From: Solobacterium sp.
GTDB taxonomy: Bacteria; Bacillota_I; Bacilli_A; Erysipelotrichales; Erysipelotrichaceae
Direction: 5' to 3'
Assembly (NCBI GenBank): GCA_024693325.1
Contig: JAILLA010000031.1
Span: 1 to 64,000 of the forward strand
Length of the DNA: 64,000 nt
This document shows, in pieces, positions 1-64,000 of this stretch (within the stretch, counting starts at the first letter, position 1; every line of letters starts with the position of its first letter). The translations under genes and the position numbers were made by a program. The notes under the pieces are model-generated. The model had not been told where the DNA came from, searched no databases, and was given only the letters and a program-made list of their open reading frames with translations.

Positions 1-153
1 TACATGACACCGATGGCTACCAGCGCAATTCCGATTGTTATGGGTGTCGGCGGCTACGATATCAGATCACTCGTAAAACAGAGCTGGCTTGTGTCCATTG
101 TATTCGGTGTCTTCTATGTACTGTACGTCATGACAGTGCTCCCCTGCTTCTGA
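1..153 (+). CDS. C-terminal fragment of an integral membrane transporter (truncated by window start)
   Basis: Frame 1 is open from base 1 to TGA at 151-153: YMTPMATSAIPIVMGVGGYDIRSLVKQSWLVSIVFGVFYVLYVMTVLPCF*, a hydrophobic transporter-like C-terminus. Family not determined. Confidence 0.55.
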   Translation, partial: YMTPMATSAIPIVMGVGGYDIRSLVKQSWLVSIVFGVFYVLYVMTVLPCF

Positions 154-179
154 TATAAATGTATTCAGGAGAACTCATT

Positions 180-1274
180 ATGAAAATCACAAAAGTCTAT
201 ACAGAAAAGTATAAATGGCCCAAGGATAAGCCGATTCAGAACGGAAAAACAACATTCACGCACAATTCCCTCAATCTTGTATGCATTGAAACCGATGAAG
301 GAATCACCGGCTACGGCACATCTTATGAACTCAATTTCGTTGACCGTCTCGGACAGCTGCTGATCGGGGAAAACCCGCTCAACAATGAGAAGCTCTGGAA
401 ACGCATGTATGTGCCGAAGTTTCTCGGCCGCAGAGGAAACAGCCTCTGGAGCATTTCCGCGATAGATATCGCCCTCTGGGATATCCGTTCCAAGGCAGCG
501 AACATTCCCCTCTATCAGCTGCTGGGCGGATCGAGAGAAAGCGTTCCCTACTATATTGCCGGCGGTTACTATGCTCCGGGAAAAGGAATTAAGGAACTGC
601 AGGAAGAGATGGAGGAATACCTCAGCTGGGGTGCAAAGGCTGTCAAGATGAAGGTCGGCGTGCTCTCTCTGGAAGAAGACGCTGCCCGCGTGAAAGCAGT
701 ACGCGAAGTCATCGGCGATGATGTAAAGCTGATGATGGACGCAAACTGCGCATACAAGGCATATGAGGCGGTTGAATTTTCAAAGATGGTTGAAGAATAT
801 CATCCTTACTGGTTCGAGGAACCGGTGGACGCAGATGATTACGACGGATACCGCAAGATCTCCGAAAAAACAATCATTCCGCTGGCTGCCGGCGAAAATG
901 AAATGACCCGCTTCGGCTTCCGCGATCTGTTCGCGACCCGCGCCGTGGATATTCTGAATCCGGACGCAGCCTGCTGCGGAGGAATTACCGAGTATATGAA
1001 GATTGCCTCCATGGCAGATGCCAACGGAATTGTCATGAGTCCGCACGGCCAGCAGCAGGTACATGTACATCTGGACTGTGCGATCCCCAACGTCATCATG
1101 GCTGAATTCTATCCGCCGCAGTATGACGCGAAGATCTACGAAGCGTTCAAAAACCCGGTACGTCTGAATCCGGACGGAACAGTCAGCCCCGGCAGCGAAC
1201 CGGGTGTCGGACTCGACATCAACCGTGAGGTCCTGAAAGACTACATGGTGGAAGACTCATCCTACGCACTGTAA
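180..1274 (+). CDS. Mandelate racemase/muconate lactonizing enzyme family (enolase superfamily)
   Basis: Enolase-superfamily pattern: KxK-like AVKMKVG, MMDANCAY, WFEEPVDADD, AAGENE, PHGQQQVHVHL. Start set at MKITKVYTEKY after a GGAGAA-type RBS. Confidence 0.88.
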   Translation: MKITKVYTEKYKWPKDKPIQNGKTTFTHNSLNLVCIETDEGITGYGTSYELNFVDRLGQLLIGENPLNNEKLWKRMYVPKFLGRRGNSLWSISAIDIALWDIRSKAANIPLYQLLGGSRESVPYYIAGGYYAPGKGIKELQEEMEEYLSWGAKAVKMKVGVLSLEEDAARVKAVREVIGDDVKLMMDANCAYKAYEAVEFSKMVEEYHPYWFEEPVDADDYDGYRKISEKTIIPLAAGENEMTRFGFRDLFATRAVDILNPDAACCGGITEYMKIASMADANGIVMSPHGQQQVHVHLDCAIPNVIMAEFYPPQYDAKIYEAFKNPVRLNPDGTVSPGSEPGVGLDINREVLKDYMVEDSSYAL

Positions 1275-1287
1275 TAACTGCACACAT

Positions 1288-1330
1288 GAAACAGCATTGT
1301 ACTCTGCAAAGAGAGGATACGATGCTGTTT
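1288..1330. terminator. Intrinsic terminator-like hairpin after the MR/MLE gene
   Basis: Perfect 9-bp stem AAACAGCAT...ATGCTGTTT followed by T-rich sequence. Confidence 0.6.
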
Positions 1331-1349
1331 TCTGCAATCATAAGCAGTA

Positions 1350-1852
1350 TCAGGCCGGCTGACAGAGCCAGGCGCATTTGCGGTCATACGCCGCAAGCCT
1401 GTCCGTAATCTCTTTCAGTTCGGATGCCGGCACCGTTCCGGAATGTCTGAGAGGAGTGTTTCCGGTAATCCGGCGGAGCACCGGAATCGGTTCAGCGCTC
1501 TGCATCAGGTCCATGCCGTATCTTCTTCCGTGACTGGAAAAAAGGTAGATATAGTTCCGTTCACCGTTGAAAAGCAATGTTCCGGCAGGATATTCGAATT
1601 CATGTGCTGACGCAAAGTCATCGTTCGCTCTTTCCGGATGGATCCGGTCAGACTTCCAGCCGGCAGATATCCTTCCCCTGTTCCGGCAGGAACCGCTGTC
1701 TTCGGACTGACATAGTAAAGCTTTCCTTTATAGTTGACCGGAATATTACCGGTGCTGTTCAGTCTCAGCAGGGTCATCCCGGTACCCTGTACATGCCAGA
1801 CATAGTAGAAAGATTTTCCTTTCCGTACAACCGTATGCGGCTGATATTCCAC
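1350..1852 (-). pseudogene. Frameshifted paralogue of the neighbouring 161-aa protein (two overlapping minus-strand frames)
   Basis: Frames 1505-1852 and 1350-1577 overlap in different phases and read as one interrupted protein. EYQPHTVVRKGKSFYYVWH parallels HRVRPYAVVRKESDFLYAYQ of the 1922-2407 ORF. Confidence 0.45.
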
Positions 1853-1921
1853 CCTCAGAAGAAACCGGCAGAAATATGACGGAGACAGATTTGCGGAAGA
1901 AAGACGGCTTTTGATCTGAAG

Positions 1922-2407
1922 CTAGTCCGTAATGCTCAGATGGTCCATAATCCGGATCACATGGGAAGCAGGCAGCTTTTTCATATCACTCAGTGCCAGG
2001 ATGCCGTCTTTCCAGAGATTGTATTCACCCTGCTTCAGAGGAAATGACAGACTGGAAGGAACATAGTTCTGATTGGACGTTTCCTGATATGCATACAGGA
2101 AATCGGATTCCTTCCGGACAACGGCATACGGACGCACCCTGTGATCCGCATCAATCTGCCCCAGCAGCTCCGCCGGAACCGGCATTGCCGCAAGGATAAT
2201 GTCACCTTCCCGGATGGCTGAGAATACCTGCCGGCTGTCAGTCTCCTTCAGCCGGGGAACCGCGTCAGACAGCTGATATTCCCCGGTGCTTTCTGAGATT
2301 TCTGCATTGCGGCATTTTCTTTTTGGTCTTCTGTCCATCATTCCGCAGATCCATGCATTAAGCCGGTTTCTGATACGCATCATCATTTTCAGCAATAATC
2401 TCTTCAT
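1922..2407 (-). CDS. Hypothetical protein with weak PemK-like pattern (EGDIILAAMPVP...RPYAVVRK)
   Basis: 161-aa ORF. The GDI...RPYAVV motif is reminiscent of PemK/MazF-fold proteins; not verified. Confidence 0.5.
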   Translation of the reverse strand: MKRLLLKMMMRIRNRLNAWICGMMDRRPKRKCRNAEISESTGEYQLSDAVPRLKETDSRQVFSAIREGDIILAAMPVPAELLGQIDADHRVRPYAVVRKESDFLYAYQETSNQNYVPSSLSFPLKQGEYNLWKDGILALSDMKKLPASHVIRIMDHLSITD

Positions 2408-2630
2408 CTTTCCCTGTATCCTCCTCTTTCTTAAGCATTGAACTGTCCCCTTTGCGCAATGCTTTTTCTGTTAAAAAAGGCAGGATCACAGAATAAACTG
2501 TGTGCTGCCTTGTATTTTGCTGCGGTATTCCGGATTCCAATTACTTTTCCCGTACGTTCCGCAAAGAATACGGCATGTCCGCAACACAGTACCGTATGTC
2601 AGAAAGAAAGAAACAGCAGGTTACAGCACG

Positions 2631-3197
2631 ATGAACCTTCAGAAAAGCGAGATGATACAGATGACCAGCAAAGATTTGATCAAGAAACAATACATGGCGG
2701 AATACGCAAGGAAAGATGTCTCCCGGATCAGTGTAAAACAGCTCTGTGCCGCCACGCCTGTCGCAAGGACAACTTTTTATTCCTATTTCAGCAATACGGA
2801 TGAAGTACTGTGCGAAATCGAAGATGAGATCCTTGCCGGGCTCAGAACCGTTACGGATTCCATATCACAGGGAAACCTGCCGGACATGGATTTTTCCGTT
2901 TATATGGATGTTGTAGAAGCATATATCAGGGGGCACTGGTCTGTTATACATGCATTTCTTGTTGTGCAGCCGAATATGCGCTTTATCCGTAAATGGAAAG
3001 ACGCAGTGATCCTGAACTTTAAGGCTCGTTATCCCGGGAAACAGGATGCCGGGAATTATGATGCTGTAGCTGAGATCATAGCATCAACGATCATCGGCGC
3101 ATATTCCTACTGGATGGAACATCCTGATCAGGTCAGCACAAAAGAGATCAAGCCGCTGATGTATCAGGTCCTGGAATCTCTTGTCGACATCCTGTAA
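2631..3197 (+). CDS. TetR/AcrR family transcriptional regulator
   Basis: N-terminal HTH: ISVKQLCAATPVARTTFYSYFSNTDEVLCEIEDEIL. Confidence 0.85.
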   Translation: MNLQKSEMIQMTSKDLIKKQYMAEYARKDVSRISVKQLCAATPVARTTFYSYFSNTDEVLCEIEDEILAGLRTVTDSISQGNLPDMDFSVYMDVVEAYIRGHWSVIHAFLVVQPNMRFIRKWKDAVILNFKARYPGKQDAGNYDAVAEIIASTIIGAYSYWMEHPDQVSTKEIKPLMYQVLESLVDIL

Positions 3198-3297
3198 AGT
3201 CCGTACACTTTCGGGAAAAGTGTAGTGGCAATCAAAACGATCCCTCCGTAAAATTTCCCTGAAGATACAGTTCAGGAAATCAATGGAGGGTTTTTCA

Positions 3298-4146
3298 ATG
3301 GAACATATCAGGATTCATGTATTTCACACAGGAGAAGTCTGTGTAGCTCCGGATCAGCCGTTTGGGGGAGACCATTGCAATGCCATCAAGGCATCAGGTG
3401 TGTTCGGAAAGAAGGAAGACCGCTTATGGTTGCCGGTATCAGCTTATCTGATCGAACATCCGAAGGGAAAATTCCTGGTCGATACCGGCTGGGCAAGAGA
3501 AATGAGTCCGGACGGTGTATTTGACAAAAAAGCACAGATCAGATCTCTCGGCTCACTGATGCTGTATGAAGTCAATCAGGGACGCATTGGCTTAGGTGAA
3601 TGCATCGATGAACAGCTGGAGAACATGGGCATCAAAGTCTCTGATATCGACGCGGTCCTGCTCACGCATCTGGATTGTGACCACGCAAACGGCCTGAAAC
3701 AGGTCAAGGACGCTAAAAAGTTTATGGTAGCGGCAGATGAAGTGAAATTTGCAAATAAACTCACCAATAAAGTCCGCTATTACAAAGGATGGTGGGACGG
3801 CATCGAATTGACGGAATTTGAGTGGAACGATACACAGGGACCGGTCGGCAGATCATATGACCTGCTGGGTGACGGATCGATAGAGCTGATCAGCATTCCC
3901 GGTCATGCGGATGGTCTCTTTTCGGTCAAGGTGAAGAATGAAGAAGGAAAATTCGTGCTGTTATTCTCGGACGGCGGTTATGCGCGCAAAAGCTGGGAAG
4001 AAATGATCACCTCCGGTATTGCGGCAGACAGGACACTGCAGAAGCAGTCTCTCGCCTGGATCAGGGAACAGAGCCTGGACCCGGACTGTGTGGAATCACT
4101 AGCTAACCACGATCCGGATATCCAGCCTCACGTGATCGAATTATGA
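3298..4146 (+). CDS. MBL-fold metallohydrolase (N-acyl homoserine lactonase-like)
   Basis: HLDCDHANGL metal-binding motif; FLVDTGWA; ISIPGHADGLFSV; FSDGGYA. Confidence 0.88.
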   Translation: MEHIRIHVFHTGEVCVAPDQPFGGDHCNAIKASGVFGKKEDRLWLPVSAYLIEHPKGKFLVDTGWAREMSPDGVFDKKAQIRSLGSLMLYEVNQGRIGLGECIDEQLENMGIKVSDIDAVLLTHLDCDHANGLKQVKDAKKFMVAADEVKFANKLTNKVRYYKGWWDGIELTEFEWNDTQGPVGRSYDLLGDGSIELISIPGHADGLFSVKVKNEEGKFVLLFSDGGYARKSWEEMITSGIAADRTLQKQSLAWIREQSLDPDCVESLANHDPDIQPHVIEL

Positions 4147-4913
4147 GGAACGGCACTGCACTGATCACCGGTGCTTCCGGCGGACTGGGCCTGGAATTCG
4201 CGAAGCTGTGCGCGAAAGACGGATATGATCTGGTCCTGACCGCCAGAAGCGAAGACAAACTGTTAAGGATCAAGCATGATCTGGAACAGGAATACGGGAT
4301 CACTGTTTACGTCTGTCCATGCGATCTGTCGGAAACAGATGCTGCTGTGGATGTGTTTGATTTCACACTGGAACACGATCTGACGATCGATATCCTGATC
4401 AACAATGCCGGCTTCGGTGTTTCCGGAAGCTTTGCGGATTCAGGCTGGGAACGACAGTATGACCTGATACAGGTCAACATCACCTCTCTGATACAGTTAA
4501 CGCACTGTTTCCTGAAGGGAATGCTCAGTCGCGGAAAAGGTAAGATCCTGAACCTTTCCTCTGTCGCAGCTTTCTGTGCAGGACCGGATATGTCGGTATA
4601 CTATGCGTCCAAGGCTTTTGTCAGAAGCTTCTCGGAGGCGCTCAGTGAGGAAACAAAAGGAACCGGTGTAACAGTGACTGCTCTGTGCCCCGGTCCGACT
4701 GCCACCGGATTTGAAAAAGCCGCTTCAGGCAGTGAACTGAACATGTTCAAAAATGCCGGGGATCCTGCCGGAACAGCACTGATCGGTTATCAGGCGATGA
4801 TGCGCGGAAAAGAGCTCTGTTATCCCGGAAGGACCGCCAAACTGATGGACCTGGGTTCCAGAATATCTCCCAGGTCGATATCCAGGAAAATTGCCGCGAA
4901 AATGAATCACTGA
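4143..4913 (+). CDS. SDR family NAD(P)-dependent oxidoreductase
   Basis: TGASGGLG Rossmann motif, NNAGFG, S...YYASKAF. Overlaps the upstream gene by 4 bp. Confidence 0.92.
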   Translation: MRNGTALITGASGGLGLEFAKLCAKDGYDLVLTARSEDKLLRIKHDLEQEYGITVYVCPCDLSETDAAVDVFDFTLEHDLTIDILINNAGFGVSGSFADSGWERQYDLIQVNITSLIQLTHCFLKGMLSRGKGKILNLSSVAAFCAGPDMSVYYASKAFVRSFSEALSEETKGTGVTVTALCPGPTATGFEKAASGSELNMFKNAGDPAGTALIGYQAMMRGKELCYPGRTAKLMDLGSRISPRSISRKIAAKMNH

Positions 4914-5021
4914 ATACATCCACTCTCATGAGTGCATATGGATATTCCCCGCACGGATGTATACTGCTTGAATGCAGACATATTCACATGCAAAAATACA
5001 CGTTGTAAAGGAGTGTGTGAA

Positions 5022-5654
5022 ATGATGGATCATAATGTATTCAAACGCAATGAACTTCTCGCGAAGAAGGTCATCAAAGGTCTCGATACCCGCAACATGA
5101 CAGGATATTACGCTGCCGATCAGGAAGAAGCTCTGAAGCTTGCCCTTTCCATGATCCCCGAAGGGAGCACCGTTACTATGGGCGGCGGTCAATCGGTGAT
5201 CGAGATCGGCCTGGTCAGTGCACTGAAGAACGGCAACTATAACTTCATTGACCGCAATGAAGCGGAAGACCGCAGAGCGGCTATGCTTCAGGCATATGAT
5301 GCAGATGTCTTTCTTGCTTCATGCAATGCCGTCTCTGAAGACGGTGAACTGGTCAACATCGACGGCAACGGCAACCGTGTTTCCGCGATCGCCTACGGCC
5401 CGAAAAAAGTCATCTTCATCGTCGGTATGAACAAAGTATGCAGTGACCTTGACACAGCGATCAAGCGTGCACGCAATGTGGCTGCCCCGATCAATAACCA
5501 GCGTATCGGCGGAAATAATCCGTGTGTCAAAGCCGGTTCCTGCTTCAACTGCAAGTCACCGGATACCATATGCTGTGAATTTCTGATCACCCGCTATTCC
5601 AGGCATACAGGCAGGATCAATGTGATCCTGGTCAACGATACATTGGGATTCTGA
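5022..5654 (+). CDS. LUD-domain (LutC-like, DUF162) lactate utilization protein
   Basis: GSTVTMGGGQSVIEIGL, DVFLASCNAVSEDGELVNIDGNGNRVSAIAYGPKKVIFIVGMNKV. Confidence 0.9.
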   Translation: MMDHNVFKRNELLAKKVIKGLDTRNMTGYYAADQEEALKLALSMIPEGSTVTMGGGQSVIEIGLVSALKNGNYNFIDRNEAEDRRAAMLQAYDADVFLASCNAVSEDGELVNIDGNGNRVSAIAYGPKKVIFIVGMNKVCSDLDTAIKRARNVAAPINNQRIGGNNPCVKAGSCFNCKSPDTICCEFLITRYSRHTGRINVILVNDTLGF

Positions 5655-5661
5655 TCTTCTG

Positions 5662-5697
5662 AAAATCATCCCCAAATGATGACGGGGATGATCTTTT
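5662..5697. terminator. Bidirectional terminator-like hairpin
   Basis: AAAATCATCCCC...GGGGATGATCTTTTT between convergent genes. Confidence 0.7.
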
Positions 5698-5718
5698 TAT
5701 TGTTAAGGCGTCGTCTGC

Positions 5719-7539
5719 TCAGTGTTCCCCAAACACGATCAGGCTGTCTGTTCCGAGTATATTCAGTTCTTCTTCCAAGGGCGGATTGAACTTGTACATT
5801 CCGATATTATTACGGCAGCCGAGGAAGATATATCCCTGCCTGTGCAGCAGCTCACGCAGTTCTTTTACGGTATATTTCCCTTCAATGTGCAGGTTAGATG
5901 CCCGTTTCATAAACAGTTCGTTTCCCTCGTTCGAAAGAAGTTCCCGGAACGCTGAGATCAGCCGGGGACTTTCCGCCAGCTGTGCAAGGAACAGGGAGGA
6001 CATATTGGAGGCGACGATAAAATCAGTATGATCTCCTTCTCCGACCAGGTTCTGGTTGCGCTCCCGCCTCATCTCAGCGGTGATATTGAACCTGAGGTGG
6101 TACTTCATCCGGATCTCCCGGAGGTTCAGAAGCAGGAAGATGGTATTCATATCTGCTTCTTCCTCATCCCCGTAGTTGCTCTGTATGATAACATGTTCCG
6201 CATTCCTGGTGATCTCCAGCAGTTTCATCTCATCCCTGACATCGCCTTCCACCAGTTCAAGCTTGATATCCCTCGCCTCACAGATGCTTTTGATCAGGTC
6301 ATATCGGTACATATCATAATTGACGAGCGTTACCTTTTCGACATTCTCCGGCAGTTCCCGGAGAATGACCTTCAGCGTGCTCTTGTTTCCAAAGATCAGC
6401 ACCTTCGTACTTCTTTCCGGCTTGACAGGCATCAGGTCAAGATCAGGCAGGACCTCACCGGTATCTGCTTTCAGATAAGAGGAATCCGATGACTGGGCAA
6501 AGACGAGAACGCTGTCATCTTCCGCCACCGTCATATCCGACGGCGGGTTCATGATGATCTCGTAGTCGTGGAAGATTCCGACAGGCACCCCATCGTCCGT
6601 CCTTCTCAACAGCTCTTTGAATGTCAGTCCTTCCTGCCCCTTCATCTTCACAAGGTACAGTTCAGATCCCTCAAAGTTGAATACTTCCCGAAACACTTCC
6701 GAAAGACCGGTCTGGGTACAGGAATGAGCAACGATCTTAGCCATCGTATCATTCGACTGCAGGGTGATGACATTGTGCTCCCTGGCAAGTGCAGGCGGGA
6801 AACGGTTCTCTTCTTTGCTGGTGATCGCATTTACCCGCGTATCCCGGCAGTCCGCCCGTGTCATCAGCGCCGATACCGCCAGCAGGATCTTGATCGTCGT
6901 ATTGTCATCCGTCGGTGAAACAAGGATGTTTTTGCAGGTACCGATCGAGAGTCTGTCGATCGACATCGGGTCGAGCAGATCGATCGTCCGGCAGATGATC
7001 CGGATATTCGAAGGAATCTCGACATTATCACGGATATACTGTTCCAGCTCATCCCGTTCCATCTCTGCCCCGATCACGATCGTACGCGGTTTTCCCGCTG
7101 CCGCAAGGATCAGCTGCCGGATCAGCGTGTATTCTCCGGGATAGAATCCGAGGAGAACCGTATGACCTTCCTCAATAACCGGTGAATTGCCTCTTCTCAG
7201 ACCGGATATCTTCTCCTCGATTGCGCTGGTAAAGATACCGATCAGCACGCTTGTCACAAGCAGTCCGGCAAATGCCGTCAGCGCCATGAGAACCAGGTAG
7301 CCCGGGCTTCCTTCATCGAACGATGGCATCCAGGCGTTGATGATCGTCGCAATGCTGTTCCAGAGGACCCCGGCCCAGCTTTCCTCTCCGTTGGCTCCTG
7401 CAAGCATGATGACGACGGATACCAGGAGCACGGTGAACACGGTAAAAATGACCAAAAGCCTGATCAGCGATACACTGCCTTTGGACATCTGGTTGTCGAA
7501 CCAATACTGGAATTTTTCTCTTCTTGTATACTTCTTCAT
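5719..7539 (-). CDS. CASTOR/POLLUX-related ion channel protein (TM helices plus RCK/TrkA-N-like domains)
   Basis: N-terminal TM segments, then EGHTVLLGFYPGEYTLIRQL...VLIFGNKSTLKVILRELPENVEKVTLVN, typical of the CASTOR/POLLUX-like family. Confidence 0.8.
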   Translation of the reverse strand: MKKYTRREKFQYWFDNQMSKGSVSLIRLLVIFTVFTVLLVSVVIMLAGANGEESWAGVLWNSIATIINAWMPSFDEGSPGYLVLMALTAFAGLLVTSVLIGIFTSAIEEKISGLRRGNSPVIEEGHTVLLGFYPGEYTLIRQLILAAAGKPRTIVIGAEMERDELEQYIRDNVEIPSNIRIICRTIDLLDPMSIDRLSIGTCKNILVSPTDDNTTIKILLAVSALMTRADCRDTRVNAITSKEENRFPPALAREHNVITLQSNDTMAKIVAHSCTQTGLSEVFREVFNFEGSELYLVKMKGQEGLTFKELLRRTDDGVPVGIFHDYEIIMNPPSDMTVAEDDSVLVFAQSSDSSYLKADTGEVLPDLDLMPVKPERSTKVLIFGNKSTLKVILRELPENVEKVTLVNYDMYRYDLIKSICEARDIKLELVEGDVRDEMKLLEITRNAEHVIIQSNYGDEEEADMNTIFLLLNLREIRMKYHLRFNITAEMRRERNQNLVGEGDHTDFIVASNMSSLFLAQLAESPRLISAFRELLSNEGNELFMKRASNLHIEGKYTVKELRELLHRQGYIFLGCRNNIGMYKFNPPLEEELNILGTDSLIVFGEH

Positions 7540-7935
7540 ACATATCCCCCCGCTGTAATGCATGATAAATTTATTATACATGAACTGCGGTCATCAACTC
7601 TCCGGTACACTCAGGTGTTACGATCGATACACAGGAAATGACATTCCATAAATGAGTCAGAGATCCCTTCCGATATATTTCCATAACTATCCGAACATGC
7701 GGATGACCTGAACAGACAGGCTTATACCGATGCGGATCATAATTCAAATCGTTTCGTTTCCGGGAAACCTTCTTTTATCGCGATTCGAAAAACGGATAAT
7801 CATCAATAGCAATCCCACAAATTCTCTGTTGGAATTGTGTCATAACGGATGTTTCGCTTATGATGAAATAAGAACCTGTCCATTTCTGCAGCGGTCATTC
7901 TGAGACAGGCAGGCAAACAATATAAAATTCATGGG

Positions 7936-8589
7936 GTGCCAAAGATGAAGAACGGAAAATACCCTGATCCTAATGTGATCCATCCGATACCCGGATATGA
8001 AAAAGAGATCTACGTAAAGCCAATGATCACAAACCCGAACATTGTCGTCGGTGATTTTACCTATATTGCGGATTCAGAGTTCGAAAACCATGTGACACAT
8101 TTTTACCCCTGGAGCAGGGATCATCTGATCATCGGAAAATTCTGTCAGATCGCTGCCGGTGTGGAATTTGTGATGAATGACGCAAATCACCAGATGAGCG
8201 CAGTATCGACATTCCCCTTCTACACACTGGAAGGCTGGGAGATGAACGCACCATCTCCTTCTGACATGCCGTTCAAGGGTGATACCGTGATCGGCAATGA
8301 TGTGTGGATCGGACAGAACACCGTCATCCTTCCCGGTGTCCATATTGGTGATGGAGCCATCATCGGTGCCAGGAGTGTTGTCGGCAGTGACGTTGATCCG
8401 TATACGATCATTGCCGGTAATCCAGCAAAACCGATCAGAAAACGGTTTGACGATGAACTGATCGGACTGCTGCTGAGATTCCGGTGGTGGGACAGAAGTG
8501 TCGAAGAGATCAACGAACTGATCCCTGTCCTGACCTGCAGTGATCTGAATATGGTCAGGGCAGAGATCAAAAAGAGAATGGATATGTGA
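7936..8589 (+). CDS. Vat/CatB-like hexapeptide-repeat acetyltransferase
   Basis: Left-handed beta-helix pattern: VIGNDVWIGQNTVILPGVHIGDGAIIGARSVVGSDVDPYTIIAGNPAKPIRKRF, with MNDANHQM and FPFY motifs of the xenobiotic acetyltransferase subclass. Confidence 0.85.
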   Translation: MPKMKNGKYPDPNVIHPIPGYEKEIYVKPMITNPNIVVGDFTYIADSEFENHVTHFYPWSRDHLIIGKFCQIAAGVEFVMNDANHQMSAVSTFPFYTLEGWEMNAPSPSDMPFKGDTVIGNDVWIGQNTVILPGVHIGDGAIIGARSVVGSDVDPYTIIAGNPAKPIRKRFDDELIGLLLRFRWWDRSVEEINELIPVLTCSDLNMVRAEIKKRMDM

Positions 8590-8737
8590 TCTTTCTGCCG
8601 GACTCTGCTTCATGACATGCATTGTATTCCAGGACTGCGTTCCGGTCCTCTCAATCCTAGCATTTTCAGTACAGGCGCATTCTAAATGCTGACTGCACCA
8701 GGAACATTTTCTAAGCAAAGTGCCATAAACACAAAAC

Positions 8738-8765
8738 CCCAATAGCGATCGTTCGCTTTTGGGGA
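8738..8765. terminator. Bidirectional terminator-like hairpin
   Basis: CCCCAATAGCGATCGTTCGCTTTTGGGG flanked by A-rich and T-rich tracts between convergent genes. Confidence 0.65.
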
Positions 8766-8804
8766 TTGTTTTATTTATGAGTATTCTATTGTTTGTTTTG
8801 TCCC

Positions 8805-10730
8805 TTACAGTTCCAGTACACGCATTGTGTTGTAGCCCTGGTGGATCGCGTCAATGATCTTGCCCATTCTGACATTGTCGCCGATCTGTGCGCATTCAAA
8901 TCCTGCGTCAACGATAGATTCGTACAGTGTCTGGTCAGGACGGAAGCCTGCCGCAAAGACAACGGTATCGCAGTTCAGGACACATTCCTGATCATCCTTG
9001 ATGTATTTGACGCCGTCATCCAGGATCTCTGTCAGTCTGGCGCTGCAGATGACTTCCGCTCCGGAGTTCTTGAGCAGATATTTGAGATTCTGTTCATTTG
9101 CGACGAATGAGCCGCCTCTGGCCATGATCTTATCCAGCATCTCAACGATCGTAACTTTCTTTCCCTTCATGGCAAGATGTGCAGCCAGTTCACAGCCGAC
9201 ATCACCGCCGCCGATGACGACGACATGGTCTCCGGTCTCCTCTTCTCCCAGGAATACAGGGATCGCTGTTTTGACAAACGGTTTGTCATATCCCGGTACA
9301 CGGATGATGATCGGGTCACATCCGGACGCGACTACGGTAAAGTCAGGATCAAATGCCTTGACGTCTTCCAGGGTGGCTGTCTTGTTCAGTTCCACATGTA
9401 CGCCGTACTTGTAAACCTGACGTTCCAGATATGCCACCTGATCTTGTACATCTTTCTTGAAATCAGGAGCACCGGCTGCTGCCATGGCACCGCCCATCCT
9501 GTTTTTCTTTTCCCAGAGGGTAACATCAAAGCCTCTTTGGGCAGCTGTGGCAGCTGCCTTCATACCGCCGGGACCTGCTCCGATGACAAGGATCCTTTTC
9601 TTTTCCTTCACAGGTGTCAGTTCATATTCTGTTTCATGCATTGCTTCAGGGTTGACGGCGCAGGGTCTTGGCCAGCCCTTCATGGAGTTGTAATGGCATT
9701 CCGCACAGCCGATGCACGGGTTGATCTCATCGAGCTGTCCTTTCTTTACCTTATTTGGCCAGTACGGATCAGCGATCAGCCCATGACCGATCGCTATCAG
9801 GTCAAGCGCACCGCTCTGCAGCGCTTCTTCCGCAACATCCGGATGATTCAGCTTGCCGTGTGCCATGATCGGAACATTTCCGGTCACGGTTCGGATCGTT
9901 CTGGCTGCCTCAACATCAAAGCCGGGCTGCTGGTAAACACTTGACACCATGCGCCAGCGGCAGGAATAGGCGCCTCTTCCGAAGTGGATCAGGTCTACCA
10001 TTCCGGACTCTGCCAGAGTCTTCGCAATATACAGACCTTCTTCCAGCGGTCTCTCCGGATCATCTACACTGTCGAGTGTCATCTTGACTGCGATCGGATA
10101 GAACTTTCCGCATACCCTGCGCACTTCTTCGATGCACTCCATCATGAAGCGTGTCCGGTTCTCCAGGCTTCCGCCGTATTCATCTGTTCTGTGGTTCCAT
10201 CTTGAAGAGTTGAACTGATCGATCAGATATCCGCCATAGGCATGGATCTCGATGATATCGACACCGGCATCCTGGGCGAACTTTGCGGCAGTACCCATTG
10301 CCTTGACCAGACGCTTGACACCTTCTGTCGGCAGTTCGCGGCAGATCAGTGACGGGTTATAGTAGTTCGGACAGGGACTTGCGGAATACGGCGGTGTATT
10401 GGGATCGATCCAGTTCATCCTGCCGATACCCGGAGACAGCTGGATGCCGAATTTTGCACCGTAATGATGCACTCTTTCAGCAACCTGGTGCAACATGTAT
10501 ACATCCTTGATGCTGGTCAGTTTCTGGCAGGGAGCCGGCTCGAATTCCTCCGAGCAGACAACAGCGCCGGTCAGGATCAGGCCTGCTCCGCCCTTCGCTC
10601 TTTCCCCGTAGTAATTGACATCACGCATGTTGAACCCATACGTATGGTCCGTTGTTGTTCCCATCGGTGCCAGCACGATGCGGTTCTTCAGAGGCATTGT
10701 GCCGATCCGGATCCTTTCAAACAATTTCAT
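8805..10730 (-). CDS. NADH:flavin oxidoreductase/2,4-dienoyl-CoA reductase-like (OYE barrel plus FAD/NAD domain)
   Basis: MKLFERIRIGTMPLKNRIVLAPMGT; CIGCAECHY Fe-S motif; two Rossmann motifs VIGAGPGGMKAA and VIGGGDVGCELA. Confidence 0.92.
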   Translation of the reverse strand: MKLFERIRIGTMPLKNRIVLAPMGTTTDHTYGFNMRDVNYYGERAKGGAGLILTGAVVCSEEFEPAPCQKLTSIKDVYMLHQVAERVHHYGAKFGIQLSPGIGRMNWIDPNTPPYSASPCPNYYNPSLICRELPTEGVKRLVKAMGTAAKFAQDAGVDIIEIHAYGGYLIDQFNSSRWNHRTDEYGGSLENRTRFMMECIEEVRRVCGKFYPIAVKMTLDSVDDPERPLEEGLYIAKTLAESGMVDLIHFGRGAYSCRWRMVSSVYQQPGFDVEAARTIRTVTGNVPIMAHGKLNHPDVAEEALQSGALDLIAIGHGLIADPYWPNKVKKGQLDEINPCIGCAECHYNSMKGWPRPCAVNPEAMHETEYELTPVKEKKRILVIGAGPGGMKAAATAAQRGFDVTLWEKKNRMGGAMAAAGAPDFKKDVQDQVAYLERQVYKYGVHVELNKTATLEDVKAFDPDFTVVASGCDPIIIRVPGYDKPFVKTAIPVFLGEEETGDHVVVIGGGDVGCELAAHLAMKGKKVTIVEMLDKIMARGGSFVANEQNLKYLLKNSGAEVICSARLTEILDDGVKYIKDDQECVLNCDTVVFAAGFRPDQTLYESIVDAGFECAQIGDNVRMGKIIDAIHQGYNTMRVLEL

Positions 10731-10849
10731 GATCATTTCCCTCATTTTCCGGTTCTTTACAGACCGGCTATTTATGACTTAACAATACAATTTTGGCAGT
10801 GTTTACGTCAATCCCGCACAGGAAAAGAAAACGGGCGTGTACCCGTTGG

Positions 10850-11470
10850 TTATCCCTTCAGCCGGTAGGTTCCCCTGCCAGTTTTGATAATCGTTCCCTC
10901 TTCCTGAAGACGCTTCAGGATCCGCAGAAGCTGTCTTTTGGAACAGTGCAGATAGGAAGCCGCGGATGCCACACCGCTCAGTGTCTGATTCTGCAGGTAA
11001 TAGATCGTACGTTCCCTGAGGTCTTCCGGCTCCAGGATATAAGCTGTGGTCAGAGTCAGCTTCCCTGCGACTGACCGCAGCAGGAATGACAGGAACACAG
11101 GATCATTTTCCAGGATGTCGCGATACCTGTTGACATCTACACTCAGACATCTGACCTTGGAAGCCGCTTCAACGATATATGCGGAGACTTCATTGCTGGC
11201 AAACTCAACATCCCCGAGAACCGTGAAGCCTTCCTCTTCCGCAAGCAGTACAGGCGTGCCGTCATTGCGAACATTGCAGATCCGGATCTTACCGCCCACG
11301 GTAAACAGTAGATAGTCGATCGGGTCCATCAGGTTGTTGATGATCTCGCCTTTTGAGAATTCATACAGTTCAAATCCGATCTGGTCCGGGAACCGGAAAA
11401 ACGACCGTACGGAATACCGGTCCAGATAAGCTTCTATTCGTTTATCGTTTTCGATCTTTTTCATAATCAT
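10850..11470 (-). CDS. Crp/Fnr family transcriptional regulator
   Basis: cNMP-binding-like N-terminus (FELYEFSKGEIINNLMDP) and C-terminal HTH (GVASAASYLHCSKRQLLRILKRLQEEGTI). Start placed downstream of the predicted TSS/palindrome. Confidence 0.82.
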   Translation of the reverse strand: MIMKKIENDKRIEAYLDRYSVRSFFRFPDQIGFELYEFSKGEIINNLMDPIDYLLFTVGGKIRICNVRNDGTPVLLAEEEGFTVLGDVEFASNEVSAYIVEAASKVRCLSVDVNRYRDILENDPVFLSFLLRSVAGKLTLTTAYILEPEDLRERTIYYLQNQTLSGVASAASYLHCSKRQLLRILKRLQEEGTIIKTGRGTYRLKG

Positions 11471-11471
11471 A

Positions 11472-11485
11472 GTGACATATGTCAC
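11472..11485. promoter_or_regulatory. Perfect 14-bp palindrome, putative Crp/Fnr-family operator
   Basis: GTGACATATGTCAC, immediately downstream of a minus-strand TATAAT (11491-11496). Confidence 0.6.
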
Positions 11486-11535
11486 CATTTATTATAGATG
11501 AAAAAATATAGAATATAAGCCGTGAGGTGAACTTC

Positions 11536-12861
11536 ATGAACAACGAAATTTTCGAAACGATGCCCGTTCCGAAGGCATATATCAAACTTGCACTTCCGGT
11601 CATGATGAGCAGTGTGCTCATGCTTGTATACAACATGGCGGATACATACTTTATTGCTGCGACAGGCAATACGGATATTGTCGCTGCTGTCTCCTTATGC
11701 GCGCCGGTATTTACATTCCTGATCGCGATCGGCGACATCCTCGGCCTTGGCGGCAGTTCCTATATTTCCCGTCTGCTTGGTTCGGGAAGGACTGATGATG
11801 CAAGAAGGATCTCTGTCTTCTGCCTGTGCGGTTCGATCGTTCTGGGTCTCGTCATTACGCTTGGCCTGCTGCTTGCCAGGACCCCGATCCTGAAGCTGCT
11901 CGGAGCCAGCGCTAATACAGTCGGCTTCGCGTCTGCGTATTATACGTGGATCGCGGCAGGTGCCTCTGTTATCATCTTTTCACTTGTTCCTACAAACTTA
12001 TTGAGAACGGAAGGCCTGGCAGCCAGGGCAATGATCGGTTCCATGCTTGGTTCCATAGTGAACATCATTCTTGACCCGATCTTCATCAGTGTTCTTGGCA
12101 TGGGTGCTGCCGGTGCTGCGATCGCCACCGTGATCGGCAATATCTTTGCGGATATCTATTACATCTATGTCATCACAAAGCATTCAAAGTGTCTTTCGAT
12201 CGATCCCAGAGGTTTTCAGATCAAGGCACATGAGTCAAAAGAAGTACTGCGTATCGGCATCCCTTCCTCTGTCACAAACATCATGCAGAGCATCGGTGTC
12301 ATCCTGCTGAACAACTTCCTGCTTCCCTATGGCAACGAAACGATCGCCGCAATGGGAATCGTTTCCAAGATCACGATGATCGTGATCATGATCATGGTCG
12401 CCTTCTCCTTCGGCGGACAGCCCTTGTACGGTTATCTCTATGGTGCAGGCAATAAGCACCGCTTCCGTGAGGTCATGCGGTTTGCGTACATGCTGGTATG
12501 CGGACTGGGTCTTGCCATCTCCTGTGTACTGTTTGCGGCAGCACCTCTGCTTGTCAGACTGTTTATTCAGGAGGCTTCCTTTGTACAGCTGGCTTCATCC
12601 ATGCTGAGGACGATCCTCTTCGGTATGCCGTTCATCGGCTTCACCATGGTAACGACATGTATCTTCCAGTCCACAGGAAAGGCTTCCGGAGCGCTTGCAT
12701 TAAGTGCCGGAAGACAGGGTTACATTTACGCAGTCGTACTCTTTATCTTATCCGCCCTGTTCGGATATGCCGGTGTCATATCTGCCCAGCCGGCTGCTGA
12801 TGCAGTGTCATCACTGCTTGCGCTGATACTGCTGAAAAAACTGCTGAAAGACTGGATCTGA
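11536..12861 (+). CDS. MATE family efflux transporter
   Basis: 12-TM-like protein with the MATE pattern: LPVMMSSVLMLVYNMADTYFIAATGNTDIVAAVSL. Confidence 0.93.
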   Translation: MNNEIFETMPVPKAYIKLALPVMMSSVLMLVYNMADTYFIAATGNTDIVAAVSLCAPVFTFLIAIGDILGLGGSSYISRLLGSGRTDDARRISVFCLCGSIVLGLVITLGLLLARTPILKLLGASANTVGFASAYYTWIAAGASVIIFSLVPTNLLRTEGLAARAMIGSMLGSIVNIILDPIFISVLGMGAAGAAIATVIGNIFADIYYIYVITKHSKCLSIDPRGFQIKAHESKEVLRIGIPSSVTNIMQSIGVILLNNFLLPYGNETIAAMGIVSKITMIVIMIMVAFSFGGQPLYGYLYGAGNKHRFREVMRFAYMLVCGLGLAISCVLFAAAPLLVRLFIQEASFVQLASSMLRTILFGMPFIGFTMVTTCIFQSTGKASGALALSAGRQGYIYAVVLFILSALFGYAGVISAQPAADAVSSLLALILLKKLLKDWI

Positions 12862-12893
12862 TAAAGTGCATGCAAAGACAGCACTGACAGCTG

Positions 12894-12917
12894 AAAACCG
12901 GTTTGACCGGTTTTTTT
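12894..12917 (+). terminator. Intrinsic terminator
   Basis: AAAACCGGTTTGACCGGTTTTTTT after the MATE gene. Confidence 0.8.
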
Positions 12918-13036
12918 CATGATCAGGTTCCTGCTGTGTAGGATTATCGATAATGTTTTATGGTATGTGACAGGAAAATATCGGATAATGAAAGTACAGG
13001 GAATCATCCGGCCTGCCGGTATTCAAGGTATATAAT

Positions 13037-13642
13037 ATGCGTGAACTGATAAAAGATCCTTTTTATGAACTGATTGAAAAATACGACAGATGCATCATCG
13101 ACTATTGTCTCATTGAGGACGATATCCCTGATCAGGGATACCGTTCGCATAAGGATGCTGTGCTGTTTGCGATGCTCAAATACATCGAACGCTATATTGA
13201 TGAGCAGTTAAGATCCGAGGTCGCGTATGGCAGGAGAGTTCAGGATGAACCGTTCCTGTGGAATCTGGATATGGGAAAGGCAAAGGCCCATCGGATCGAT
13301 CCGGATACTTTGTTCCATGTACCGGTGATCCTCAGGACAGACCGGATCGGCCAGAGGTTCTATGATTGTCCCTGGCCCGACCCTCTTAAAGGCGACCAGA
13401 TACCATATTGGTACGCATTCTGGGAGACCCCGCACACCTCAGGATACGGGCCGGATGAATTCCGTTATGTCAATTCAGTATTGTTCCCGGAGGGAACCGA
13501 TGACCTGGAAATATATGAATGGACGACAGACTGGTCGAATTATTTCGAAGCCGGCCATGAATGGTGGGGAACAGCATGCTGGAGTGTTTACGATAAATAC
13601 ATGAACAGATTCGTTGTCATCATGGCATCCGTCACAGACTGA
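13037..13642 (+). CDS. Hypothetical protein
   Basis: 201-aa ORF on a well-spaced start; Trp/Tyr-rich C-terminus (YWYAFWETPHTSGYG...GHEWWGTACW). Confidence 0.65.
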   Translation: MRELIKDPFYELIEKYDRCIIDYCLIEDDIPDQGYRSHKDAVLFAMLKYIERYIDEQLRSEVAYGRRVQDEPFLWNLDMGKAKAHRIDPDTLFHVPVILRTDRIGQRFYDCPWPDPLKGDQIPYWYAFWETPHTSGYGPDEFRYVNSVLFPEGTDDLEIYEWTTDWSNYFEAGHEWWGTACWSVYDKYMNRFVVIMASVTD

Positions 13643-13724
13643 TGCTGAGCCGGTCAGTTTTACCGGTATCATGTAATCAGAAATCAACAGTTGAACCGCA
13701 TGATCATTGAAAGGAAAAGAACAT

Positions 13725-13958
13725 ATGAAAGTAATTGACGAGCTGCTCGATCTGGGGAACCGCTATGCGGAAAAGAGTACCTGGAAAGATTTCGCCCTCA
13801 CAAAATTCTGCCTCTGCTCGATGGGCGTTGCCATCGGCATGTCCGTCCCGGTGAAATACCGTAAGCCTGTCCTTGCCGGCTGCGCTGTTGTGTTTGCGGC
13901 AACATACATTCCGTTAATGACGAAAGTCTATCAGACAGCCATTGAGAAATTTGACTGA
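13725..13958 (+). CDS. Small membrane-associated hypothetical protein
   Basis: MKVIDELLDLGNRYAEKSTWKDFALTKFCLCSMGVAIGM... with one or two TM segments; RBS GAAAGGAAAAG upstream. Confidence 0.6.
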   Translation: MKVIDELLDLGNRYAEKSTWKDFALTKFCLCSMGVAIGMSVPVKYRKPVLAGCAVVFAATYIPLMTKVYQTAIEKFD

Positions 13959-14055
13959 TCCGGGAAAAGAAACCATAACAGAAAAAAATGATCCAGGCTG
14001 AAATGCAATGATTCCGCCCGGGTCATTTTTATCGTTTGATTGTGCTTTCAGATGA

Positions 14056-14928
14056 TCAGCCCTGTCTTGCTTTCAGCATCTGCATGATCGTATCGAATGT
14101 GACCGTAGCACCCTTGGCAAGACCCGCCTGTTCCTCAATGACTGCGCCATAGTCGACAGCCAGAAGCTCACCGGAGATGAACCTTGCCATATTGCTGTTG
14201 AGGAAGACAACAGGCTCACCCATTTCTTCGGGAACCGCGAGTCTGTGCGCATGTCCGGCTGAAGCAAGCAGTTTGTCTTCTCCGCCGGCAGCCAGCTGGA
14301 ATTCGTCTTTCATACCTGTATTGGTAGAGCCGGGCAGCAGTCCGTTGACCCTGACTCCCTGCTCAGCCATTCTGCTCTGCTGGTATGCGACATAGTAATT
14401 CATTGCGCATTTGGCAAACAGATAACCCAGTGTACCGGGCAGTGCGTTGAGGTTCATTGCCTCAAGAACTGCCTTTTTGTTTTCCCAGCCCTCTGCTTCG
14501 ATCAGAGGCAGATAGTACTTCTTGTTTCCTTCCTCAGCCCAGAGGATTCCGCCTGTGGAAGTGATATAAGCGATCGATCCCCCGCTGCTCATTCTCTTCG
14601 CCAGGTATTCTTCCGTAATATATGTATTGGCGAGCAGGTCAATGGTCACTGTTGTGTTGAAATCCGTTTTGATTCCGGATACACCGGCGATCCCGAAGAA
14701 GCAGTCGATGTGTTCGGGGACTTGGGCAAAGCATGCATCGATGCTGTCCTTTTCACCCAGATTGACCTGGACGAACTGTTCGATCCCTTCGACCGGGCAC
14801 TGATTATAGTCCAGTGCGTACACCTTTGCGCCAAGGTCCACAAGCATTTCCGCCGCTGCTTTTCCCATACCGCTTGAAGCTCCTGTGACGACGCAGATCT
14901 TGTCATTGTATCCAAAGTAATCTTTCAT
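14056..14928 (-). CDS. SDR family oxidoreductase
   Basis: VVTGASSGMGKAAAEML, FFGIAGVSG, YLFAK active-site-like motif. Confidence 0.9.
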   Translation of the reverse strand: MKDYFGYNDKICVVTGASSGMGKAAAEMLVDLGAKVYALDYNQCPVEGIEQFVQVNLGEKDSIDACFAQVPEHIDCFFGIAGVSGIKTDFNTTVTIDLLANTYITEEYLAKRMSSGGSIAYITSTGGILWAEEGNKKYYLPLIEAEGWENKKAVLEAMNLNALPGTLGYLFAKCAMNYYVAYQQSRMAEQGVRVNGLLPGSTNTGMKDEFQLAAGGEDKLLASAGHAHRLAVPEEMGEPVVFLNSNMARFISGELLAVDYGAVIEEQAGLAKGATVTFDTIMQMLKARQG

Positions 14929-15023
14929 TTTGTTTTTCCTCCATACACACATTAGCATTCCCGTCCCTTCAAAAAGTTTGCAAATCATGCCGATCTGTTA
15001 ACTTTTAATGATAAAATATATCC

Positions 15024-15545
15024 ATGAACAAAACAGCTGACAGCAACCGCAGCAGCATTGAAAAAGCCCTGCTGAAACTGATGAAAAAGCAGGATTTTGA
15101 ACATATTACGATCACGGATATCTGCCGGGAAGCATCCGTTTCAAGAACGACCTTTTATCATCATTTTACCGGTGCGGATGATGTCCTGCTGTCAGCTTAC
15201 GAAACAGCGCACGAACTGGCATTCGGAGGACACGAATGGACACTGGAGTACTTTAAAAGTGATCAGTTCATCAAAGATATGATCCGGTTCTTTGATGTCA
15301 ATTCAGATCTCATGCTCGAATTGAGACACTGGGATCTCTTGAGCAGGATCTCCTGGCTTCCAACCGAAAAATCACTGCATTCTGCTTCCGAAGAAACCGA
15401 CATGGTCCTGTCTAAATATCCCGCCTATACCATGATATATTTCTGGGGCAGCTATTTTTCGATCTGTTCGATGTGGCTGCGCAGCGGCAAGAAAGAAACA
15501 CCGCAGCAGATGTATGAGATCATCTCTTACATGAACAAACTCTGA
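15024..15545 (+). CDS. TetR/AcrR family regulator
   Basis: ITITDICREASVSRTTFYHHFTGADDVLLSAYE; divergent from the SDR gene. Confidence 0.9.
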   Translation: MNKTADSNRSSIEKALLKLMKKQDFEHITITDICREASVSRTTFYHHFTGADDVLLSAYETAHELAFGGHEWTLEYFKSDQFIKDMIRFFDVNSDLMLELRHWDLLSRISWLPTEKSLHSASEETDMVLSKYPAYTMIYFWGSYFSICSMWLRSGKKETPQQMYEIISYMNKL

Positions 15546-15679
15546 ACAAACGACAGCCGGAAAAACGATGTGCATTTCTGTCAAACACGGATCGCAAAAG
15601 ACAGATCTGAGCAGTAACTGACAGGATATCTTTTTTCCCTGCTGGTATATTGACTTTGTCAAAGAAAGGAATGTTCACA

Positions 15680-16576
15680 ATGGAATGGCTTACCAGTATC
15701 CGCACGGCAATTGAATATATCGAGGAACACCTTACGGATGATCTGAACATCCAGGATATTGCCGATCAGGTACATATGTCACCGTTCTTTCTGCAAAAAG
15801 GGTTTTCCCTGATGACGTCTTACGGCATAGGCGAATATATCAGAAACCGCAGACTGTATGAGGCTGCCGCAGAACTGAAGGAAACTGATGAGAAGGTGAT
15901 CGATATCGCCTATCGTTACGGCTATGAGACACCGGAAAGCTTTGCAAAAGCATTCTCACGGTTCCATAATGCTTCACCTTCCCAGGTCAGGAACGGTGCT
16001 GCATTCAGCGTATTTCTTCCTTTGACGATCAGTCTGGACGTTAAAGGAGGAAATCAGATGGACTACAAGATCACACAGATGTTCTCGCTGAAACTGATCG
16101 GTTTTCAAAGAGTGTTTGAAATGGAGACTTCCTATAAAGAGATCCCGGAGTTCTGGGATGAGATCTGTGAGAAATACGCGGATCATGTCTATGCAGGAAA
16201 CGAACCGGCAAATCCTTATGAAAAAGCGATCATAGACAACTGCATCGGTGAGTACGGTGTCTGTATCGATGATCAGGGTGAAGGAAAATTCAGGTATCTG
16301 ATCGCAGGCAGATATGCCGGAGGAGAAGTTCCCGATGGTATGGCTGTCTATGAATTCCCAAGAGGTGACTGGGCAGTATTCAATTGTCTGGGTCCCCTGC
16401 CCAATGCAATGCAGAGCGTCAACACACGCATTTTCAAAGAATGGCTGCCGGGAAATCCGGAATATGAATTATGCGGTAACGCCAATGTGGAATGGTATGA
16501 CTGTATCAACGGCGAAAAGTCCGATCCGGATTACCACAGCGCGATCTGGGTACCGGTCAGAAGAAAAAGCAAATAG
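15680..16576 (+). CDS. AraC family regulator with GyrI-like effector-binding domain
   Basis: N-terminal double HTH (LNIQDIADQVHMSPFFLQKGFSLMTSYGIGEYI...VIDIAYRYGYETPESFAKAFSRFHNASPSQVR) plus a C-terminal GyrI-like domain. Confidence 0.92.
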   Translation: MEWLTSIRTAIEYIEEHLTDDLNIQDIADQVHMSPFFLQKGFSLMTSYGIGEYIRNRRLYEAAAELKETDEKVIDIAYRYGYETPESFAKAFSRFHNASPSQVRNGAAFSVFLPLTISLDVKGGNQMDYKITQMFSLKLIGFQRVFEMETSYKEIPEFWDEICEKYADHVYAGNEPANPYEKAIIDNCIGEYGVCIDDQGEGKFRYLIAGRYAGGEVPDGMAVYEFPRGDWAVFNCLGPLPNAMQSVNTRIFKEWLPGNPEYELCGNANVEWYDCINGEKSDPDYHSAIWVPVRRKSK

Positions 16577-16584
16577 GTTTATGT

Positions 16585-16610
16585 GCTCCGGGAATCGTTC
16601 CCGGAGTTTT
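16585..16610 (+). terminator. Intrinsic terminator
   Basis: CTCCGGGAATCGTTCCCGGAGTTTTT. Confidence 0.85.
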
Positions 16611-16732
16611 TTACGATCCTCAGACAGGGATTCCGGGATAAAAACGGAAGCTGTATCTGTATAATGGAATATATGGATCTCATTTGACCGAAAACAAAAA
16701 CCCGGAAAAGAACAGCAGAATTCCTGATCCGT

Positions 16733-17272
16733 ATGAAAAAGCCTGCAGCATCAGTTTATTTCACAGTAGAGGAGAACAAAGGTATGTTATTGATCATTGA
16801 AGGAATGGCCATGTGTCTGATCATCCTGCTGGTTTGTGTTATAGGGATCGCACACGATGGTCCCGCAGGACTGGTCACCTTTTATGAACAGGATGTGAAG
16901 GACAGAGTCATTGAACTTGGTCTGACGACTCCTGAAAAGATCCGGAAAAGTACGATCATATCAGGGATCGCGGTCTTCATCCCGGTACTGGTGCTGATCC
17001 CGTATATGGTCTACGGGATCAACGGTGCAGAAGGTTTCAGACAGGGATTTACAGAGATGATTGCGATCGGTATGATCTATGGTCTGTTTGACAGGTTCTT
17101 TATCGATTACTATTGGGTGGGAAAGACCAATGCATGGAATATTCCCGGCACAGAAGACCTGAAGCCATATATTCCCAGACAGGCCCTGATCCGGAAATGG
17201 TTTGGAACCCTGATCGGTTTCCCGATCATATTCGCCTTGATCGCATGGATCATGACATTATTCGGAAAGTAA
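16733..17272 (+). CDS. Hypothetical membrane protein
   Basis: Multiple TM-like segments; true start may be MLLIIEGMAM (about 16784). Confidence 0.6.
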   Translation: MKKPAASVYFTVEENKGMLLIIEGMAMCLIILLVCVIGIAHDGPAGLVTFYEQDVKDRVIELGLTTPEKIRKSTIISGIAVFIPVLVLIPYMVYGINGAEGFRQGFTEMIAIGMIYGLFDRFFIDYYWVGKTNAWNIPGTEDLKPYIPRQALIRKWFGTLIGFPIIFALIAWIMTLFGK

Positions 17273-17279
17273 GAAAATT

Positions 17280-17711
17280 ATGGATGAATTATCAGAACAG
17301 TATTTTGTACAGACATTTGTCAGAAAGAGCAGACGGGAAAGGCTCCTTTTCGAGCTGATGACACCCCGGAAACGATATGACGGGATCAGCCGCTTCTGTC
17401 ATCAGGCAGACGAAGTGCTTGACCACTCAAAGATCATCATGAGCGGAGAAGACATCGACCGTCTCCCGGAATTTGAACGTTTCGTCCGCACGCATGATGA
17501 GATCTGTTATATCCTGTCGCCTGACGGTTTTGTTGACGGACAGTCTGTCCCGCTGAAGGACGCAGTTCAGATGGCTGTGATGTGTCCCGATGCTGTGGTG
17601 ATCATAGGAAGTTCCTTTGCCATGGTATTCGGTGAACCCGCTAAAGGCGGCAGAGGAAAATACCTTCTGGCTCAGCAGAGAAAGCCAGCAGAAGAGATAC
17701 GAAAATATTGA
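17280..17711 (+). CDS. Hypothetical protein
   Basis: 143-aa ORF, 8 bp after the preceding gene and immediately before the serine hydrolase gene. Confidence 0.6.
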   Translation: MDELSEQYFVQTFVRKSRRERLLFELMTPRKRYDGISRFCHQADEVLDHSKIIMSGEDIDRLPEFERFVRTHDEICYILSPDGFVDGQSVPLKDAVQMAVMCPDAVVIIGSSFAMVFGEPAKGGRGKYLLAQQRKPAEEIRKY

Positions 17712-17718
17712 GGTACGC

Positions 17719-18702
17719 ATGATGAACAAAGAAGAACTCATCACTTATGTCAGAGAAAAAGAACCGAACATCAATCAGATCTGTGTCTGGAAAGACGGGA
17801 AAGAGATCTTTTCCGAGGAATGGAACGGATATCGAAAAACAGACTGCACACACGTGATGTCCGCAACAAAAAGCATCGTCTCCCTGCTTGTCGGTATAGC
17901 TGTTGATATGAAACTGATCCGCAGTACGGAAGAAAAAGTACTTTCCTTTTTTCCTGATTACAAGGTCAAGCGCGGAGAAACGACGATACAGGATGTCACG
18001 ATCAGGCATCTTCTGACGATGCGCGCGCCCTATAAGGGAAAAGGAGACCCGTGGTCAAAGGTCTGTTCCAGTGAAGACTGGACGAGTGCCTCGCTTGATT
18101 TTCTGGGAGGCAGAAAAGGCATCACAGATGAATTTGATTACCGCACAGTCTGCCTCCACATCCTCTCAGGTATCCTGTATAAAGCAACCGGAATGAAGAC
18201 AGTGGATTTTACGAACAGGTATCTGTTCACGCCATTAGGTATTCCTGAACATGAGAACTATTACGCGATGAATGCGGAAGAGCATAAGCAGTTCACGATC
18301 TCAAAGACACCCAAAGGCAATATCTGGTTTGCAGATCCGGATGGCCTCGGGACACCAGGATACGGCTTGTGCATGTGCGCTGAGGATATGGCCAGGATCG
18401 GACAGCTTTGCCTGGACAAAGGATTATGGCAGGGAAACCGGATCATTTCCGAAGAATGGATCTCTGAAATGACCAGGCCGAGACCTGTCGACAGCAAGTA
18501 TTTCCGCGGAATGCAGTATGGTTACCTCTGGTGGATCATTCGCCCTGAGAAGAACATCTATGCCGCCATCGGCAACAGCGGAAATGTCATCTATGTTGAT
18601 CCGGAAGAGAACATCGTTGTTTCTGTTGCCTCTTACTTTAAGCCGACGGTATTCGACAGGGTCGATTTTATCGAAGACATCCTGCTTCCGTATTTCAGAT
18701 GA
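17719..18702 (+). CDS. Serine hydrolase, beta-lactamase/class C-related
   Basis: SATKSIVSLLVG (SxxK), YRTVCLHILSG, GNSGNVIYVDPE. Confidence 0.9.
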   Translation: MMNKEELITYVREKEPNINQICVWKDGKEIFSEEWNGYRKTDCTHVMSATKSIVSLLVGIAVDMKLIRSTEEKVLSFFPDYKVKRGETTIQDVTIRHLLTMRAPYKGKGDPWSKVCSSEDWTSASLDFLGGRKGITDEFDYRTVCLHILSGILYKATGMKTVDFTNRYLFTPLGIPEHENYYAMNAEEHKQFTISKTPKGNIWFADPDGLGTPGYGLCMCAEDMARIGQLCLDKGLWQGNRIISEEWISEMTRPRPVDSKYFRGMQYGYLWWIIRPEKNIYAAIGNSGNVIYVDPEENIVVSVASYFKPTVFDRVDFIEDILLPYFR

Positions 18703-18723
18703 TCAGAACAGCAGGAGACGTAT

Positions 18724-19113
18724 ATGGATTTCAGGATCAGATACCGTGTACATCATCGTGTACCTGCTGCACCGCTTGAAGAAACAAAACAGGAAACGGT
18801 CATCGATCATCACGGAACCGTCATCGTCAGAAACCATGACCGCTCCGGACCTGACGGACATTTCCGTTTATCCGGGCGTACAGAGAGTTCCGTTTCAGCT
18901 GAAGATGCGGAAAACCTGTACAGACAAATCATGGACCTCCTGCATCATCATGAAAGCATAATGCGCAGTAATGATACGGACTGTGAGATCATCCTGGAAG
19001 AGCCGGGAATCAGGATCTCACTGGATGCCGGGCTTTCCGACGGCACGGTGACAGGTGCCAAACTGTTCGAGGCATTCATGGACCGGGCTGTACGATCGAA
19101 AAGATCCGCTTAA
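18724..19113 (+). CDS. Hypothetical protein
   Basis: 129-aa ORF downstream of the hydrolase; no recognised family. Confidence 0.5.
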   Translation: MDFRIRYRVHHRVPAAPLEETKQETVIDHHGTVIVRNHDRSGPDGHFRLSGRTESSVSAEDAENLYRQIMDLLHHHESIMRSNDTDCEIILEEPGIRISLDAGLSDGTVTGAKLFEAFMDRAVRSKRSA

Positions 19114-19199
19114 GATCTGACGCATTGAAAAGATCTCACGTTGGAAGATCGTTGTGCTTCCTTTGTGAGATCTGTTTTTGTGTGTATTGCTGTGATCGG

Positions 19200-19814
19200 T
19201 CAGTCAGGCTGCTGTCCGTCATGTGCTTTCCATGCGCATTCCGTGAACTGCATATCTGTAAACACCGCTTTGAAGCTGGAGTCCTCGGGACTGCATGCAT
19301 AGATGCCGAAGCGGATCTTCCCTGCTCCTTCATGCATATGGCATACACGGATCTGGGTGAATTGTTCACCGTCCTGTGAACATTCGATACAGTAATCGTC
19401 TTCCCTTCTGCTGAACCTGTACCACATGACTTTTACATCTGCCGGGATCGCTGTCGTCGCCCAGTCGGAGTAGCCATGATTTGTCACAACGGAACCGAGA
19501 TGCTGGAATGTTTCGTTCTCATATTCCACAGAACCTTTCAGCCAGTTCTCGGAATCCAGATACATCACGATGCCGCACTGATCGAAACGGTGATGGCTTT
19601 CCGTAAAGTCTGTTTTGACAATGAACGAGAAAAATTTTTCCTCTGTCTCTGTCTGAAGTACCGGCGCATTATCATTGCGGAAATGATAATAGGTGCGCTG
19701 CCAGAGATCTGTGTGCGGTTTTGTCGTGATCTCGATCCTGTTGTCTGTGATCAGACAGCCTGCAGGTTCCCTGGTCCACTGTGCATTTTCAAAACTGATA
19801 TCAACTGTTTTCAT
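19200..19814 (-). CDS. DUF1349 family protein (concanavalin A-like fold)
   Basis: FSFIVKTDFTESHHRFDQCGIVMYLDSENWLKGSVEYENE...LGSVVTNHGYSDWATT...CSPEDSSFKAVFTDMQF. Confidence 0.85.
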   Translation of the reverse strand: MKTVDISFENAQWTREPAGCLITDNRIEITTKPHTDLWQRTYYHFRNDNAPVLQTETEEKFFSFIVKTDFTESHHRFDQCGIVMYLDSENWLKGSVEYENETFQHLGSVVTNHGYSDWATTAIPADVKVMWYRFSRREDDYCIECSQDGEQFTQIRVCHMHEGAGKIRFGIYACSPEDSSFKAVFTDMQFTECAWKAHDGQQPD

Positions 19815-20078
19815 GATCTCCTCTTTTCATTGACGTATATTGACTGTCTTCAACAGATCTTTTTTATCATCTTAGCATAAAGATCAATTTCCCGGAAACC
19901 CTCCGTACCCGGTGCCCATCAGTATCTGTGTTTCCTCGTTCAAATCAAACGATTTCTGAATTGATCCGATAATTAATTTCCGGAAAGATACGCTGCATGG
20001 CAGACCTGTATTCATTACAGACCGGAAATCTGTACAGCATGTTATGATGACATCAGCAGAATACATTGAGGTTGGACT

Positions 20079-20618
20079 ATGAGCAGATGGACAAAGAAAC
20101 GGATCGACGAAGCGTTTACCGCACTGGTAACACAGCATGGTTATGAAGACATTACCGTCGCGATGATCATGGAAAAAGCAGATGTCAGTAAAACGACGTT
20201 CTACCGTTATTTCCGGAACAAGGCAGATGTTATGGACTATCACTACCGGAATCTCTATGATGAAGCGTTTGAAAATGAGGACTGCCTTACACTGGAAGAC
20301 CTCTTCACCCTGCTGTTCAGAACGACCCGTGAACATCCTGAAGAACTGGCCATGTTTGATACGATCGGTTATGATTCCTACCGGGAGTTTATCTATAACT
20401 ATACATACCGGAGAGGAAAACAGATCATTGAGACTGCATGGGGCAGACCTTTGACAGAACGTGAGGATTTCAACATTGCGTACTTCTGCGGCGGCGGAGC
20501 CAGGATCCTGGAAGAATGGGCATGCGGCAGATACAGCGGAATGACACCGGAAGAAGCCGGCGCAGCGACAGCAAAGATCATTCACGGAAGATACCAGGTA
20601 CCGATCATCAAGAAATAG
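20079..20618 (+). CDS. TetR/AcrR family regulator
   Basis: ITVAMIMEKADVSKTTFYRYFRNKADVMDYHYRNL. Confidence 0.88.
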   Translation: MSRWTKKRIDEAFTALVTQHGYEDITVAMIMEKADVSKTTFYRYFRNKADVMDYHYRNLYDEAFENEDCLTLEDLFTLLFRTTREHPEELAMFDTIGYDSYREFIYNYTYRRGKQIIETAWGRPLTEREDFNIAYFCGGGARILEEWACGRYSGMTPEEAGAATAKIIHGRYQVPIIKK

Positions 20619-20729
20619 CGAAAAGGAACGAATTCGAGAAAACGTTCCTTTTTAAAACCGATTGCCTGATTGGTTCCGTTTTTGTTTTTTCAGACATGCT
20701 ATGGTGTGGACAGTAAAGGAGAACCAAAC

Positions 20730-21794
20730 ATGAAACAGCTGAAAAACGAATACAGGATCATCATCTGGGGACTCGGAAGTGTCGGCAGAAGTGCCCTGCA
20801 GATCATCAACGCGAAAGAATCACTGAAGCTTGTCGCAGCATATGACATCGACCCGAAAAAGATCGGCAGGGATGCCGGTGAAGTATGCGGCTTCGAACAT
20901 GCAGGCGTTACCGTCACAAATGACCGGGAAGCAGTTCTGAATACAGAAGCAGACATCTGTCTGTATTACGCGGCATCCGTCTGGGATGCAGAAAAACTGC
21001 CTGATCTTGAGACATGCCAGGCCAATGTTGACGACATCAAGGACCTGCTCAGACACGGCAAAAACGTCACGACAACAGTCAATGTATACTTTGCGGAAAA
21101 GAACCAGCCCCGCTATTTCAAGGAGATCGACGAGGCTGCCAGAGATGGCGGCGTCACATTCACACAGCAGGGCATCTTCCCCGGTTTCTTCACACCGTAC
21201 CTGCCCACGATCTTCGGTCTGCTGACCAGAAAGATCAACAAGGTCATCGTGTATGGCGGTCAGGATGACTCCGCAAACACGGCGCCGTGGGTCAATTTTC
21301 TGTGCTATGGAAAGACAGTGGAAGACATTCCGGCAGCTCAGTTCGCGTTTCTGAAGAGCCTCTTCTTCACATATTACGGACCGACTGTGATCGAGATCAC
21401 GGAACGTCTTGGTCTGAAGTATGACGAATACAGATGCGATGTCACACAGATCATGGCAGATAAGGAGATCACGACACCGAATGCCCATATCACACCGGGC
21501 ACGATCGGTACGCATTTCTTTGTCATGGCGACTTATCTGAATGGTGAGGAAGTTGTCGGATTCCATTTCAACCACAAGGGTTCAAATGAGATCCTGGATG
21601 ACTACAAGGTCGACAAGGCGATCGAGATCTTCGGTGAACCTCATGTCAGGGTCGATATTGACGGCATCATCGATCACTTCGATCCGTTCCTGACATCCGC
21701 TGCGCCGAATGTCAACATGATCCCTGCGATCGTTGAGGCGGAACCGGGCTATCATGACGCACTGGATATCCCGCTGATCAGACTTCCGAAATAA
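20730..21794 (+). CDS. NAD(P)-binding dehydrogenase related to dihydrodipicolinate reductase/2,4-diaminopentanoate dehydrogenase
   Basis: IIIWGLGSVGRSALQIINAKESLKLVAAYDIDPKKIGRDAGEVCG; NVTTTVN; GGVTFTQQGIFPGFF. Confidence 0.75.
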   Translation: MKQLKNEYRIIIWGLGSVGRSALQIINAKESLKLVAAYDIDPKKIGRDAGEVCGFEHAGVTVTNDREAVLNTEADICLYYAASVWDAEKLPDLETCQANVDDIKDLLRHGKNVTTTVNVYFAEKNQPRYFKEIDEAARDGGVTFTQQGIFPGFFTPYLPTIFGLLTRKINKVIVYGGQDDSANTAPWVNFLCYGKTVEDIPAAQFAFLKSLFFTYYGPTVIEITERLGLKYDEYRCDVTQIMADKEITTPNAHITPGTIGTHFFVMATYLNGEEVVGFHFNHKGSNEILDDYKVDKAIEIFGEPHVRVDIDGIIDHFDPFLTSAAPNVNMIPAIVEAEPGYHDALDIPLIRLPK

Positions 21795-21803
21795 GATGTA
21801 TAT

Positions 21804-21835
21804 AAAAACTGCCGGCAATTCGTCGGCAGCTTTTT
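21804..21835 (+). terminator. Intrinsic terminator
   Basis: AAAAACTGCCGGCAATTCGTCGGCAGCTTTTT. Confidence 0.8.
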
Positions 21836-21842
21836 CATCTGT

Positions 21843-23483
21843 TCAGTCCCATCGTTCAGTGATGCGTTTGACTTCCTTCAGCAATCGCTTCAATTCACTG
21901 TTGCGGGCATTCTTTTTCTTTTCGATCAGGCGCATCAGCTTTTTGCCCTGCTCCATGAGTTCGTTGTAATACTGATTCTGGCTGTAGATATCCTGTTCCT
22001 TTTCCTTCTCCTGCTGCTTCAGTTCTTCCTGACCGGTCTCTGCTTTACTGACAGCCATTTCCGGTTCATCTGTCTGCAGATATTTGTTTTCCAGAAGATC
22101 AAAGATATATCCGGTATACGGAGCTGAAGCCTGATAGCCGTATTCTTCCTGCAGGATCCGTGCATACTCGGTGCAGACTTCATCTTCACCATGGACCGCA
22201 AATATGTTCTGAGGCTTATCAGGATTATCCGTCAGCCAATGGATCAGTCCGCTCTGATCGGCGTGGGCACTGACATCATTCAATTGAACGATCTCAGCAG
22301 CCACATGGATGTCTTCCTGGAAGATCCTGACATCCTTCTCACCTTCCACCAGTCTTCTGCCGAGCGTTCCCTCGGCCTGGTAGCCGGCCAGTGCGATCGT
22401 GCACTGTTCCCGCCAAAGATTGTGCTTCAGATGGTGTTTGATTCGTCCGCTCGTGCACATGCCTGATGCGGATATGATCACGGAAGGCTTTGTGGAACTG
22501 TTGATCGCGCGTGATTCCTCTTCGGTCGTGACTGCTCTCAGATTTCTGAATCTCAGAGGATCATTTCCTGCCTTGATGATCTTCATGGCTTCTTCGTCAT
22601 AATAACCGAAGAAGTTCTGTTCGAAGATCGTCGTCGCTTCTTCTGCCATCGGGCTGTCTACATATACGTCAAAGTCCTTATACGCGACCATATTCCGTTC
22701 CAGGATCTCCCGGATGAAATACAGGATCTCCTGTGTCCTTCCGACCGCAAACGCAGGAATGACGACATTTCCTCCTCTGGCAAATGTCCGGTTCATGATG
22801 TCCGCCAGCTGTTTCATAGGATCATCAGTCTTCTCGTGGTCACGGTTTCCGTATGTGCTTTCCGTGATGACATAATCAGTCGTTTCCCTGGGGGAAGGAT
22901 CGTTGACGATCGGCATGTTGATATTTCCGAGGTCTCCGGTAAATGCCAGTGTCCGTGTTTCTCCTTCTTCTTCCAGGCTCAGATAGATGACTGCACTGCC
23001 CAGGATGTGCCCGGCATCTTCGAATTTAGCTGTCACGTATTTCACCGGACTGTATATTTCTCCGTAGTCGACAGGTCTGAGCAGATGTGACACTGCTTCA
23101 GCATCCTCTACGGTATACAGCGGCTGCACCTTCTTTTTGCCGCTGCGTTTTGCCTTGCGGTTTGCATACTCGGCTTCCGATTCCTGGATCTCTGCAGAGT
23201 CCTTCAGCATCATCGTACACAGGTGTCTGGTCGCTGATGTGCACCAGATCTTGCCGCGGAATCCTTCTTTATAGAGTTTCGGCAGCAGTCCCGAGTGATC
23301 AATATGCGCATGTGAGAGGAGGACCGCATCGATCTTGGAAGGCGGTACAGGGAGGTCTTCATTCACATAAATATCCCTGCCCTGTTCCAGGCCGCAGTCC
23401 AGCATGATGTATTTACCGCTTGTTTCAATGACATGGCAGCTCCCCGTCACTTCATGGTCTGCCCCGATAAAATAGAGTTTCAT
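21843..23483 (-). CDS. MBL-fold metallo-hydrolase with beta-CASP/RMMBL RNA-specificity domain
   Basis: LLSHAHIDHSGLLP; FTGDLGNINMPI; SASGMCTSGRIKHHLKHNL; VSAHADQSGLIHWL. Confidence 0.95.
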   Translation of the reverse strand: MKLYFIGADHEVTGSCHVIETSGKYIMLDCGLEQGRDIYVNEDLPVPPSKIDAVLLSHAHIDHSGLLPKLYKEGFRGKIWCTSATRHLCTMMLKDSAEIQESEAEYANRKAKRSGKKKVQPLYTVEDAEAVSHLLRPVDYGEIYSPVKYVTAKFEDAGHILGSAVIYLSLEEEGETRTLAFTGDLGNINMPIVNDPSPRETTDYVITESTYGNRDHEKTDDPMKQLADIMNRTFARGGNVVIPAFAVGRTQEILYFIREILERNMVAYKDFDVYVDSPMAEEATTIFEQNFFGYYDEEAMKIIKAGNDPLRFRNLRAVTTEEESRAINSSTKPSVIISASGMCTSGRIKHHLKHNLWREQCTIALAGYQAEGTLGRRLVEGEKDVRIFQEDIHVAAEIVQLNDVSAHADQSGLIHWLTDNPDKPQNIFAVHGEDEVCTEYARILQEEYGYQASAPYTGYIFDLLENKYLQTDEPEMAVSKAETGQEELKQQEKEKEQDIYSQNQYYNELMEQGKKLMRLIEKKKNARNSELKRLLKEVKRITERWD

Positions 23484-23594
23484 AATATGATCTTCCTGTC
23501 ATGATAACGGATCACGATTTTTATGATGATCCGTATTGTTTTCTTTCAACTCCATTATACAGTTGAACGAAGCACAGAGATAAGGAAATGAAGA

Positions 23595-25367
23595 TCATTC
23601 ATTTTCCGGATCCCAGCCGTACATTCTGTCCAGTATCCCGTACAGTTCCAGTTCACGGTCTTTGATCATGCCGCCGCTGTTTCCGAACTCCAGTAACATC
23701 GTGGAATCTTCCGACTGCTCAAATGCCTGCAGTTCCTGTCCGTTCGGTTCACCTGTTCTGATGAAGTTTGCCCAGTATCCGTGCATGATCGCAGAAAGAT
23801 CCCTGTCACCGTTCGTATATGCCCTTGAATCTTCCGACAGCATTCCGAATACGTATGGCAGTTCCCCGCTGTGCCAGCTGCCGACTCCTCCGTTGTCCTT
23901 GCTGAAAAGGTATTCCCAGGCGGGAACGTGATTCTCATTCTCCAGACGGTTCAGGCAGTAATGCGAATAATTGAAGAACATCGCACCGTAGATCCTCGCC
24001 CAGTACTCATCTGCCTGTTCGTCCGTTTCCGGGTGATACAGGGTCAGGACTTCATCCGCATATGAGCCGAACCATCTGCGGATACGTTCTTCATAGTTCT
24101 TCAGCTTTGCATGATCGAAGAGGATGAACGGACCGCTTTCTTCCTTGTTGAAGCCATGGAGCACGGCTTCTTCGTTATGGATCCCCTGCTTTCTGAGATG
24201 ATACGGCGTATCCGTCAGGACATAGCCGTCAACCGTGATATGATGCTGGGTCACCTGTTCACCGACGAGCCTTTCCGCGGGTATTCCGCGAAGTTCTTCC
24301 AGGGAAGAACACCCATACCGTTCCATGAGCGCCTTTCCGGATGCCAGTGCGGTATCGAACAGGCGGTATGAATGCGGCGGTTCAGGTGAAGATACAGTCG
24401 AACTTTCCATGACAGCCCGTCTGAAAAGACCTTTGGCAAGCGGCGAAACACACAGTGCGTCCACACATACAGCGCCTGCGGACTCCCCGATGATCGTGAC
24501 ATTATCCGGGTCACCTCCGAAGTGTTCAATATTGTCCCTCACCCATTCGAGTGCCTTGATCTGATCGAGCAGGCCGAAGTTTCCTGCTGTTCCTTCTTCT
24601 TCCAGCATTTCTTCCGTGGCCAGAAAGCCGAATACGCCAAGACGGTATCCCATGTTGACCGTAATGATGCCGTCTTTCGCGAAGCCTTCCCCGCTGTAGT
24701 CAGAAAACCATGTCTGTCCTGTCTGCAGGGATCCGCCATGGATATAGACCGCTACAGGAGCTTTCTCAATGGTTCCTGCGGGCTTCCAGATATTCAGGTA
24801 CAGACTGTCCTCGGAGTTTGCCGGCCGGTAGTTGTCATGCAGTGAAATACGGTAGTTATGGTATCCGACGATCTGCGCCATCGATCCCATGAACGGTGAA
24901 TTCTGTACCTGCATGGACATCGGCGCAAACGTATCACATTCAAGGACTGATGACCAGGGTTCGGGATCCTGCGGCTTTTTCCAGCGCAGTTCCCCTATGG
25001 GAGGTGCCGCGTAAGGTATACCGGCAAACAGCTCAACGCCGCTGTCCAGAACGACGCCCCGGACTTCGCCGTACGCAGTTTGACAGACATCTGTTTTTTC
25101 AGGATTTCTTGTGTCTGAGGCGGGTACACGGCGGACCGGCGGCCAGCTGACAAATACGATGCAGAGACAGAGAACCATGTAGCCAAGCACACTGAGTCCT
25201 CTCTGCCACCATTTCCATGTTCCCATGTATTTTCTGCTGCAGAAAACAAGAGCGCCTGCGGCTGCTGCAAACAGCAGCCAGCCTGTGATCGTATGATGAT
25301 TCAATTCCAGAAAAGCGCACATCAGTACGCTGATCAGTATCGTAAAGATCCATCCTGTCAGTTTCAT
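23595..25367 (-). CDS. Type B carboxylesterase with N-terminal membrane helices
   Basis: GESAGAVCVDAL catalytic Ser; FGGDPDNVTIIGESAG; N-terminus has three hydrophobic segments. Confidence 0.92.
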   Translation of the reverse strand: MKLTGWIFTILISVLMCAFLELNHHTITGWLLFAAAAGALVFCSRKYMGTWKWWQRGLSVLGYMVLCLCIVFVSWPPVRRVPASDTRNPEKTDVCQTAYGEVRGVVLDSGVELFAGIPYAAPPIGELRWKKPQDPEPWSSVLECDTFAPMSMQVQNSPFMGSMAQIVGYHNYRISLHDNYRPANSEDSLYLNIWKPAGTIEKAPVAVYIHGGSLQTGQTWFSDYSGEGFAKDGIITVNMGYRLGVFGFLATEEMLEEEGTAGNFGLLDQIKALEWVRDNIEHFGGDPDNVTIIGESAGAVCVDALCVSPLAKGLFRRAVMESSTVSSPEPPHSYRLFDTALASGKALMERYGCSSLEELRGIPAERLVGEQVTQHHITVDGYVLTDTPYHLRKQGIHNEEAVLHGFNKEESGPFILFDHAKLKNYEERIRRWFGSYADEVLTLYHPETDEQADEYWARIYGAMFFNYSHYCLNRLENENHVPAWEYLFSKDNGGVGSWHSGELPYVFGMLSEDSRAYTNGDRDLSAIMHGYWANFIRTGEPNGQELQAFEQSEDSTMLLEFGNSGGMIKDRELELYGILDRMYGWDPENE

Positions 25368-25545
25368 TTTGTGATCCTCATTTCAGGTCCATTGTATGAA
25401 TCTCACGTTGTTTTTGTCCAGCCCGGCTGTGCTGAATATGCCGGACGACATATCCGGTCACGCAGTCATGGTTTTCGAAGCCGGCATCCGAAAAAAGACC
25501 TGAGGAGAACCCTCAGGCCTGTCTGAATTTCATTATGAGATGTGA

Positions 25546-27363
25546 TCAGTCTTTGGAGCCGCCTGCATTCTTTGCAGCAGCAGCACCGGCAATACGGCCG
25601 AATGTGGAAGTCATGGAAATGGAAGAACCGGAAGCCGGATACTCCTTATAGAGGAGCTGGCTGTTCGCAACTTCTCCGCAGGCATACAGGTTCGGGATCG
25701 GATTTCCGTCTGTATCCAGTACTTCGGCATTTTCGCTGATCAGAAGACCGCCGATCGTACCGAGTGTAGCCGGTTTGACTTCGACTGCATAGAACGGTGC
25801 AGTCGTGACAGGGAGCGATCCTGTCTTGCCGTATTCATCAGGTTCACCGCTGGCAGCAACAGCATTGTATTTTTCAACGGTGTCCGCAAGTGCTTCAGCG
25901 TTGATGCCTGCAGCTGCAGCGAGGTCTTCCAGAGTATCGGCTTTGAAACCGAGGCTGGACGCGACGGCGAGTTCTGCCAGTCCGGAGTAAGCTTCTGCGG
26001 TAGAGTCTACGATGAAGAATGTCTTATCACCGTTTCTTCTTGCTTCAACGAGCATCGTGCAGAAGATCGGGTAGTCTGCATTTTCATTTCCGAAACGGAC
26101 GCCGCTGGAAGTAACACCGAGAGGTCCCATCCAGCACAGCATGTTAGGGCCTTCCAGATAATGCTTTGTCATGTCGATCATCTTGAAGCCGATCACACCG
26201 CCGGTATAGTTTGTAGCAGCACCGACTTTTTCCGCCATCAGGATACCGTCACCGGTATTGCCGGCAGAAGAAAGAGCGAATGTTCCGGCAAGATCCGGAG
26301 AATGCTCAGCCATCATATCTTTGGAAAGGTCATAGCCGCCTGTTGCGATAATGACGGAACCGGCATGGATCGTGTACTTTGTATCGTCGCTTTCAGCAAG
26401 GACACCGGTGACAACGCCGTCTTCTGTCAGAAGTTCGGTCGCTCTTGTGCCAAGACGGATATCAACGCCCATATCTCTTGCCTTCTTGTCAAGCGGTGCG
26501 ATGAAGTCTACGCCGTCTGTAGCAGCGCCGGCTGCTTCAGCATTGGACGCATAGTGAGCACGGAGCGCATCGGATGTTCCGGATGTACCGACTGTATCAG
26601 CGAAGATGACGCCCCATTCCTGCAGTTTGGCTACGGATTCACCGGAACGGGAAGCCGCGATCGTCAGCATCTTTTCATCAGCATTGCCCTCGGCTCTCAT
26701 CTGCCAGTAGTCGACCATTGCCTGAACATCATCGTCCAGTTCTTTGTTAACAGGTGAACCGGTTGCGTAATAGATACCGCCGGATTCGACTGTAGAACCG
26801 CCCAGACGGTCGAGTTTTTCAAGAAGGATCACGCTTGCGCCGTTTTCAGCTGCGGTGATCGCACTTGCAAGTCCGCCCATGCCGCCGCCGAGGACAACAA
26901 CTTCAGCAGTCAGTTCTTCAGACTTGACTTCCGGTGCTGCAGGTCTCTGTGTGAAGGCGGAGATATCAGATGCGGCCTGCTGCAGAGCATTTCTGGCAGC
27001 CATCTTGACGGCACCGCTGGAAACGGTGCATCCGGTGTAACTGTCGACCATTACGCTCTGAGCCGCTACCATATCTTTCGGCAGCTGTTCGATCGCATTG
27101 TCTGCGATGTACCTTGTTTCTTCTGTTTCCGTAACACGGACATCGACGATGCTGTTTTCATCGACTTCCACTTCAACCGTTACATTATTGTGGAAGCCCA
27201 TTGCCGTACCGGTATATGTACCGGGTGTAAAGACGCCTCCGGCAGCTTCAGCAGTAGCTTCCGGTGTGGGGACAGCACTCGGTGTGGATGATCCGCCGCC
27301 CGAAGGAGACGAGCATCCTGCCAGCACCAATGCTGCTGTGATCAGAAATACCGTTTTTTTCAT
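25546..27363 (-). CDS. FMN-binding plus FAD-dependent fumarate/urocanate reductase-like lipoprotein
   Basis: Lipobox LVLAGCSS; FMN-binding domain with SSGAV flavinylation-type motif; VVLGGGMGGLASAITAAENGASVILLEKLDRLGGST; EYPASGSSISMTSTFGRIAG. Confidence 0.92.
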   Translation of the reverse strand: MKKTVFLITAALVLAGCSSPSGGGSSTPSAVPTPEATAEAAGGVFTPGTYTGTAMGFHNNVTVEVEVDENSIVDVRVTETEETRYIADNAIEQLPKDMVAAQSVMVDSYTGCTVSSGAVKMAARNALQQAASDISAFTQRPAAPEVKSEELTAEVVVLGGGMGGLASAITAAENGASVILLEKLDRLGGSTVESGGIYYATGSPVNKELDDDVQAMVDYWQMRAEGNADEKMLTIAASRSGESVAKLQEWGVIFADTVGTSGTSDALRAHYASNAEAAGAATDGVDFIAPLDKKARDMGVDIRLGTRATELLTEDGVVTGVLAESDDTKYTIHAGSVIIATGGYDLSKDMMAEHSPDLAGTFALSSAGNTGDGILMAEKVGAATNYTGGVIGFKMIDMTKHYLEGPNMLCWMGPLGVTSSGVRFGNENADYPIFCTMLVEARRNGDKTFFIVDSTAEAYSGLAELAVASSLGFKADTLEDLAAAAGINAEALADTVEKYNAVAASGEPDEYGKTGSLPVTTAPFYAVEVKPATLGTIGGLLISENAEVLDTDGNPIPNLYACGEVANSQLLYKEYPASGSSISMTSTFGRIAGAAAAKNAGGSKD

Positions 27364-27453
27364 TGAATTTCTTTACCTCCTGATCACATCATAAATTGTC
27401 AAGTTACTTTACACGCAAGGGCTGAAAAATAAAAATACCCATCAGGGTATCGG

Positions 27454-28251
27454 TCAGATCAGGATCGCCTGGACAACAAAACGGATCAGTCCGTGTTCAT
27501 GTCCGTAGTTGGTAAAGACGCAGTATGCGATCGCTTCTCCGCTCAGGGAAAGCCCTTGGTCACGGGCAAACACGCGGACCGGTTCAAAATCATCATACCG
27601 GAAGCCTTCTTCAATATTCTTTACCAGATTGAACAGGATAGACGCTGACTCATCCATATGGACGGAGTATGGCGGAAGCTCCATTTTCCTTTTTTCAGCG
27701 AATTCAGATGTAACGCAGGGGCCAAGATCATAACAAAAAGCATCCTCGCTGATCAGGGATCCGGCCGGGAAATGATATGCGTACGAAACAAACGGAAACT
27801 GCTGCAGCAAAGCCTGTGTACAGGGATCATCGACATGTTCCGCGATCAGTTTTCCGTCGTGAACAGTTGATGTAAAATCGGCAGCCGCGTTCCGCGACAC
27901 AGTGCATGTATCTGTCCGGTAAGCGATCTGATAGACGGATTTGGCATATTCCGTCACCCGGTAAACATCCTGCATGTAATCGATCCGCTGAAGCAGGGAC
28001 TGCTGTATTTCCTCCATCTCCAAAAGTTTTTCTTCCAGGCCGGAGGTATGGATGATATCTTTCAGTGATTCCAGATCCATATCCATTGCCCGGTAATACT
28101 TTGAAGATGCCAGCGCGATCAGGTCATATTCCGTGTACTGCCGGTAATTATATTCGTTTTTGGAAGGGCGGATAATACCGATCCGGTCATAGTAATGCAG
28201 AAAACTGCGTTCTACGCCGATCAGATGTGCCAGTTCACTTGTTTTAAACAT
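27454..28251 (-). CDS. MerR family transcriptional regulator
   Basis: MFKTSELAHLIGVERSFLHYYDRIGIIRPSKNEYNYRQYTEYDLIAL. Confidence 0.9.
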   Translation of the reverse strand: MFKTSELAHLIGVERSFLHYYDRIGIIRPSKNEYNYRQYTEYDLIALASSKYYRAMDMDLESLKDIIHTSGLEEKLLEMEEIQQSLLQRIDYMQDVYRVTEYAKSVYQIAYRTDTCTVSRNAAADFTSTVHDGKLIAEHVDDPCTQALLQQFPFVSYAYHFPAGSLISEDAFCYDLGPCVTSEFAEKRKMELPPYSVHMDESASILFNLVKNIEEGFRYDDFEPVRVFARDQGLSLSGEAIAYCVFTNYGHEHGLIRFVVQAILI

Positions 28252-28457
28252 ATTTACCTCTGCAGATGTATTATATGCAGAAATCATCTGCAGCTGCTGT
28301 GTAATGCTTTGATATGAATTGCTGCAGCTGGAAAGATACTGATGCGCACAAAATTGAAACAATCTTCGTAAAGGGTATGACGTTCATCGGAGGTATCTGT
28401 CATAATGAAGTCATCTGAAACAAATTGCATGATCATCATATGCATGGAGGAAGACCT

Positions 28458-30998
28458 ATGAAAATCTGTTACCGGGCAGAAACAGTCACCCAGCAAAACA
28501 ATTGGTTTTCTGTATTCTGCGATGGCATTGAATTCAGGATCTGGTTTCTGACAGATGATATCCTGCGCATCAGGGCAGGTTTTGACAAAACGTTTGACGA
28601 GGCATCCTACAGCCTTGTCATGACTGCGTGGGATTCCCGGACGGATGATCTTATGCGTCCTGAACGCAAGCGCATTGAAACAGCAGATGCTGTGCTGACA
28701 GACGGTCCTGAGGAAGCTGTCATACAGGGAAAACACCTGAAAGCGGTCATTCATAAAGATCCGTTCTTTATCTCTGTTTATGATACGGACGGAACGCTGA
28801 TCCACCAGGATATCCCGGAGCTGGGCTGGCGGGAAGATCCGAATCACCGCAGACTGCATACCTCGCGTATCGAAGCAGATGATCATTTCTACGGTTTCGG
28901 TGAAAAAACAGGCACGCTTGATAAAGCGGAATGTTATATGACAATGGCGCCCGGGGATGCCATGGGATACAACGCGGCAGAGACCGATTCCCTCTACAAG
29001 CATATCCCCTTCTATATCCGCCTGAACGGTTCGACAAAAAAGGCTGCAGGATACTTCTACCACAATACAGCGGAGTGTTCCTTCAACATGGGACGGGAGA
29101 AGCGCAATTACTGGCACCGTTATTCCACATATTCCACGGATGCCGGAGATATCGATCTGTTCCTGATCAACGGTCCTGATATGCATGATGTCATCCGCCG
29201 CTATACGGACCTGACCGGTAAATCAGCACTATTGCCCAAAGCAGCCTTAGGGTATCTGGGTTCCTCGATGTACTATTCGGAACTTCCGGAGAACTGTGAT
29301 GACGGGATCATCCGTTTCATTGATACAGCCGGGGAAGAAGATATCCCGATCGATGGATTCCAGCTGTCTTCGGGATACTGCGCAGTTGAAACAGATGAAG
29401 GCGTCAAGCGCTGCACATTTACCTGGAACCATCAGAGGTTCAAGGATCCTGCCGCTTGGTTCAGTGCCATGAAGGAACGCGGCATCATCGTTTCCCCGAA
29501 TATCAAACCCGGTTTTCTCCTGTCACATCCCCTGCTGCAGGAAATGAAGGAAAAAGGAATGTTCATCAAGGCAGACCCGGAGCTTCCGTCCGGATCTCCC
29601 GGCAGTCATGAAGGACTGGCTGTCGGTACCTGGTGGGGCGGTCCCGGGCTCTTCGTTGATTTCACGGATGAAGCTGTACGGAAACAATGGAAGGAATATA
29701 TCACGTCTGCCCTGCTGCAGTACGGATGCCGTTCCATCTGGAATGACAACTGCGAATATGATTCCCTGACAGATAAGGACTCTGTTGTGTCATTTGAAGG
29801 CGCAGGCAGCACGATCGGAACACTGCGCTCTGTGATGGCGAACCTGATGTGCCGGCTGTCGAACGAAGCTATCGAAGAATATGATCCTTCCGTTCGTCCG
29901 TTCAGCGTATGCCGGGCGGGACATGCGGGCATCCAGCGCTATGCCCAGGTATGGGCAGGTGACAACCTGACATCCTGGGAGACACTGCGTCACAACCTCC
30001 CTACCATTCTCGGCATGGGGCTTTCCGGTGTCGCGAACAACGGATGCGATGTCGGAGGATTCTATGGTCCCGCGCCTGATCCGGAACTGTTTGTACGCTG
30101 GGTCCAGAACGGCATCTTCATGCCCCGCTTTTCGATCCACTCCACCAACACGGACAACACCGTAACAGAACCATGGATGTATACGGAGCTGACACCCATC
30201 ATCCGGGAAGCCATCGATCTGCGCTACAGGATGATGCCGTACCTGTACGCTCTTGAATACCGTGCGCATGAAGAAGGCCTGCCGGTCATGGAGGCTGAGT
30301 GTCTTGTGTTCCAGAACGATCCGAAGACATATGAAGAAGACACTGACTTCATGTGGGGAGAATATATGCTGGCGGCGAATATCGTTGAACAGGGGCAGAC
30401 CGTGCGGCAGGTCTATCTGCCAAAACTGTCCGGTCCGAATGAACGATGGTATGACTTTGTAACCAGGGAGGCATTTGCGCCGGGAAGTGAGATCAGCCTG
30501 AATGTGGATATCCGTTCCATCCCGCTGTTTGTCAGGAGCGGTGCCGTGATCCCGATGTCCATGAACCGGCTGACAAATCTCAGTACGCAGAAAACAACGG
30601 ATATGAAGATCCTGTTTGCGCCGGATACCGACAGTACATTCACCCTGTATGAAGACGACGGATGTTCCAATGATTACCGGGAAGGATGTTTCCTGAAAAC
30701 TCTGATCAGTGTTCATGCCGGCGTACAGACCGTGATCTCATTCCGTCATGAAGGCAGTTATGAAACAGCTGTGGAGCATTTGGAACTGGATGTCATCCAT
30801 CGTGAAAAGGCTCCGTTCTATGTAACGCTGGACGGACGTGAGCTGCCGCACTTCCTGCACAGAAAAGAATATGAAGCGTCTTCTGAAGGCTGGTATTACA
30901 GTCAGTCACTCAGGTCCGTACAGATCAGGTATGATCATCCAAAGACAGATCATGAAGTACTGATCAGCTTTGCACAGTTTGACCTGATCGGTATGTAA
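28458..30998 (+). CDS. Glycoside hydrolase family 31 (alpha-glucosidase/alpha-xylosidase-like)
   Basis: GFGEKTGTLDKAECYMTM, SIWNDNCEYDS nucleophile region, VWAGDNLTSWETLRHNLPTILGMGLSGVANNGCDVGGFYG. Confidence 0.93.
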   Translation: MKICYRAETVTQQNNWFSVFCDGIEFRIWFLTDDILRIRAGFDKTFDEASYSLVMTAWDSRTDDLMRPERKRIETADAVLTDGPEEAVIQGKHLKAVIHKDPFFISVYDTDGTLIHQDIPELGWREDPNHRRLHTSRIEADDHFYGFGEKTGTLDKAECYMTMAPGDAMGYNAAETDSLYKHIPFYIRLNGSTKKAAGYFYHNTAECSFNMGREKRNYWHRYSTYSTDAGDIDLFLINGPDMHDVIRRYTDLTGKSALLPKAALGYLGSSMYYSELPENCDDGIIRFIDTAGEEDIPIDGFQLSSGYCAVETDEGVKRCTFTWNHQRFKDPAAWFSAMKERGIIVSPNIKPGFLLSHPLLQEMKEKGMFIKADPELPSGSPGSHEGLAVGTWWGGPGLFVDFTDEAVRKQWKEYITSALLQYGCRSIWNDNCEYDSLTDKDSVVSFEGAGSTIGTLRSVMANLMCRLSNEAIEEYDPSVRPFSVCRAGHAGIQRYAQVWAGDNLTSWETLRHNLPTILGMGLSGVANNGCDVGGFYGPAPDPELFVRWVQNGIFMPRFSIHSTNTDNTVTEPWMYTELTPIIREAIDLRYRMMPYLYALEYRAHEEGLPVMEAECLVFQNDPKTYEEDTDFMWGEYMLAANIVEQGQTVRQVYLPKLSGPNERWYDFVTREAFAPGSEISLNVDIRSIPLFVRSGAVIPMSMNRLTNLSTQKTTDMKILFAPDTDSTFTLYEDDGCSNDYREGCFLKTLISVHAGVQTVISFRHEGSYETAVEHLELDVIHREKAPFYVTLDGRELPHFLHRKEYEASSEGWYYSQSLRSVQIRYDHPKTDHEVLISFAQFDLIGM

Positions 30999-31119
30999 AA
31001 GAACAACAGCTGCGGATCAAAATATTCATAACGAAAAAAGCGTCTGACCAATGAAATAATTCATAGGAAAGGCGCTTTTATCTGTTCAATTCCGGGAAAC
31101 AGTGAACCGGGCTGGTTTT

Positions 31120-31797
31120 TCAATCAAGGTCAGACATGGACGTTCTGCCGGTGAGTGCTTTGAAGTCATCAACGAAATCCTGAATCGCACCGTCGATCGC
31201 CAGATTTTTTACGAATCCTTTAATGACATCAGCCGCACATGTTGCATTGCCGACACCATATTCAGCAAGTTCAAGGACCTGCATGCTGTTCTTGAAAGAC
31301 GCTGCCAGGACTTCACAGTCCATGGAGTTGTTTTCAAGAATATTCTGGATCTGTTTCACAACACCTGTACCGTCATATCCCATATTGTCGATGCGGTTGA
31401 CATAGGGAGCCACATAGGAGGCACCTGCCTTTGCGGCAAGATATGCCTGCATCGGCGTATATACGACAGTTCCGCATGTTGGAATGCCTTCCTTCTTTAA
31501 AGCCATCATTGCCTTGAAGCCTGTCGGGGTGGATGGCAGTTTGACGACTGTGTTCTTTCCCAGAAGTTCTACGATCATATGGGCGTCCCTGATCATGCCT
31601 TCATAGGTCAGATCGACAGCCTGGGCAAATATGATCTTGTCCTCACCGATGATCTCCCTGATTGCCTTCAATGTTTCTCTGGGATCTCTTTTTGCTTTTG
31701 CAAGAATGGACGGATTGGTCGTGACTCCGTCGACCGGGTAATACTCATTGATCTCTTTGATCGCAGCGAGATCTGCGTCATCAATAAACAGTTTCAT
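31120..31797 (-). CDS. Transaldolase/fructose-6-phosphate aldolase (FSA-type)
   Basis: MKLFIDDADLAAIKEINEYYPVDGVTTNPSILAKAKRDP; VVKLPSTPTGFKAM; AGASYVAPYVNRIDNMGYDG. Confidence 0.92.
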   Translation of the reverse strand: MKLFIDDADLAAIKEINEYYPVDGVTTNPSILAKAKRDPRETLKAIREIIGEDKIIFAQAVDLTYEGMIRDAHMIVELLGKNTVVKLPSTPTGFKAMMALKKEGIPTCGTVVYTPMQAYLAAKAGASYVAPYVNRIDNMGYDGTGVVKQIQNILENNSMDCEVLAASFKNSMQVLELAEYGVGNATCAADVIKGFVKNLAIDGAIQDFVDDFKALTGRTSMSDLD

Positions 31798-31819
31798 CTG
31801 GTTTTCCTTCTTTCCGTTT

Positions 31820-34267
31820 CTACAGTGACTGTTCTGTTCTGCCGATAATGTCGTCCTGGGTCTTTCTTGAGAGGACGTTGAAGAATGCGCTGTATCCTGC
31901 TACTCTGACGATCAGGTCCTTATGCTTTTCAGGATGTGCCTGAGCGTCGAGAAGTGTTTCTTTTGAAACGATGTTGTACTGGACATGATAGCCGTGCAGC
32001 CTGTTGAAGAATGCCCTCAGCAGCATTTCCAGCTTCTGCTTGTTTTCTTCTGTCGACAGCATCTGCGGCGTCATTTTCTGATTGAGCAGAACACCGCCGG
32101 TGATCTTTTCGGTCGGAAGTTTTGTGACCGATTTGAATACGGCTGTCGGTCCGTTTTTATCCGCATTGTGTGCGGGTGAACATCCTTCCGCCAGAGGCTC
32201 ATGAGCGTTTCTTCCGTCCGGTGTAGCCATCGTTCCCATGCCCTGTCCGACATTGGCAGAGATTGAGGAAGTTCCGCCATAGCGGATGCCGCCGACAGGA
32301 CCTCTTGCGTATCTTGTATTGGGATACTTTTTGATCTCATCCAGGTAGCTGTCATATGCCTTAACGACAAGCCGGTCAACTTCATCGTTGTCATTGCCGT
32401 ATTTCGGCGCGTCGATGAGCATATCCTGGATCCTTTTGTTTTCTTCACTCCGGAAGTCATCGAGAATAGCATTCCATAACTGTTCCGGTGTGATCTTCTT
32501 TTCTTCATAGACAAGTTTCTTAATGGCTTCCAGAGAGTCTGCCATATTGGCGATGCCGACCTGCAGACCGGAAATGAAGTCATAAACAGCGCCACCCTCT
32601 TTGATCGTCTTTCCCCTGCCGATGCAGTCATCGGTCAATGCGGAACAGAGGATATCCGGTACATCTCTTTCACTTGCCTTGTCGATCGCGTTTTCGACAA
32701 TGACACTGTATCTTGTGAACTCCCTGACTGTCTTGTCCCATACGGACATGAGTTCATCGAAATCTTTCCATTCCGTGAAATAACCATAGCCCTTTGTGAA
32801 TCTCTTTCCGCTGGTCAGGTCAACGCCGTTGTTCATTGCGCAGAGCAGAAGTCTCGGGAAATTCACGTAGGACATACCGGTGCAGCGGTATCCCCACTTA
32901 CCCGGAACAGCTGTCTCAACACAGCCGATCGCGCTGTAGTTATAGGCATCTTCTTCCTTGACGCCCCAGTTGATGAAGGACGGGATAATGATCTCGTCAT
33001 TGTTCATGGCAGGCATGCCGAAGCCGAGTTTCATGACCTCAATGCACTCATCGAAGAATTCCTTGTTCAGGCCGGCATGGTATCTGACCGTCAGGTTCGG
33101 CTGGGTCAGTCTTGTCTGGGCTACTGATTGGAGTACCAGGAAGCTGAGTTCGTTCACAGCATCCTTTTTATCGGTCGTCTGTCCGCCGATGGTGACATTC
33201 TGATACATCGGTGAACCTGCGGAGCTCAATGTATGTGCCTGGCTTCTGATTTTGTTGATCGTGAGTGTTTTGATCCAGAGGCATGTCAGCAGTTCGAGTG
33301 CTTCTGCCTTTGTGATCTGTTCATTCTTCAGATCATTGATGAAGTACGGATACATATACTGATCGAATCTGCCGTAACTCAGTGAATGACCGTTGGATTC
33401 GATTTGCAGGATCAGCTGGATGAACCAGACGGACTGAACTGCTTCTCTGAAAGAAGCGGCCGGTTCATAAGGAACTCTCGCACAGATCCTGCTCATTTCC
33501 TCCAGTTCAGCCTTTCTGGAAAGATTGCTTTCCTTTTCCGCCAGCTCAGCTGCCAGAGCACTGTATCTCTTCGCAAATGTATGAACAGCATCGATAACGA
33601 TCAGGACTGCTTTATAGAAAACATATTTATCAATGGAATCCGGATCTGCCAGATCAAGACTTTCCTTCAGGGCTCTTGTCCTGCTTTCATATCCCTTCAG
33701 ACCTTCTTTGAGGACCTTCTCGTAATTGACTGCCAGATGGGCATCACCTGCATTCAGCTTGCCTTCCATCCCGAAGACACCGGTCTCCATGAAGACTGAA
33801 ACTTCATCCGGAAGCAGTGCCTCACCTCTTGCCCGGAGGTTGTTGTTTTCCCAGAAAGGAGCGATCGCTCTGAGCTGTTCTTTTGTCTCTTCCGTAATAT
33901 AGAAGACATCACCGTCTCTTTTTTCAAACAGATCAAGTTCATCAATGACAAACTTCAATGTATATTCCGGGAATACCGGCGCATTTCTGTTCTTGGTTGC
34001 CTGGTTGCCGGCAAGCAGTGTTTTATCTTCAATATAGATGGACATGTTTTCGAGGATCTTCTTGAGCATCAGCGCTCTCATCATGACCCGCGGCTGGTTC
34101 TTGTTTGCCTCATATACTTCTGTAGCCAGAACTGCCCTTTCAGCATCTACATAAGGTTTTTCATCCAGAACTTCCTCACGGAATGCCTGCATTCTGTCTG
34201 TCAGTGATCCAAAGTGTTCCTTGTTTTCCATACTGCCTTTTCCCTTTCGTTCGTAAGCTGTTTTCAT
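31820..34267 (-). CDS. Glycyl radical enzyme (pyruvate formate-lyase superfamily; not classical PflB)
   Basis: Cys-loop SAIGCVETAVPGKWGYRCTGMSYVNFPRLL and C-terminal glycyl radical motif LIVRVAGYSAFFNVLSRKTQDDIIGRTEQSL. Confidence 0.95.
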   Translation of the reverse strand: MKTAYERKGKGSMENKEHFGSLTDRMQAFREEVLDEKPYVDAERAVLATEVYEANKNQPRVMMRALMLKKILENMSIYIEDKTLLAGNQATKNRNAPVFPEYTLKFVIDELDLFEKRDGDVFYITEETKEQLRAIAPFWENNNLRARGEALLPDEVSVFMETGVFGMEGKLNAGDAHLAVNYEKVLKEGLKGYESRTRALKESLDLADPDSIDKYVFYKAVLIVIDAVHTFAKRYSALAAELAEKESNLSRKAELEEMSRICARVPYEPAASFREAVQSVWFIQLILQIESNGHSLSYGRFDQYMYPYFINDLKNEQITKAEALELLTCLWIKTLTINKIRSQAHTLSSAGSPMYQNVTIGGQTTDKKDAVNELSFLVLQSVAQTRLTQPNLTVRYHAGLNKEFFDECIEVMKLGFGMPAMNNDEIIIPSFINWGVKEEDAYNYSAIGCVETAVPGKWGYRCTGMSYVNFPRLLLCAMNNGVDLTSGKRFTKGYGYFTEWKDFDELMSVWDKTVREFTRYSVIVENAIDKASERDVPDILCSALTDDCIGRGKTIKEGGAVYDFISGLQVGIANMADSLEAIKKLVYEEKKITPEQLWNAILDDFRSEENKRIQDMLIDAPKYGNDNDEVDRLVVKAYDSYLDEIKKYPNTRYARGPVGGIRYGGTSSISANVGQGMGTMATPDGRNAHEPLAEGCSPAHNADKNGPTAVFKSVTKLPTEKITGGVLLNQKMTPQMLSTEENKQKLEMLLRAFFNRLHGYHVQYNIVSKETLLDAQAHPEKHKDLIVRVAGYSAFFNVLSRKTQDDIIGRTEQSL

Positions 34268-34281
34268 TTCGTTGCAATCAC

Positions 34282-34310
34282 AATATAGTGGATTAACCGG
34301 ATAATGTCAA
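34282..34310 (-). promoter_or_regulatory. Sigma70-type promoter for the glycyl radical enzyme gene
   Basis: Minus strand: TTGACA-17 bp-TATATT. Confidence 0.75.
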
Positions 34311-34314
34311 CATA

Positions 34315-34354
34315 AATTTCACTTTCGTAATTCAAATTAGTTTCATTCGTAACT
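34315..34354. promoter_or_regulatory. Two candidate DeoR operator half-palindromes between divergent promoters
   Basis: AATTTCACTTTCGTAATT (34315-34332) and AGTTTCATTCGTAACT (34339-34354); related AACTTTCATTTGTAAGTT precedes the deoR-type gene. Confidence 0.5.
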
Positions 34355-34361
34355 TTTTTGG

Positions 34362-34390
34362 TTGACAAGTTTCCCGGCTAAACGTATTCT
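34362..34390 (+). promoter_or_regulatory. Sigma70-type promoter for the activating-enzyme gene
   Basis: TTGACA-17 bp-TATTCT upstream of the ATG at 34414. Confidence 0.7.
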
Positions 34391-34413
34391 ATGAATGTGA
34401 GAGGTAATGCAGT

Positions 34414-35316
34414 ATGACGAAAGACAGCGGTATTGTATTCAACATTCAGAAATTCTCTGTCAATGACGGTCCGGGGATCCGCACTGTCGTCTTCTTAAAA
34501 GGATGTCCCCTTCGCTGCCAGTGGTGTGCCAATCCGGAAAGCCAGCTGGTCAGGGCTGAGATCATGTGGGACGAAAAGAAGTGTATTGGCTGCCGTCATT
34601 GTATTGAAGTCTGTCCTCATCATGCCGTCAGTCTTACAGAAGGACGGATCACCGTTGATCCGTCAAAGTGCGGCGGCTGCGGGAAGTGTTTCCGTGAATG
34701 CCCCGGCAAGGCTCTTAAAAATGAGGGAGAACTGAAAACAGTAAAAGAAGTCATGGATGTTGTCATGCAGGATCTGCCCTTCTATGAAGAAAGCGGCGGC
34801 GGGATCACCCTTTCAGGCGGTGAGATGCTTGCCCAGCCTGAATTTGCGGTCAGTCTGCTCAAAGCCGCAAAGGAAAACGGTCTGCATACCTGCTGTGAAA
34901 CGACCGGCTTTGCAAAACAGGAAGTATTCGCTGAAGTCATTGAAAATCTCGATTTGATTCTCTTTGATGTCAAGCACTGGGATTCCGGAAAACACAAAGC
35001 GGGTACCGCAGTCGGAAATGAACTGATCCTTTCCAACCTGAAATATGCATTCTCGCAGGGTAAGGATGTCCTGCCGAGGATCCCAGTTATCCCCGGATTC
35101 AACGATTCTCTCAATGACGCGGAAAATCTCGCCAGAGTGATCAAAGAGGCAGGCGGCACAAAATGCCAGCTGCTGCCTTTCCATCAGTTCGGTGAAAATA
35201 AATATGAACAGCTCGGCCGTGAATATGCTTATAAAGATGTCTCTGCCTATCACCGGGAAGACCTGGAGGATTACCGCCGGGTATTCATTGAGCATGGCAT
35301 TGAAGCCTTCTTTTAA
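34414..35316 (+). CDS. Glycyl-radical enzyme activating protein (radical SAM plus 4Fe-4S ferredoxin insert)
   Basis: GCPLRCQWCANPES (CxxxCxxC) and CIGCRHCIEVCPHHAV / CGGCGKCFRECPGKAL clusters. Confidence 0.95.
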   Translation: MTKDSGIVFNIQKFSVNDGPGIRTVVFLKGCPLRCQWCANPESQLVRAEIMWDEKKCIGCRHCIEVCPHHAVSLTEGRITVDPSKCGGCGKCFRECPGKALKNEGELKTVKEVMDVVMQDLPFYEESGGGITLSGGEMLAQPEFAVSLLKAAKENGLHTCCETTGFAKQEVFAEVIENLDLILFDVKHWDSGKHKAGTAVGNELILSNLKYAFSQGKDVLPRIPVIPGFNDSLNDAENLARVIKEAGGTKCQLLPFHQFGENKYEQLGREYAYKDVSAYHREDLEDYRRVFIEHGIEAFF

Positions 35317-35361
35317 CTTTCATTTGTAAGTTATTCCGTTTAAAATGAAAGCGGAGCAATT

Positions 35362-36111
35362 ATGAAAAAGAAGAGAGAAAAAGAGATCCTGAGTCTGCTC
35401 GTTGAACGCAGAAAAGTCGAAGTGACCGAACTTTCTGAACTGCTTGGTGTTTCCCAGGTCACGATCCGCAAAGATCTTGATGAGCTGGAAAAAATGCATT
35501 TGATCAAACGGGTCCATGGCTTTGCCCAGCTCAGCAGTGAGGATGATATCAACAGCCGGCTTGCCTGGCATTATGAAGAGAAGACAAAGATCGCGGAAAA
35601 GGCCGCTGAACTGATCAGTGACGGTGATACCGTCTTCATTGAAAACGGAAGCTGCTGCGCGCTGGCAGCGCTGACCATCGCAAAAACAAAAAAGAACGTC
35701 ACGATCGTGACAAACAGCGCCTTCATTGCCGGCTACGTCCGCAATGAACCGAATGTGCAGGTCGTACTGCTGGGAGGCATCTATCAGAAGGAATCCCAGT
35801 GCCTGGTCGGACCGATGATCCGCGACAACGCCATGAATTACAATGTAAAATACTGCCTGATCGGTACGGATGGCTGGAACGAAAGGATCGGTTTTACCAA
35901 CAAAGACCAGATGCGTGCCCAGGCTGTTCGCGATATGTCGGCTTCCGCTGAACAGGTCGTGATCCTGACAGAAAGTGATAAGTTCAGTTCTGCCGGAACT
36001 GTGCCCCTGAATCTTTCAGGATGCAAGACTGCAGTACTGACAGACCCGGATATTCCGGAAGATGTCAGGGAAAAACTGACCGCAAAGGACATCGGGATCA
36101 TGATCGCCTAA
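35362..36111 (+). CDS. DeoR/GlpR family transcriptional regulator
   Basis: REKEILSLLVERRKVEVTELSELLGVSQVTIRKDLDELEK; DeoR sensor domain VTNSAFIAGYV...LLGGIYQ. Confidence 0.95.
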   Translation: MKKKREKEILSLLVERRKVEVTELSELLGVSQVTIRKDLDELEKMHLIKRVHGFAQLSSEDDINSRLAWHYEEKTKIAEKAAELISDGDTVFIENGSCCALAALTIAKTKKNVTIVTNSAFIAGYVRNEPNVQVVLLGGIYQKESQCLVGPMIRDNAMNYNVKYCLIGTDGWNERIGFTNKDQMRAQAVRDMSASAEQVVILTESDKFSSAGTVPLNLSGCKTAVLTDPDIPEDVREKLTAKDIGIMIA

Positions 36112-36144
36112 GGTCTGCATCAGCAATTACAGTCATAAAAAGTC

Positions 36145-36175
36145 AAAGCGTCTGATCGAAAGGTCAGGCGCTTTT
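36145..36175 (+). terminator. Intrinsic terminator
   Basis: AAAGCGTCTGATCGAAAGGTCAGGCGCTTTT after the deoR-type gene. Confidence 0.6.
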
Positions 36176-36345
36176 GTTGATCGTGCCAGGCAGCCGGTAC
36201 ATGATCCCGCCGTCTGCCTGAATGAGCACGGTGCCGGCAGAGATCAATACGGACCTGGTCAAGCCGGAGAATATGATCAATATACGTTCTGTTCAATATA
36301 TTCACTTAAGCATTGCATGATCGGATAAGTAAATGTGACGGCACT

Positions 36346-36382
36346 GAAAAACAGGGCCCACTTCCGCATGGACCCTGTTCCC
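36346..36382 (-). terminator. Intrinsic terminator of the trehalose operon (minus strand)
   Basis: Minus strand GAACAGGGTCCATGCGGAAGTGGGCCCTGTTTTT. Confidence 0.7.
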
Positions 36383-36390
36383 GAAACATA

Positions 36391-38031
36391 TTATTTCTTG
36401 TAAAGAATGACTGTTTCATACGGTCTGAGGACCATATGAGATGCCGGCTGTACATCACTGTAGTTGCCGAGCAGGACTTCATAGCCTGTCAGGTCCAGAT
36501 CGATGTCTGTCTGCTCAGCGAAGAAGTTGCTGAGGCAGATGAGTGATTCATTTCCGTATTTTCTTTCGTAAGCGAAGACTTTTTCGTGATCCGCCAGGAG
36601 TTCATAGAACAGACCTTCCTGGACGACCGGCATTTCCTTGCGCATCCTGATCAGTTTCTGATAGAAGGCAAAGATGGAATCCGGATCTTCAAGCGTCTTT
36701 TTGACATTGATCTCCCGGTATCCTGCAGCACACTGCAGCCAGGGTGTCACATCGGAGAAGCCTCCGTTTTCACTGTCATCCCACTGCATCGGTGTGCGCG
36801 CGTTGTCGCGGGATCTTTCCTGCAGGATATGCAGGACCTCTTCCCTGCTCTTTCCCTGGGCAAGCAGGACATCGTAGATATTCTTGCTTTCGACATCCAC
36901 ATACTGGCTGATGTCCGTAAAATAGGCATTCGTCATGCCGATCTCTTCACCCTGGTAAATATACGGCGTACCTCTGAGCATATGCAGTGCTGCTGCCAGC
37001 ATCTTGGCGCTTTCCTTACGGTATTCTTTGTCATTGCCGAATCTGGAGACGGAACGCGGCTGGTCATGACAGTTCCAGAACAGTGCATTCCATGCGTCCG
37101 CTTCCTGCATGCCTGTCTGCCACTTGCTCAGCAGCTTTTTGAGTGCCATGAAGTCAGCGTCCTGCAGTTCCCACTTCATCTGGTTCTTGTAGTCGACCTT
37201 GAGGTGATGGAAAGAGAATACCATGTCCAGTTCGTCGCTGTCGGCGCCTGCGTACTGTACGCAGTTCTCGATCGTTGTCGAGCTCATTTCACCGACTGTC
37301 AGGTGTTCGTCATCCTGACCGAAGCTGGTGCGGTTGAGTTCTTTCAGGTACTCATGTTCTTTCGGTCCGTCGGTATAGAACTGACGTCCGTCGTATTCGT
37401 TCGGATCATCGTCATATGACCATTTTGAGATCAGGTTGATGACATCGAAACGGAATCCATGGACACCTTTTGCGCGCCAGTAATTGACGATATCCGCGCA
37501 TTCTTTTCTGACCTCGGGATTCGTCCAGTCAAGGTCTGCCTGCGTTACATCGAACAAGTGCAGGTACCATTCGTCAAACTTTTCGACATACTCCCATGCG
37601 CTGCCGGCAAACTTGGACTGCCAGTTGTTCGGCGGTACGCCGGGACCCTTTCCCTTTTTCCAGATGTAGTAGTTCTTGTATTTTTCTTCACCGGCAAGGG
37701 CTCTTTTGAACCATTCATGTTCCGTTGAAGTATGGTTGAACACCATATCGAACATGATGTCGATGCCTCGTTTGCCTGCTTCTCTGACAAGATCTTCGAA
37801 GTCTTCCATCGTACCGTAACGGGGATCGAACTGCCTGTAATCGGCAACATCATATCCGTTGTCCCTCTGCGGGGAAACGATCATCGGATTAAACCAGATA
37901 TAATTGATTCCCAGCTCCTGAAGATAATCCAGGTGTTCGATCACACCGCGTATATCTCCCCAACCATCATGATTTGTATCCTGGAATGATTTCGGGTAGA
38001 TCTGATAAACAATTTTATCTTTTTTTGCCAT
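36391..38031 (-). CDS. treC: Alpha,alpha-phosphotrehalase / GH13 alpha-glucosidase
   Basis: VYQIYPKSFQDTNHDGWGDIRGVIEHLDYLQELGINYIWFNPMIVSPQRDNGYDVADYR, GFRFDVINL, TVGEMSS. Adjacent to a Tre-type PTS permease and GntR regulator. Confidence 0.88.
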   Translation of the reverse strand: MAKKDKIVYQIYPKSFQDTNHDGWGDIRGVIEHLDYLQELGINYIWFNPMIVSPQRDNGYDVADYRQFDPRYGTMEDFEDLVREAGKRGIDIMFDMVFNHTSTEHEWFKRALAGEEKYKNYYIWKKGKGPGVPPNNWQSKFAGSAWEYVEKFDEWYLHLFDVTQADLDWTNPEVRKECADIVNYWRAKGVHGFRFDVINLISKWSYDDDPNEYDGRQFYTDGPKEHEYLKELNRTSFGQDDEHLTVGEMSSTTIENCVQYAGADSDELDMVFSFHHLKVDYKNQMKWELQDADFMALKKLLSKWQTGMQEADAWNALFWNCHDQPRSVSRFGNDKEYRKESAKMLAAALHMLRGTPYIYQGEEIGMTNAYFTDISQYVDVESKNIYDVLLAQGKSREEVLHILQERSRDNARTPMQWDDSENGGFSDVTPWLQCAAGYREINVKKTLEDPDSIFAFYQKLIRMRKEMPVVQEGLFYELLADHEKVFAYERKYGNESLICLSNFFAEQTDIDLDLTGYEVLLGNYSDVQPASHMVLRPYETVILYKK

Positions 38032-38043
38032 TGTCGTTCCTCC

Positions 38044-39960
38044 TCAGCTCAGTCTAATTATATCTGTATCTTTTGCTGAAACAGTACCTTCCTTGAGAAT
38101 TTCGACTGTACCGCCATTTGTGAAGACGACCGGCGTAATAACGGACTTGCCCTGTGAACGGATGTAATCCAGATCAACAACTGTCAGCAGGTCGCCCTGT
38201 TTGACGACGTCGCCCTGTTTGACGCAGGGTTTGAATCCCTTGCCGTTCAGTTCAACGGTATCCATACCGATATGGATCAGGATCTCCATGTCAGCTGCGG
38301 TCCTCAGACCGTAAGCATGTCCTGTCGGGAAGGCAACTGTGATCTCTCCGGAGAACGGTGCATAGAATTTTCCGTCTGTAGGATCAAACGCAATACCGTC
38401 ACCCATTGACTTTGAGGAGAAGACCTTGTCTTCCAGTTCTGTAATGGGAACGACTTTTCCGGATACCGGAGCAATGAATGTTTCATTCTTCATGACGTCT
38501 GTGAAAACGGGACCCGTTGTTTCTTCCTCTTCTTCGTCCGCAAACAGTTCGCCTGTTTCAGGGTTGATCCTCTTCTTGCCGATCATAACTGTCAGTACGA
38601 ACGGAACGACCAGGGCGATCAGCATTGCGATCGCGAAGATCACCATGTATTTCGGGAAGATCGAAATGATACCGGGCAGACCGCCGACACCGATGGATGC
38701 GGCTGTTACGCCGAACGCGGTGGAAACGATCGCTGCCAGGCAGGAGCCTGTCATTGCACAGTAGAAGGGCCACTGATACTTCAGGTTGATACCGAACATT
38801 GCAGGTTCAGTAACACCCAGCCAGCAGGAGATCATGGACGGATAGTTTACTTCCTGTGCTCTTGTATTCTTCTTCTGAAGATATGACATACCGGCAACGG
38901 CAGAGCCCTGCGCGATATTTGACAGTGCGATCATCGGCCACAGCATTGTCCCGCCTGTTGAATTAATAAGCTGCAGGTCAATCGCATTTGACATATGGTG
39001 CAGACCGGTAATGACCAGAGGTGCATAGAAGAAACCGAATACGGCACCAAAGAGAACTCTCAGATTTCCGGAGATACCTGCCATAACGAATGCAGATACC
39101 CATTCACCGACCTTCCAGCCGATCGGGCCGAGCACGAAGTGCGCAGCCATGACTGCCAGAAGCAGTGAGCAGAACGGTACGAGGATCATCTGGAGGACCT
39201 GCGGTACGACTTTCTTGAAGAACCGCTCCAGATATGCAAGTGTGAATGCTGCAAGGATCGCCGGAATGACCTGTGCCTGGTAGCCGATCATACGGAAACT
39301 TGCGAAACCGAAGTTCCATGTATAATTCGGAGCCCATGCATCAGCTGCCATACCTGCAACACCATACGCGTTGACCAGCTGGCCGGAGATCAGTGTGAGA
39401 CCGAGGACGATACCGAGCATCGGTGTACCGCCCATTTTTCTCTGTACGGACCAGCAGATACCAACGGGAATACCTGTGTGGAATACGGCTTCGCCGATGA
39501 TCCACAGGAATTTATCGAGACCGGCAAGGAATGTTCCTTCCTGGAGTGCAACAGCTGTTTCGAGAATGTTTCTGAAACCGAGGATCAAACCTCCGCAGAT
39601 GATCGCAGGGATCAACGGTGCGAAGATCTCGGCAATGTTGGACATCGCCTTCTGGATCGGCGTCTGATTATCTTTTGCGGCGATCTTTGCGGCATCCTTG
39701 GATACACCTTCGATACCTGCAATACCTGTAAATTCTTTGTAGAAGTCAGCGACTTCGTTGCCGATAATTACCTGGAACTGACCGGCCTGTGTAAATGTTC
39801 CCTTAACGGAAGGAAGCGATTCAATTTTCTTGATATCCGCCCTTTTCGGATCTGCGAGGACAAAACGTAATCTTGTGACGCAGTGAGTGATAGCGTTGAT
39901 GTTTTCCTTACCGCCCACGTAGCCGAGCAGTTTGGTCGCATCATCAGTGAATTTTGCCAT
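38044..39960 (-). CDS. treP: PTS glucoside/trehalose transporter subunit IIBCA
   Basis: IIB motif ITHCVTRLRFVL, IIC domain, IIA domain HIGMDTVELNGKGFKPCVKQGD; adjacent to treC. Confidence 0.88.
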   Translation of the reverse strand: MAKFTDDATKLLGYVGGKENINAITHCVTRLRFVLADPKRADIKKIESLPSVKGTFTQAGQFQVIIGNEVADFYKEFTGIAGIEGVSKDAAKIAAKDNQTPIQKAMSNIAEIFAPLIPAIICGGLILGFRNILETAVALQEGTFLAGLDKFLWIIGEAVFHTGIPVGICWSVQRKMGGTPMLGIVLGLTLISGQLVNAYGVAGMAADAWAPNYTWNFGFASFRMIGYQAQVIPAILAAFTLAYLERFFKKVVPQVLQMILVPFCSLLLAVMAAHFVLGPIGWKVGEWVSAFVMAGISGNLRVLFGAVFGFFYAPLVITGLHHMSNAIDLQLINSTGGTMLWPMIALSNIAQGSAVAGMSYLQKKNTRAQEVNYPSMISCWLGVTEPAMFGINLKYQWPFYCAMTGSCLAAIVSTAFGVTAASIGVGGLPGIISIFPKYMVIFAIAMLIALVVPFVLTVMIGKKRINPETGELFADEEEEETTGPVFTDVMKNETFIAPVSGKVVPITELEDKVFSSKSMGDGIAFDPTDGKFYAPFSGEITVAFPTGHAYGLRTAADMEILIHIGMDTVELNGKGFKPCVKQGDVVKQGDLLTVVDLDYIRSQGKSVITPVVFTNGGTVEILKEGTVSAKDTDIIRLS

Positions 39961-39975
39961 ATTATCATCCTCTCC

Positions 39976-40161
39976 ACTTGTTTATACAAGTTCTGTATTT
40001 ACTATACCCAACTTGTTTAAACATGTCAACCATAAACACACAATTTGTTTAAACATGTCGCTAATTTTTGTGGTTTGTTTAAACAAGTTAAAAAGTCAGG
40101 ATTTCTCATTAGTGCCGTAATTATTTTTGACAAACCGGTCAATTTTTTTGTTTAAACAAGT
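39976..40161. promoter_or_regulatory. Array of five TreR-like operators with GTTTAAAC-type core, overlapping divergent promoters
   Basis: ACTTGTTTATACAAGT (39976), ACTTGTTTAAACATGT (40011), ATTTGTTTAAACATGT (40043), GTTTGTTTAAACAAGT (40073), TTTTGTTTAAACAAGT (40146). Minus-strand TTGACA-17-TATAGT spans the second copy. Confidence 0.8.
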
Positions 40162-40195
40162 TATTTAAAGATATAATAAATTTAAGGAGAATCCT

Positions 40196-40924
40196 ATGCC
40201 GCAGTCAAAATACGAACCGATCTACCATGCAATTAAAAGTGATATCGAAAGCAAGAAATACCAGAGCGGTGATTTTCTGCCTTCGGAGAATGAATTCGCG
40301 GCTCGTTTCGGCTGCAGCCGCAATACTGTACGCCGGGCGATCTCCATTCTGACAGCAGAAGGCTATCTCCTTCCCCAGCATGGCAGAGGCGTCCAGGTCA
40401 TCTTCCGCCCAGAAAAAGAGCTTTCCTTATTTACGATCGGAGGGATCGAGAGCTTTGCGGAAGCCGCATCCAGATCATCAAGGAAGGCTACAACGAAGAT
40501 CGTTACATTCAAAGAGGTCAAATGCGACCAGTCGATCAGTCTGATGACAGGTTTTGATGTCGGTGAAGACCTATATTATATAGAGCGGGTGAGGTACCTC
40601 GGCAAGCAGGCAGTCATCTACGATACGAACATCTTCCTGATCTCCGAAACAAAAGGTCTGACCGAGGAGATCGCACGTGGCTCCATTTACCGTTATCTGG
40701 AAGATACGCTGGGAATGACGATCACGACAAGCCGCCGCCGTGTCACAGCAGAACGTGCTACGGAGCGTGATTATGAGCTGCTGGACCTCGGGCATTTCGA
40801 CTTTGTGCTGACTGTCGTCGGGCAGGTCTTCAACTCACGCGGTGTGATGTTTGAGTATACCCGGTCCCGCCACGTACCGGATCAGGTGTGCTTCGCGGAA
40901 ACAGCAGTACGCCAGAAAGTCTGA
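40196..40924 (+). CDS. treR: GntR family (HutC/TreR-type) trehalose operon repressor
   Basis: YEPIYHAIKSDIESKKYQSGDFLPSENEFAARFGCSRNTVRRAISILTAEGYLLPQHGRGVQV, divergent from treP. Confidence 0.87.
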   Translation: MPQSKYEPIYHAIKSDIESKKYQSGDFLPSENEFAARFGCSRNTVRRAISILTAEGYLLPQHGRGVQVIFRPEKELSLFTIGGIESFAEAASRSSRKATTKIVTFKEVKCDQSISLMTGFDVGEDLYYIERVRYLGKQAVIYDTNIFLISETKGLTEEIARGSIYRYLEDTLGMTITTSRRRVTAERATERDYELLDLGHFDFVLTVVGQVFNSRGVMFEYTRSRHVPDQVCFAETAVRQKV

Positions 40925-41037
40925 CGATCTCAGGCACTACAGTATTCATCAGCCGGAGGAGATCCCTGCGGCTGTTTTCGTTCACGGATCAGAACAGTTC
41001 CGGAAAGACGCAGAGTATATCTGCAGAAAGGGATCAC

Positions 41038-41484
41038 ATGGAAACATCAAAACATATATCGATCAGGGAGGAGCGCATCTCCCCGGAGGAATACATCGGT
41101 TTTCTGAAGCGGACCGATCTTGGTTCACAATATCCTGCAGAACGGTTTGAGGAGCGGATCAGGAAACTCGTCAGTCATGTATCGATCAGCCTTGCAGCAA
41201 GAAATGAGGAAGGCATCCTGGTGGGTGTTCTGTTCGGGCTGACCGATTTCTGTTACTGGCTGTATGTGACGGATCTTGGTGTTGACAGGGATTATGAAAG
41301 AATGGGGATCGGTCGGTCCCTGATGAAGACGGCACATGAGATCGCAGGCGGCGAAAAAGATATCGCTGTCTATCTGATCGCCAATGAAAAGGCAGTGCCC
41401 TTCTATGAGAAGCTCGGCATGAAAAAAGCGGATGACGTCATGAAGTACAACCACATCGACTGGACATCATTTACCTTAAAATAG
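41038..41484 (+). CDS. GNAT family N-acetyltransferase
   Basis: LGVDRDYERMGIGRSLMKTAHEIAGGEKDIAVYLIANEKAVPFYEKLGMKKAD. Confidence 0.9.
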   Translation: METSKHISIREERISPEEYIGFLKRTDLGSQYPAERFEERIRKLVSHVSISLAARNEEGILVGVLFGLTDFCYWLYVTDLGVDRDYERMGIGRSLMKTAHEIAGGEKDIAVYLIANEKAVPFYEKLGMKKADDVMKYNHIDWTSFTLK

Positions 41485-41566
41485 TTCGCCCGGGATTGTG
41501 GATAACGTTGTTATCTTCAGTATTTATGCGCATTTCTGATGCTGTAGGGCATGCGGTGATCTCATC

Positions 41567-41593
41567 AAAAAAGATGGAATATCCCATCTTTTT
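41567..41593. terminator. Bidirectional terminator-like hairpin
   Basis: AAAAAAGATGGAATATCCCATCTTTTT. Confidence 0.75.
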
Positions 41594-42252
41594 CAGTATG
41601 TATGTTTCCGCATATACATGCGGTACATCAGGCTTTTTTCAGTCTGTCCGAAGCTCTCGTCCGGTATCTCCACCATCCATGAACCGTACGCATTGATGAT
41701 CTGTGTCCCGGATGGATGTGACAGTGTCCTGTGAAACGGACCGTATTCCCTGTGTACATGCCCATGGAACATGTACATCGGATGATATGTCTCAAGCAGG
41801 TCGTTGAAGCAGTCGAAGCCTCTGTGAGGAAGGTCTTCCAGGTCTCCATAGCCTAGAGCCGGCGCATGGGTCAGAAGGATATCAAACCCTCCCGTGACCC
41901 TCAGTGTATTCCTGAGCTTTCTGATACGCTTTTCCATCTCGGCCTCGGTATACATATTACTGCGGTTTCCGTATCTGTAAGAGCCGCCCAGTCCAAGGAT
42001 CCTGAGACCGTGGTAATCATAGACCATGTCTTCTACCGCTATACAGCCTTCGGGAGGTCTCATTTCATATTTATCATCGTGGTTTCCCCTGACATACAGA
42101 AGCGGTTTATTGACCATCGTTGTCAGAAATTCCAGATATGCAGGATCCAGATCCCCGCATGAAAGGATCAGGTCCACGCCTTCTGTTTTGGAAGCCTGAT
42201 AATAGTCCCAGAGACGGGATTCTTCATGGTCAGCGACAAGCAATAGTTTCAT
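41593..42252 (-). CDS. Metallophosphoesterase
   Basis: MKLLLVADHEESRLWD, LILSCGDLDP, YVRGNHDD, LTHAPALGYGDLED, FHGHVHREYG. Confidence 0.92.
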   Translation of the reverse strand: MKLLLVADHEESRLWDYYQASKTEGVDLILSCGDLDPAYLEFLTTMVNKPLLYVRGNHDDKYEMRPPEGCIAVEDMVYDYHGLRILGLGGSYRYGNRSNMYTEAEMEKRIRKLRNTLRVTGGFDILLTHAPALGYGDLEDLPHRGFDCFNDLLETYHPMYMFHGHVHREYGPFHRTLSHPSGTQIINAYGSWMVEIPDESFGQTEKSLMYRMYMRKHTY

Positions 42253-44156
42253 CTGGTTCCTCTGACAGTATCAATACCTGCTACACGTGTCAGTTCTTTC
42301 GCCTCTTCCGAAAGTTTACCGTATTCAGGGATCAAGCCGATCACATTATCATTCAGCCAATCCATGCGGATGATCTGTTCAATGCTGAGTCTGCCGGATC
42401 CAGCATTCTGGATGATACCGGACTGGGATCTGAGTTCATGGCTGAACGGGCTCAGTCTGCCGGCTTTCAGCGCATCCTTCATCAGTTCCGTCATCTTTGC
42501 GCTGCTGTAAGGAACGGAAGAAGATACGACGATATCCGCCGCACCGGACTCGATCCCCCACCAGTAATTGACAGCTTTGTATTTGCCGGCATCCTCATTG
42601 TTCCATTCCCCGTCCAGCATCGTCTGCACGAGCTTTTCGTAGTATTTTGCCCAGTTGATGACAGGCATCGCAAGATTGCGTATCTTACCGTCCTGTTCCA
42701 GCTGGCACAGTCCGAATACCGTGCTGTCCTGGCTGAGCTGGGCAAGGTCCGGTCCGGAGAAGATATCGACGCCCAGATATTTCAGTTCTTTCTGCCAGTC
42801 CTGGTCGTTGACGCCGGACCATCCGAGGATGATCTGTGAGCGCGGATCGACCAGCGATGCGCCGATCGCGAATGCGTTGATATTTGCCACGGTCCCATAG
42901 ATCGGATAGTCCGCAATATAGCAAATCCTGTGGTTGTCGCTCATCATGGCAGCCAGCGCGCCGAGCAGGAATTTGATCTCATACATACGGACATAGTAAG
43001 CACGGACTGCTTTGGCGGGCAGGTAGAGCGAGCAGCTCAGGAAGTGAACGTTAGGATGACGGACTGCCGCCTTCATCGTTTCATTGACCTGCAGAGGGGA
43101 TACGGTAAATACTGCGTCACTGTTTTTCGCTGCCTGTTCCAGTGCTTCACGGAGCGGCTGTCCGTCTTTCCTGTTTTCGTAGAATTCTGTATGAACAAGT
43201 CCGCCGAACTTCTGTTTCAGATAGATCCTGCCGACCTCATGATCATAGTTCCAGGCAGAATTCTCCGGTGTGCTGTCATAGACAAATGACAGTCTCAGCG
43301 GCTTCGAGACAGTATACTGCGGGATGATCTTTGTCAGATCGGAAAGCAGGCTGCCTCCCTTTTTCTCCTGGGGATTTTCCTTGACGACGATATTGTCCCC
43401 TGAGGAACGCACCTGCATTTCCGTACGGATCGCCGAGATCTTCTGACGGATGACCGTGCCGGTCTGCTTCCTCAGTTCATCAAGACCGTACATGGACACA
43501 AATGTCAGGAAGGCGTCGGAAATGTTGCTGATACGGTCGGAACTTCTCAGGTATTCCTTGCGGAAACTGTAGAATGCTGTGTTGACATGCATACAGAGTT
43601 TCTCCGGCCAGGGATGTTCAAGATTCTGTCCGAGCAGCTCAGCAAACTTCAGATAGGAGGCAGGCTCGCTGAAATCGAGTTCATAATGCGGACATACCTT
43701 GTAGAACTTCAGGAATGCGTCATACAGCTTGTTTGGTTCTGCCGGCATGAAGCGCTTGACATCCGCCTGGATCACAGGCATTTCCAGATAGTTCAGTACG
43801 GATACTCTCTTGTTTCCCTCCTGTACATAAAACCGGTGCAGGTATTCATATACAAGGATCGGATCACGGATCCCCTCCTCTACCTGTGAATCATACAATG
43901 CCTGCCATTTGCGTCCGAATTCACTTTCCGGGTCCAGAAGCGGCATGAAGTTGCAGGCAAAAGCATTCTGTCTGCCTGCTGTTTTTGTACCGATGATCTG
44001 ATCTGTCGGGATCGATGTCACGCCGATATCAATGGCTTTCAAAGATGCCGTATCGATCAGTTTATCCAGGACTGCCGGATACGGGTTCTGCCCGCTGTCC
44101 TCAGCCTGCTTGTAAGCCTTCATACCGGCTCTTCTTGCTTTGCTGTATTCTTCCAT
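42249..44156 (-). CDS. ParB-like N-terminal domain plus BMP/PnrA-like substrate-binding domain, no obvious signal peptide
   Basis: N-terminal IPTDQIIGTKTAGRQNAF...EGIRDPILVYEYLHRFYVQEGNKRVSVLNYLEMPVIQADV (ParB-like); C-terminal LRLSFVYDSTPENSAWNYDHEVGRIYLKQKFG... (BMP-like). Overlaps the phosphoesterase gene by 4 bp. Confidence 0.75.
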   Translation of the reverse strand: MEEYSKARRAGMKAYKQAEDSGQNPYPAVLDKLIDTASLKAIDIGVTSIPTDQIIGTKTAGRQNAFACNFMPLLDPESEFGRKWQALYDSQVEEGIRDPILVYEYLHRFYVQEGNKRVSVLNYLEMPVIQADVKRFMPAEPNKLYDAFLKFYKVCPHYELDFSEPASYLKFAELLGQNLEHPWPEKLCMHVNTAFYSFRKEYLRSSDRISNISDAFLTFVSMYGLDELRKQTGTVIRQKISAIRTEMQVRSSGDNIVVKENPQEKKGGSLLSDLTKIIPQYTVSKPLRLSFVYDSTPENSAWNYDHEVGRIYLKQKFGGLVHTEFYENRKDGQPLREALEQAAKNSDAVFTVSPLQVNETMKAAVRHPNVHFLSCSLYLPAKAVRAYYVRMYEIKFLLGALAAMMSDNHRICYIADYPIYGTVANINAFAIGASLVDPRSQIILGWSGVNDQDWQKELKYLGVDIFSGPDLAQLSQDSTVFGLCQLEQDGKIRNLAMPVINWAKYYEKLVQTMLDGEWNNEDAGKYKAVNYWWGIESGAADIVVSSSVPYSSAKMTELMKDALKAGRLSPFSHELRSQSGIIQNAGSGRLSIEQIIRMDWLNDNVIGLIPEYGKLSEEAKELTRVAGIDTVRGTR

Positions 44157-44351
44157 AACGGTTTCTCCATGATGTTTTTACATTTGATGATCTTCAGTCA
44201 GCATTAACTTAACACGTTTGCGTCATGACTACAATTTCATACTTCAGTAAATCAGTACGGTATGGTTATCTTTGCCGGTGAAGGCAGTATATGACTGCAC
44301 TTTCGCGGAATCATGCTACAATAACGGAAAGAATATAATCGAGGTGACCCT

Positions 44352-44504
44352 ATGAAGCTATCAACGATCAAGAAAATATTCCTTGTGCTGGCAATTATCA
44401 ATGTCGTTCTGTTTTTCATGACCGGGAGTGCTGTATTCCTGTTTGACGGCATCCTGTTCCTGGTTGCCCCTTATATCCTCCAGTGGTTCAGAAGAAACAT
44501 CTGA
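44352..44504 (+). CDS. 50-aa membrane protein (below the ORF-track cutoff)
   Basis: MKLSTIKKIFLVLAIINVVLFFMTGSAVFLFDGILFLVAPYILQWFRRNI* with RBS GAGGTGA upstream. Confidence 0.55.
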   Translation: MKLSTIKKIFLVLAIINVVLFFMTGSAVFLFDGILFLVAPYILQWFRRNI

Positions 44505-44584
44505 TCCGCATCCGGAAAAGAAATGTTAAAAAACTGCATTCCCTTGTGTACACATGCACATGATACGGGATGCAGTTCTTTTTC

Positions 44585-45406
44585 TTACTGTGCGTTGAAG
44601 ATGAATTTCTCAATAACTTCCGCGATCGCTCCGTGATCACAGTCTGCTTCTGTAATGAAGTCACATTCTTTCTTCATTGCTTCAACTGTATTGGCAACAC
44701 CGACACCCAGACCCGCTGCTTTGATCATGGACAGGTCATTGTAGTTGTCGCCTACGGCGATCGTCTCACTGATATCGATGCCTGTAATATCACAGAGTCT
44801 CTGCAGGCCTGCGCCTTTGGATACACCCTTCCGGTTGAATTCCATATAGCGGTTGCTTGAGAATGAAACATCCATGTCTTTTGTCAGGTCCGTGATCTCT
44901 GCCTGTATACGCTTCAGATATTCATAATCCGTATTCATGTAGATCGCTTTGACGATATCCTTCCCTTTCAGGAAATCGATATTGTCATCAAAGATCTCAG
45001 TACACGGCTGACGGCAGGCAAGATATTCCACTTCTTCCGGGAAGAAATTCTTTACCCATACCCGGTCAGGCGTATAAACATGGAGACAAAGATCATCATA
45101 GCGAAGACCATACTTGTAAAGTGCTTCCGCTTCTTCAAATGTGATCCCCTGGAAATACAGCAGTTTCTCATCCTTGTTTTCGGTGATCGCGCCGCCGTTG
45201 TATGAGATCGTATACTGGCCTTCTTTCTGATAAAGGCCGAGCTGCTTCAGTGTATCGTGAACAGAGTTGTAGCCTCTGCCTGTGGCAGGAACAAATTTGA
45301 CGCCCATTTCGGCGGCTTTTTTGATCGCATCGATATTTCTCTGCGAGATCGTCCGGTCCATGCTGATAAGGGTCTCATCGAGATCCGCAACTACCATTTT
45401 ATACAT
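44585..45406 (-). CDS. Cof-type HAD-IIB family phosphatase
   Basis: MVVADLDETLISMDRTIS; VSKGAGLQRLCDITGIDISETIAVGDNYNDLSMIKAAGLGVGVANT. Confidence 0.95.
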   Translation of the reverse strand: MYKMVVADLDETLISMDRTISQRNIDAIKKAAEMGVKFVPATGRGYNSVHDTLKQLGLYQKEGQYTISYNGGAITENKDEKLLYFQGITFEEAEALYKYGLRYDDLCLHVYTPDRVWVKNFFPEEVEYLACRQPCTEIFDDNIDFLKGKDIVKAIYMNTDYEYLKRIQAEITDLTKDMDVSFSSNRYMEFNRKGVSKGAGLQRLCDITGIDISETIAVGDNYNDLSMIKAAGLGVGVANTVEAMKKECDFITEADCDHGAIAEVIEKFIFNAQ

Positions 45407-45507
45407 ATGATCTGTCTCCTTTTTCTCTTTTCATCATACCATGCCGGATGCTTCTTTTTGATACACTTTCACAGGAATCACGGAAGATACTGCAATGACT
45501 TCCGGAT

Positions 45508-45543
45508 GTAAAAAACGGAACATTGTGTTATGCCTGTTCCGTC
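45508..45543 (-). terminator. Intrinsic terminator
   Basis: Minus strand GACGGAACAGGCATAACACAATGTTCCGTTTTTT, overlapping the MATE gene 3' end. Confidence 0.65.
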
Positions 45544-46907
45544 AGATTATGAATATAATTTCCCTTCAGGATCCTTCTGATACACAGCAGGTCCTTGACA
45601 CAGATATCCGTGCACATGATGGCATATACAGCCAGGACCGGCCATTTCCAGACAAATGCGGAAAGGTATCCCAGCGGCAGTCCGATCAGCCATTGGCATC
45701 CCATGTCGATCAGGAACGCGGTCCGGGTATCGCCCGAGCCTCTCAATACACCGATGATGCAGATATTTTCCAGTGTTCTCAGGACCATCAGGAACGCGAT
45801 CACCAGGATGATCTGTGATGCCAGCAGCCTGCTGCTGTCGGTGATATTCGGGTACAGCATCAGGAACGGCCATCTTGCAAGCAGTACGATACAGCAGGTC
45901 AATACGCCGATGATCACGCCCAGGACCAGGAATGTCTTCCCCATCTCCCATGCTTTTTCTTCATCTCCTGTCCCTGTCTGTTTTCCGACCAGGACCGCAG
46001 CTGCATTTGCGGCACCGTATACCAGAACCATCGCAAGCTGGTTCATCATGGCTGCTACGCTTGTAGCGGTCGCCATCGTCTCTCCCAGATTGCCGAAGAT
46101 CGCCACCTGCATCGTACCTCCCAATCCCCACAGCAGGTCATTGCCGAGCACCGGTATGCTGGTACGGATATATACCGGCAGGACAGAGGTATCGATATGC
46201 AGGATATCCCGGAGTCGGAAGCAGATCCTGTCTTCCCTGTATGCCGCGTAGTACAGCATGTTCAGGAATTCAAACGCTCTTGCGATCAGAGTGCCTAAAG
46301 CCGCTCCTCTGACACCCATGGCAGGAAGACCAAAGAGACCGTAGATCAGGACCGCATTCGCGGCTACATTGACCACCGAAGATGCGGCGTATACCGCTGT
46401 TGCGTATTTGACATCCTCCGTACCTTTCAGTCCGTTGAAATAGCATACTGTCATTGCGGTCAGCGGATAAGCCAGTACGGCAATACGGAAATACTGCAGG
46501 CCGGTTTCCACAACTGCTTCTGAGTTTGTGAAAAAGCCGAGGATATGAGCCGGAAACAGGATGCACAGACCGCACCAGAATACACATACTGCTATAACGA
46601 TCCTGTACAGCAGTCCCATCAGATTGCGGATCGCAGGAATGTCCTGTTTTCCCCAGTACTGTGATATCAGTACCGTACCGCCTGCGCCAAGTCCGTAGAG
46701 AAATGTATAGAACAGCGTATACGGCTGCGTTGCCTGGGTAACGGCTGTGACTGCCAGGTCTCCCAGACTGCCTACCATGACGCTGTCTGTAATACTCACC
46801 GCATAATTCAGGATGTACTGCAGTGTGATCGGCAGCATCACCGCTTTCAGTGAGTTCAGAAATGTCCTGTCTTTGAGAAGTTTCATGTTTCTGATGATAC
46901 CACGCAA
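45528..46907 (-). CDS. MATE family efflux transporter
   Basis: Repeat-type MATE motifs (VSITDSVMVGSLGDLAVTAVTQATQ; GGTVLISQYWGKQD). Confidence 0.93.
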   Translation of the reverse strand: MRGIIRNMKLLKDRTFLNSLKAVMLPITLQYILNYAVSITDSVMVGSLGDLAVTAVTQATQPYTLFYTFLYGLGAGGTVLISQYWGKQDIPAIRNLMGLLYRIVIAVCVFWCGLCILFPAHILGFFTNSEAVVETGLQYFRIAVLAYPLTAMTVCYFNGLKGTEDVKYATAVYAASSVVNVAANAVLIYGLFGLPAMGVRGAALGTLIARAFEFLNMLYYAAYREDRICFRLRDILHIDTSVLPVYIRTSIPVLGNDLLWGLGGTMQVAIFGNLGETMATATSVAAMMNQLAMVLVYGAANAAAVLVGKQTGTGDEEKAWEMGKTFLVLGVIIGVLTCCIVLLARWPFLMLYPNITDSSRLLASQIILVIAFLMVLRTLENICIIGVLRGSGDTRTAFLIDMGCQWLIGLPLGYLSAFVWKWPVLAVYAIMCTDICVKDLLCIRRILKGNYIHNLTEQA

Positions 46908-46938
46908 TCTGTTTCATGGTGCGGTAAATACATAAAAA

Positions 46939-46963
46939 CCGGATCACTTTACATTTGATCCGG
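46939..46963 (-). terminator. Hairpin terminator between the phosphatase-like and MATE genes
   Basis: CCGGATCACTTTACATTTGATCCGG flanked by A-rich sequence. Confidence 0.5.
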
Positions 46964-46973
46964 CAGATTATTT

Positions 46974-48071
46974 TCATTTCAGGGGATATACGATCACAGG
47001 AATATACCGTTCCGCTTCGACCATTCCGGCATGATTTCCTTTCATAACGGATGCCCGTTTATAGTCCAGCTGGAGCGGTGTCAGGGCAAACGCTGTGTAG
47101 TCCCCGATGAACTCTTCAAAGCGTTCAGAAGGAATTCCCGGCCCGAAGATCCCGGACTCCACCGTTTCTTTATGATCCAGCAGAAGGAACTGATCAGGAA
47201 AACGTTCCCTGAACAGGTTCTCAAACTCCGCTTCCTTACCCGGCTTGATGTAGAACGCGGTCGTTCTGCGCTCAAGAGCCGGATCATGCGCGAAGCATGC
47301 ACATAGTGCTTCATCACTGCTGAGATCATAGCTTTCCACATTGATCTGGCTGTGATCGGCAATGCACAGCAGTACCGTATCTTCCGGCAGTGTTCCGGCA
47401 AAGGACTGAACAGTGCGGTCCAGTATTTCCAGCTGTTCCCTGACTTCCTGTCCGTCTGTGCCGTTTTCATGCAGGAGATCATCAAACTGATCCCAATAAG
47501 CATAGATAAAGCGGCAGCTGCGGGAAAGCTGTCCTGCTGTGTCCAGCAGTTCCGGAAACGTACCGCACGGATGATGCGGTGCCCAGCCCGGCCATACGGA
47601 ATCTGCCTGGATCCCCCGTTCATTCAGAACATCATAGATCTTTTCTGCAGGCAGTGCTTCCGTACTCCATCCGGGCGGATATTTCTTCTGCCTGTACTGG
47701 CTCCTGTTCAGAAAGAGAATGATATTGTCATCCTGTTCCTTGAAATACTGGTTCCATCCAAGCCATCCGTTTTCTGCGGGGCTGTGCCCGCTGAGAAATG
47801 ACGTTGTAGCTGCCGTCGTTGTCGGAGGATATACCGTAGATACCTGTTTCAGAAGATGGCTGCGGAAGAAAGATCCATGGGCCAGATGCTTCTCAAGAAT
47901 ACTGATGCCCATTGCGTCGATCAGCAGAGCGATCACGCAGCGCGGTCTCCGGCTTTCCAGATAGCAGTCAAGTTCCGGATCGCTTCCATGTCCTCTGTCG
48001 ATCCCGTAATACCTGTACAGTGAACCGCTGATCTTCAGCAGGTTTTCCTCATAATCCCAATGCAGTTTCAT
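46974..48071 (-). CDS. Alkaline phosphatase superfamily / nucleotide pyrophosphatase-like protein
   Basis: IALLIDAMGISILEKHL; VSTVYPPTTTAATTSFLSGHSPAENGWLGW; CIADHSQINVES. Confidence 0.85.
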   Translation of the reverse strand: MKLHWDYEENLLKISGSLYRYYGIDRGHGSDPELDCYLESRRPRCVIALLIDAMGISILEKHLAHGSFFRSHLLKQVSTVYPPTTTAATTSFLSGHSPAENGWLGWNQYFKEQDDNIILFLNRSQYRQKKYPPGWSTEALPAEKIYDVLNERGIQADSVWPGWAPHHPCGTFPELLDTAGQLSRSCRFIYAYWDQFDDLLHENGTDGQEVREQLEILDRTVQSFAGTLPEDTVLLCIADHSQINVESYDLSSDEALCACFAHDPALERRTTAFYIKPGKEAEFENLFRERFPDQFLLLDHKETVESGIFGPGIPSERFEEFIGDYTAFALTPLQLDYKRASVMKGNHAGMVEAERYIPVIVYPLK

Positions 48072-48152
48072 CCGAGCCTCCCGATGTGTATTCAGTTTAA
48101 CACATGCGCGTATACGGGAAGTATAATGTGTTCATACACAGGAGGTCCTGAT

Positions 48153-48728
48153 ATGACACTGCATGATCTATATACAGGTGAAAGAACTTACCGCAGGTAT
48201 CTGCAGAAAGAGATCAGTCATGACACACTGCTTGCAGTCATGGAGAACGTACGTCTTGCGCATTGTGCCGGCAATATGCAGAAGCTGACATTTGCTGTGG
48301 TAACGGAGCCTGCGCTCAGGGATCAGATGGCTCAGCTGGTCCATTTCGCCGCTTATCTGCCAAAAGAGATCGGACAGCCCAAACCGGGAGAAGAGGCCAT
48401 GGCTTATGTTGTGATCATCAAGCCGAAAGATAAATATCCGCTTGGAGACATTGATGCCGGAATCGCTGCAGAAGTCATCACCTCATCCGCATGGGAACAG
48501 GGCGTTGGTTCATGCATCATGCTGAACTTCAATGCCGCAAAGGTCAATGAACTCCTGCAGGTCCCGGATGACAGTATCGCACGTATTGTGATCGCCATGG
48601 GCTATCCTGCACATACCAGTACTGTTGTTGAAATGAATGAAGCACACGATGTGAAGTATTATGTCGACGATGAAGTCAACTATTATGTACCTAAGCGTGC
48701 GCTGGAAGATCTGGTGCAATGGAAATAA
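48153..48728 (+). CDS. Nitroreductase family protein
   Basis: TYRRYLQKEISHDTLLAVMENVRLAHCAGNMQ; AWEQGVGSCIMLNFNAAKVNELLQVPDDSIARIVIAMGYPA. Confidence 0.9.
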   Translation: MTLHDLYTGERTYRRYLQKEISHDTLLAVMENVRLAHCAGNMQKLTFAVVTEPALRDQMAQLVHFAAYLPKEIGQPKPGEEAMAYVVIIKPKDKYPLGDIDAGIAAEVITSSAWEQGVGSCIMLNFNAAKVNELLQVPDDSIARIVIAMGYPAHTSTVVEMNEAHDVKYYVDDEVNYYVPKRALEDLVQWK

Positions 48729-49450
48729 CCGGTGCTGCCATACTGAAAACAACTCCCGGGCTGTTCTCGGCTTTTCATATTGTCCTTTCCTGCCTCACTC
48801 TGCTGGCGGCATTTGTGCTGTCATCTGTCAGGATCAGGGATCCGCTGAAAGCACTGGAGATCTCTGCCCGCATCGCATTGTTATCGGAAGTGATCAAGCA
48901 GGTATTCCTCTTCCGCATGCATCATGCGTTTCAATGGTGGTACTTCCCGTTCCAGCTGTGTTCCGTACCAATGTATCTGCTTTGCTGTCTCACGCGTATT
49001 TCCGATGAACAGCGGAAAACAGTATGTACGTTCTGTGCGTCCTGCAGCCTGATCGCTGCATTATGCGCATTGCTGTATCCGGAGAATATGCTGCATGAAC
49101 AGGTGTTCCTGATGACGCATAGTTTTCTCTATCATGGATGGATGCTGTGGTGTTCCTTCCTCATCATCAGAAACAGACTGTACGGAGAACGTTTCCTGCC
49201 GGCATGCAGACTGCTGGTCATTCTTGCGTTCATTGCAGAGATCATCAACACCGTAGGTTTTTTCAGTCATACCGGTTACGGGGTACCCGATATGTTTTAT
49301 ATCTCACCGTTTGTTCCTGCCACACAGCCTGTGTTCAAAGTCATCGCTGAGCATTTCGGCCGGATCACGGAGATCATCGTCTACCTGTCATCCTTTTCAC
49401 TGGTCAGCTGCTTCTGTCTGACAGTGATCCGCCGATTCCGGGATCAGTAA
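48719..49450 (+). CDS. YwaF/TMEM164-like integral membrane protein
   Basis: Multi-TM protein with HAFQWWYFPFQLCSVPMYL and MLHEQVFLMTHSFLYHGWMLW motifs. Confidence 0.6.
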   Translation: MEITGAAILKTTPGLFSAFHIVLSCLTLLAAFVLSSVRIRDPLKALEISARIALLSEVIKQVFLFRMHHAFQWWYFPFQLCSVPMYLLCCLTRISDEQRKTVCTFCASCSLIAALCALLYPENMLHEQVFLMTHSFLYHGWMLWCSFLIIRNRLYGERFLPACRLLVILAFIAEIINTVGFFSHTGYGVPDMFYISPFVPATQPVFKVIAEHFGRITEIIVYLSSFSLVSCFCLTVIRRFRDQ

Positions 49451-49684
49451 AATACGCAGTTCCATGTCCAGTCCTTCTGCCAGGCGCTTCAGCATCTTTA
49501 CGGTCGGATTGCGTCTGCCTCCTTCGATCCTGCTGATCTCTTCCGGTGAAATGCCTGTCCGTCTGGAAAGCTCCTTCTGGGTCAGGTTCCGGAACAGCCT
49601 CGCATTCAGCAGTTCATATGCGTAACCTTCTTCCCGGTAAACTTTTGAGAAGGAATCGTGCAGGCCTTCATTTACCTGCTGCAT
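49397..49684 (-). CDS. XRE/HigA-like HTH protein
   Basis: ARLFRNLTQKELSRRTGISPEEISRIEGGRRNPTVKMLKRLAEGLDMELRI. Confidence 0.85.
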   Translation of the reverse strand: MQQVNEGLHDSFSKVYREEGYAYELLNARLFRNLTQKELSRRTGISPEEISRIEGGRRNPTVKMLKRLAEGLDMELRILLIPESADHCQTEAADQ

Positions 49685-50616
49685 ACGATGCAGTCCTCCC
49701 GGTCATCAAAACCGACTGTAAACAGTTTCCCGGATTCCCGGTGATACACATACAGTTTGTCTGACAGGTACTCTTCTTCTTTGACATAGTGCCCGTTGAC
49801 ATGCCTTACGATCTGCTGCATCTCATACAGGTCCTCAAACGACAGCAGTGTCGTGATATACAGTTCATGGATCGATGACGGGATGATGCAGTAGCTGCTG
49901 TCCAGCTGATCAGCGATCTGTTCCAACATGCCGGGATAGACGATCACAGCCGCGCCGTTGACACCCGGTTCATTAGTGAGCACCTTCATTTCCTCACCGG
50001 ATATGTCACGGTCTTCTTTGGGAAGGACCTTTCCCTGTACATGCATTTCCATAAATTCGGTGCTGTTTTCAAAGACAGCAGGGAACAGGATCATACTGCT
50101 TCTGAGGGCATCTTCATGAAGCTGTTTTTTTGTTACCCCGTACTGTTCCATCAATTTGTTGGTGATCATAACGGAAGACATGCCCGCGTCATCCATGTTC
50201 AGCAGGATATGGTATGTGATTGCAAGATCCCGGAACATCGTATACGGGATCTCCTTCAGCAGTTCCCGGTTTCTTTTTTCATTGCTGAGACGGGCGAACA
50301 GTCTGTCACAGATATTCTCATATGATGAAAGGAATGGCTGTATCTCACGTGTACCGTGCTCAAACAGATCTCTGAACACTCCCGAAAATACCGTTTCCAG
50401 ATCCCCGTACATCTGATACCGCTCATACAGATCGCCCAGGCTGACGGAGATCCCGCTGAGCCCTTCGCGGTCCGGAATCACGCTGACTGCCCGGTATGTT
50501 TTTCCCAGTTTCATCTGCGGAATGATCGCCACTTTTGCCGGGGTGTATTCCTCCGGCAGGAACTTTCTGATGTTTTCAAGTGCAGCCTGTTCGAACTCTT
50601 CATATGTCATGTTCAT
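49672..50616 (-). CDS. DUF5688-like hypothetical protein
   Basis: MTYEEFEQAALENIRKFLPEEYTPAKVAI...NEPGVNGAAVIVYPGMLEQIADQLDSSYCIIPSSIHELYI. Confidence 0.75.
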   Translation of the reverse strand: MNMTYEEFEQAALENIRKFLPEEYTPAKVAIIPQMKLGKTYRAVSVIPDREGLSGISVSLGDLYERYQMYGDLETVFSGVFRDLFEHGTREIQPFLSSYENICDRLFARLSNEKRNRELLKEIPYTMFRDLAITYHILLNMDDAGMSSVMITNKLMEQYGVTKKQLHEDALRSSMILFPAVFENSTEFMEMHVQGKVLPKEDRDISGEEMKVLTNEPGVNGAAVIVYPGMLEQIADQLDSSYCIIPSSIHELYITTLLSFEDLYEMQQIVRHVNGHYVKEEEYLSDKLYVYHRESGKLFTVGFDDREDCIVCSR

Positions 50617-50712
50617 TGCTTTCCTCCTTCTGTCCGACAGAAAAAACCATCCGAAGATGGTTTCACTGCTTTAATATCCGCCGTTCAGCAAAGAGTTCCA
50701 CGTTGTTTTTTT

Positions 50713-51351
50713 TTACCATTCCGACACTTTGAAATCCCGTCCGGCAGAAGGATATTTCAGGAGATGGTAATCCCCGTCATACTCAAATTCAATGATGCAG
50801 GCATTGGGGAAAGCATTGGTTCCCTTTTCCCTGCAGGCTTTCCTGTAGGCGATCGTATCGATCCCGAACAGTTCTGCCATCGTCAGGTCCGAGAATAATC
50901 CATGTGATACTACAAGCACCTCATCCCTGTAGCTGCATTGGGAAACGATATTGTCAAATGCCCTTCTTGAACGTGCCCTGACTGTTTCCTCGTCCTCTCC
51001 TCCGAGATCCGAAAAGTCCCTGTTCATTCTGCGTTTGAACAGTTCATCACCCAGTTCTGTAAAAGGACGTGCTTCCCAGCTTCCGAAATCGAACTCATGC
51101 AGGTCATCTATCGTCTGCAGGGGAATATTCCTGTTTCCCAGAATGATCTTTGCGGTTGCGACTGCTCTGCCAAGCGGTGAAGAAAATGCTTTGGTAAAAT
51201 TGACCGTTTCCAGCGCAGCTGCGCTTTCACGTACCTGCTGTATGCCTTCCTCTGTCAAAGGTGAATCACAGACACCCTGCATGCGGTCCTGGCTGTTGTA
51301 TATTGTCTGTCCGTGTCTGACCAGAAAAAAATGCACTCTTTTCATTATCAT
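50713..51351 (-). CDS. Histidine phosphatase family protein
   Basis: FFLVRHGQTIYNSQDRMQGVCDSPLTEEG; VVSHGLFSDL. Confidence 0.95.
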   Translation of the reverse strand: MIMKRVHFFLVRHGQTIYNSQDRMQGVCDSPLTEEGIQQVRESAAALETVNFTKAFSSPLGRAVATAKIILGNRNIPLQTIDDLHEFDFGSWEARPFTELGDELFKRRMNRDFSDLGGEDEETVRARSRRAFDNIVSQCSYRDEVLVVSHGLFSDLTMAELFGIDTIAYRKACREKGTNAFPNACIIEFEYDGDYHLLKYPSAGRDFKVSEW

Positions 51352-51369
51352 TTTTATCCTTCCTGCTGT

Positions 51370-52306
51370 TTACTTTTTCTTTTCTTTTGAACGTTTATCA
51401 TTGATCGTCTGTATTTCCTGCACATCGATCTTTTTGACATTGTTTTCTTCCGCCCATTTCACGCAGCCCTTGAGGACTGTCGGCAGGAAGACGCGCGGTA
51501 CTTTGACGAGCATAGCCAGAGCCTCATCCGTAAACTCGATATCTGTCTGCAGTCTGTCGGCAGCGTAACGGACGGAAGCGACTGTCGTTTCACGCATCGG
51601 CAGTAGTTCCGGGATCGGTCTTCTGTGCTTCGTATACCAGAAGTTCTTGGAATCACGGTATCCGTAATCCACGGGCACACGCGGGAAGCCAGATGCTTTG
51701 ACACCGTTGACGATCGTGTTGTAATAGCGTTTCTTCATCAGGATATGGTCGATCCTGAGGACAAAGTGTGCCCCGAAAGGTGTGGTGATGCCGTTGAAGT
51801 CATGATACTTTTCCAGATCATAATGATCTTCACCTTCGTTGAGCGGGCGTGTGTCCTGGGCGTTGTCCAGCGTATCGACCCATGTGCATTCAATGACCTG
51901 GAAGGCCTGCTTGATGACCTGGGGATATGTACCTGCAGGATCTTCCTCTTTGCGCAGCCCGTCTTCCAGTTTCAGATTGAAATCCTTCATCTTTTCTTCC
52001 GGCTTGTCGCCCGGCCATCCCAGCCTGACTGTCTCCTTGAAGTACTTCCTGTCATCCGGCAGGAAATTGATCGTGCATTTCTTATGCTTGATCAGGTTCT
52101 GGGCTGTATTGGAGCTGTTCCTGCATTCCAGCAGCAGCGCGTAGTAATCCTTGCCGGCTACATAGAACGGTGCCAGAAGCGAATACGGTCCGAACGTCGT
52201 TTTCCCTTCATCCGTCAGTGTACCGATCAGTACGACAGGCCATCGGGAAAAACAGTGATGTCTGATAGAAATTATCAACTACCCTTAAATCTTTGAAACT
52301 GCTCAT
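51370..52306 (-). pseudogene. Flavin reductase-like protein interrupted by an apparent 1-nt frameshift near its N-terminus
   Basis: Strong RBS (AGGAGGATAAAGA) and ATG at 52306 give MSSFKDLRVVDNFYQTSLFFPM and then go out of frame. The 52278-51370 frame continues as PVVLIGTLTDEGKTTFGPYSLLAPFYVAGKDYY. Confidence 0.6.
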
Positions 52307-52338
52307 TCTTTATCCTCCTGTCCGCACGAGAAAGAGAA

Positions 52339-52974
52339 TCATTTCAGATCCTCTGCTGTCGTGATCTTGATGTTGTCATACGTTCCGGCTACAGCCTTGA
52401 CGGGTATGCCGTAACGCTCTGCGAGGGACGCGTCATCCGTCCCGGTGAAGCCTTCCCGGAATGCCTTGTGCATGCAGTCCAGGATCACTTTTGTATGAAA
52501 GACCTGCGGTGTCTGTGCCGCTGCCAATGAAGAACGATCCGGCGTCTCCACGATATATCCGTCCTTCAGCACTTTGATCGTATCCTTGCAGGGAACGCAC
52601 AGGCAGGCTGCCTGTTCCGTTTCCATCGTCTTTTTCAATTCATCCAGTGACTCTTTATGAACATACGGTCTGGCCCCGTCATGGATCATGACGACATCGC
52701 ACAGCACAGCATGCAGACCGTTTGATACGCTTTCCTGTCTGGTGCTTCCGCCCTTTGCCACAACGATCTTGCCGGGCCATCTGGAAGTGATCTCACGCAT
52801 ATAATCCGACGCGTCCGTTACGACAATGATCTGCGCACAGTCTTCATCATTGAGGAATGTTTCCATCGTCATTTCTAGGATCGTTTTTCCGTTGATCCGG
52901 TGATAGACCTTATTATAACCAAGTCCCATTCTTGTGCCGCTGCCTGCCGCAACGATCACTGTACTGTATTTCAT
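52339..52974 (-). CDS. ispD: 2-C-methyl-D-erythritol 4-phosphate cytidylyltransferase
   Basis: MKYSTVIVAAGSGTRMG; VVAKGGSTRQESVSNGL; VMIHDGARPYV; AAAQTPQVFHTKVI; GTDDASLAERYG. Confidence 0.95.
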   Translation of the reverse strand: MKYSTVIVAAGSGTRMGLGYNKVYHRINGKTILEMTMETFLNDEDCAQIIVVTDASDYMREITSRWPGKIVVAKGGSTRQESVSNGLHAVLCDVVMIHDGARPYVHKESLDELKKTMETEQAACLCVPCKDTIKVLKDGYIVETPDRSSLAAAQTPQVFHTKVILDCMHKAFREGFTGTDDASLAERYGIPVKAVAGTYDNIKITTAEDLK

Positions 52975-53033
52975 ACTCAGGTTCCTCCTGCCCCATTTCA
53001 TTTTACCCTGTATGGAAAAATGATTCATCATCT

Positions 53034-53173
53034 TGATACGTGCAAATTCTAATCCGAACAAAATTTAACGGTGTTTAAGGAATATAACACCGGTTATGAC
53101 AATTCTAAACTGAACAAAAGCATCTTACTTGGACGCATACCTGGCGGTTGTTACAATTCTAAACCGAACACAA
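53034..53173 (+). repeat. Putative Tn7-like transposon end with three TnsB-binding-site-like direct repeats
   Basis: GCAAATTCTAATCCGAACAAAA (53042-53063), GACAATTCTAAACTGAACAAAA (53098-53119), TACAATTCTAAACCGAACACAA (53152-53173). The outer repeat is preceded by 8 bp, TGATACGT. Confidence 0.75.
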
Positions 53174-53247
53174 ATTAATAACAGGCATTTAGGAGCAGAT
53201 AAAGACTCTTGCAAACCAACAACTTATACTACCGACTGTTTGAGCCA

Positions 53248-53271
53248 AAAAAACGCCGCATTGGCGTTTTT
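53248..53271 (-). terminator. Intrinsic terminator after tnsC
   Basis: Minus strand AAAAACGCCAATGCGGCGTTTTTTT. Confidence 0.85.
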
Positions 53272-53281
53272 CTAATCTCTG

Positions 53282-54841
53282 TTAAATAATGCATTCTTCA
53301 AGTTTACTGAACAGTTCTTCCGCTGACTCTGAAGATTTTTTCTTCTTATAAGTCTTTTTCTTAGTCACTGCCGCAAATACGTCCAGGAGTACTTTAGACT
53401 GATTCAAATCGCTCAGAGGCAAATCTCCGATTATTTCACCACACGACTTACGAATTTTTTCTTCAGCAATATCAGGCCTGCTCTCTTTAATCTGAGAAAT
53501 GATTTTACAAATGAGTTCTTCTCTTTCGAGTGCATCCTTATCGGATACAATCATCTTTGTAACTTCTTTCTGCTGTTCATCAGAATGAGTGATTCTGCTG
53601 ACCGCTTCTTTGTTATTCAATTTTGTAATTGCTTTGTTAAACTCATTAGCCTTATCTCTCTCAAACATTGCCGCTACTGCCTCTTTTCTCCGCTGAGAGA
53701 AAATTTTCCTTGCTACACGCTTAACGAAACTAGCATCTATTGTTGGTGGCTTATCAAGAGACAGGTACTCCTCATGAAGTCCAATATACAGCCCGGTCAC
53801 CATGTCAGCAACTCCATGTGTACATTCCCATATAGCATTTATAATTGTGTCGTCAAAGATAATACGTTCGTCAAACCACTGGTAATGTGAGATAGTCCTG
53901 AAAAAATAGATATAGAATTCTTTGCTGTAGCAATAATTTGAAGCATCAATGACCTCACCAATGCGCCTTGCTGTTCTGTTGTTGACGAACATACGCTCAT
54001 ATGCGTCTGGGGTACCGATTATACATATGGCGGCTTTCGTGCGATTATTAATTGTAAGAAAAGATTCAAAACTTGATTCGCGATTCGCTGAAAAATTGAG
54101 CAATTGTATTTCATCGATAATAATTGCACCTATCCCAAAACAATTGATCAAATCACATAATGCATCAACTTTGGCGCCAAGAGTACGCTGCTTGTTAATA
54201 TACTCTGAATAAATCTTCTCCAATCCCAAAGCTTTGTCAATCTCCTGTCCAATCTGATGATACAATTCAGAAAGGTTAGAATTGATCATGCAAGTAACAG
54301 CTATATAAACAATTTGCGAAAAAGAACTCACCCCGTCCATGCCGATATGGTGACGAATTACCTGAGGGTATGGCTTTATCATGTTTTTCAGTGCTGATGA
54401 TTTGCCACAACCGGATTCACCAATCAATGCAAAACCCGGAACTGCTGCATCACAGATTTCTCCATATAGTCGTAAGCTCTTTCTTTTGGATGTCACGATT
54501 TTGAAATCACGCGCACGATAACTTGATAACAGAGCCCTGTAAAAGAGATAATCAAGTCGTGTCACGAAAGGCAGAGGTACACGAATCAGTTCCATCTGCT
54601 GCACTAACATCTTTCTTTTTTCACGATTTTCAGTAGTTTCTTTGTTAGTATACAAGGGCAACGCATTTGTATACCTGGTGATCACGTCCTTCTTATCAAA
54701 TGAGATTCTTGGCAATGCTTCGATGCAGGCGTTGCCTTCATCACCAGGTATGATGGCACTGCTGTATTTGGCATCAACAATATTACTGCTCAGTTCTTCC
54801 TGAGTATATGATTCGTTTGTAATAGTATAGTTAAGTTTCAT
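53282..54841 (-). CDS. tnsC: TnsC-like AAA+ transposition regulator
   Basis: Walker A GESGCGKSS, Walker B GAIIIDEIQLL. Start MKLNYTITNESY after GAGGTGAAGAAT; overlaps tnsB. Confidence 0.9.
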   Translation of the reverse strand: MKLNYTITNESYTQEELSSNIVDAKYSSAIIPGDEGNACIEALPRISFDKKDVITRYTNALPLYTNKETTENREKRKMLVQQMELIRVPLPFVTRLDYLFYRALLSSYRARDFKIVTSKRKSLRLYGEICDAAVPGFALIGESGCGKSSALKNMIKPYPQVIRHHIGMDGVSSFSQIVYIAVTCMINSNLSELYHQIGQEIDKALGLEKIYSEYINKQRTLGAKVDALCDLINCFGIGAIIIDEIQLLNFSANRESSFESFLTINNRTKAAICIIGTPDAYERMFVNNRTARRIGEVIDASNYCYSKEFYIYFFRTISHYQWFDERIIFDDTIINAIWECTHGVADMVTGLYIGLHEEYLSLDKPPTIDASFVKRVARKIFSQRRKEAVAAMFERDKANEFNKAITKLNNKEAVSRITHSDEQQKEVTKMIVSDKDALEREELICKIISQIKESRPDIAEEKIRKSCGEIIGDLPLSDLNQSKVLLDVFAAVTKKKTYKKKKSSESAEELFSKLEECII

Positions 54842-56939
54842 ATTCTTCACCTCCCAATTTTTCAAAAATCTTTAATCCATCTTCAAGAACATCGTCAGTG
54901 CTTGTATATGGATCTGTAATCATCGGCTCAGCAGGGTTAGGTTCTTTTACATCAGGAAGAAGCAATACGTTATTTTCAACCGGAACGATAAGCTGTTCCT
55001 GCGCCCTCTTGGATGCTTCCTCTGATCTTGCTTTTCTCATATCTATTTTTGTGTTTTTCTCAACCCTCTGTTTTTCAGCAATACGAATGATCTCGGCGAC
55101 TGCATTTACGGTATTCGACTTGATCAATCCATTAAGCACTTCGGCATCTCTATCAGTTTTCAAGTGTTCCTTGCGGGCTTTTCTGTATTCATCCAGACTG
55201 CCGGATAACCTCTTTTGGTTTGCGCGATTTGTATTCAAGGAGATAGTTTCCAATGTATGATCTCTCATAATAAACACCCTTGTAATGTCTCGCGTATCCA
55301 TTCGTACTTCCACCTTATCCTTCTTATCTTTTGACGAATAAATCATTTCCCTGAACCAGGCAGATTCTGAAAGATAATTCAAGCCTTCGAAGTTTAATCC
55401 TTTACGGGTTAAATTCATTTTCAGCGGTTGTAAAAGTGAATATCTGAAAGCTGTAAGATTTATCTGTTTGGGTAAACCATAATGCCTTACCCCAAAATCC
55501 CAAAGACAGGTACTCGTTGCAATAACACCTTCCTCGTGCATTTTTTTAGTCATCGGATAATTTTTCCAGTACAGAGCATTGTGCATTATTATTGTCCGGA
55601 TGATAATCTCTTCGAATTCGCTCATTGTCAGAATTGCGTCTTCGCTCGGATCATCCTCTTTTCTTCCGGTTATACCACCATGTTTTGTATAGAGGAACTT
55701 AGTCGGTGCTGAGGACGAATGGAAAGTGCCTTCAACTAACCCCTTCAAACTGCCTGTAGCAGGTGGAACCAGCTCATGATTGATCCCCAGTTCGGCGCAT
55801 ATCCTTGCCATTTCCTTAGATAAGTATTCTGCACCATAATCAGTTCTCAATCTGGCCGGCAAATAACCCGAAGGCCAAAGCTCAGGTTTAATGGTGATAC
55901 CATATTTTTTACATAGTGCGACTTTATCGTCAGAAAGACTCAGCAAACAATTCTTAGCTCCGTTTATTCCGTTGTTCACAAAGCCGACGGAATATCCCAT
56001 AATCTTTCTGCTATAAACATCTATCATCAGATACAAAATCGGACGACCGATTTCTATCGACCGATCTTCTTCAGCAACTATCCGCACATCAAATTCCTGC
56101 TCATCCGTTTCGAAAAGATCACCAGGACCATATACTCCGGAAAGATTATCTGAAACGAGGATCCTTTTATTATTTCGAAAATCTCGTTCAGTTGTATTAG
56201 CCTTTATCCTCTCTTCTGAAGTAAGATTTTTTTTCACATAATAATAGAACTGGCGCGCTGATGGTTTTAAAATGTGTACTATTGTACGTCCAGATTCATC
56301 TTTGGATGTTTCCCAGTCATATTGTTTATCATTTTCACTGAAACACCCAATTAAAGTGGCGTCCGGATTACCCTTATACTTCTTGATTGCTTTGTCAAAC
56401 ATCTCCCGATCTTTGTCATCTAAAAGTTTTCCAGCATACACATGATTCTCTGCTGGCCTGCCCGGCTTTTTAGTGTATTCGTATTGAACGTTTTTACTGT
56501 TGCCGAACTGGCGACGGTCATAAAGCATTCTTCCGTCGAGACCAGACTGAAGATATACTCTGAACAACTGCCAGAAAGTCGTTTTACCTATTGAATATTT
56601 TTCACAAACAGATTTAACAAAATCATTAGCTCCTTTTCGATGATATCTTTCTAGCTCATCTCCAAAAAAATTCATCGCATCTTTACAGATCGATATGTTT
56701 CTCATGGTTTTTTCGCTAATCTCATCTTCTATCTGAATGTTCACTTCCTGAAATGGAACGATTTGCCAGCACTGGCTTGCTATGTTTTTTCCAATTTCAT
56801 CCGTGAAAAGCTGCGATACTATGATTTTCGACACATTCATGTCAACCATTGTTACAACGTTATCTTTAATGCAAATGATTCGCCTGACGCCTTCAGGTGA
56901 AATTATCACATCACCGACTCCATATGATACTGTCTGCAT
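54831..56939 (-). CDS. tnsB: TnsB-like DDE transposase
   Basis: DLFETDEQEFDV, LRTDYGAEYLSKEMARICAELGINHELVPPATGSLKGLVEGTFH (DDE residues); Mu/Tn7-type C-terminus. Confidence 0.93.
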   Translation of the reverse strand: MQTVSYGVGDVIISPEGVRRIICIKDNVVTMVDMNVSKIIVSQLFTDEIGKNIASQCWQIVPFQEVNIQIEDEISEKTMRNISICKDAMNFFGDELERYHRKGANDFVKSVCEKYSIGKTTFWQLFRVYLQSGLDGRMLYDRRQFGNSKNVQYEYTKKPGRPAENHVYAGKLLDDKDREMFDKAIKKYKGNPDATLIGCFSENDKQYDWETSKDESGRTIVHILKPSARQFYYYVKKNLTSEERIKANTTERDFRNNKRILVSDNLSGVYGPGDLFETDEQEFDVRIVAEEDRSIEIGRPILYLMIDVYSRKIMGYSVGFVNNGINGAKNCLLSLSDDKVALCKKYGITIKPELWPSGYLPARLRTDYGAEYLSKEMARICAELGINHELVPPATGSLKGLVEGTFHSSSAPTKFLYTKHGGITGRKEDDPSEDAILTMSEFEEIIIRTIIMHNALYWKNYPMTKKMHEEGVIATSTCLWDFGVRHYGLPKQINLTAFRYSLLQPLKMNLTRKGLNFEGLNYLSESAWFREMIYSSKDKKDKVEVRMDTRDITRVFIMRDHTLETISLNTNRANQKRLSGSLDEYRKARKEHLKTDRDAEVLNGLIKSNTVNAVAEIIRIAEKQRVEKNTKIDMRKARSEEASKRAQEQLIVPVENNVLLLPDVKEPNPAEPMITDPYTSTDDVLEDGLKIFEKLGGEEYET

Positions 56940-57616
56940 AAATCCACCTCCCTCTTATATCTGATCGCCAGTTCTCTGAAATCCAGTTCCTCTGACTCAA
57001 GATCCACTTTTATCAACCGTCTGGCAATCAAATGTTTCACATAACTGATGTCATCTAAGGCATTTTCTGGCAGGTTATAAAACGCGGTTACAAGTCGAAT
57101 GTTATGAGCATATGTCCTATTAATGGTTTCACCATTTATGATAAAAAACTTAATATGCTGCCTTTTCCAGTATTCATGCTCGAGACGAAGCTTTTCATAA
57201 AGCCTCTTTGCTCCATCTTCTTTTGGCCCCGGCAGACTCGCTTTAACTGAATATGCCATTAAATCTCCTGAGTTTGTCGTCACAAGAAGATCTGTACTTA
57301 TTGTCACTGGTTTATGTGTTTTAGAATCAAGTGGGTGCTGTATATGCAACTGGTCAGCTAATTCGAGTGTGATATCCAGCTGTAAAGGGACCTGTTCACG
57401 AACATCTATAACGTATGGATTAAAACGGAGTATGTACCACGCAAGATGCTCTGGTTGTGACTCCAAATGCACCTGCCGTCCAGTAATCCAGTCAATCGGT
57501 GTCGCTGTTGTACCCAGGCTTCCAAATTCACCTGTCTGGATCCAAGGCTTATAATTTGCACCTTCTCCAGTGCCTCTCTTTTCGGCATATTTTTTTTCGT
57601 CAGTTTTGTATCGCAT
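56906..57616 (-). CDS. tnsA: TnsA-like endonuclease
   Basis: SQPEHLAWYILRFNPYVIDVREQVPL, ISTDLLVTTNSGDLMAYSVKAS, LRLEHEYWKRQHIKFFIIN (E/D/K catalytic pattern). Confidence 0.93.
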   Translation of the reverse strand: MRYKTDEKKYAEKRGTGEGANYKPWIQTGEFGSLGTTATPIDWITGRQVHLESQPEHLAWYILRFNPYVIDVREQVPLQLDITLELADQLHIQHPLDSKTHKPVTISTDLLVTTNSGDLMAYSVKASLPGPKEDGAKRLYEKLRLEHEYWKRQHIKFFIINGETINRTYAHNIRLVTAFYNLPENALDDISYVKHLIARRLIKVDLESEELDFRELAIRYKREVDLCRQYHMESVM

Positions 57617-59006
57617 AAAAAATCCCCCTTGTACGTAAATGTCCTTTATCTGTTAATACTGTCAGCGCATGTCGAATCTTGTGAATTGGTAACTCACTGA
57701 CATGTAATGTCAGGTCCTGAAGAGTAAACTCATCATCAAAATGTTCAATTATCGTCCTGTACACCGTCCCAACGTAAGTACTGTCGCAAAATGGGCAGCT
57801 ATACTGAGAAAGTGGTGTCATCGTGAATGTGTTTCCACATGCAGTATGCTTCAAAGTCAGAAAATTATGCTTTGGCACCGGATATCTAAGGATTTGGAAT
57901 GGAGGAAGTTTTTTCAAAGAAATTGGCTTCTTCTGCTTATCTTCCAGTTCACATACACAAGGATGTGGTTTCAGTATCCTGCTTGTATTGACGACCGACT
58001 GTCTGCCACATTTTTCGTGTTCGATAACAATTCTTGACGGTGAAAAAGGTTCTCTCGCAAGTCTGTACGACTCACCGCCGGCATTCAGAATCTTCGAAAT
58101 GCGGCTTTCAAAACTGAGTTCAGAGTCACAAGAAGGACAATTTATTCCATGCTGAATTGTTTCTTCATTTGTATAGAATTCACTTCCACATGAGTGCTTT
58201 ACTTTGAAAAGATACCGTGGTCCATCAATCAGTTGATAGTCAGCAGGTAAATTCAGTTTCCACGGATAATGACTGCAGAAGTAGTCATAAGCATCAGCAT
58301 ATGATGAGAACACCAACATCATCGTTTTGAAAACAAGAGGCATGAGCACATTAACGTTTTTCTCCGAAATTTTACCGAAATGCTGCGGTATGAGGTTTTT
58401 GACTGATTCATCTTTAAGCCAATCTAAAATATCATCACGTCCTACTTGCAGCGGACTCTTGTAGTACTGATACACCCACTCAGAGTAGTCAGTACCATTA
58501 ACGACCTCTACGGGAGATCCTGTTGAAAAATCGAACATGTCAATATCTTTTATGTATCCACAACTGATCAACGGCACATGATGCACAGGACAAACATCCA
58601 CCCCTGGAAGATAATGGAACCGGCGTAAGACTTTTGTTTCATCCCAGCAATGAGGACAAACGTTTATTTTTACAGGATAAAGTGATGCTGACTTATCGAA
58701 ATGAATAGGATAATCTGTCACCTCAGCAGTATACGCAGCTATCTCATGTGACTTTAAAAATGGGTACTGGTAAGGAAAAAGGGTCAAACTTTTAGTAAAC
58801 TCAGAGATGTCATTTTCTATCAGCAAAGTTAATGCTGAATGATACATATTCATATCAAGTGCATTAGGTTGGGCGGATAATGAACTCTTTGTTATTGCGG
58901 TATTATAAAAATCTGACAAATTGTTAAAGCCGTTAGCATATGCCAATCTCAAATAATATGAAATTGCCAATTCATCTTTTTCTGCTTTTATTTGTGTCGG
59001 CAACAT
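57600..59006 (-). CDS. TniQ/TnsD-like target-selection protein
   Basis: N-terminal TniQ domain with CPHCWDETKVLRRFHYLPGVDVCPVHHVPLISCG zinc finger plus further CxxC pairs and a C-terminal winged-helix-like region. Start MLPTQIKAEKDELAISYYLRLAYANGF after GAGAAAGGAGATCCCT. Confidence 0.92.
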   Translation of the reverse strand: MLPTQIKAEKDELAISYYLRLAYANGFNNLSDFYNTAITKSSLSAQPNALDMNMYHSALTLLIENDISEFTKSLTLFPYQYPFLKSHEIAAYTAEVTDYPIHFDKSASLYPVKINVCPHCWDETKVLRRFHYLPGVDVCPVHHVPLISCGYIKDIDMFDFSTGSPVEVVNGTDYSEWVYQYYKSPLQVGRDDILDWLKDESVKNLIPQHFGKISEKNVNVLMPLVFKTMMLVFSSYADAYDYFCSHYPWKLNLPADYQLIDGPRYLFKVKHSCGSEFYTNEETIQHGINCPSCDSELSFESRISKILNAGGESYRLAREPFSPSRIVIEHEKCGRQSVVNTSRILKPHPCVCELEDKQKKPISLKKLPPFQILRYPVPKHNFLTLKHTACGNTFTMTPLSQYSCPFCDSTYVGTVYRTIIEHFDDEFTLQDLTLHVSELPIHKIRHALTVLTDKGHLRTRGIFYAIQN

Positions 59007-59083
59007 AGGGATCTCCTTTCTCTTATGAGGGGATTTCCCTGCAACAAACAAAGAGCGCTCTGCACAGGAAAATCCCGTGACAT
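58988..59083 (-). CDS. Putative 31-aa leader ORF overlapping the tniQ start
   Basis: AAAGGAG-6 nt-ATG; MSRDFPVQSALCLLQGNPLIRERRSLCCRHK*; runs 19 nt into tniQ in another frame. Confidence 0.35.
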   Translation of the reverse strand: MSRDFPVQSALCLLQGNPLIRERRSLCCRHK

Positions 59084-59093
59084 AGAGCGCTCC
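59030..59093 (-). promoter_or_regulatory. Interlocking inverted repeats in the tniQ leader (possible attenuator/alternative structure)
   Basis: Pair 1: AGAGCGCTCT (59052-59061) with AGAGCGCTC (59084-59092). Pair 2: GGGATTTCCCTG (59030-59041) with CAGGAAAATCCC (59065-59076), one mismatch. The pairs cross. Confidence 0.55.
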
Positions 59094-59292
59094 TTTTTTT
59101 GCATTACGAGCCAAATTAAGCTCCGCCCCCGGTATCACTCCCCAACACCTGCTCTTCACATAGCCGAAGGATCATTGTTAGCCGAGTAGCTTCTGTCTAT
59201 ATTATTATATCACACTTCCGAATCATCAGTTTGAACTATTTCCAAGCATGAATTATATGAATGCACAAATATATTTGCTTGCAATAGCAATT

Positions 59293-59712
59293 TCATTTTG
59301 CAGGGCTCTGTTTTGCATATCTTTCGTATAACTGAATAGATTTGTTGATCAGCTGTATCACTTCATCTTTATTCCATTCGAAATTCACTGGTAAATCTCC
59401 CCGTTTCTGCAAATCCAATTTTTTATCGTAGCAATAAAAATCCAAAAAATCATTTATATGTTCTGCTATTTCTTCAATACTGGTGTAATCCGATGTAAAA
59501 TTCCCAAATGTTTCTAAACCGCTTGGACGGCGTACATTTAGACACGTCATTACCCGATAATGATTATTATCTTCAATCTCTATTATCTTTACAGCCACAA
59601 TTTTTTTAATGTTTAAGGTTATTAATAATTTTGAATCTTGTTCAACAATTTTGCTATGTGGGAACCATTGTAAATAACGTTGTTTCTGTTCATCTGCAGT
59701 CATAAGGTACAC
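59293..59712 (-). CDS. Hypothetical protein, AT-rich
   Basis: 139-aa ORF with a plausible start near an RBS (GGAGGAGTGTACC); no recognised domain. Confidence 0.55.
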   Translation of the reverse strand: MYLMTADEQKQRYLQWFPHSKIVEQDSKLLITLNIKKIVAVKIIEIEDNNHYRVMTCLNVRRPSGLETFGNFTSDYTSIEEIAEHINDFLDFYCYDKKLDLQKRGDLPVNFEWNKDEVIQLINKSIQLYERYAKQSPAK

Positions 59713-59900
59713 TCCTCCCCCAGGTGTAACAAATGAATCTTGGTACCGCCACTACAATAACACTAACGATACAGAAAAATGAATATCTGTTTAAATATTT
59801 CTCGATATTAGTCATCTATATCAAGCTGACATTGTATTATTATATTTATTGCTATCCAGATAAGTTTCAAATTACAATAATAATGTGTTTAGGATGAACA

Positions 59901-60518
59901 ATGAAAAAAAAGATTAATGTAATATTGTCAGTTTTTATGGTTTTATGCTTATTTACAGTCAGTTGTAATTCTTCATGTAGAAAGCAGATAGAGACATATG
60001 ATGATTTAAGGCCCTCAATGAAGATGTTTTCAGACATCAGTAACTGTTATGAGGCGAGTAGTGATCATTTTTGTGTAAAAATAACTGGTATTCAGAAATC
60101 AGAAGATGATTTCTCTTATCAGTATTCTTATGCATTAGCCATTGCTTGTACGAAAGACGAACCAATGAGAATCCGAAATATTGAATTCTATAATGATCAA
60201 TTGCTTGATCAAAAGCTAGTTGGTTTTTCACTTCCACAAAAGTTTCAAATATTGGACTATTTCGAGAACACCAATTTTACGGATAAGTATTCTTTTGAAG
60301 CATTCCAGTGGATTATTAAAAAAAGCATTTCCAAAGACACCTTAAAACATATTGATTACAGTGAAGAAGAACTAGACAACAGCATGAAGAAAATAAACAT
60401 AAAGTTTGTGTTCAATATGCAAGAGGAGTTGATAGAAATATCCTGTGATCAGTTACTGCCATTTGAGATTCCATTTTTCAGAGGAGACTATATGTTTGGG
60501 GTTTTAAGTGATTTCTGA
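59901..60518 (+). CDS. Hypothetical lipoprotein
   Basis: Signal peptide and lipobox: MKKKINVILSVFMVLCLFTVSCNSSC. Confidence 0.7.
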   Translation: MKKKINVILSVFMVLCLFTVSCNSSCRKQIETYDDLRPSMKMFSDISNCYEASSDHFCVKITGIQKSEDDFSYQYSYALAIACTKDEPMRIRNIEFYNDQLLDQKLVGFSLPQKFQILDYFENTNFTDKYSFEAFQWIIKKSISKDTLKHIDYSEEELDNSMKKINIKFVFNMQEELIEISCDQLLPFEIPFFRGDYMFGVLSDF

Positions 60519-60545
60519 ATCATGAAAAAAGAAAGGTAGGATAGT

Positions 60546-60950
60546 ATGAAGATTTCAGAATTACTGTTTTCAAGGCTTTTCATGATTCTGTTTACCTACT
60601 GTGCATGGTTTCTGGGACTCAGTCCTCAGTTATCACAAACAAACAGAATCCTGTGCTTTCTGATCACGGTCATCTGGATGATATATATTCTCCTTTATGC
60701 TTACCGGAGAAACAGTCTTTTTGTAAAAATCTACGGCTGGGCATTTCTGTTTATGGCTGTTCTGGTTCTTGGCACAAAGCTGTTTCATTTGCCGTATGAT
60801 CTGACGATCCTTGCGGTGTTTCTGTATCCTCCTTTCGGCGGATTACCACTGCAGAATCGTCCGGTACTGCTGGTTTCATTGATCTCGGTCTACTGGATAA
60901 TCGTGCTTGGAATATGTTACCGTGACAGACTGTCACACCTGAAACGTTAA
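60546..60950 (+). CDS. Hypothetical membrane protein
   Basis: 134-aa multi-TM ORF with RBS GAAAGGTAGGATAGT. Confidence 0.65.
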   Translation: MKISELLFSRLFMILFTYCAWFLGLSPQLSQTNRILCFLITVIWMIYILLYAYRRNSLFVKIYGWAFLFMAVLVLGTKLFHLPYDLTILAVFLYPPFGGLPLQNRPVLLVSLISVYWIIVLGICYRDRLSHLKR

Positions 60951-60975
60951 AATACGGATTTGAGGAATTGTACGT

Positions 60976-61305
60976 ATGAAAAAGAGAAGCATTTACTCCC
61001 TGATCTGTGCCGCAGTCATTGCGGCAGGATGCGCATTGATAACAGCACTGAAAGGCTGGGGTCTTTCCGAATTCTGCTACTGCATGATCGCGGCAGGACT
61101 TATAGCATGCGTGGCCGGTGTTGGATTTACACCATCAAATCGCAGCGGGATTGGCAGAGGACAGTTTGGTACAGGCATGGAAAAACTTGTCCTGGATTCA
61201 TGGCAGATGGAAGGAAAAAAGAGACAGAACAGTACGATCGATTTCCTGTATATCGGCGGTGCACTCTGTGCAGCCCTGGGATTCCTGATCATGGCTGTGT
61301 TCTGA
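60976..61305 (+). CDS. Hypothetical membrane protein
   Basis: 109-aa ORF with three TM-like segments (SLICAAVIAAGCALI; YCMIAAGLIACVAGVGF; FLYIGGALCAALGFLIMAVF). Confidence 0.65.
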   Translation: MKKRSIYSLICAAVIAAGCALITALKGWGLSEFCYCMIAAGLIACVAGVGFTPSNRSGIGRGQFGTGMEKLVLDSWQMEGKKRQNSTIDFLYIGGALCAALGFLIMAVF

Positions 61306-61435
61306 TCATCCGTCTTCACACTGCTCCGGCAGTATTGAAAGAAAACAGATCAGGACGCAGTGTTTGTCAGAACGAAACAGTACCCGATTTATCAGATGAA
61401 TACGAAAACACTCAAATATTTTGGAGGCAATCAAG

Positions 61436-62047
61436 ATGGCAAGAATATGTTCAGTATGCGGCAAAAAAGCAGATACTATGCTTCAGAGCGGAAACGTTGT
61501 CGGATCTGCTGTGATCTGCTGGGACTGTTATCTCAAGATCAAACACTTTTCCAAACAGAAGGTTTTTGAAACACCTGAAGCACTCGAAGAGAATGAAGCA
61601 ATCGTCATGCAGGAGCTGCAAGACAATCAGTTCCCGGAAAGTGTTATTGAAGAATACAGAAAATACTATGCAATGAAAAAGAATCCGGTTCTTGCTTCAG
61701 GAGAAGATCCTGTAATGATTACCACGACACCTGAATTCAGTGGATATCAGATCCGTGAATATAAAGGCCTTGTATCCGGAGAAGTTGTGATCGGTACTGG
61801 CATATTATCCGGCATGGAAGCAGGTGTAGCGGATATGTTCGGCTCCGAAGCATCGGCTTATGGAGAAAAAATCGATGCGGCAGAGTCTGTTGCTGCCAGA
61901 AGGGCATACCGTGAAGCCTGCAGAAAAGGCGGCAATGCGATTGTCGGTGCAAAACTGGATCTGGAACTGTTCGCAAGAGATCTGATCTGTGTCATGGTCA
62001 GCGGTACTGCAGTATTGATCGAAAAGGAGAATGAAGAACAGAAATGA
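61436..62047 (+). CDS. YbjQ family protein with N-terminal zinc-ribbon-like domain
   Basis: MARICSVCGKKADTML...ICWDCYLKI (CxxC...CxxC) plus YQIREYKGLVSGEVVIGTGILSGMEAGVADMFGSEASAYGEKI...GGNAIVGAKLDLE. Confidence 0.88.
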   Translation: MARICSVCGKKADTMLQSGNVVGSAVICWDCYLKIKHFSKQKVFETPEALEENEAIVMQELQDNQFPESVIEEYRKYYAMKKNPVLASGEDPVMITTTPEFSGYQIREYKGLVSGEVVIGTGILSGMEAGVADMFGSEASAYGEKIDAAESVAARRAYREACRKGGNAIVGAKLDLELFARDLICVMVSGTAVLIEKENEEQK

Positions 62048-62561
62048 GATCCGGCTGTACAATGTGATTTTTCCAATATATTTCATTCTGTATTTTCCGA
62101 ACCCGTTCTGGGTGATTGCAATTCCATTGAATTATGTCATTGACAGCCTTGTGCTTCGCCTGGGACTGAAGCTGTGCCGGATCTATGAGAACAAAGAGGA
62201 ACGCAGGCATTTTATAAACAGAACAGCATGGAAGCTGTGCATTGCCGGATTTACTGCGGATTATCTTGGTGTCCTGTTTCTGATGTATTTTCCGCAGTTG
62301 TTTCTGTCGGAGCAGCTTGCAAGGGAAATTGCCACAGCACAATATACCAGCCCGTTTGTCTCATCGGATGTACTTGCAGTATTTCTGGCTACTGTAGTAT
62401 TCTCCGGCATATGCATCTGTATAATTGACCGGTGGATTCTGAAGAAACAGGGACTTGATGCAAAAACAGCCGGGAAGATTGCATTATTGCTGGCAGTGCT
62501 TACAGCACCGTATCTGACGCTGTATCCTACAGGAATGATCATGAATTATGAAACATTCTGA
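62031..62561 (+). CDS. Hypothetical membrane protein
   Basis: 176-aa multi-TM ORF overlapping the ybjQ-like gene. Confidence 0.6.
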   Translation: MKNRNEIRLYNVIFPIYFILYFPNPFWVIAIPLNYVIDSLVLRLGLKLCRIYENKEERRHFINRTAWKLCIAGFTADYLGVLFLMYFPQLFLSEQLAREIATAQYTSPFVSSDVLAVFLATVVFSGICICIIDRWILKKQGLDAKTAGKIALLLAVLTAPYLTLYPTGMIMNYETF

Positions 62562-62591
62562 CATATAAGAAAGAGAGGGTTATATGCATTC

Positions 62592-62747
62592 ATGAAAGAC
62601 CTTAATTATCTGGTGTTTCTTGTCGGACTGTTTATCAGTTTTATGACCGGCATTATTACACTGCTGATATTCCATGATTTATCTTTTTCCGGAATGTGCA
62701 TCATTGCTTCCGCAATTCTGTATTCCCATTCACTGGAACAGAAATAA
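62592..62747 (+). CDS. 51-aa membrane protein (below the ORF-track cutoff)
   Basis: MKDLNYLVFLVGLFISFMTGIITLLIFHDLSFSGMCIIASAILYSHSLEQK* in a collinear cluster. Confidence 0.5.
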   Translation: MKDLNYLVFLVGLFISFMTGIITLLIFHDLSFSGMCIIASAILYSHSLEQK

Positions 62748-62753
62748 TGCTTT

Positions 62754-63206
62754 ATGAAAACTATGGAAAAAATGCTCCATGATGAATACCTGGCGCTTGC
62801 ATGGATCGCAGTAACGGTAGTGCTTGATGTAATCTGCATATTTGCGCCTTTTGTATCCTCTGCATTGTGGTTTAAGTTCATATGCTCGATTATGTATTCA
62901 GCCTTTATGGTTTATTACGCGTGTTCAGCTACCAATCGTACATACTATTTCCATGTGATCGTTGTTATATGTTTACTGCTGACGGCAGTATATCTTGCTG
63001 ATTTAAATCATCCAGCCATTATCCCGGAAAATCTGCTGATCCCGGCAACCGCAATTTTTCTGTTTCCATATAACGGGGCGATGGAGGTGTTTGGTGCATT
63101 TATGAATCCGTATCTGATGGTATTGCTGTTTCAATTGTTATTGCTTGCAGTACATTGCTTATTCCGCAAACATAGTACGGAGAGAAATGAGGATTATATC
63201 GGGTAG
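62754..63206 (+). CDS. Hypothetical membrane protein
   Basis: 150-aa multi-TM ORF. Confidence 0.6.
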   Translation: MKTMEKMLHDEYLALAWIAVTVVLDVICIFAPFVSSALWFKFICSIMYSAFMVYYACSATNRTYYFHVIVVICLLLTAVYLADLNHPAIIPENLLIPATAIFLFPYNGAMEVFGAFMNPYLMVLLFQLLLLAVHCLFRKHSTERNEDYIG

Positions 63207-63254
63207 AAGGATAGGTATTTTTGTAACAGACATGACTGAGAGGCAGGACAGCTT

Positions 63255-63917
63255 ATGAAAAAATGGATTGCGGGAGCTTTGCTGTTTGTACTTTTTATCG
63301 CAGCTTTCATAAATAACGAAGGGAAAAGATACAACGGATATGATCCGGACAGTCCCTATATCGGCTATTCCGGGCCAATGTATTCTGTTGTATCACTTCG
63401 GGATGATGATCTTATGACAGTACAGGAACGGAACGTGTCATTTGATTTTTCTACATATCAGGATGACTGGTTTGATACCGGGTATATTGATTTTCTGAGA
63501 CAGCAGGAATGGTACGATGCAACTATGGAAAAGCAGCTGAAAGAACTGCGTCAGTTCAAGGGTGTTTACAGTGACGATGTCCTGCTGAAAGACACCTATA
63601 CCATTCAGAATCATTCTTCCGCAGAAGAGACAGCTGTCCTCGTATATCCTTTTGTATCAAATATCTCGGAAATATCGGAGAGACGGCCGGAGCTGTTCCT
63701 GAATGGACAACAGATCCATACTGATATTCGTTATGGTGATGTCTGGGATGGTGCACGGAGAGTGTGTGACAATTCCAACCAGGAATACCGTGAGCTGCTG
63801 AAAGACAATGCATATCTGGATCATGCGCTGAGCGAAGAAAGATATAATCTTCCCGATCTTCCATTCCATTTATATAAAATGGACAATATTTTGCTAATCA
63901 CAGTCCATCTTTTATAA
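63255..63917 (+). CDS. Hypothetical secreted/membrane-anchored protein
   Basis: N-terminal signal anchor MKKWIAGALLFVLFIAAFINN; RBS-like AGGCAGGACAGC. Confidence 0.6.
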   Translation: MKKWIAGALLFVLFIAAFINNEGKRYNGYDPDSPYIGYSGPMYSVVSLRDDDLMTVQERNVSFDFSTYQDDWFDTGYIDFLRQQEWYDATMEKQLKELRQFKGVYSDDVLLKDTYTIQNHSSAEETAVLVYPFVSNISEISERRPELFLNGQQIHTDIRYGDVWDGARRVCDNSNQEYRELLKDNAYLDHALSEERYNLPDLPFHLYKMDNILLITVHLL

Positions 63918-64000
63918 AGAAAGCAAAAACAATGATTTATAATGAACACGAAAGCATATGGACAGAAAAATATTGCGAAATTACATATATAACATTCTGT

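Follow-up and report, generated by a model that had tools for sequence, protein, structure and literature searches.

Tn7-like elements normally insert at TniQ-directed sites, and termini of the form TGT...ACA are typical of them, if not universal. Loci with a single selector are known in thousands, 2,905 Tn7-like loci with one TniQ or TnsD having been reported (PMC10293859), and according to a review the transposon end with overlapping TnsB sites appears nearest to the recognised att site (PMC11406308). The element described here, from Solobacterium sp., a gut bacterium of Erysipelotrichales type, is of this ordinary and known kind, and its insertion site is unusual. The window (the whole stretch of DNA that was analysed, 64,000 nucleotides) very probably holds a Tn7-like transposon with TnsA, TnsB, TnsC and TniQ, inserted between ispD and a gntR/ABC-transporter operon. 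Its features are given below by position in the window, which belongs to contig C98 of assembly G000; G005 is the genome of a sister species.

52339..52974, minus strand: ispD, a host gene outside the element (TIGR00453, 7.8e-67), also found at the G005 empty site
53029..53033, no strand: CATCT, 5-bp target duplication, copy on the left (on the right: G000 contig C30, 20114-20118)
53034..53175, plus strand: left transposon end, terminus TGATACGT, then TnsB-type repeats at 53044, 53100 and 53154
53282..54841, minus strand: tnsC, AAA ATPase, 519 aa from the ATG (mechanical ORF to 54865), with Pfam AAA_22/TniB and a profile match to Tn7 TnsC
54831..56939, minus strand: tnsB, DDE transposase, 702 aa, D279/D367/E403, matching Tn7 TnsB (7pik) with the DDE in register
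56906..57616, minus strand: tnsA, endonuclease, 236 aa, E56/D109/K125, Pfam 3.6e-11, matching Tn7 TnsA (1f1z)
57600..59006, minus strand: tniQ/tnsD-type target selector, 468 aa, Pfam TniQ, weak match to Tn7 TnsD (8glu_X)
59050..59105, minus strand: strong hairpin with a U-rich tail (terminator or attenuator-like), directly upstream of tniQ, fold z-score -3.6
59293..64000, no strand: cargo within the element (small membrane proteins and lipoproteins, a YbjQ-type protein, the start of a flippase), from ORFs and Pfam
61421-62047, strand not given: YbjQ-type protein, cargo, from ORFs and Pfam
C98 63958-65406, strand not given: Wzx-like flippase, cargo, starting within the window, from ORFs and Pfam

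The core genes form a single overlapping operon on the minus strand (53282-59006) in the order tniQ-tnsA-tnsB-tnsC, and with the likely starts the overlaps are about 17 bp (tniQ/tnsA), about 34 bp (tnsA/tnsB) and about 11 bp (tnsB/tnsC). The start of tniQ is the ATG at 59006, preceded by AAAGGAG, and that of tnsC the ATG at 54841, preceded by GGAGG. The overlapping minus-strand four-gene operon of the first-pass annotation is retained, with the ATG in place of the GTG at 59159 as the tniQ start. Its span for the locus, 53034-59210, is right on one side: 53034 is an exact terminus, but the element continues past 59210 through the contig end at 65612, and a transposon end at 59210 was rejected, neither repeats nor a break being present there. 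The hairpin upstream of tniQ was more stable than its shuffled counterparts, none of the 200 being equally stable.

Pfam profiles, an HMM check that had been proposed beforehand, place all four core proteins: TniQ (PF06527, E 2.2e-16 to 2.8e-16), TnsA (Tn7_TnsA-like_N, 3.6e-11), TnsB (Mu-transpos_C, 2.2e-5, and rve, 3e-7, slightly below the rve cut-off) and TnsC (AAA_22, 4.4e-13, and TniB, 1e-5). None of them had a strong NCBIfam model. For comparison with PDB structures we built profiles from relatives of TnsA, TnsB, TnsC and TniQ. TnsB matched Tn7 TnsB (7pik) at 2.7e-69 and TnsC matched Tn7 TnsC (8glu/7mbw) at 1e-39 (8glu_G, 1.1e-39), both over nearly full length; TnsA matched Tn7 TnsA (1f1z) at 2.6e-40, and TniQ had a weak match to Tn7 TnsD (8glu_X, 3e-8), a PDB search with the single TniQ sequence giving no match. 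The catalytic residues claimed earlier are kept: E56/D109/K125 of TnsA align with E63/D114/K132 of Tn7 TnsA, D279/D367/E403 of TnsB are in register with the Tn7 TnsB DDE, and TnsC has a Walker A (GESGCGKS) and a Walker B (IIIDE) motif. These alignments with solved Tn7 proteins, of the TnsA triad together with the TnsB triad, argue for the cut-and-paste transposition which had been proposed by analogy. In TniQ the TniQ domain is followed by three CxxC/HxxC zinc-ribbon-like units and then by C-terminal helices. Its AlphaFold2 model, of low confidence (mean pLDDT 55.7), repeats a strand-strand-strand-helix unit with CxxC/HxxC pairs three times and makes the C-terminus helical; so modelled, the C-terminal part would be consistent with a DNA-reading tail, nothing beyond that.

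At the left end the three TnsB-type repeats (consensus CAATTCTAAACCGAACA) are spaced by 56 and 54 bp, and these three matches in the window stand against 0.13 expected by chance. The sole other cluster of such repeats in the 3.6-Mb assembly is found on contig C30, at 20129, 20150 and 20184, with a spacing of 21 and 34 bp, i.e. as near-overlapping sites, and the right terminus is at C30:20119, on another contig than the left one. The termini are TGATACGTGCAAATTCTAA at 53034 and TGTATTGCGCAAATTCTAA at C30:20119; the right end is TGT and the left end TGA instead of the usual TGT. G005, whose IspD is 95% identical to that of G000, carries the precise empty site of the element. CATCT occurs there once (L044 5633-5637). 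The two flanks of the element are contiguous in G005, the left one aligning at 96% identity (5.6 kb) and the right one at 93% (10.1 kb), and their alignments meet at one point with an overlap of CATCT(T) only. TnsA is absent from the searched G005 genome. An assembly artefact was rejected because both breaks fall at the same point of G005. The first-pass annotation had taken the locus for a mobile insertion and advised a search for the unoccupied site in close relatives; the exact breaks at both ends, and the contiguous flanks around a single CATCT, bear out the former and complete the latter.

Because core genes, catalytic residues, both ends, the CATCT duplication and the G005 empty site are all in place, the element is, as judged from its sequence, a bona fide and complete-looking Tn7-like cut-and-paste transposon. 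By analogy with Tn7, TnsB would bind the repeats at both ends, and since by homology TnsA would cut the 5' strands and TnsB the 3' strands, the element would leave by cut-and-paste. TniQ would then recruit TnsC to the target, where strand transfer, staggered by 5 bp, would leave CATCT on each side. Activity of the element and its cut-and-paste transposition are predicted on these grounds, and the choice of target is probably made by the C-terminal zinc ribbons and helices of TniQ.

The interior of the element runs to the end of C98 at 65612, where its final 124 bp are the same as those of C30 (C30:21238-21361). A direct join of the two contigs would give an element of 13,698 bp (~13.7 kb), and such a join is likely, although the same repeat also opens contig C17. 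This repeat of at least 124-141 bp ends three contigs (C98:65489-65612, C30:21238-21361 and C17:1-124); it was not found beside the fucose genes in G005, and probably marks the border of a different small mobile or repeat element. Its presence at the start of C17 is what would favour a wrong join of C98 and C30 and a longer element, perhaps with a second TniQ, a TnsE or a CRISPR module. We consider this improbable, as past the repeat C17 continues into fucose genes that are 98% collinear with G005, and the G000 genome has one TnsA only and no second real TniQ. A candidate second TniQ at C39:2520 (E 3.4e-4) was rejected as a protein of repeated zinc-ribbon units with no adjoining Tns genes. The element may still hold additional cargo or another selector outside its assembled part.

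Within the assembled part the element's ORFs include no TnsE and the ORFs searched no Cas-like gene, which upholds the earlier description of a locus with a single TniQ and neither TnsE nor Cas. With no Rfam match in the window either, a CRISPR-associated element was rejected for the assembled part. The cargo gave no match to PADLOC defence families. The Wzx-like flippase is 90% identical in amino acids to a copy in the G005 polysaccharide cluster, against 73% for the second copy that the host itself has; this greater closeness to the chromosomal gene of the sister species suggests that cargo was acquired from a relative.

Relatives were collected by a TnsA-based scan of species genomes and an order-level search, which gave about 20 loci. 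In the TnsB and TnsC trees, a comparison also recommended beforehand, the window falls within a gut-Firmicutes clade, apart from the TnsABCDE elements, with clade support of 100/99 for TnsB and 100/100 for TnsC and with unsettled branching inside the clade. The order TniQ-A-B-C is found in the window and in L070, L073, L085, L086, L088, L089 and L090, the order B-C-TniQ-A in L067, L068, L071 and L072, and the order A-B-C-D in Tn7-type plasmid elements, each of the three being a rotation of a single cyclic order. The gene order does differ from canonical Tn7, as was first noticed, but it is not unique to the window, being common to the gut-Firmicutes clade. The three rotations (A-B-C-Q, Q-A-B-C and B-C-Q-A, as seen in L067, L068, L071, L072, L085, L109 and the window) might have arisen by recombination of tandem copies. 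In L073 a second tnsC end is situated ~14.5 kb from the first.

Three relatives end just behind a conserved gene. L085 and L086, two Gemmiger elements behind nrdD, end ~16-18 bp past its stop codon, and L088, a Clostridia element behind typA, ends ~6 bp past that stop codon. In all three the tnsC-proximal end faces the target gene and its terminal sites are 20 bp apart; the other ends of L085 and L086 were not found in their assemblies. L085 (8922-12846) and L086 (9945-13763) are ~98.6% identical over 12 kb save for two parts: nt ~110-770 of tnsB (aa ~37-257, the DNA-binding part), only 47% identical, and the tnsC tail with the transposon end, where the TnsB repeats are CCAACTATAWWTGCG in one and TTTTAGTYGCAAYAAG in the other with the same spacing of 44 and 20. 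From these sequences the DNA-binding domain of the transposase appears to have changed in concert with the end sites, as a natural swap of end specificity. L088 has three consecutive TniQ-type ORFs upstream of tnsA (6177-9998). The TnsA of L072 (5718-6413, genome G030) is without the usual nuclease residues, having Q for E, H for D and T at the K position, and because of this loss the L072 element may transpose by cointegrates.

The element of the window is flanked by the 5' ends of two divergent units, ispD and the gntR (YtrA-type)/ABC-transporter operon. To the left of the insertion, 59 bp away, is the ispD start codon, next to the tnsC-proximal end with its spaced sites (56 and 54 bp), and the distal end with near-overlapping sites (21 and 34 bp) is ~80 bp upstream of gntR. 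Divergent promoters at this place are presumed only from the divergence of the genes, because a promoter scan of the empty site gave 0 sites. No gene 3' end is present at the site, one insertion of the element is known, repeated use of the site was not observed, and among the loci compared ispD and gntR are adjacent only in G000 and G005. All this would suit an off-target or loosely targeted insertion into a lineage-specific neighbourhood, seen since the gap between divergent promoters is harmless, a reading to which we give slightly less than an even chance: the TniQ present has a long DNA-binding-like C-terminus, and in Tn7-like elements the site is normally chosen by TniQ. A search of 320 genomes from the order and 396 from the phylum gave no homologue of this TniQ that exceeds ~30% identity over any stretch, the best being ~21-24% identical. 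The fixed site that the first-pass annotation thought probable is therefore no more than a possibility, as a single insertion cannot establish site specificity.

The architecture of the ends points to the gntR side, and not to ispD, as the recognised target, since by the published rule (PMC11406308) it is the end with overlapping sites, here the one facing gntR, that should be closest to att. L085, L086 and L088 conform to the same rule, their end with 20-bp-spaced terminal sites adjoining the target gene. It is therefore possible, if tentative, that TniQ recognises the promoter/operator or the 5' coding end of gntR and that the element inserts beside it in one orientation. This has to be set against the single insertion, the restriction of the gntR-ispD neighbourhood to two genomes, and the fact that the three relatives target the 3' end of a conserved gene while here a 5' regulatory region is concerned. 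That TniQ is specialised for such a regulatory or 5' region, on the gntR promoter-operator side, as a promoter-to-promoter "safe site" in which the end with overlapping sites lies away from the transposition genes, is in our opinion doubtful. Recognition of the ispD 5' end, 59 bp from the left end, is quite unlikely: ispD is widely conserved (29 of the 31 searched genomes) and, like the target genes of L085, L086 and L088, lies close to the tnsC-proximal end, but the end on its side has spaced sites, its 5' and not its 3' end faces the element, and no other examined genome of the genus has an element at ispD. In the literature searched we found no paper naming ispD or nrdD as an insertion site of Tn7-like elements.

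The locus provides an element fully bounded by its two ends, with the duplication and the empty site, in a gut-Firmicutes group that has been little studied and whose core order is a rotation of that of Tn7. Its odd site offers a clean test of whether target choice tracks the end with overlapping TnsB sites, and the clade, in which similar cores are paired with many unrelated TniQs, can supply new tools for site-specific integration.

From the comparison with known systems, the element resembles Tn7 in the homology of all four core proteins, with TnsB and TnsC in near-full-length register, in having three repeats spaced out at one end but close-packed repeats at the opposite end, and in the 5-bp duplication. 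It differs from Tn7 in that no TnsE is among the ORFs seen, TniQ is encoded before TnsA and not after TnsC, the genes are crowded at the spaced-site end while the cargo lies toward the end with overlapping sites, the left terminus reads TGA, the target is no gene 3' end, and TnsB and TnsC are outside the TnsABCDE group. Assignment to Tn7 sensu stricto (TnsABCDE, glmS) was therefore rejected on the unseen TnsE, the TniQ-A-B-C order and the site between ispD and gntR. With the single-selector loci of PMC10293859 it shares one TniQ/TnsD alongside the other core genes. L085, L086 and L088 have the same TniQ-TnsA-TnsB-TnsC order, with the operon directed toward the nearby end, and belong to the common TnsB/TnsC clade; the window TnsA is 50-51% identical to those of L085/L086 and 43% to that of L088, while the TniQ proteins are just 21-24% identical. 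In these relatives the tnsC-proximal end has closely spaced sites and abuts the stop codon of a conserved gene, whereas in the window that end has spaced sites and faces the 5' end of ispD.

Follow-up and report, generated by a model that had tools for sequence, protein, structure and literature searches.

The attachment sites of Tn7-like transposons are usually the 3' ends of genes or tRNA genes. Tn7 proper, which targets the 3' end of glmS, carries TnsE besides TnsA, TnsB, TnsC and its TniQ/TnsD protein, and its TnsB-binding sites are spaced in the left end and packed in the right. Every relative of Tn7 duplicates 5 bp of its target, and the att site that TniQ recognises tends to lie next to the end whose sites overlap (PMC11406308). 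Tn5469 and Tn5053 have a single TniQ and no second targeting protein, Tn5053 being devoid of TnsA and reliant on resolvase sites, and Tn5469 devoid of cargo (PMC11406308).

Here we analyze a stretch of 64,000 nucleotides (the window) of an Erysipelotrichaceae genome in which a first-pass annotation had proposed that three repeats next to ispD mark the end of a Tn7-like transposon. Our results support the assignment of these repeats as a putative TnsB-binding array, and very probably they form the left end of a Tn7-like transposon of ~13.7 kb that is present in one copy and appears to be intact. The family is known, and the ispD element constitutes a newly documented member of it that possibly uses a new attachment site. 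The literature searched includes no papers on Tn7-like elements of the Erysipelotrichaceae and no report of an ispD-gntR attachment site, although its absence there is no proof of novelty.

The ispD element (Table 1) has in common with Tn7 the separate TnsA, TnsB and TnsC proteins together with a TniQ/TnsD protein, the TG...CA termini with an 8-bp end and a first site at position 9, the combination of spaced left and packed right sites, and the 5-bp duplication. It departs from Tn7 in its operon order tniQ-tnsA-tnsB-tnsC and in the placement of this operon at the left end, where it is read outward and the cargo fills the space from tniQ to the right end, in having three right-end sites instead of four, and in a target that separates two divergent genes, ispD and gntR, instead of the 3' end of glmS. 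Identity with Tn7 proper was rejected in view of this insertion point and of the lack of a TnsE match, the four-gene tns operon having no fifth gene that matches TnsE. With Tn5469 and Tn5053 the element shares the single TniQ unaccompanied by a second targeting protein, whereas its TnsA sets it apart from Tn5053 and its cargo from Tn5469.

Table 1. Features of the ispD element and its left flank (window positions unless a contig is given).
Feature	Position	Strand	Basis or remark
ispD (host gene)	52339..52974	-	NCBIfam ispD TIGR00453, E 7.8e-67
Target duplication CATCT	53029..53033	+	Single CATCT in G031, both flanks collinear
Window portion of transposon	53034..64000		Runs on along contig C98 to 65612
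Left terminus of transposon, 8 bp, TGATACGT	53034..53041	+	Breakpoint from empty-site alignment
Putative TnsB site L1, GCAAATTCTAATCCGAACAAAA	53042..53063	+	Core pattern search
Putative TnsB site L2, GACAATTCTAAACTGAACAAAA	53098..53119	+	Copy closest to the Tn7R site
Putative TnsB site L3, TACAATTCTAAACCGAACACAA	53152..53173	+	Core pattern search
tnsC, AAA+ ATPase, 527 aa	53282..54865	-	Pfam AAA_22 4.4e-13, TniB 1e-5
tnsB, DDE transposase, 702 aa	54831..56939	-	rve and Mu-transpos_C domains
tnsA, endonuclease, 236 aa	56906..57616	-	Tn7_TnsA-like_N 3.6e-11
tniQ/tnsD-type target selector, ~468 aa	57600..59006	-	Pfam TniQ 2.8e-16
Strong hairpin and U-rich tail, tniQ leader	59053..59093	-	Fold z-score -3.6
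139-aa ORF next to tniQ	59293..59712	-	In region 96% identical to L110
Cargo: small exported/membrane proteins, YbjQ-domain protein, flippase-like protein	59901..64000	+	
YbjQ-domain protein (cargo)	61436-62047	+	
Polysaccharide flippase-like protein (cargo)	~63959 to C98:65406	+	Polysacc_synt

Terminal repeats at the left end

The annotation had described three direct 22-mers 56 and 54 bp apart, and both positions and spacing are borne out to the base: the 16-mer core AATTCTAAWCYGAACA begins at 53045, 53101 and 53155. When up to three mismatches are allowed, the core occurs four times in the window against 2.4 expected, which is noise. At zero or one mismatch, six copies are found in the 3,613,009-bp genome, three at the left end and three on another contig (C30:20130-20200), and the exact core would be expected about 0.007 times per genome under a uniform model. 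Near-perfect matches are thus confined to the two ends of the element, and the genome-wide occurrence that had been named as a possible objection is not seen. Likewise, among the 273 genomes of the family, the terminus pattern TGNNNNNNGCAAATTCTAANNNGAACA occurs with zero mismatches only at the two ends of the ispD element.

The outermost site is directly preceded by TGATACGTGCA, from 53034, and the proposed Tn7 layout of 8 bp starting with TG and followed by a TnsB site is indeed present, with the first site at position 9. From that point the 22-mers start at 9, 65 and 119, as compared with 9, 73 and 129 in Tn7L. The annotation had further likened the middle copy to a TnsB site of Tn7; the likeness is real, but a check in an E. 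coli genome places the sequence it quoted in the right end of Tn7, between glmS and tnsA, whereas the spacing resembles that of Tn7L. In particular, L2 and Tn7R have TAAACTGAACAAAA and GACAAT in common, the middle part being shorter in L2. This resemblance of the sites to Tn7R and of their layout to Tn7L supports a Tn7-like reading of the locus.

Right end, empty site and insertion point

The inverted other end that the annotation anticipated was found together with the duplication, although on a separate contig and not simply downstream of position 64000. It lies on C30, with its terminus at 20119 (TGTATTGC), and bears three sites inverted relative to those of the left end; TGTATTGCGCA precedes these sites and AGATG, the complement of CATCT, lies just outside. 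Counted inward, the site cores are located at 12, 68 and 122 in the left end and at 12, 33 and 67 in the right end, making up two asymmetric and mutually inverted arrays, spaced on the left and closely packed on the right.

The uninterrupted site is available in a sister species (genome G031; ispD 97% and gntR-type protein 100% identical), in which ispD and the gntR-type gene are divergent neighbors separated by a spacer with one CATCT. The corresponding G031 contig runs collinear with the left flank (95.7%) as far as 53033 exactly, and with the right flank (92.7%) from exactly CATCT on C30; the alignments have 5 bp in common, which correspond to the single CATCT. Collinearity of both flanks to the breakpoint and their overlap at that one CATCT establish that DNA was inserted here, where it starts and stops, and which 5 bp were duplicated. 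The terminus therefore falls at 53034, as the annotation had it, and not at the alternative breakpoint at 53009, and its candidate 5-bp target duplication, CATCT at 53029-53033, is confirmed by the empty site and by the AGATG flank on C30. Since the sister species lacks the element, its arrival is a recent event on the scale of these two species. It lies 59 bp from the start codon of ispD and about 79 bp from that of gntR, and the reading frames of both genes are intact beside it.

The location of the repeats just upstream of a host gene might suggest that they are operators of ispD and that there is no transposon. This interpretation is ruled out by the G031 empty site, whose spacer is collinear except that the repeats are missing from it; they are part of the inserted DNA and recur in inverted orientation at the other end, and we assign the operator reading a negligible probability.

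Extent of the element and cargo

Beyond the window and the end of C98, the element continues on C30, which it enters at 21361 and follows to 20119, the join being inferred from a 124-bp end that the two contigs share. If the join is direct, which is likely, the total length of the transposon is 13,698 bp. The same 124-bp end also begins a third contig, C17, which was considered as part of the element and discarded, since the same locus is found in the element-free G031, whose contig starts there too. The ends of C98 and C30, the start of C17 and, in part, G031:C15:35143 thus carry a repeat that is at least 124 bp long and breaks the assemblies; Rfam returned no match on the window or its flanking contigs, this repeat included.

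Among the cargo genes tested there are no recognised defence genes, and the 139-aa ORF next to tniQ has no Pfam or PADLOC match. A segment of the cargo (62772-63877) is 94% identical to positions 1422-2523 of a contig from a different species (G020:C85, L101). No TnsB was found in that species, and the cargo genes therefore occur also without the transposon.

The tns operon

The Tn7-like genes that were expected near the repeats lie directly inside the left end, as four long open frames on the minus strand (53282-59159) in the order tniQ-tnsA-tnsB-tnsC. They encode a TniQ/TnsD selector, TnsA, a TnsB-family DDE transposase and a TnsC AAA+ regulator, and the best solved-structure matches of the latter three are all Tn7 proteins: TnsA (1f1z, E 2e-18), TnsB (7pik, E 1e-39) and TnsC (8glu, E 3e-16). 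Residues D279, D367 and E403 of TnsB align with acidic residues of Tn7 TnsB and presumably constitute its catalytic triad. The start of tniQ is probably the ATG at 59006, behind AGGAGA, in a mechanical open reading frame that extends to 59159. An AlphaFold model of TniQ built on eight sequences (mean pLDDT 47.8) was too poor for a fold search.

The combination of one TniQ, the only one in the genome, with a Tn7-like core is also what a CRISPR-associated transposon (CAST) with guide-directed insertion would present. However, no Cas or PADLOC match was obtained among the element genes tested, and TniQ exceeds in length the small form that is typical of CASTs, so that an assignment to this group is very improbable.

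By homology, TnsB would bind the six end sites and join the 3' ends, TnsA would cut the 5' ends, resulting in cut-and-paste movement, and TnsC would bridge the transposase and target-bound TniQ. With less certainty, and on the grounds of comparison with a related element, the C-terminal region of TniQ would read the gntR promoter side and direct the element into the spacer, with neither gene being broken.

Related elements and distribution

A search with TnsB identified a metagenomic contig (L110, CACXBN010000382.1) from a bin labelled Ruminococcus RUG11111. On L110, a right end with the 12/33/67 layout is followed by TCATCTTAAAGATTT, after which a second, equally oriented element begins with its left terminus. 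The right flank of the ispD element is CATCTTAAAGATTTTTG, and the L110 right end lies one base away on the same 15 bp. Besides this layout and flank, the L110 sequences share with the ispD element a 60% identical TniQ, a 92% identical TnsB fragment and a 96% identical region upstream of tniQ, but they differ from it in comprising two tandem, apparently rearranged and mosaic elements, in which tnsA is joined to tnsC and tnsB is missing. At L110 2375-4432, one open reading frame fuses TnsC to the first 181 residues of TnsA, as a result of either a natural deletion or a misassembly, and the TnsB fragment lies after the right end of the second element, running into a resolvase fragment. The bin that holds L110 contains no ortholog of the gntR gene and L110 offers no further flank, so the contig may be mis-binned or inserted at another locus.

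L110 matches the 153 nt that precede the tniQ ATG without any difference, whereas the first 360 codons of the gene have diverged to 55% DNA identity; this identical leader next to a diverged gene is possibly a module boundary, and the hairpin that it contains a possible attenuator.

Relatives of TniQ are essentially absent from 395 genomes of the class and, L110 itself excepted, from 395 genomes of the family to which the L110 bin belongs, while any TnsB match is seen in 8 of the 273 genomes of the family, including that of the ispD element. Plasmids yielded only TnsB relatives below 60% identity (23-26% for the best among the matches listed), and viral contigs no relatives of TniQ or TnsB; eight exact matches to the target sequence in viral contigs are read as chance. 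This rarity, the essentially unmatched TniQ in the class and the lack of a second copy in the genome might be taken as signs of a decayed, immobile relic. However, the four frames are long and open, the catalytic residues align, the duplication is perfect, the sites at both ends are near-identical and the sister species lacks the element, all of which makes decay improbable.

Target choice

The packed-site end of the ispD element faces the gntR side and, since the end with such sites tends to face att (PMC11406308), this orientation points to targeting from that side. In addition, TniQ and its L110 counterpart share 83% identity in the stretch 411-519 as opposed to 48% in the stretch 52-410, a pattern in keeping with a C-terminal part that reads a common target, and the position of the L110 right end, one base off beside the identical 15 bp and with another element opposite, would result if elements stacked at a single attachment site on the gntR side. 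The two cases behind this reading, the one mapped insertion and the metagenomic L110 junction, have the same orientation. On these grounds we consider it probable that the C-terminal region of TniQ recognizes DNA on the gntR side and sets a fixed insertion point between ispD and gntR.

It is also conceivable that the transposon is Tn7-like but not site-directed: its TniQ might be relaxed in specificity, a property suggested for Tn5469, and the insertion might have survived because it landed in a spacer. Only one insertion has known flanks, its target is intergenic as opposed to the conserved-gene 3' end that is the commoner Tn7 strategy, and several relatives with known flanks sit elsewhere, at nrdD. 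Nevertheless, the near-coincident L110 junction beside the identical 15 bp and the second element, the conservation of the TniQ C-terminus between the two elements and a TniQ length sufficient for a DNA-binding C-terminal part all weigh against it, and we deem relaxed specificity unlikely.

A more specific version of gntR-side targeting, in which this TniQ lineage would read the promoter region, home between the divergent ispD and gntR promoters and be able to stack in tandem, is put forward tentatively, as a proposal somewhat more doubtful than not; such an attachment site would be of another kind than the gene 3' ends and tRNA genes in common use. The insertion is placed between promoters on account of the divergent orientation of ispD and gntR, and a simple scan of both strands of the empty site returned no match to sigma-70 promoters.

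The locus offers a Tn7-like element that is present in one copy and delimited to the base, together with its two ends, the corresponding empty site and a compact transposition module of four genes. If targeting by TniQ holds true, the ispD-gntR spacer would also become a new address for safe insertion in the Erysipelotrichaceae, and the 109-residue C-terminus, 83% conserved against 48% for the remainder, would mark the target-reading part of the protein.

Divergent relatives at other targets

Operons that begin with tniQ are also found in Holdemanella, Absicoccus, the uncultured Erysipelotrichaceae hRUG900 and some spirochaete bins, with TnsB proteins ~26-37% identical to that of the ispD element. 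The elements of Holdemanella biformis, Absicoccus porci and hRUG900 differ from it in their TnsB (~30% over its length) and flanking genes, and the first two also in a short TniQ (305 and 288 aa, respectively). The Holdemanella (L103/L112) and Absicoccus (L104/L114) elements have one common neighborhood of purB-, murT- and gatD-like genes, named by eye, which suggests a common target and perhaps a separate targeting partner.

In Fusibacillus kribbianus and two Erysipelotrichaceae, divergent Tn7-like elements have their tns genes after the 3' end of nrdD, identified by eye from its protein sequence (L111 6781-9300, L105 7371-9850 and L102 10131-11596). Repeats resembling TnsB sites begin just past the nrdD stop codon, with spacings of 21 and 45 bp in L111, and nrdD thus looks like a recurrent attachment site of divergent Tn7-like elements.
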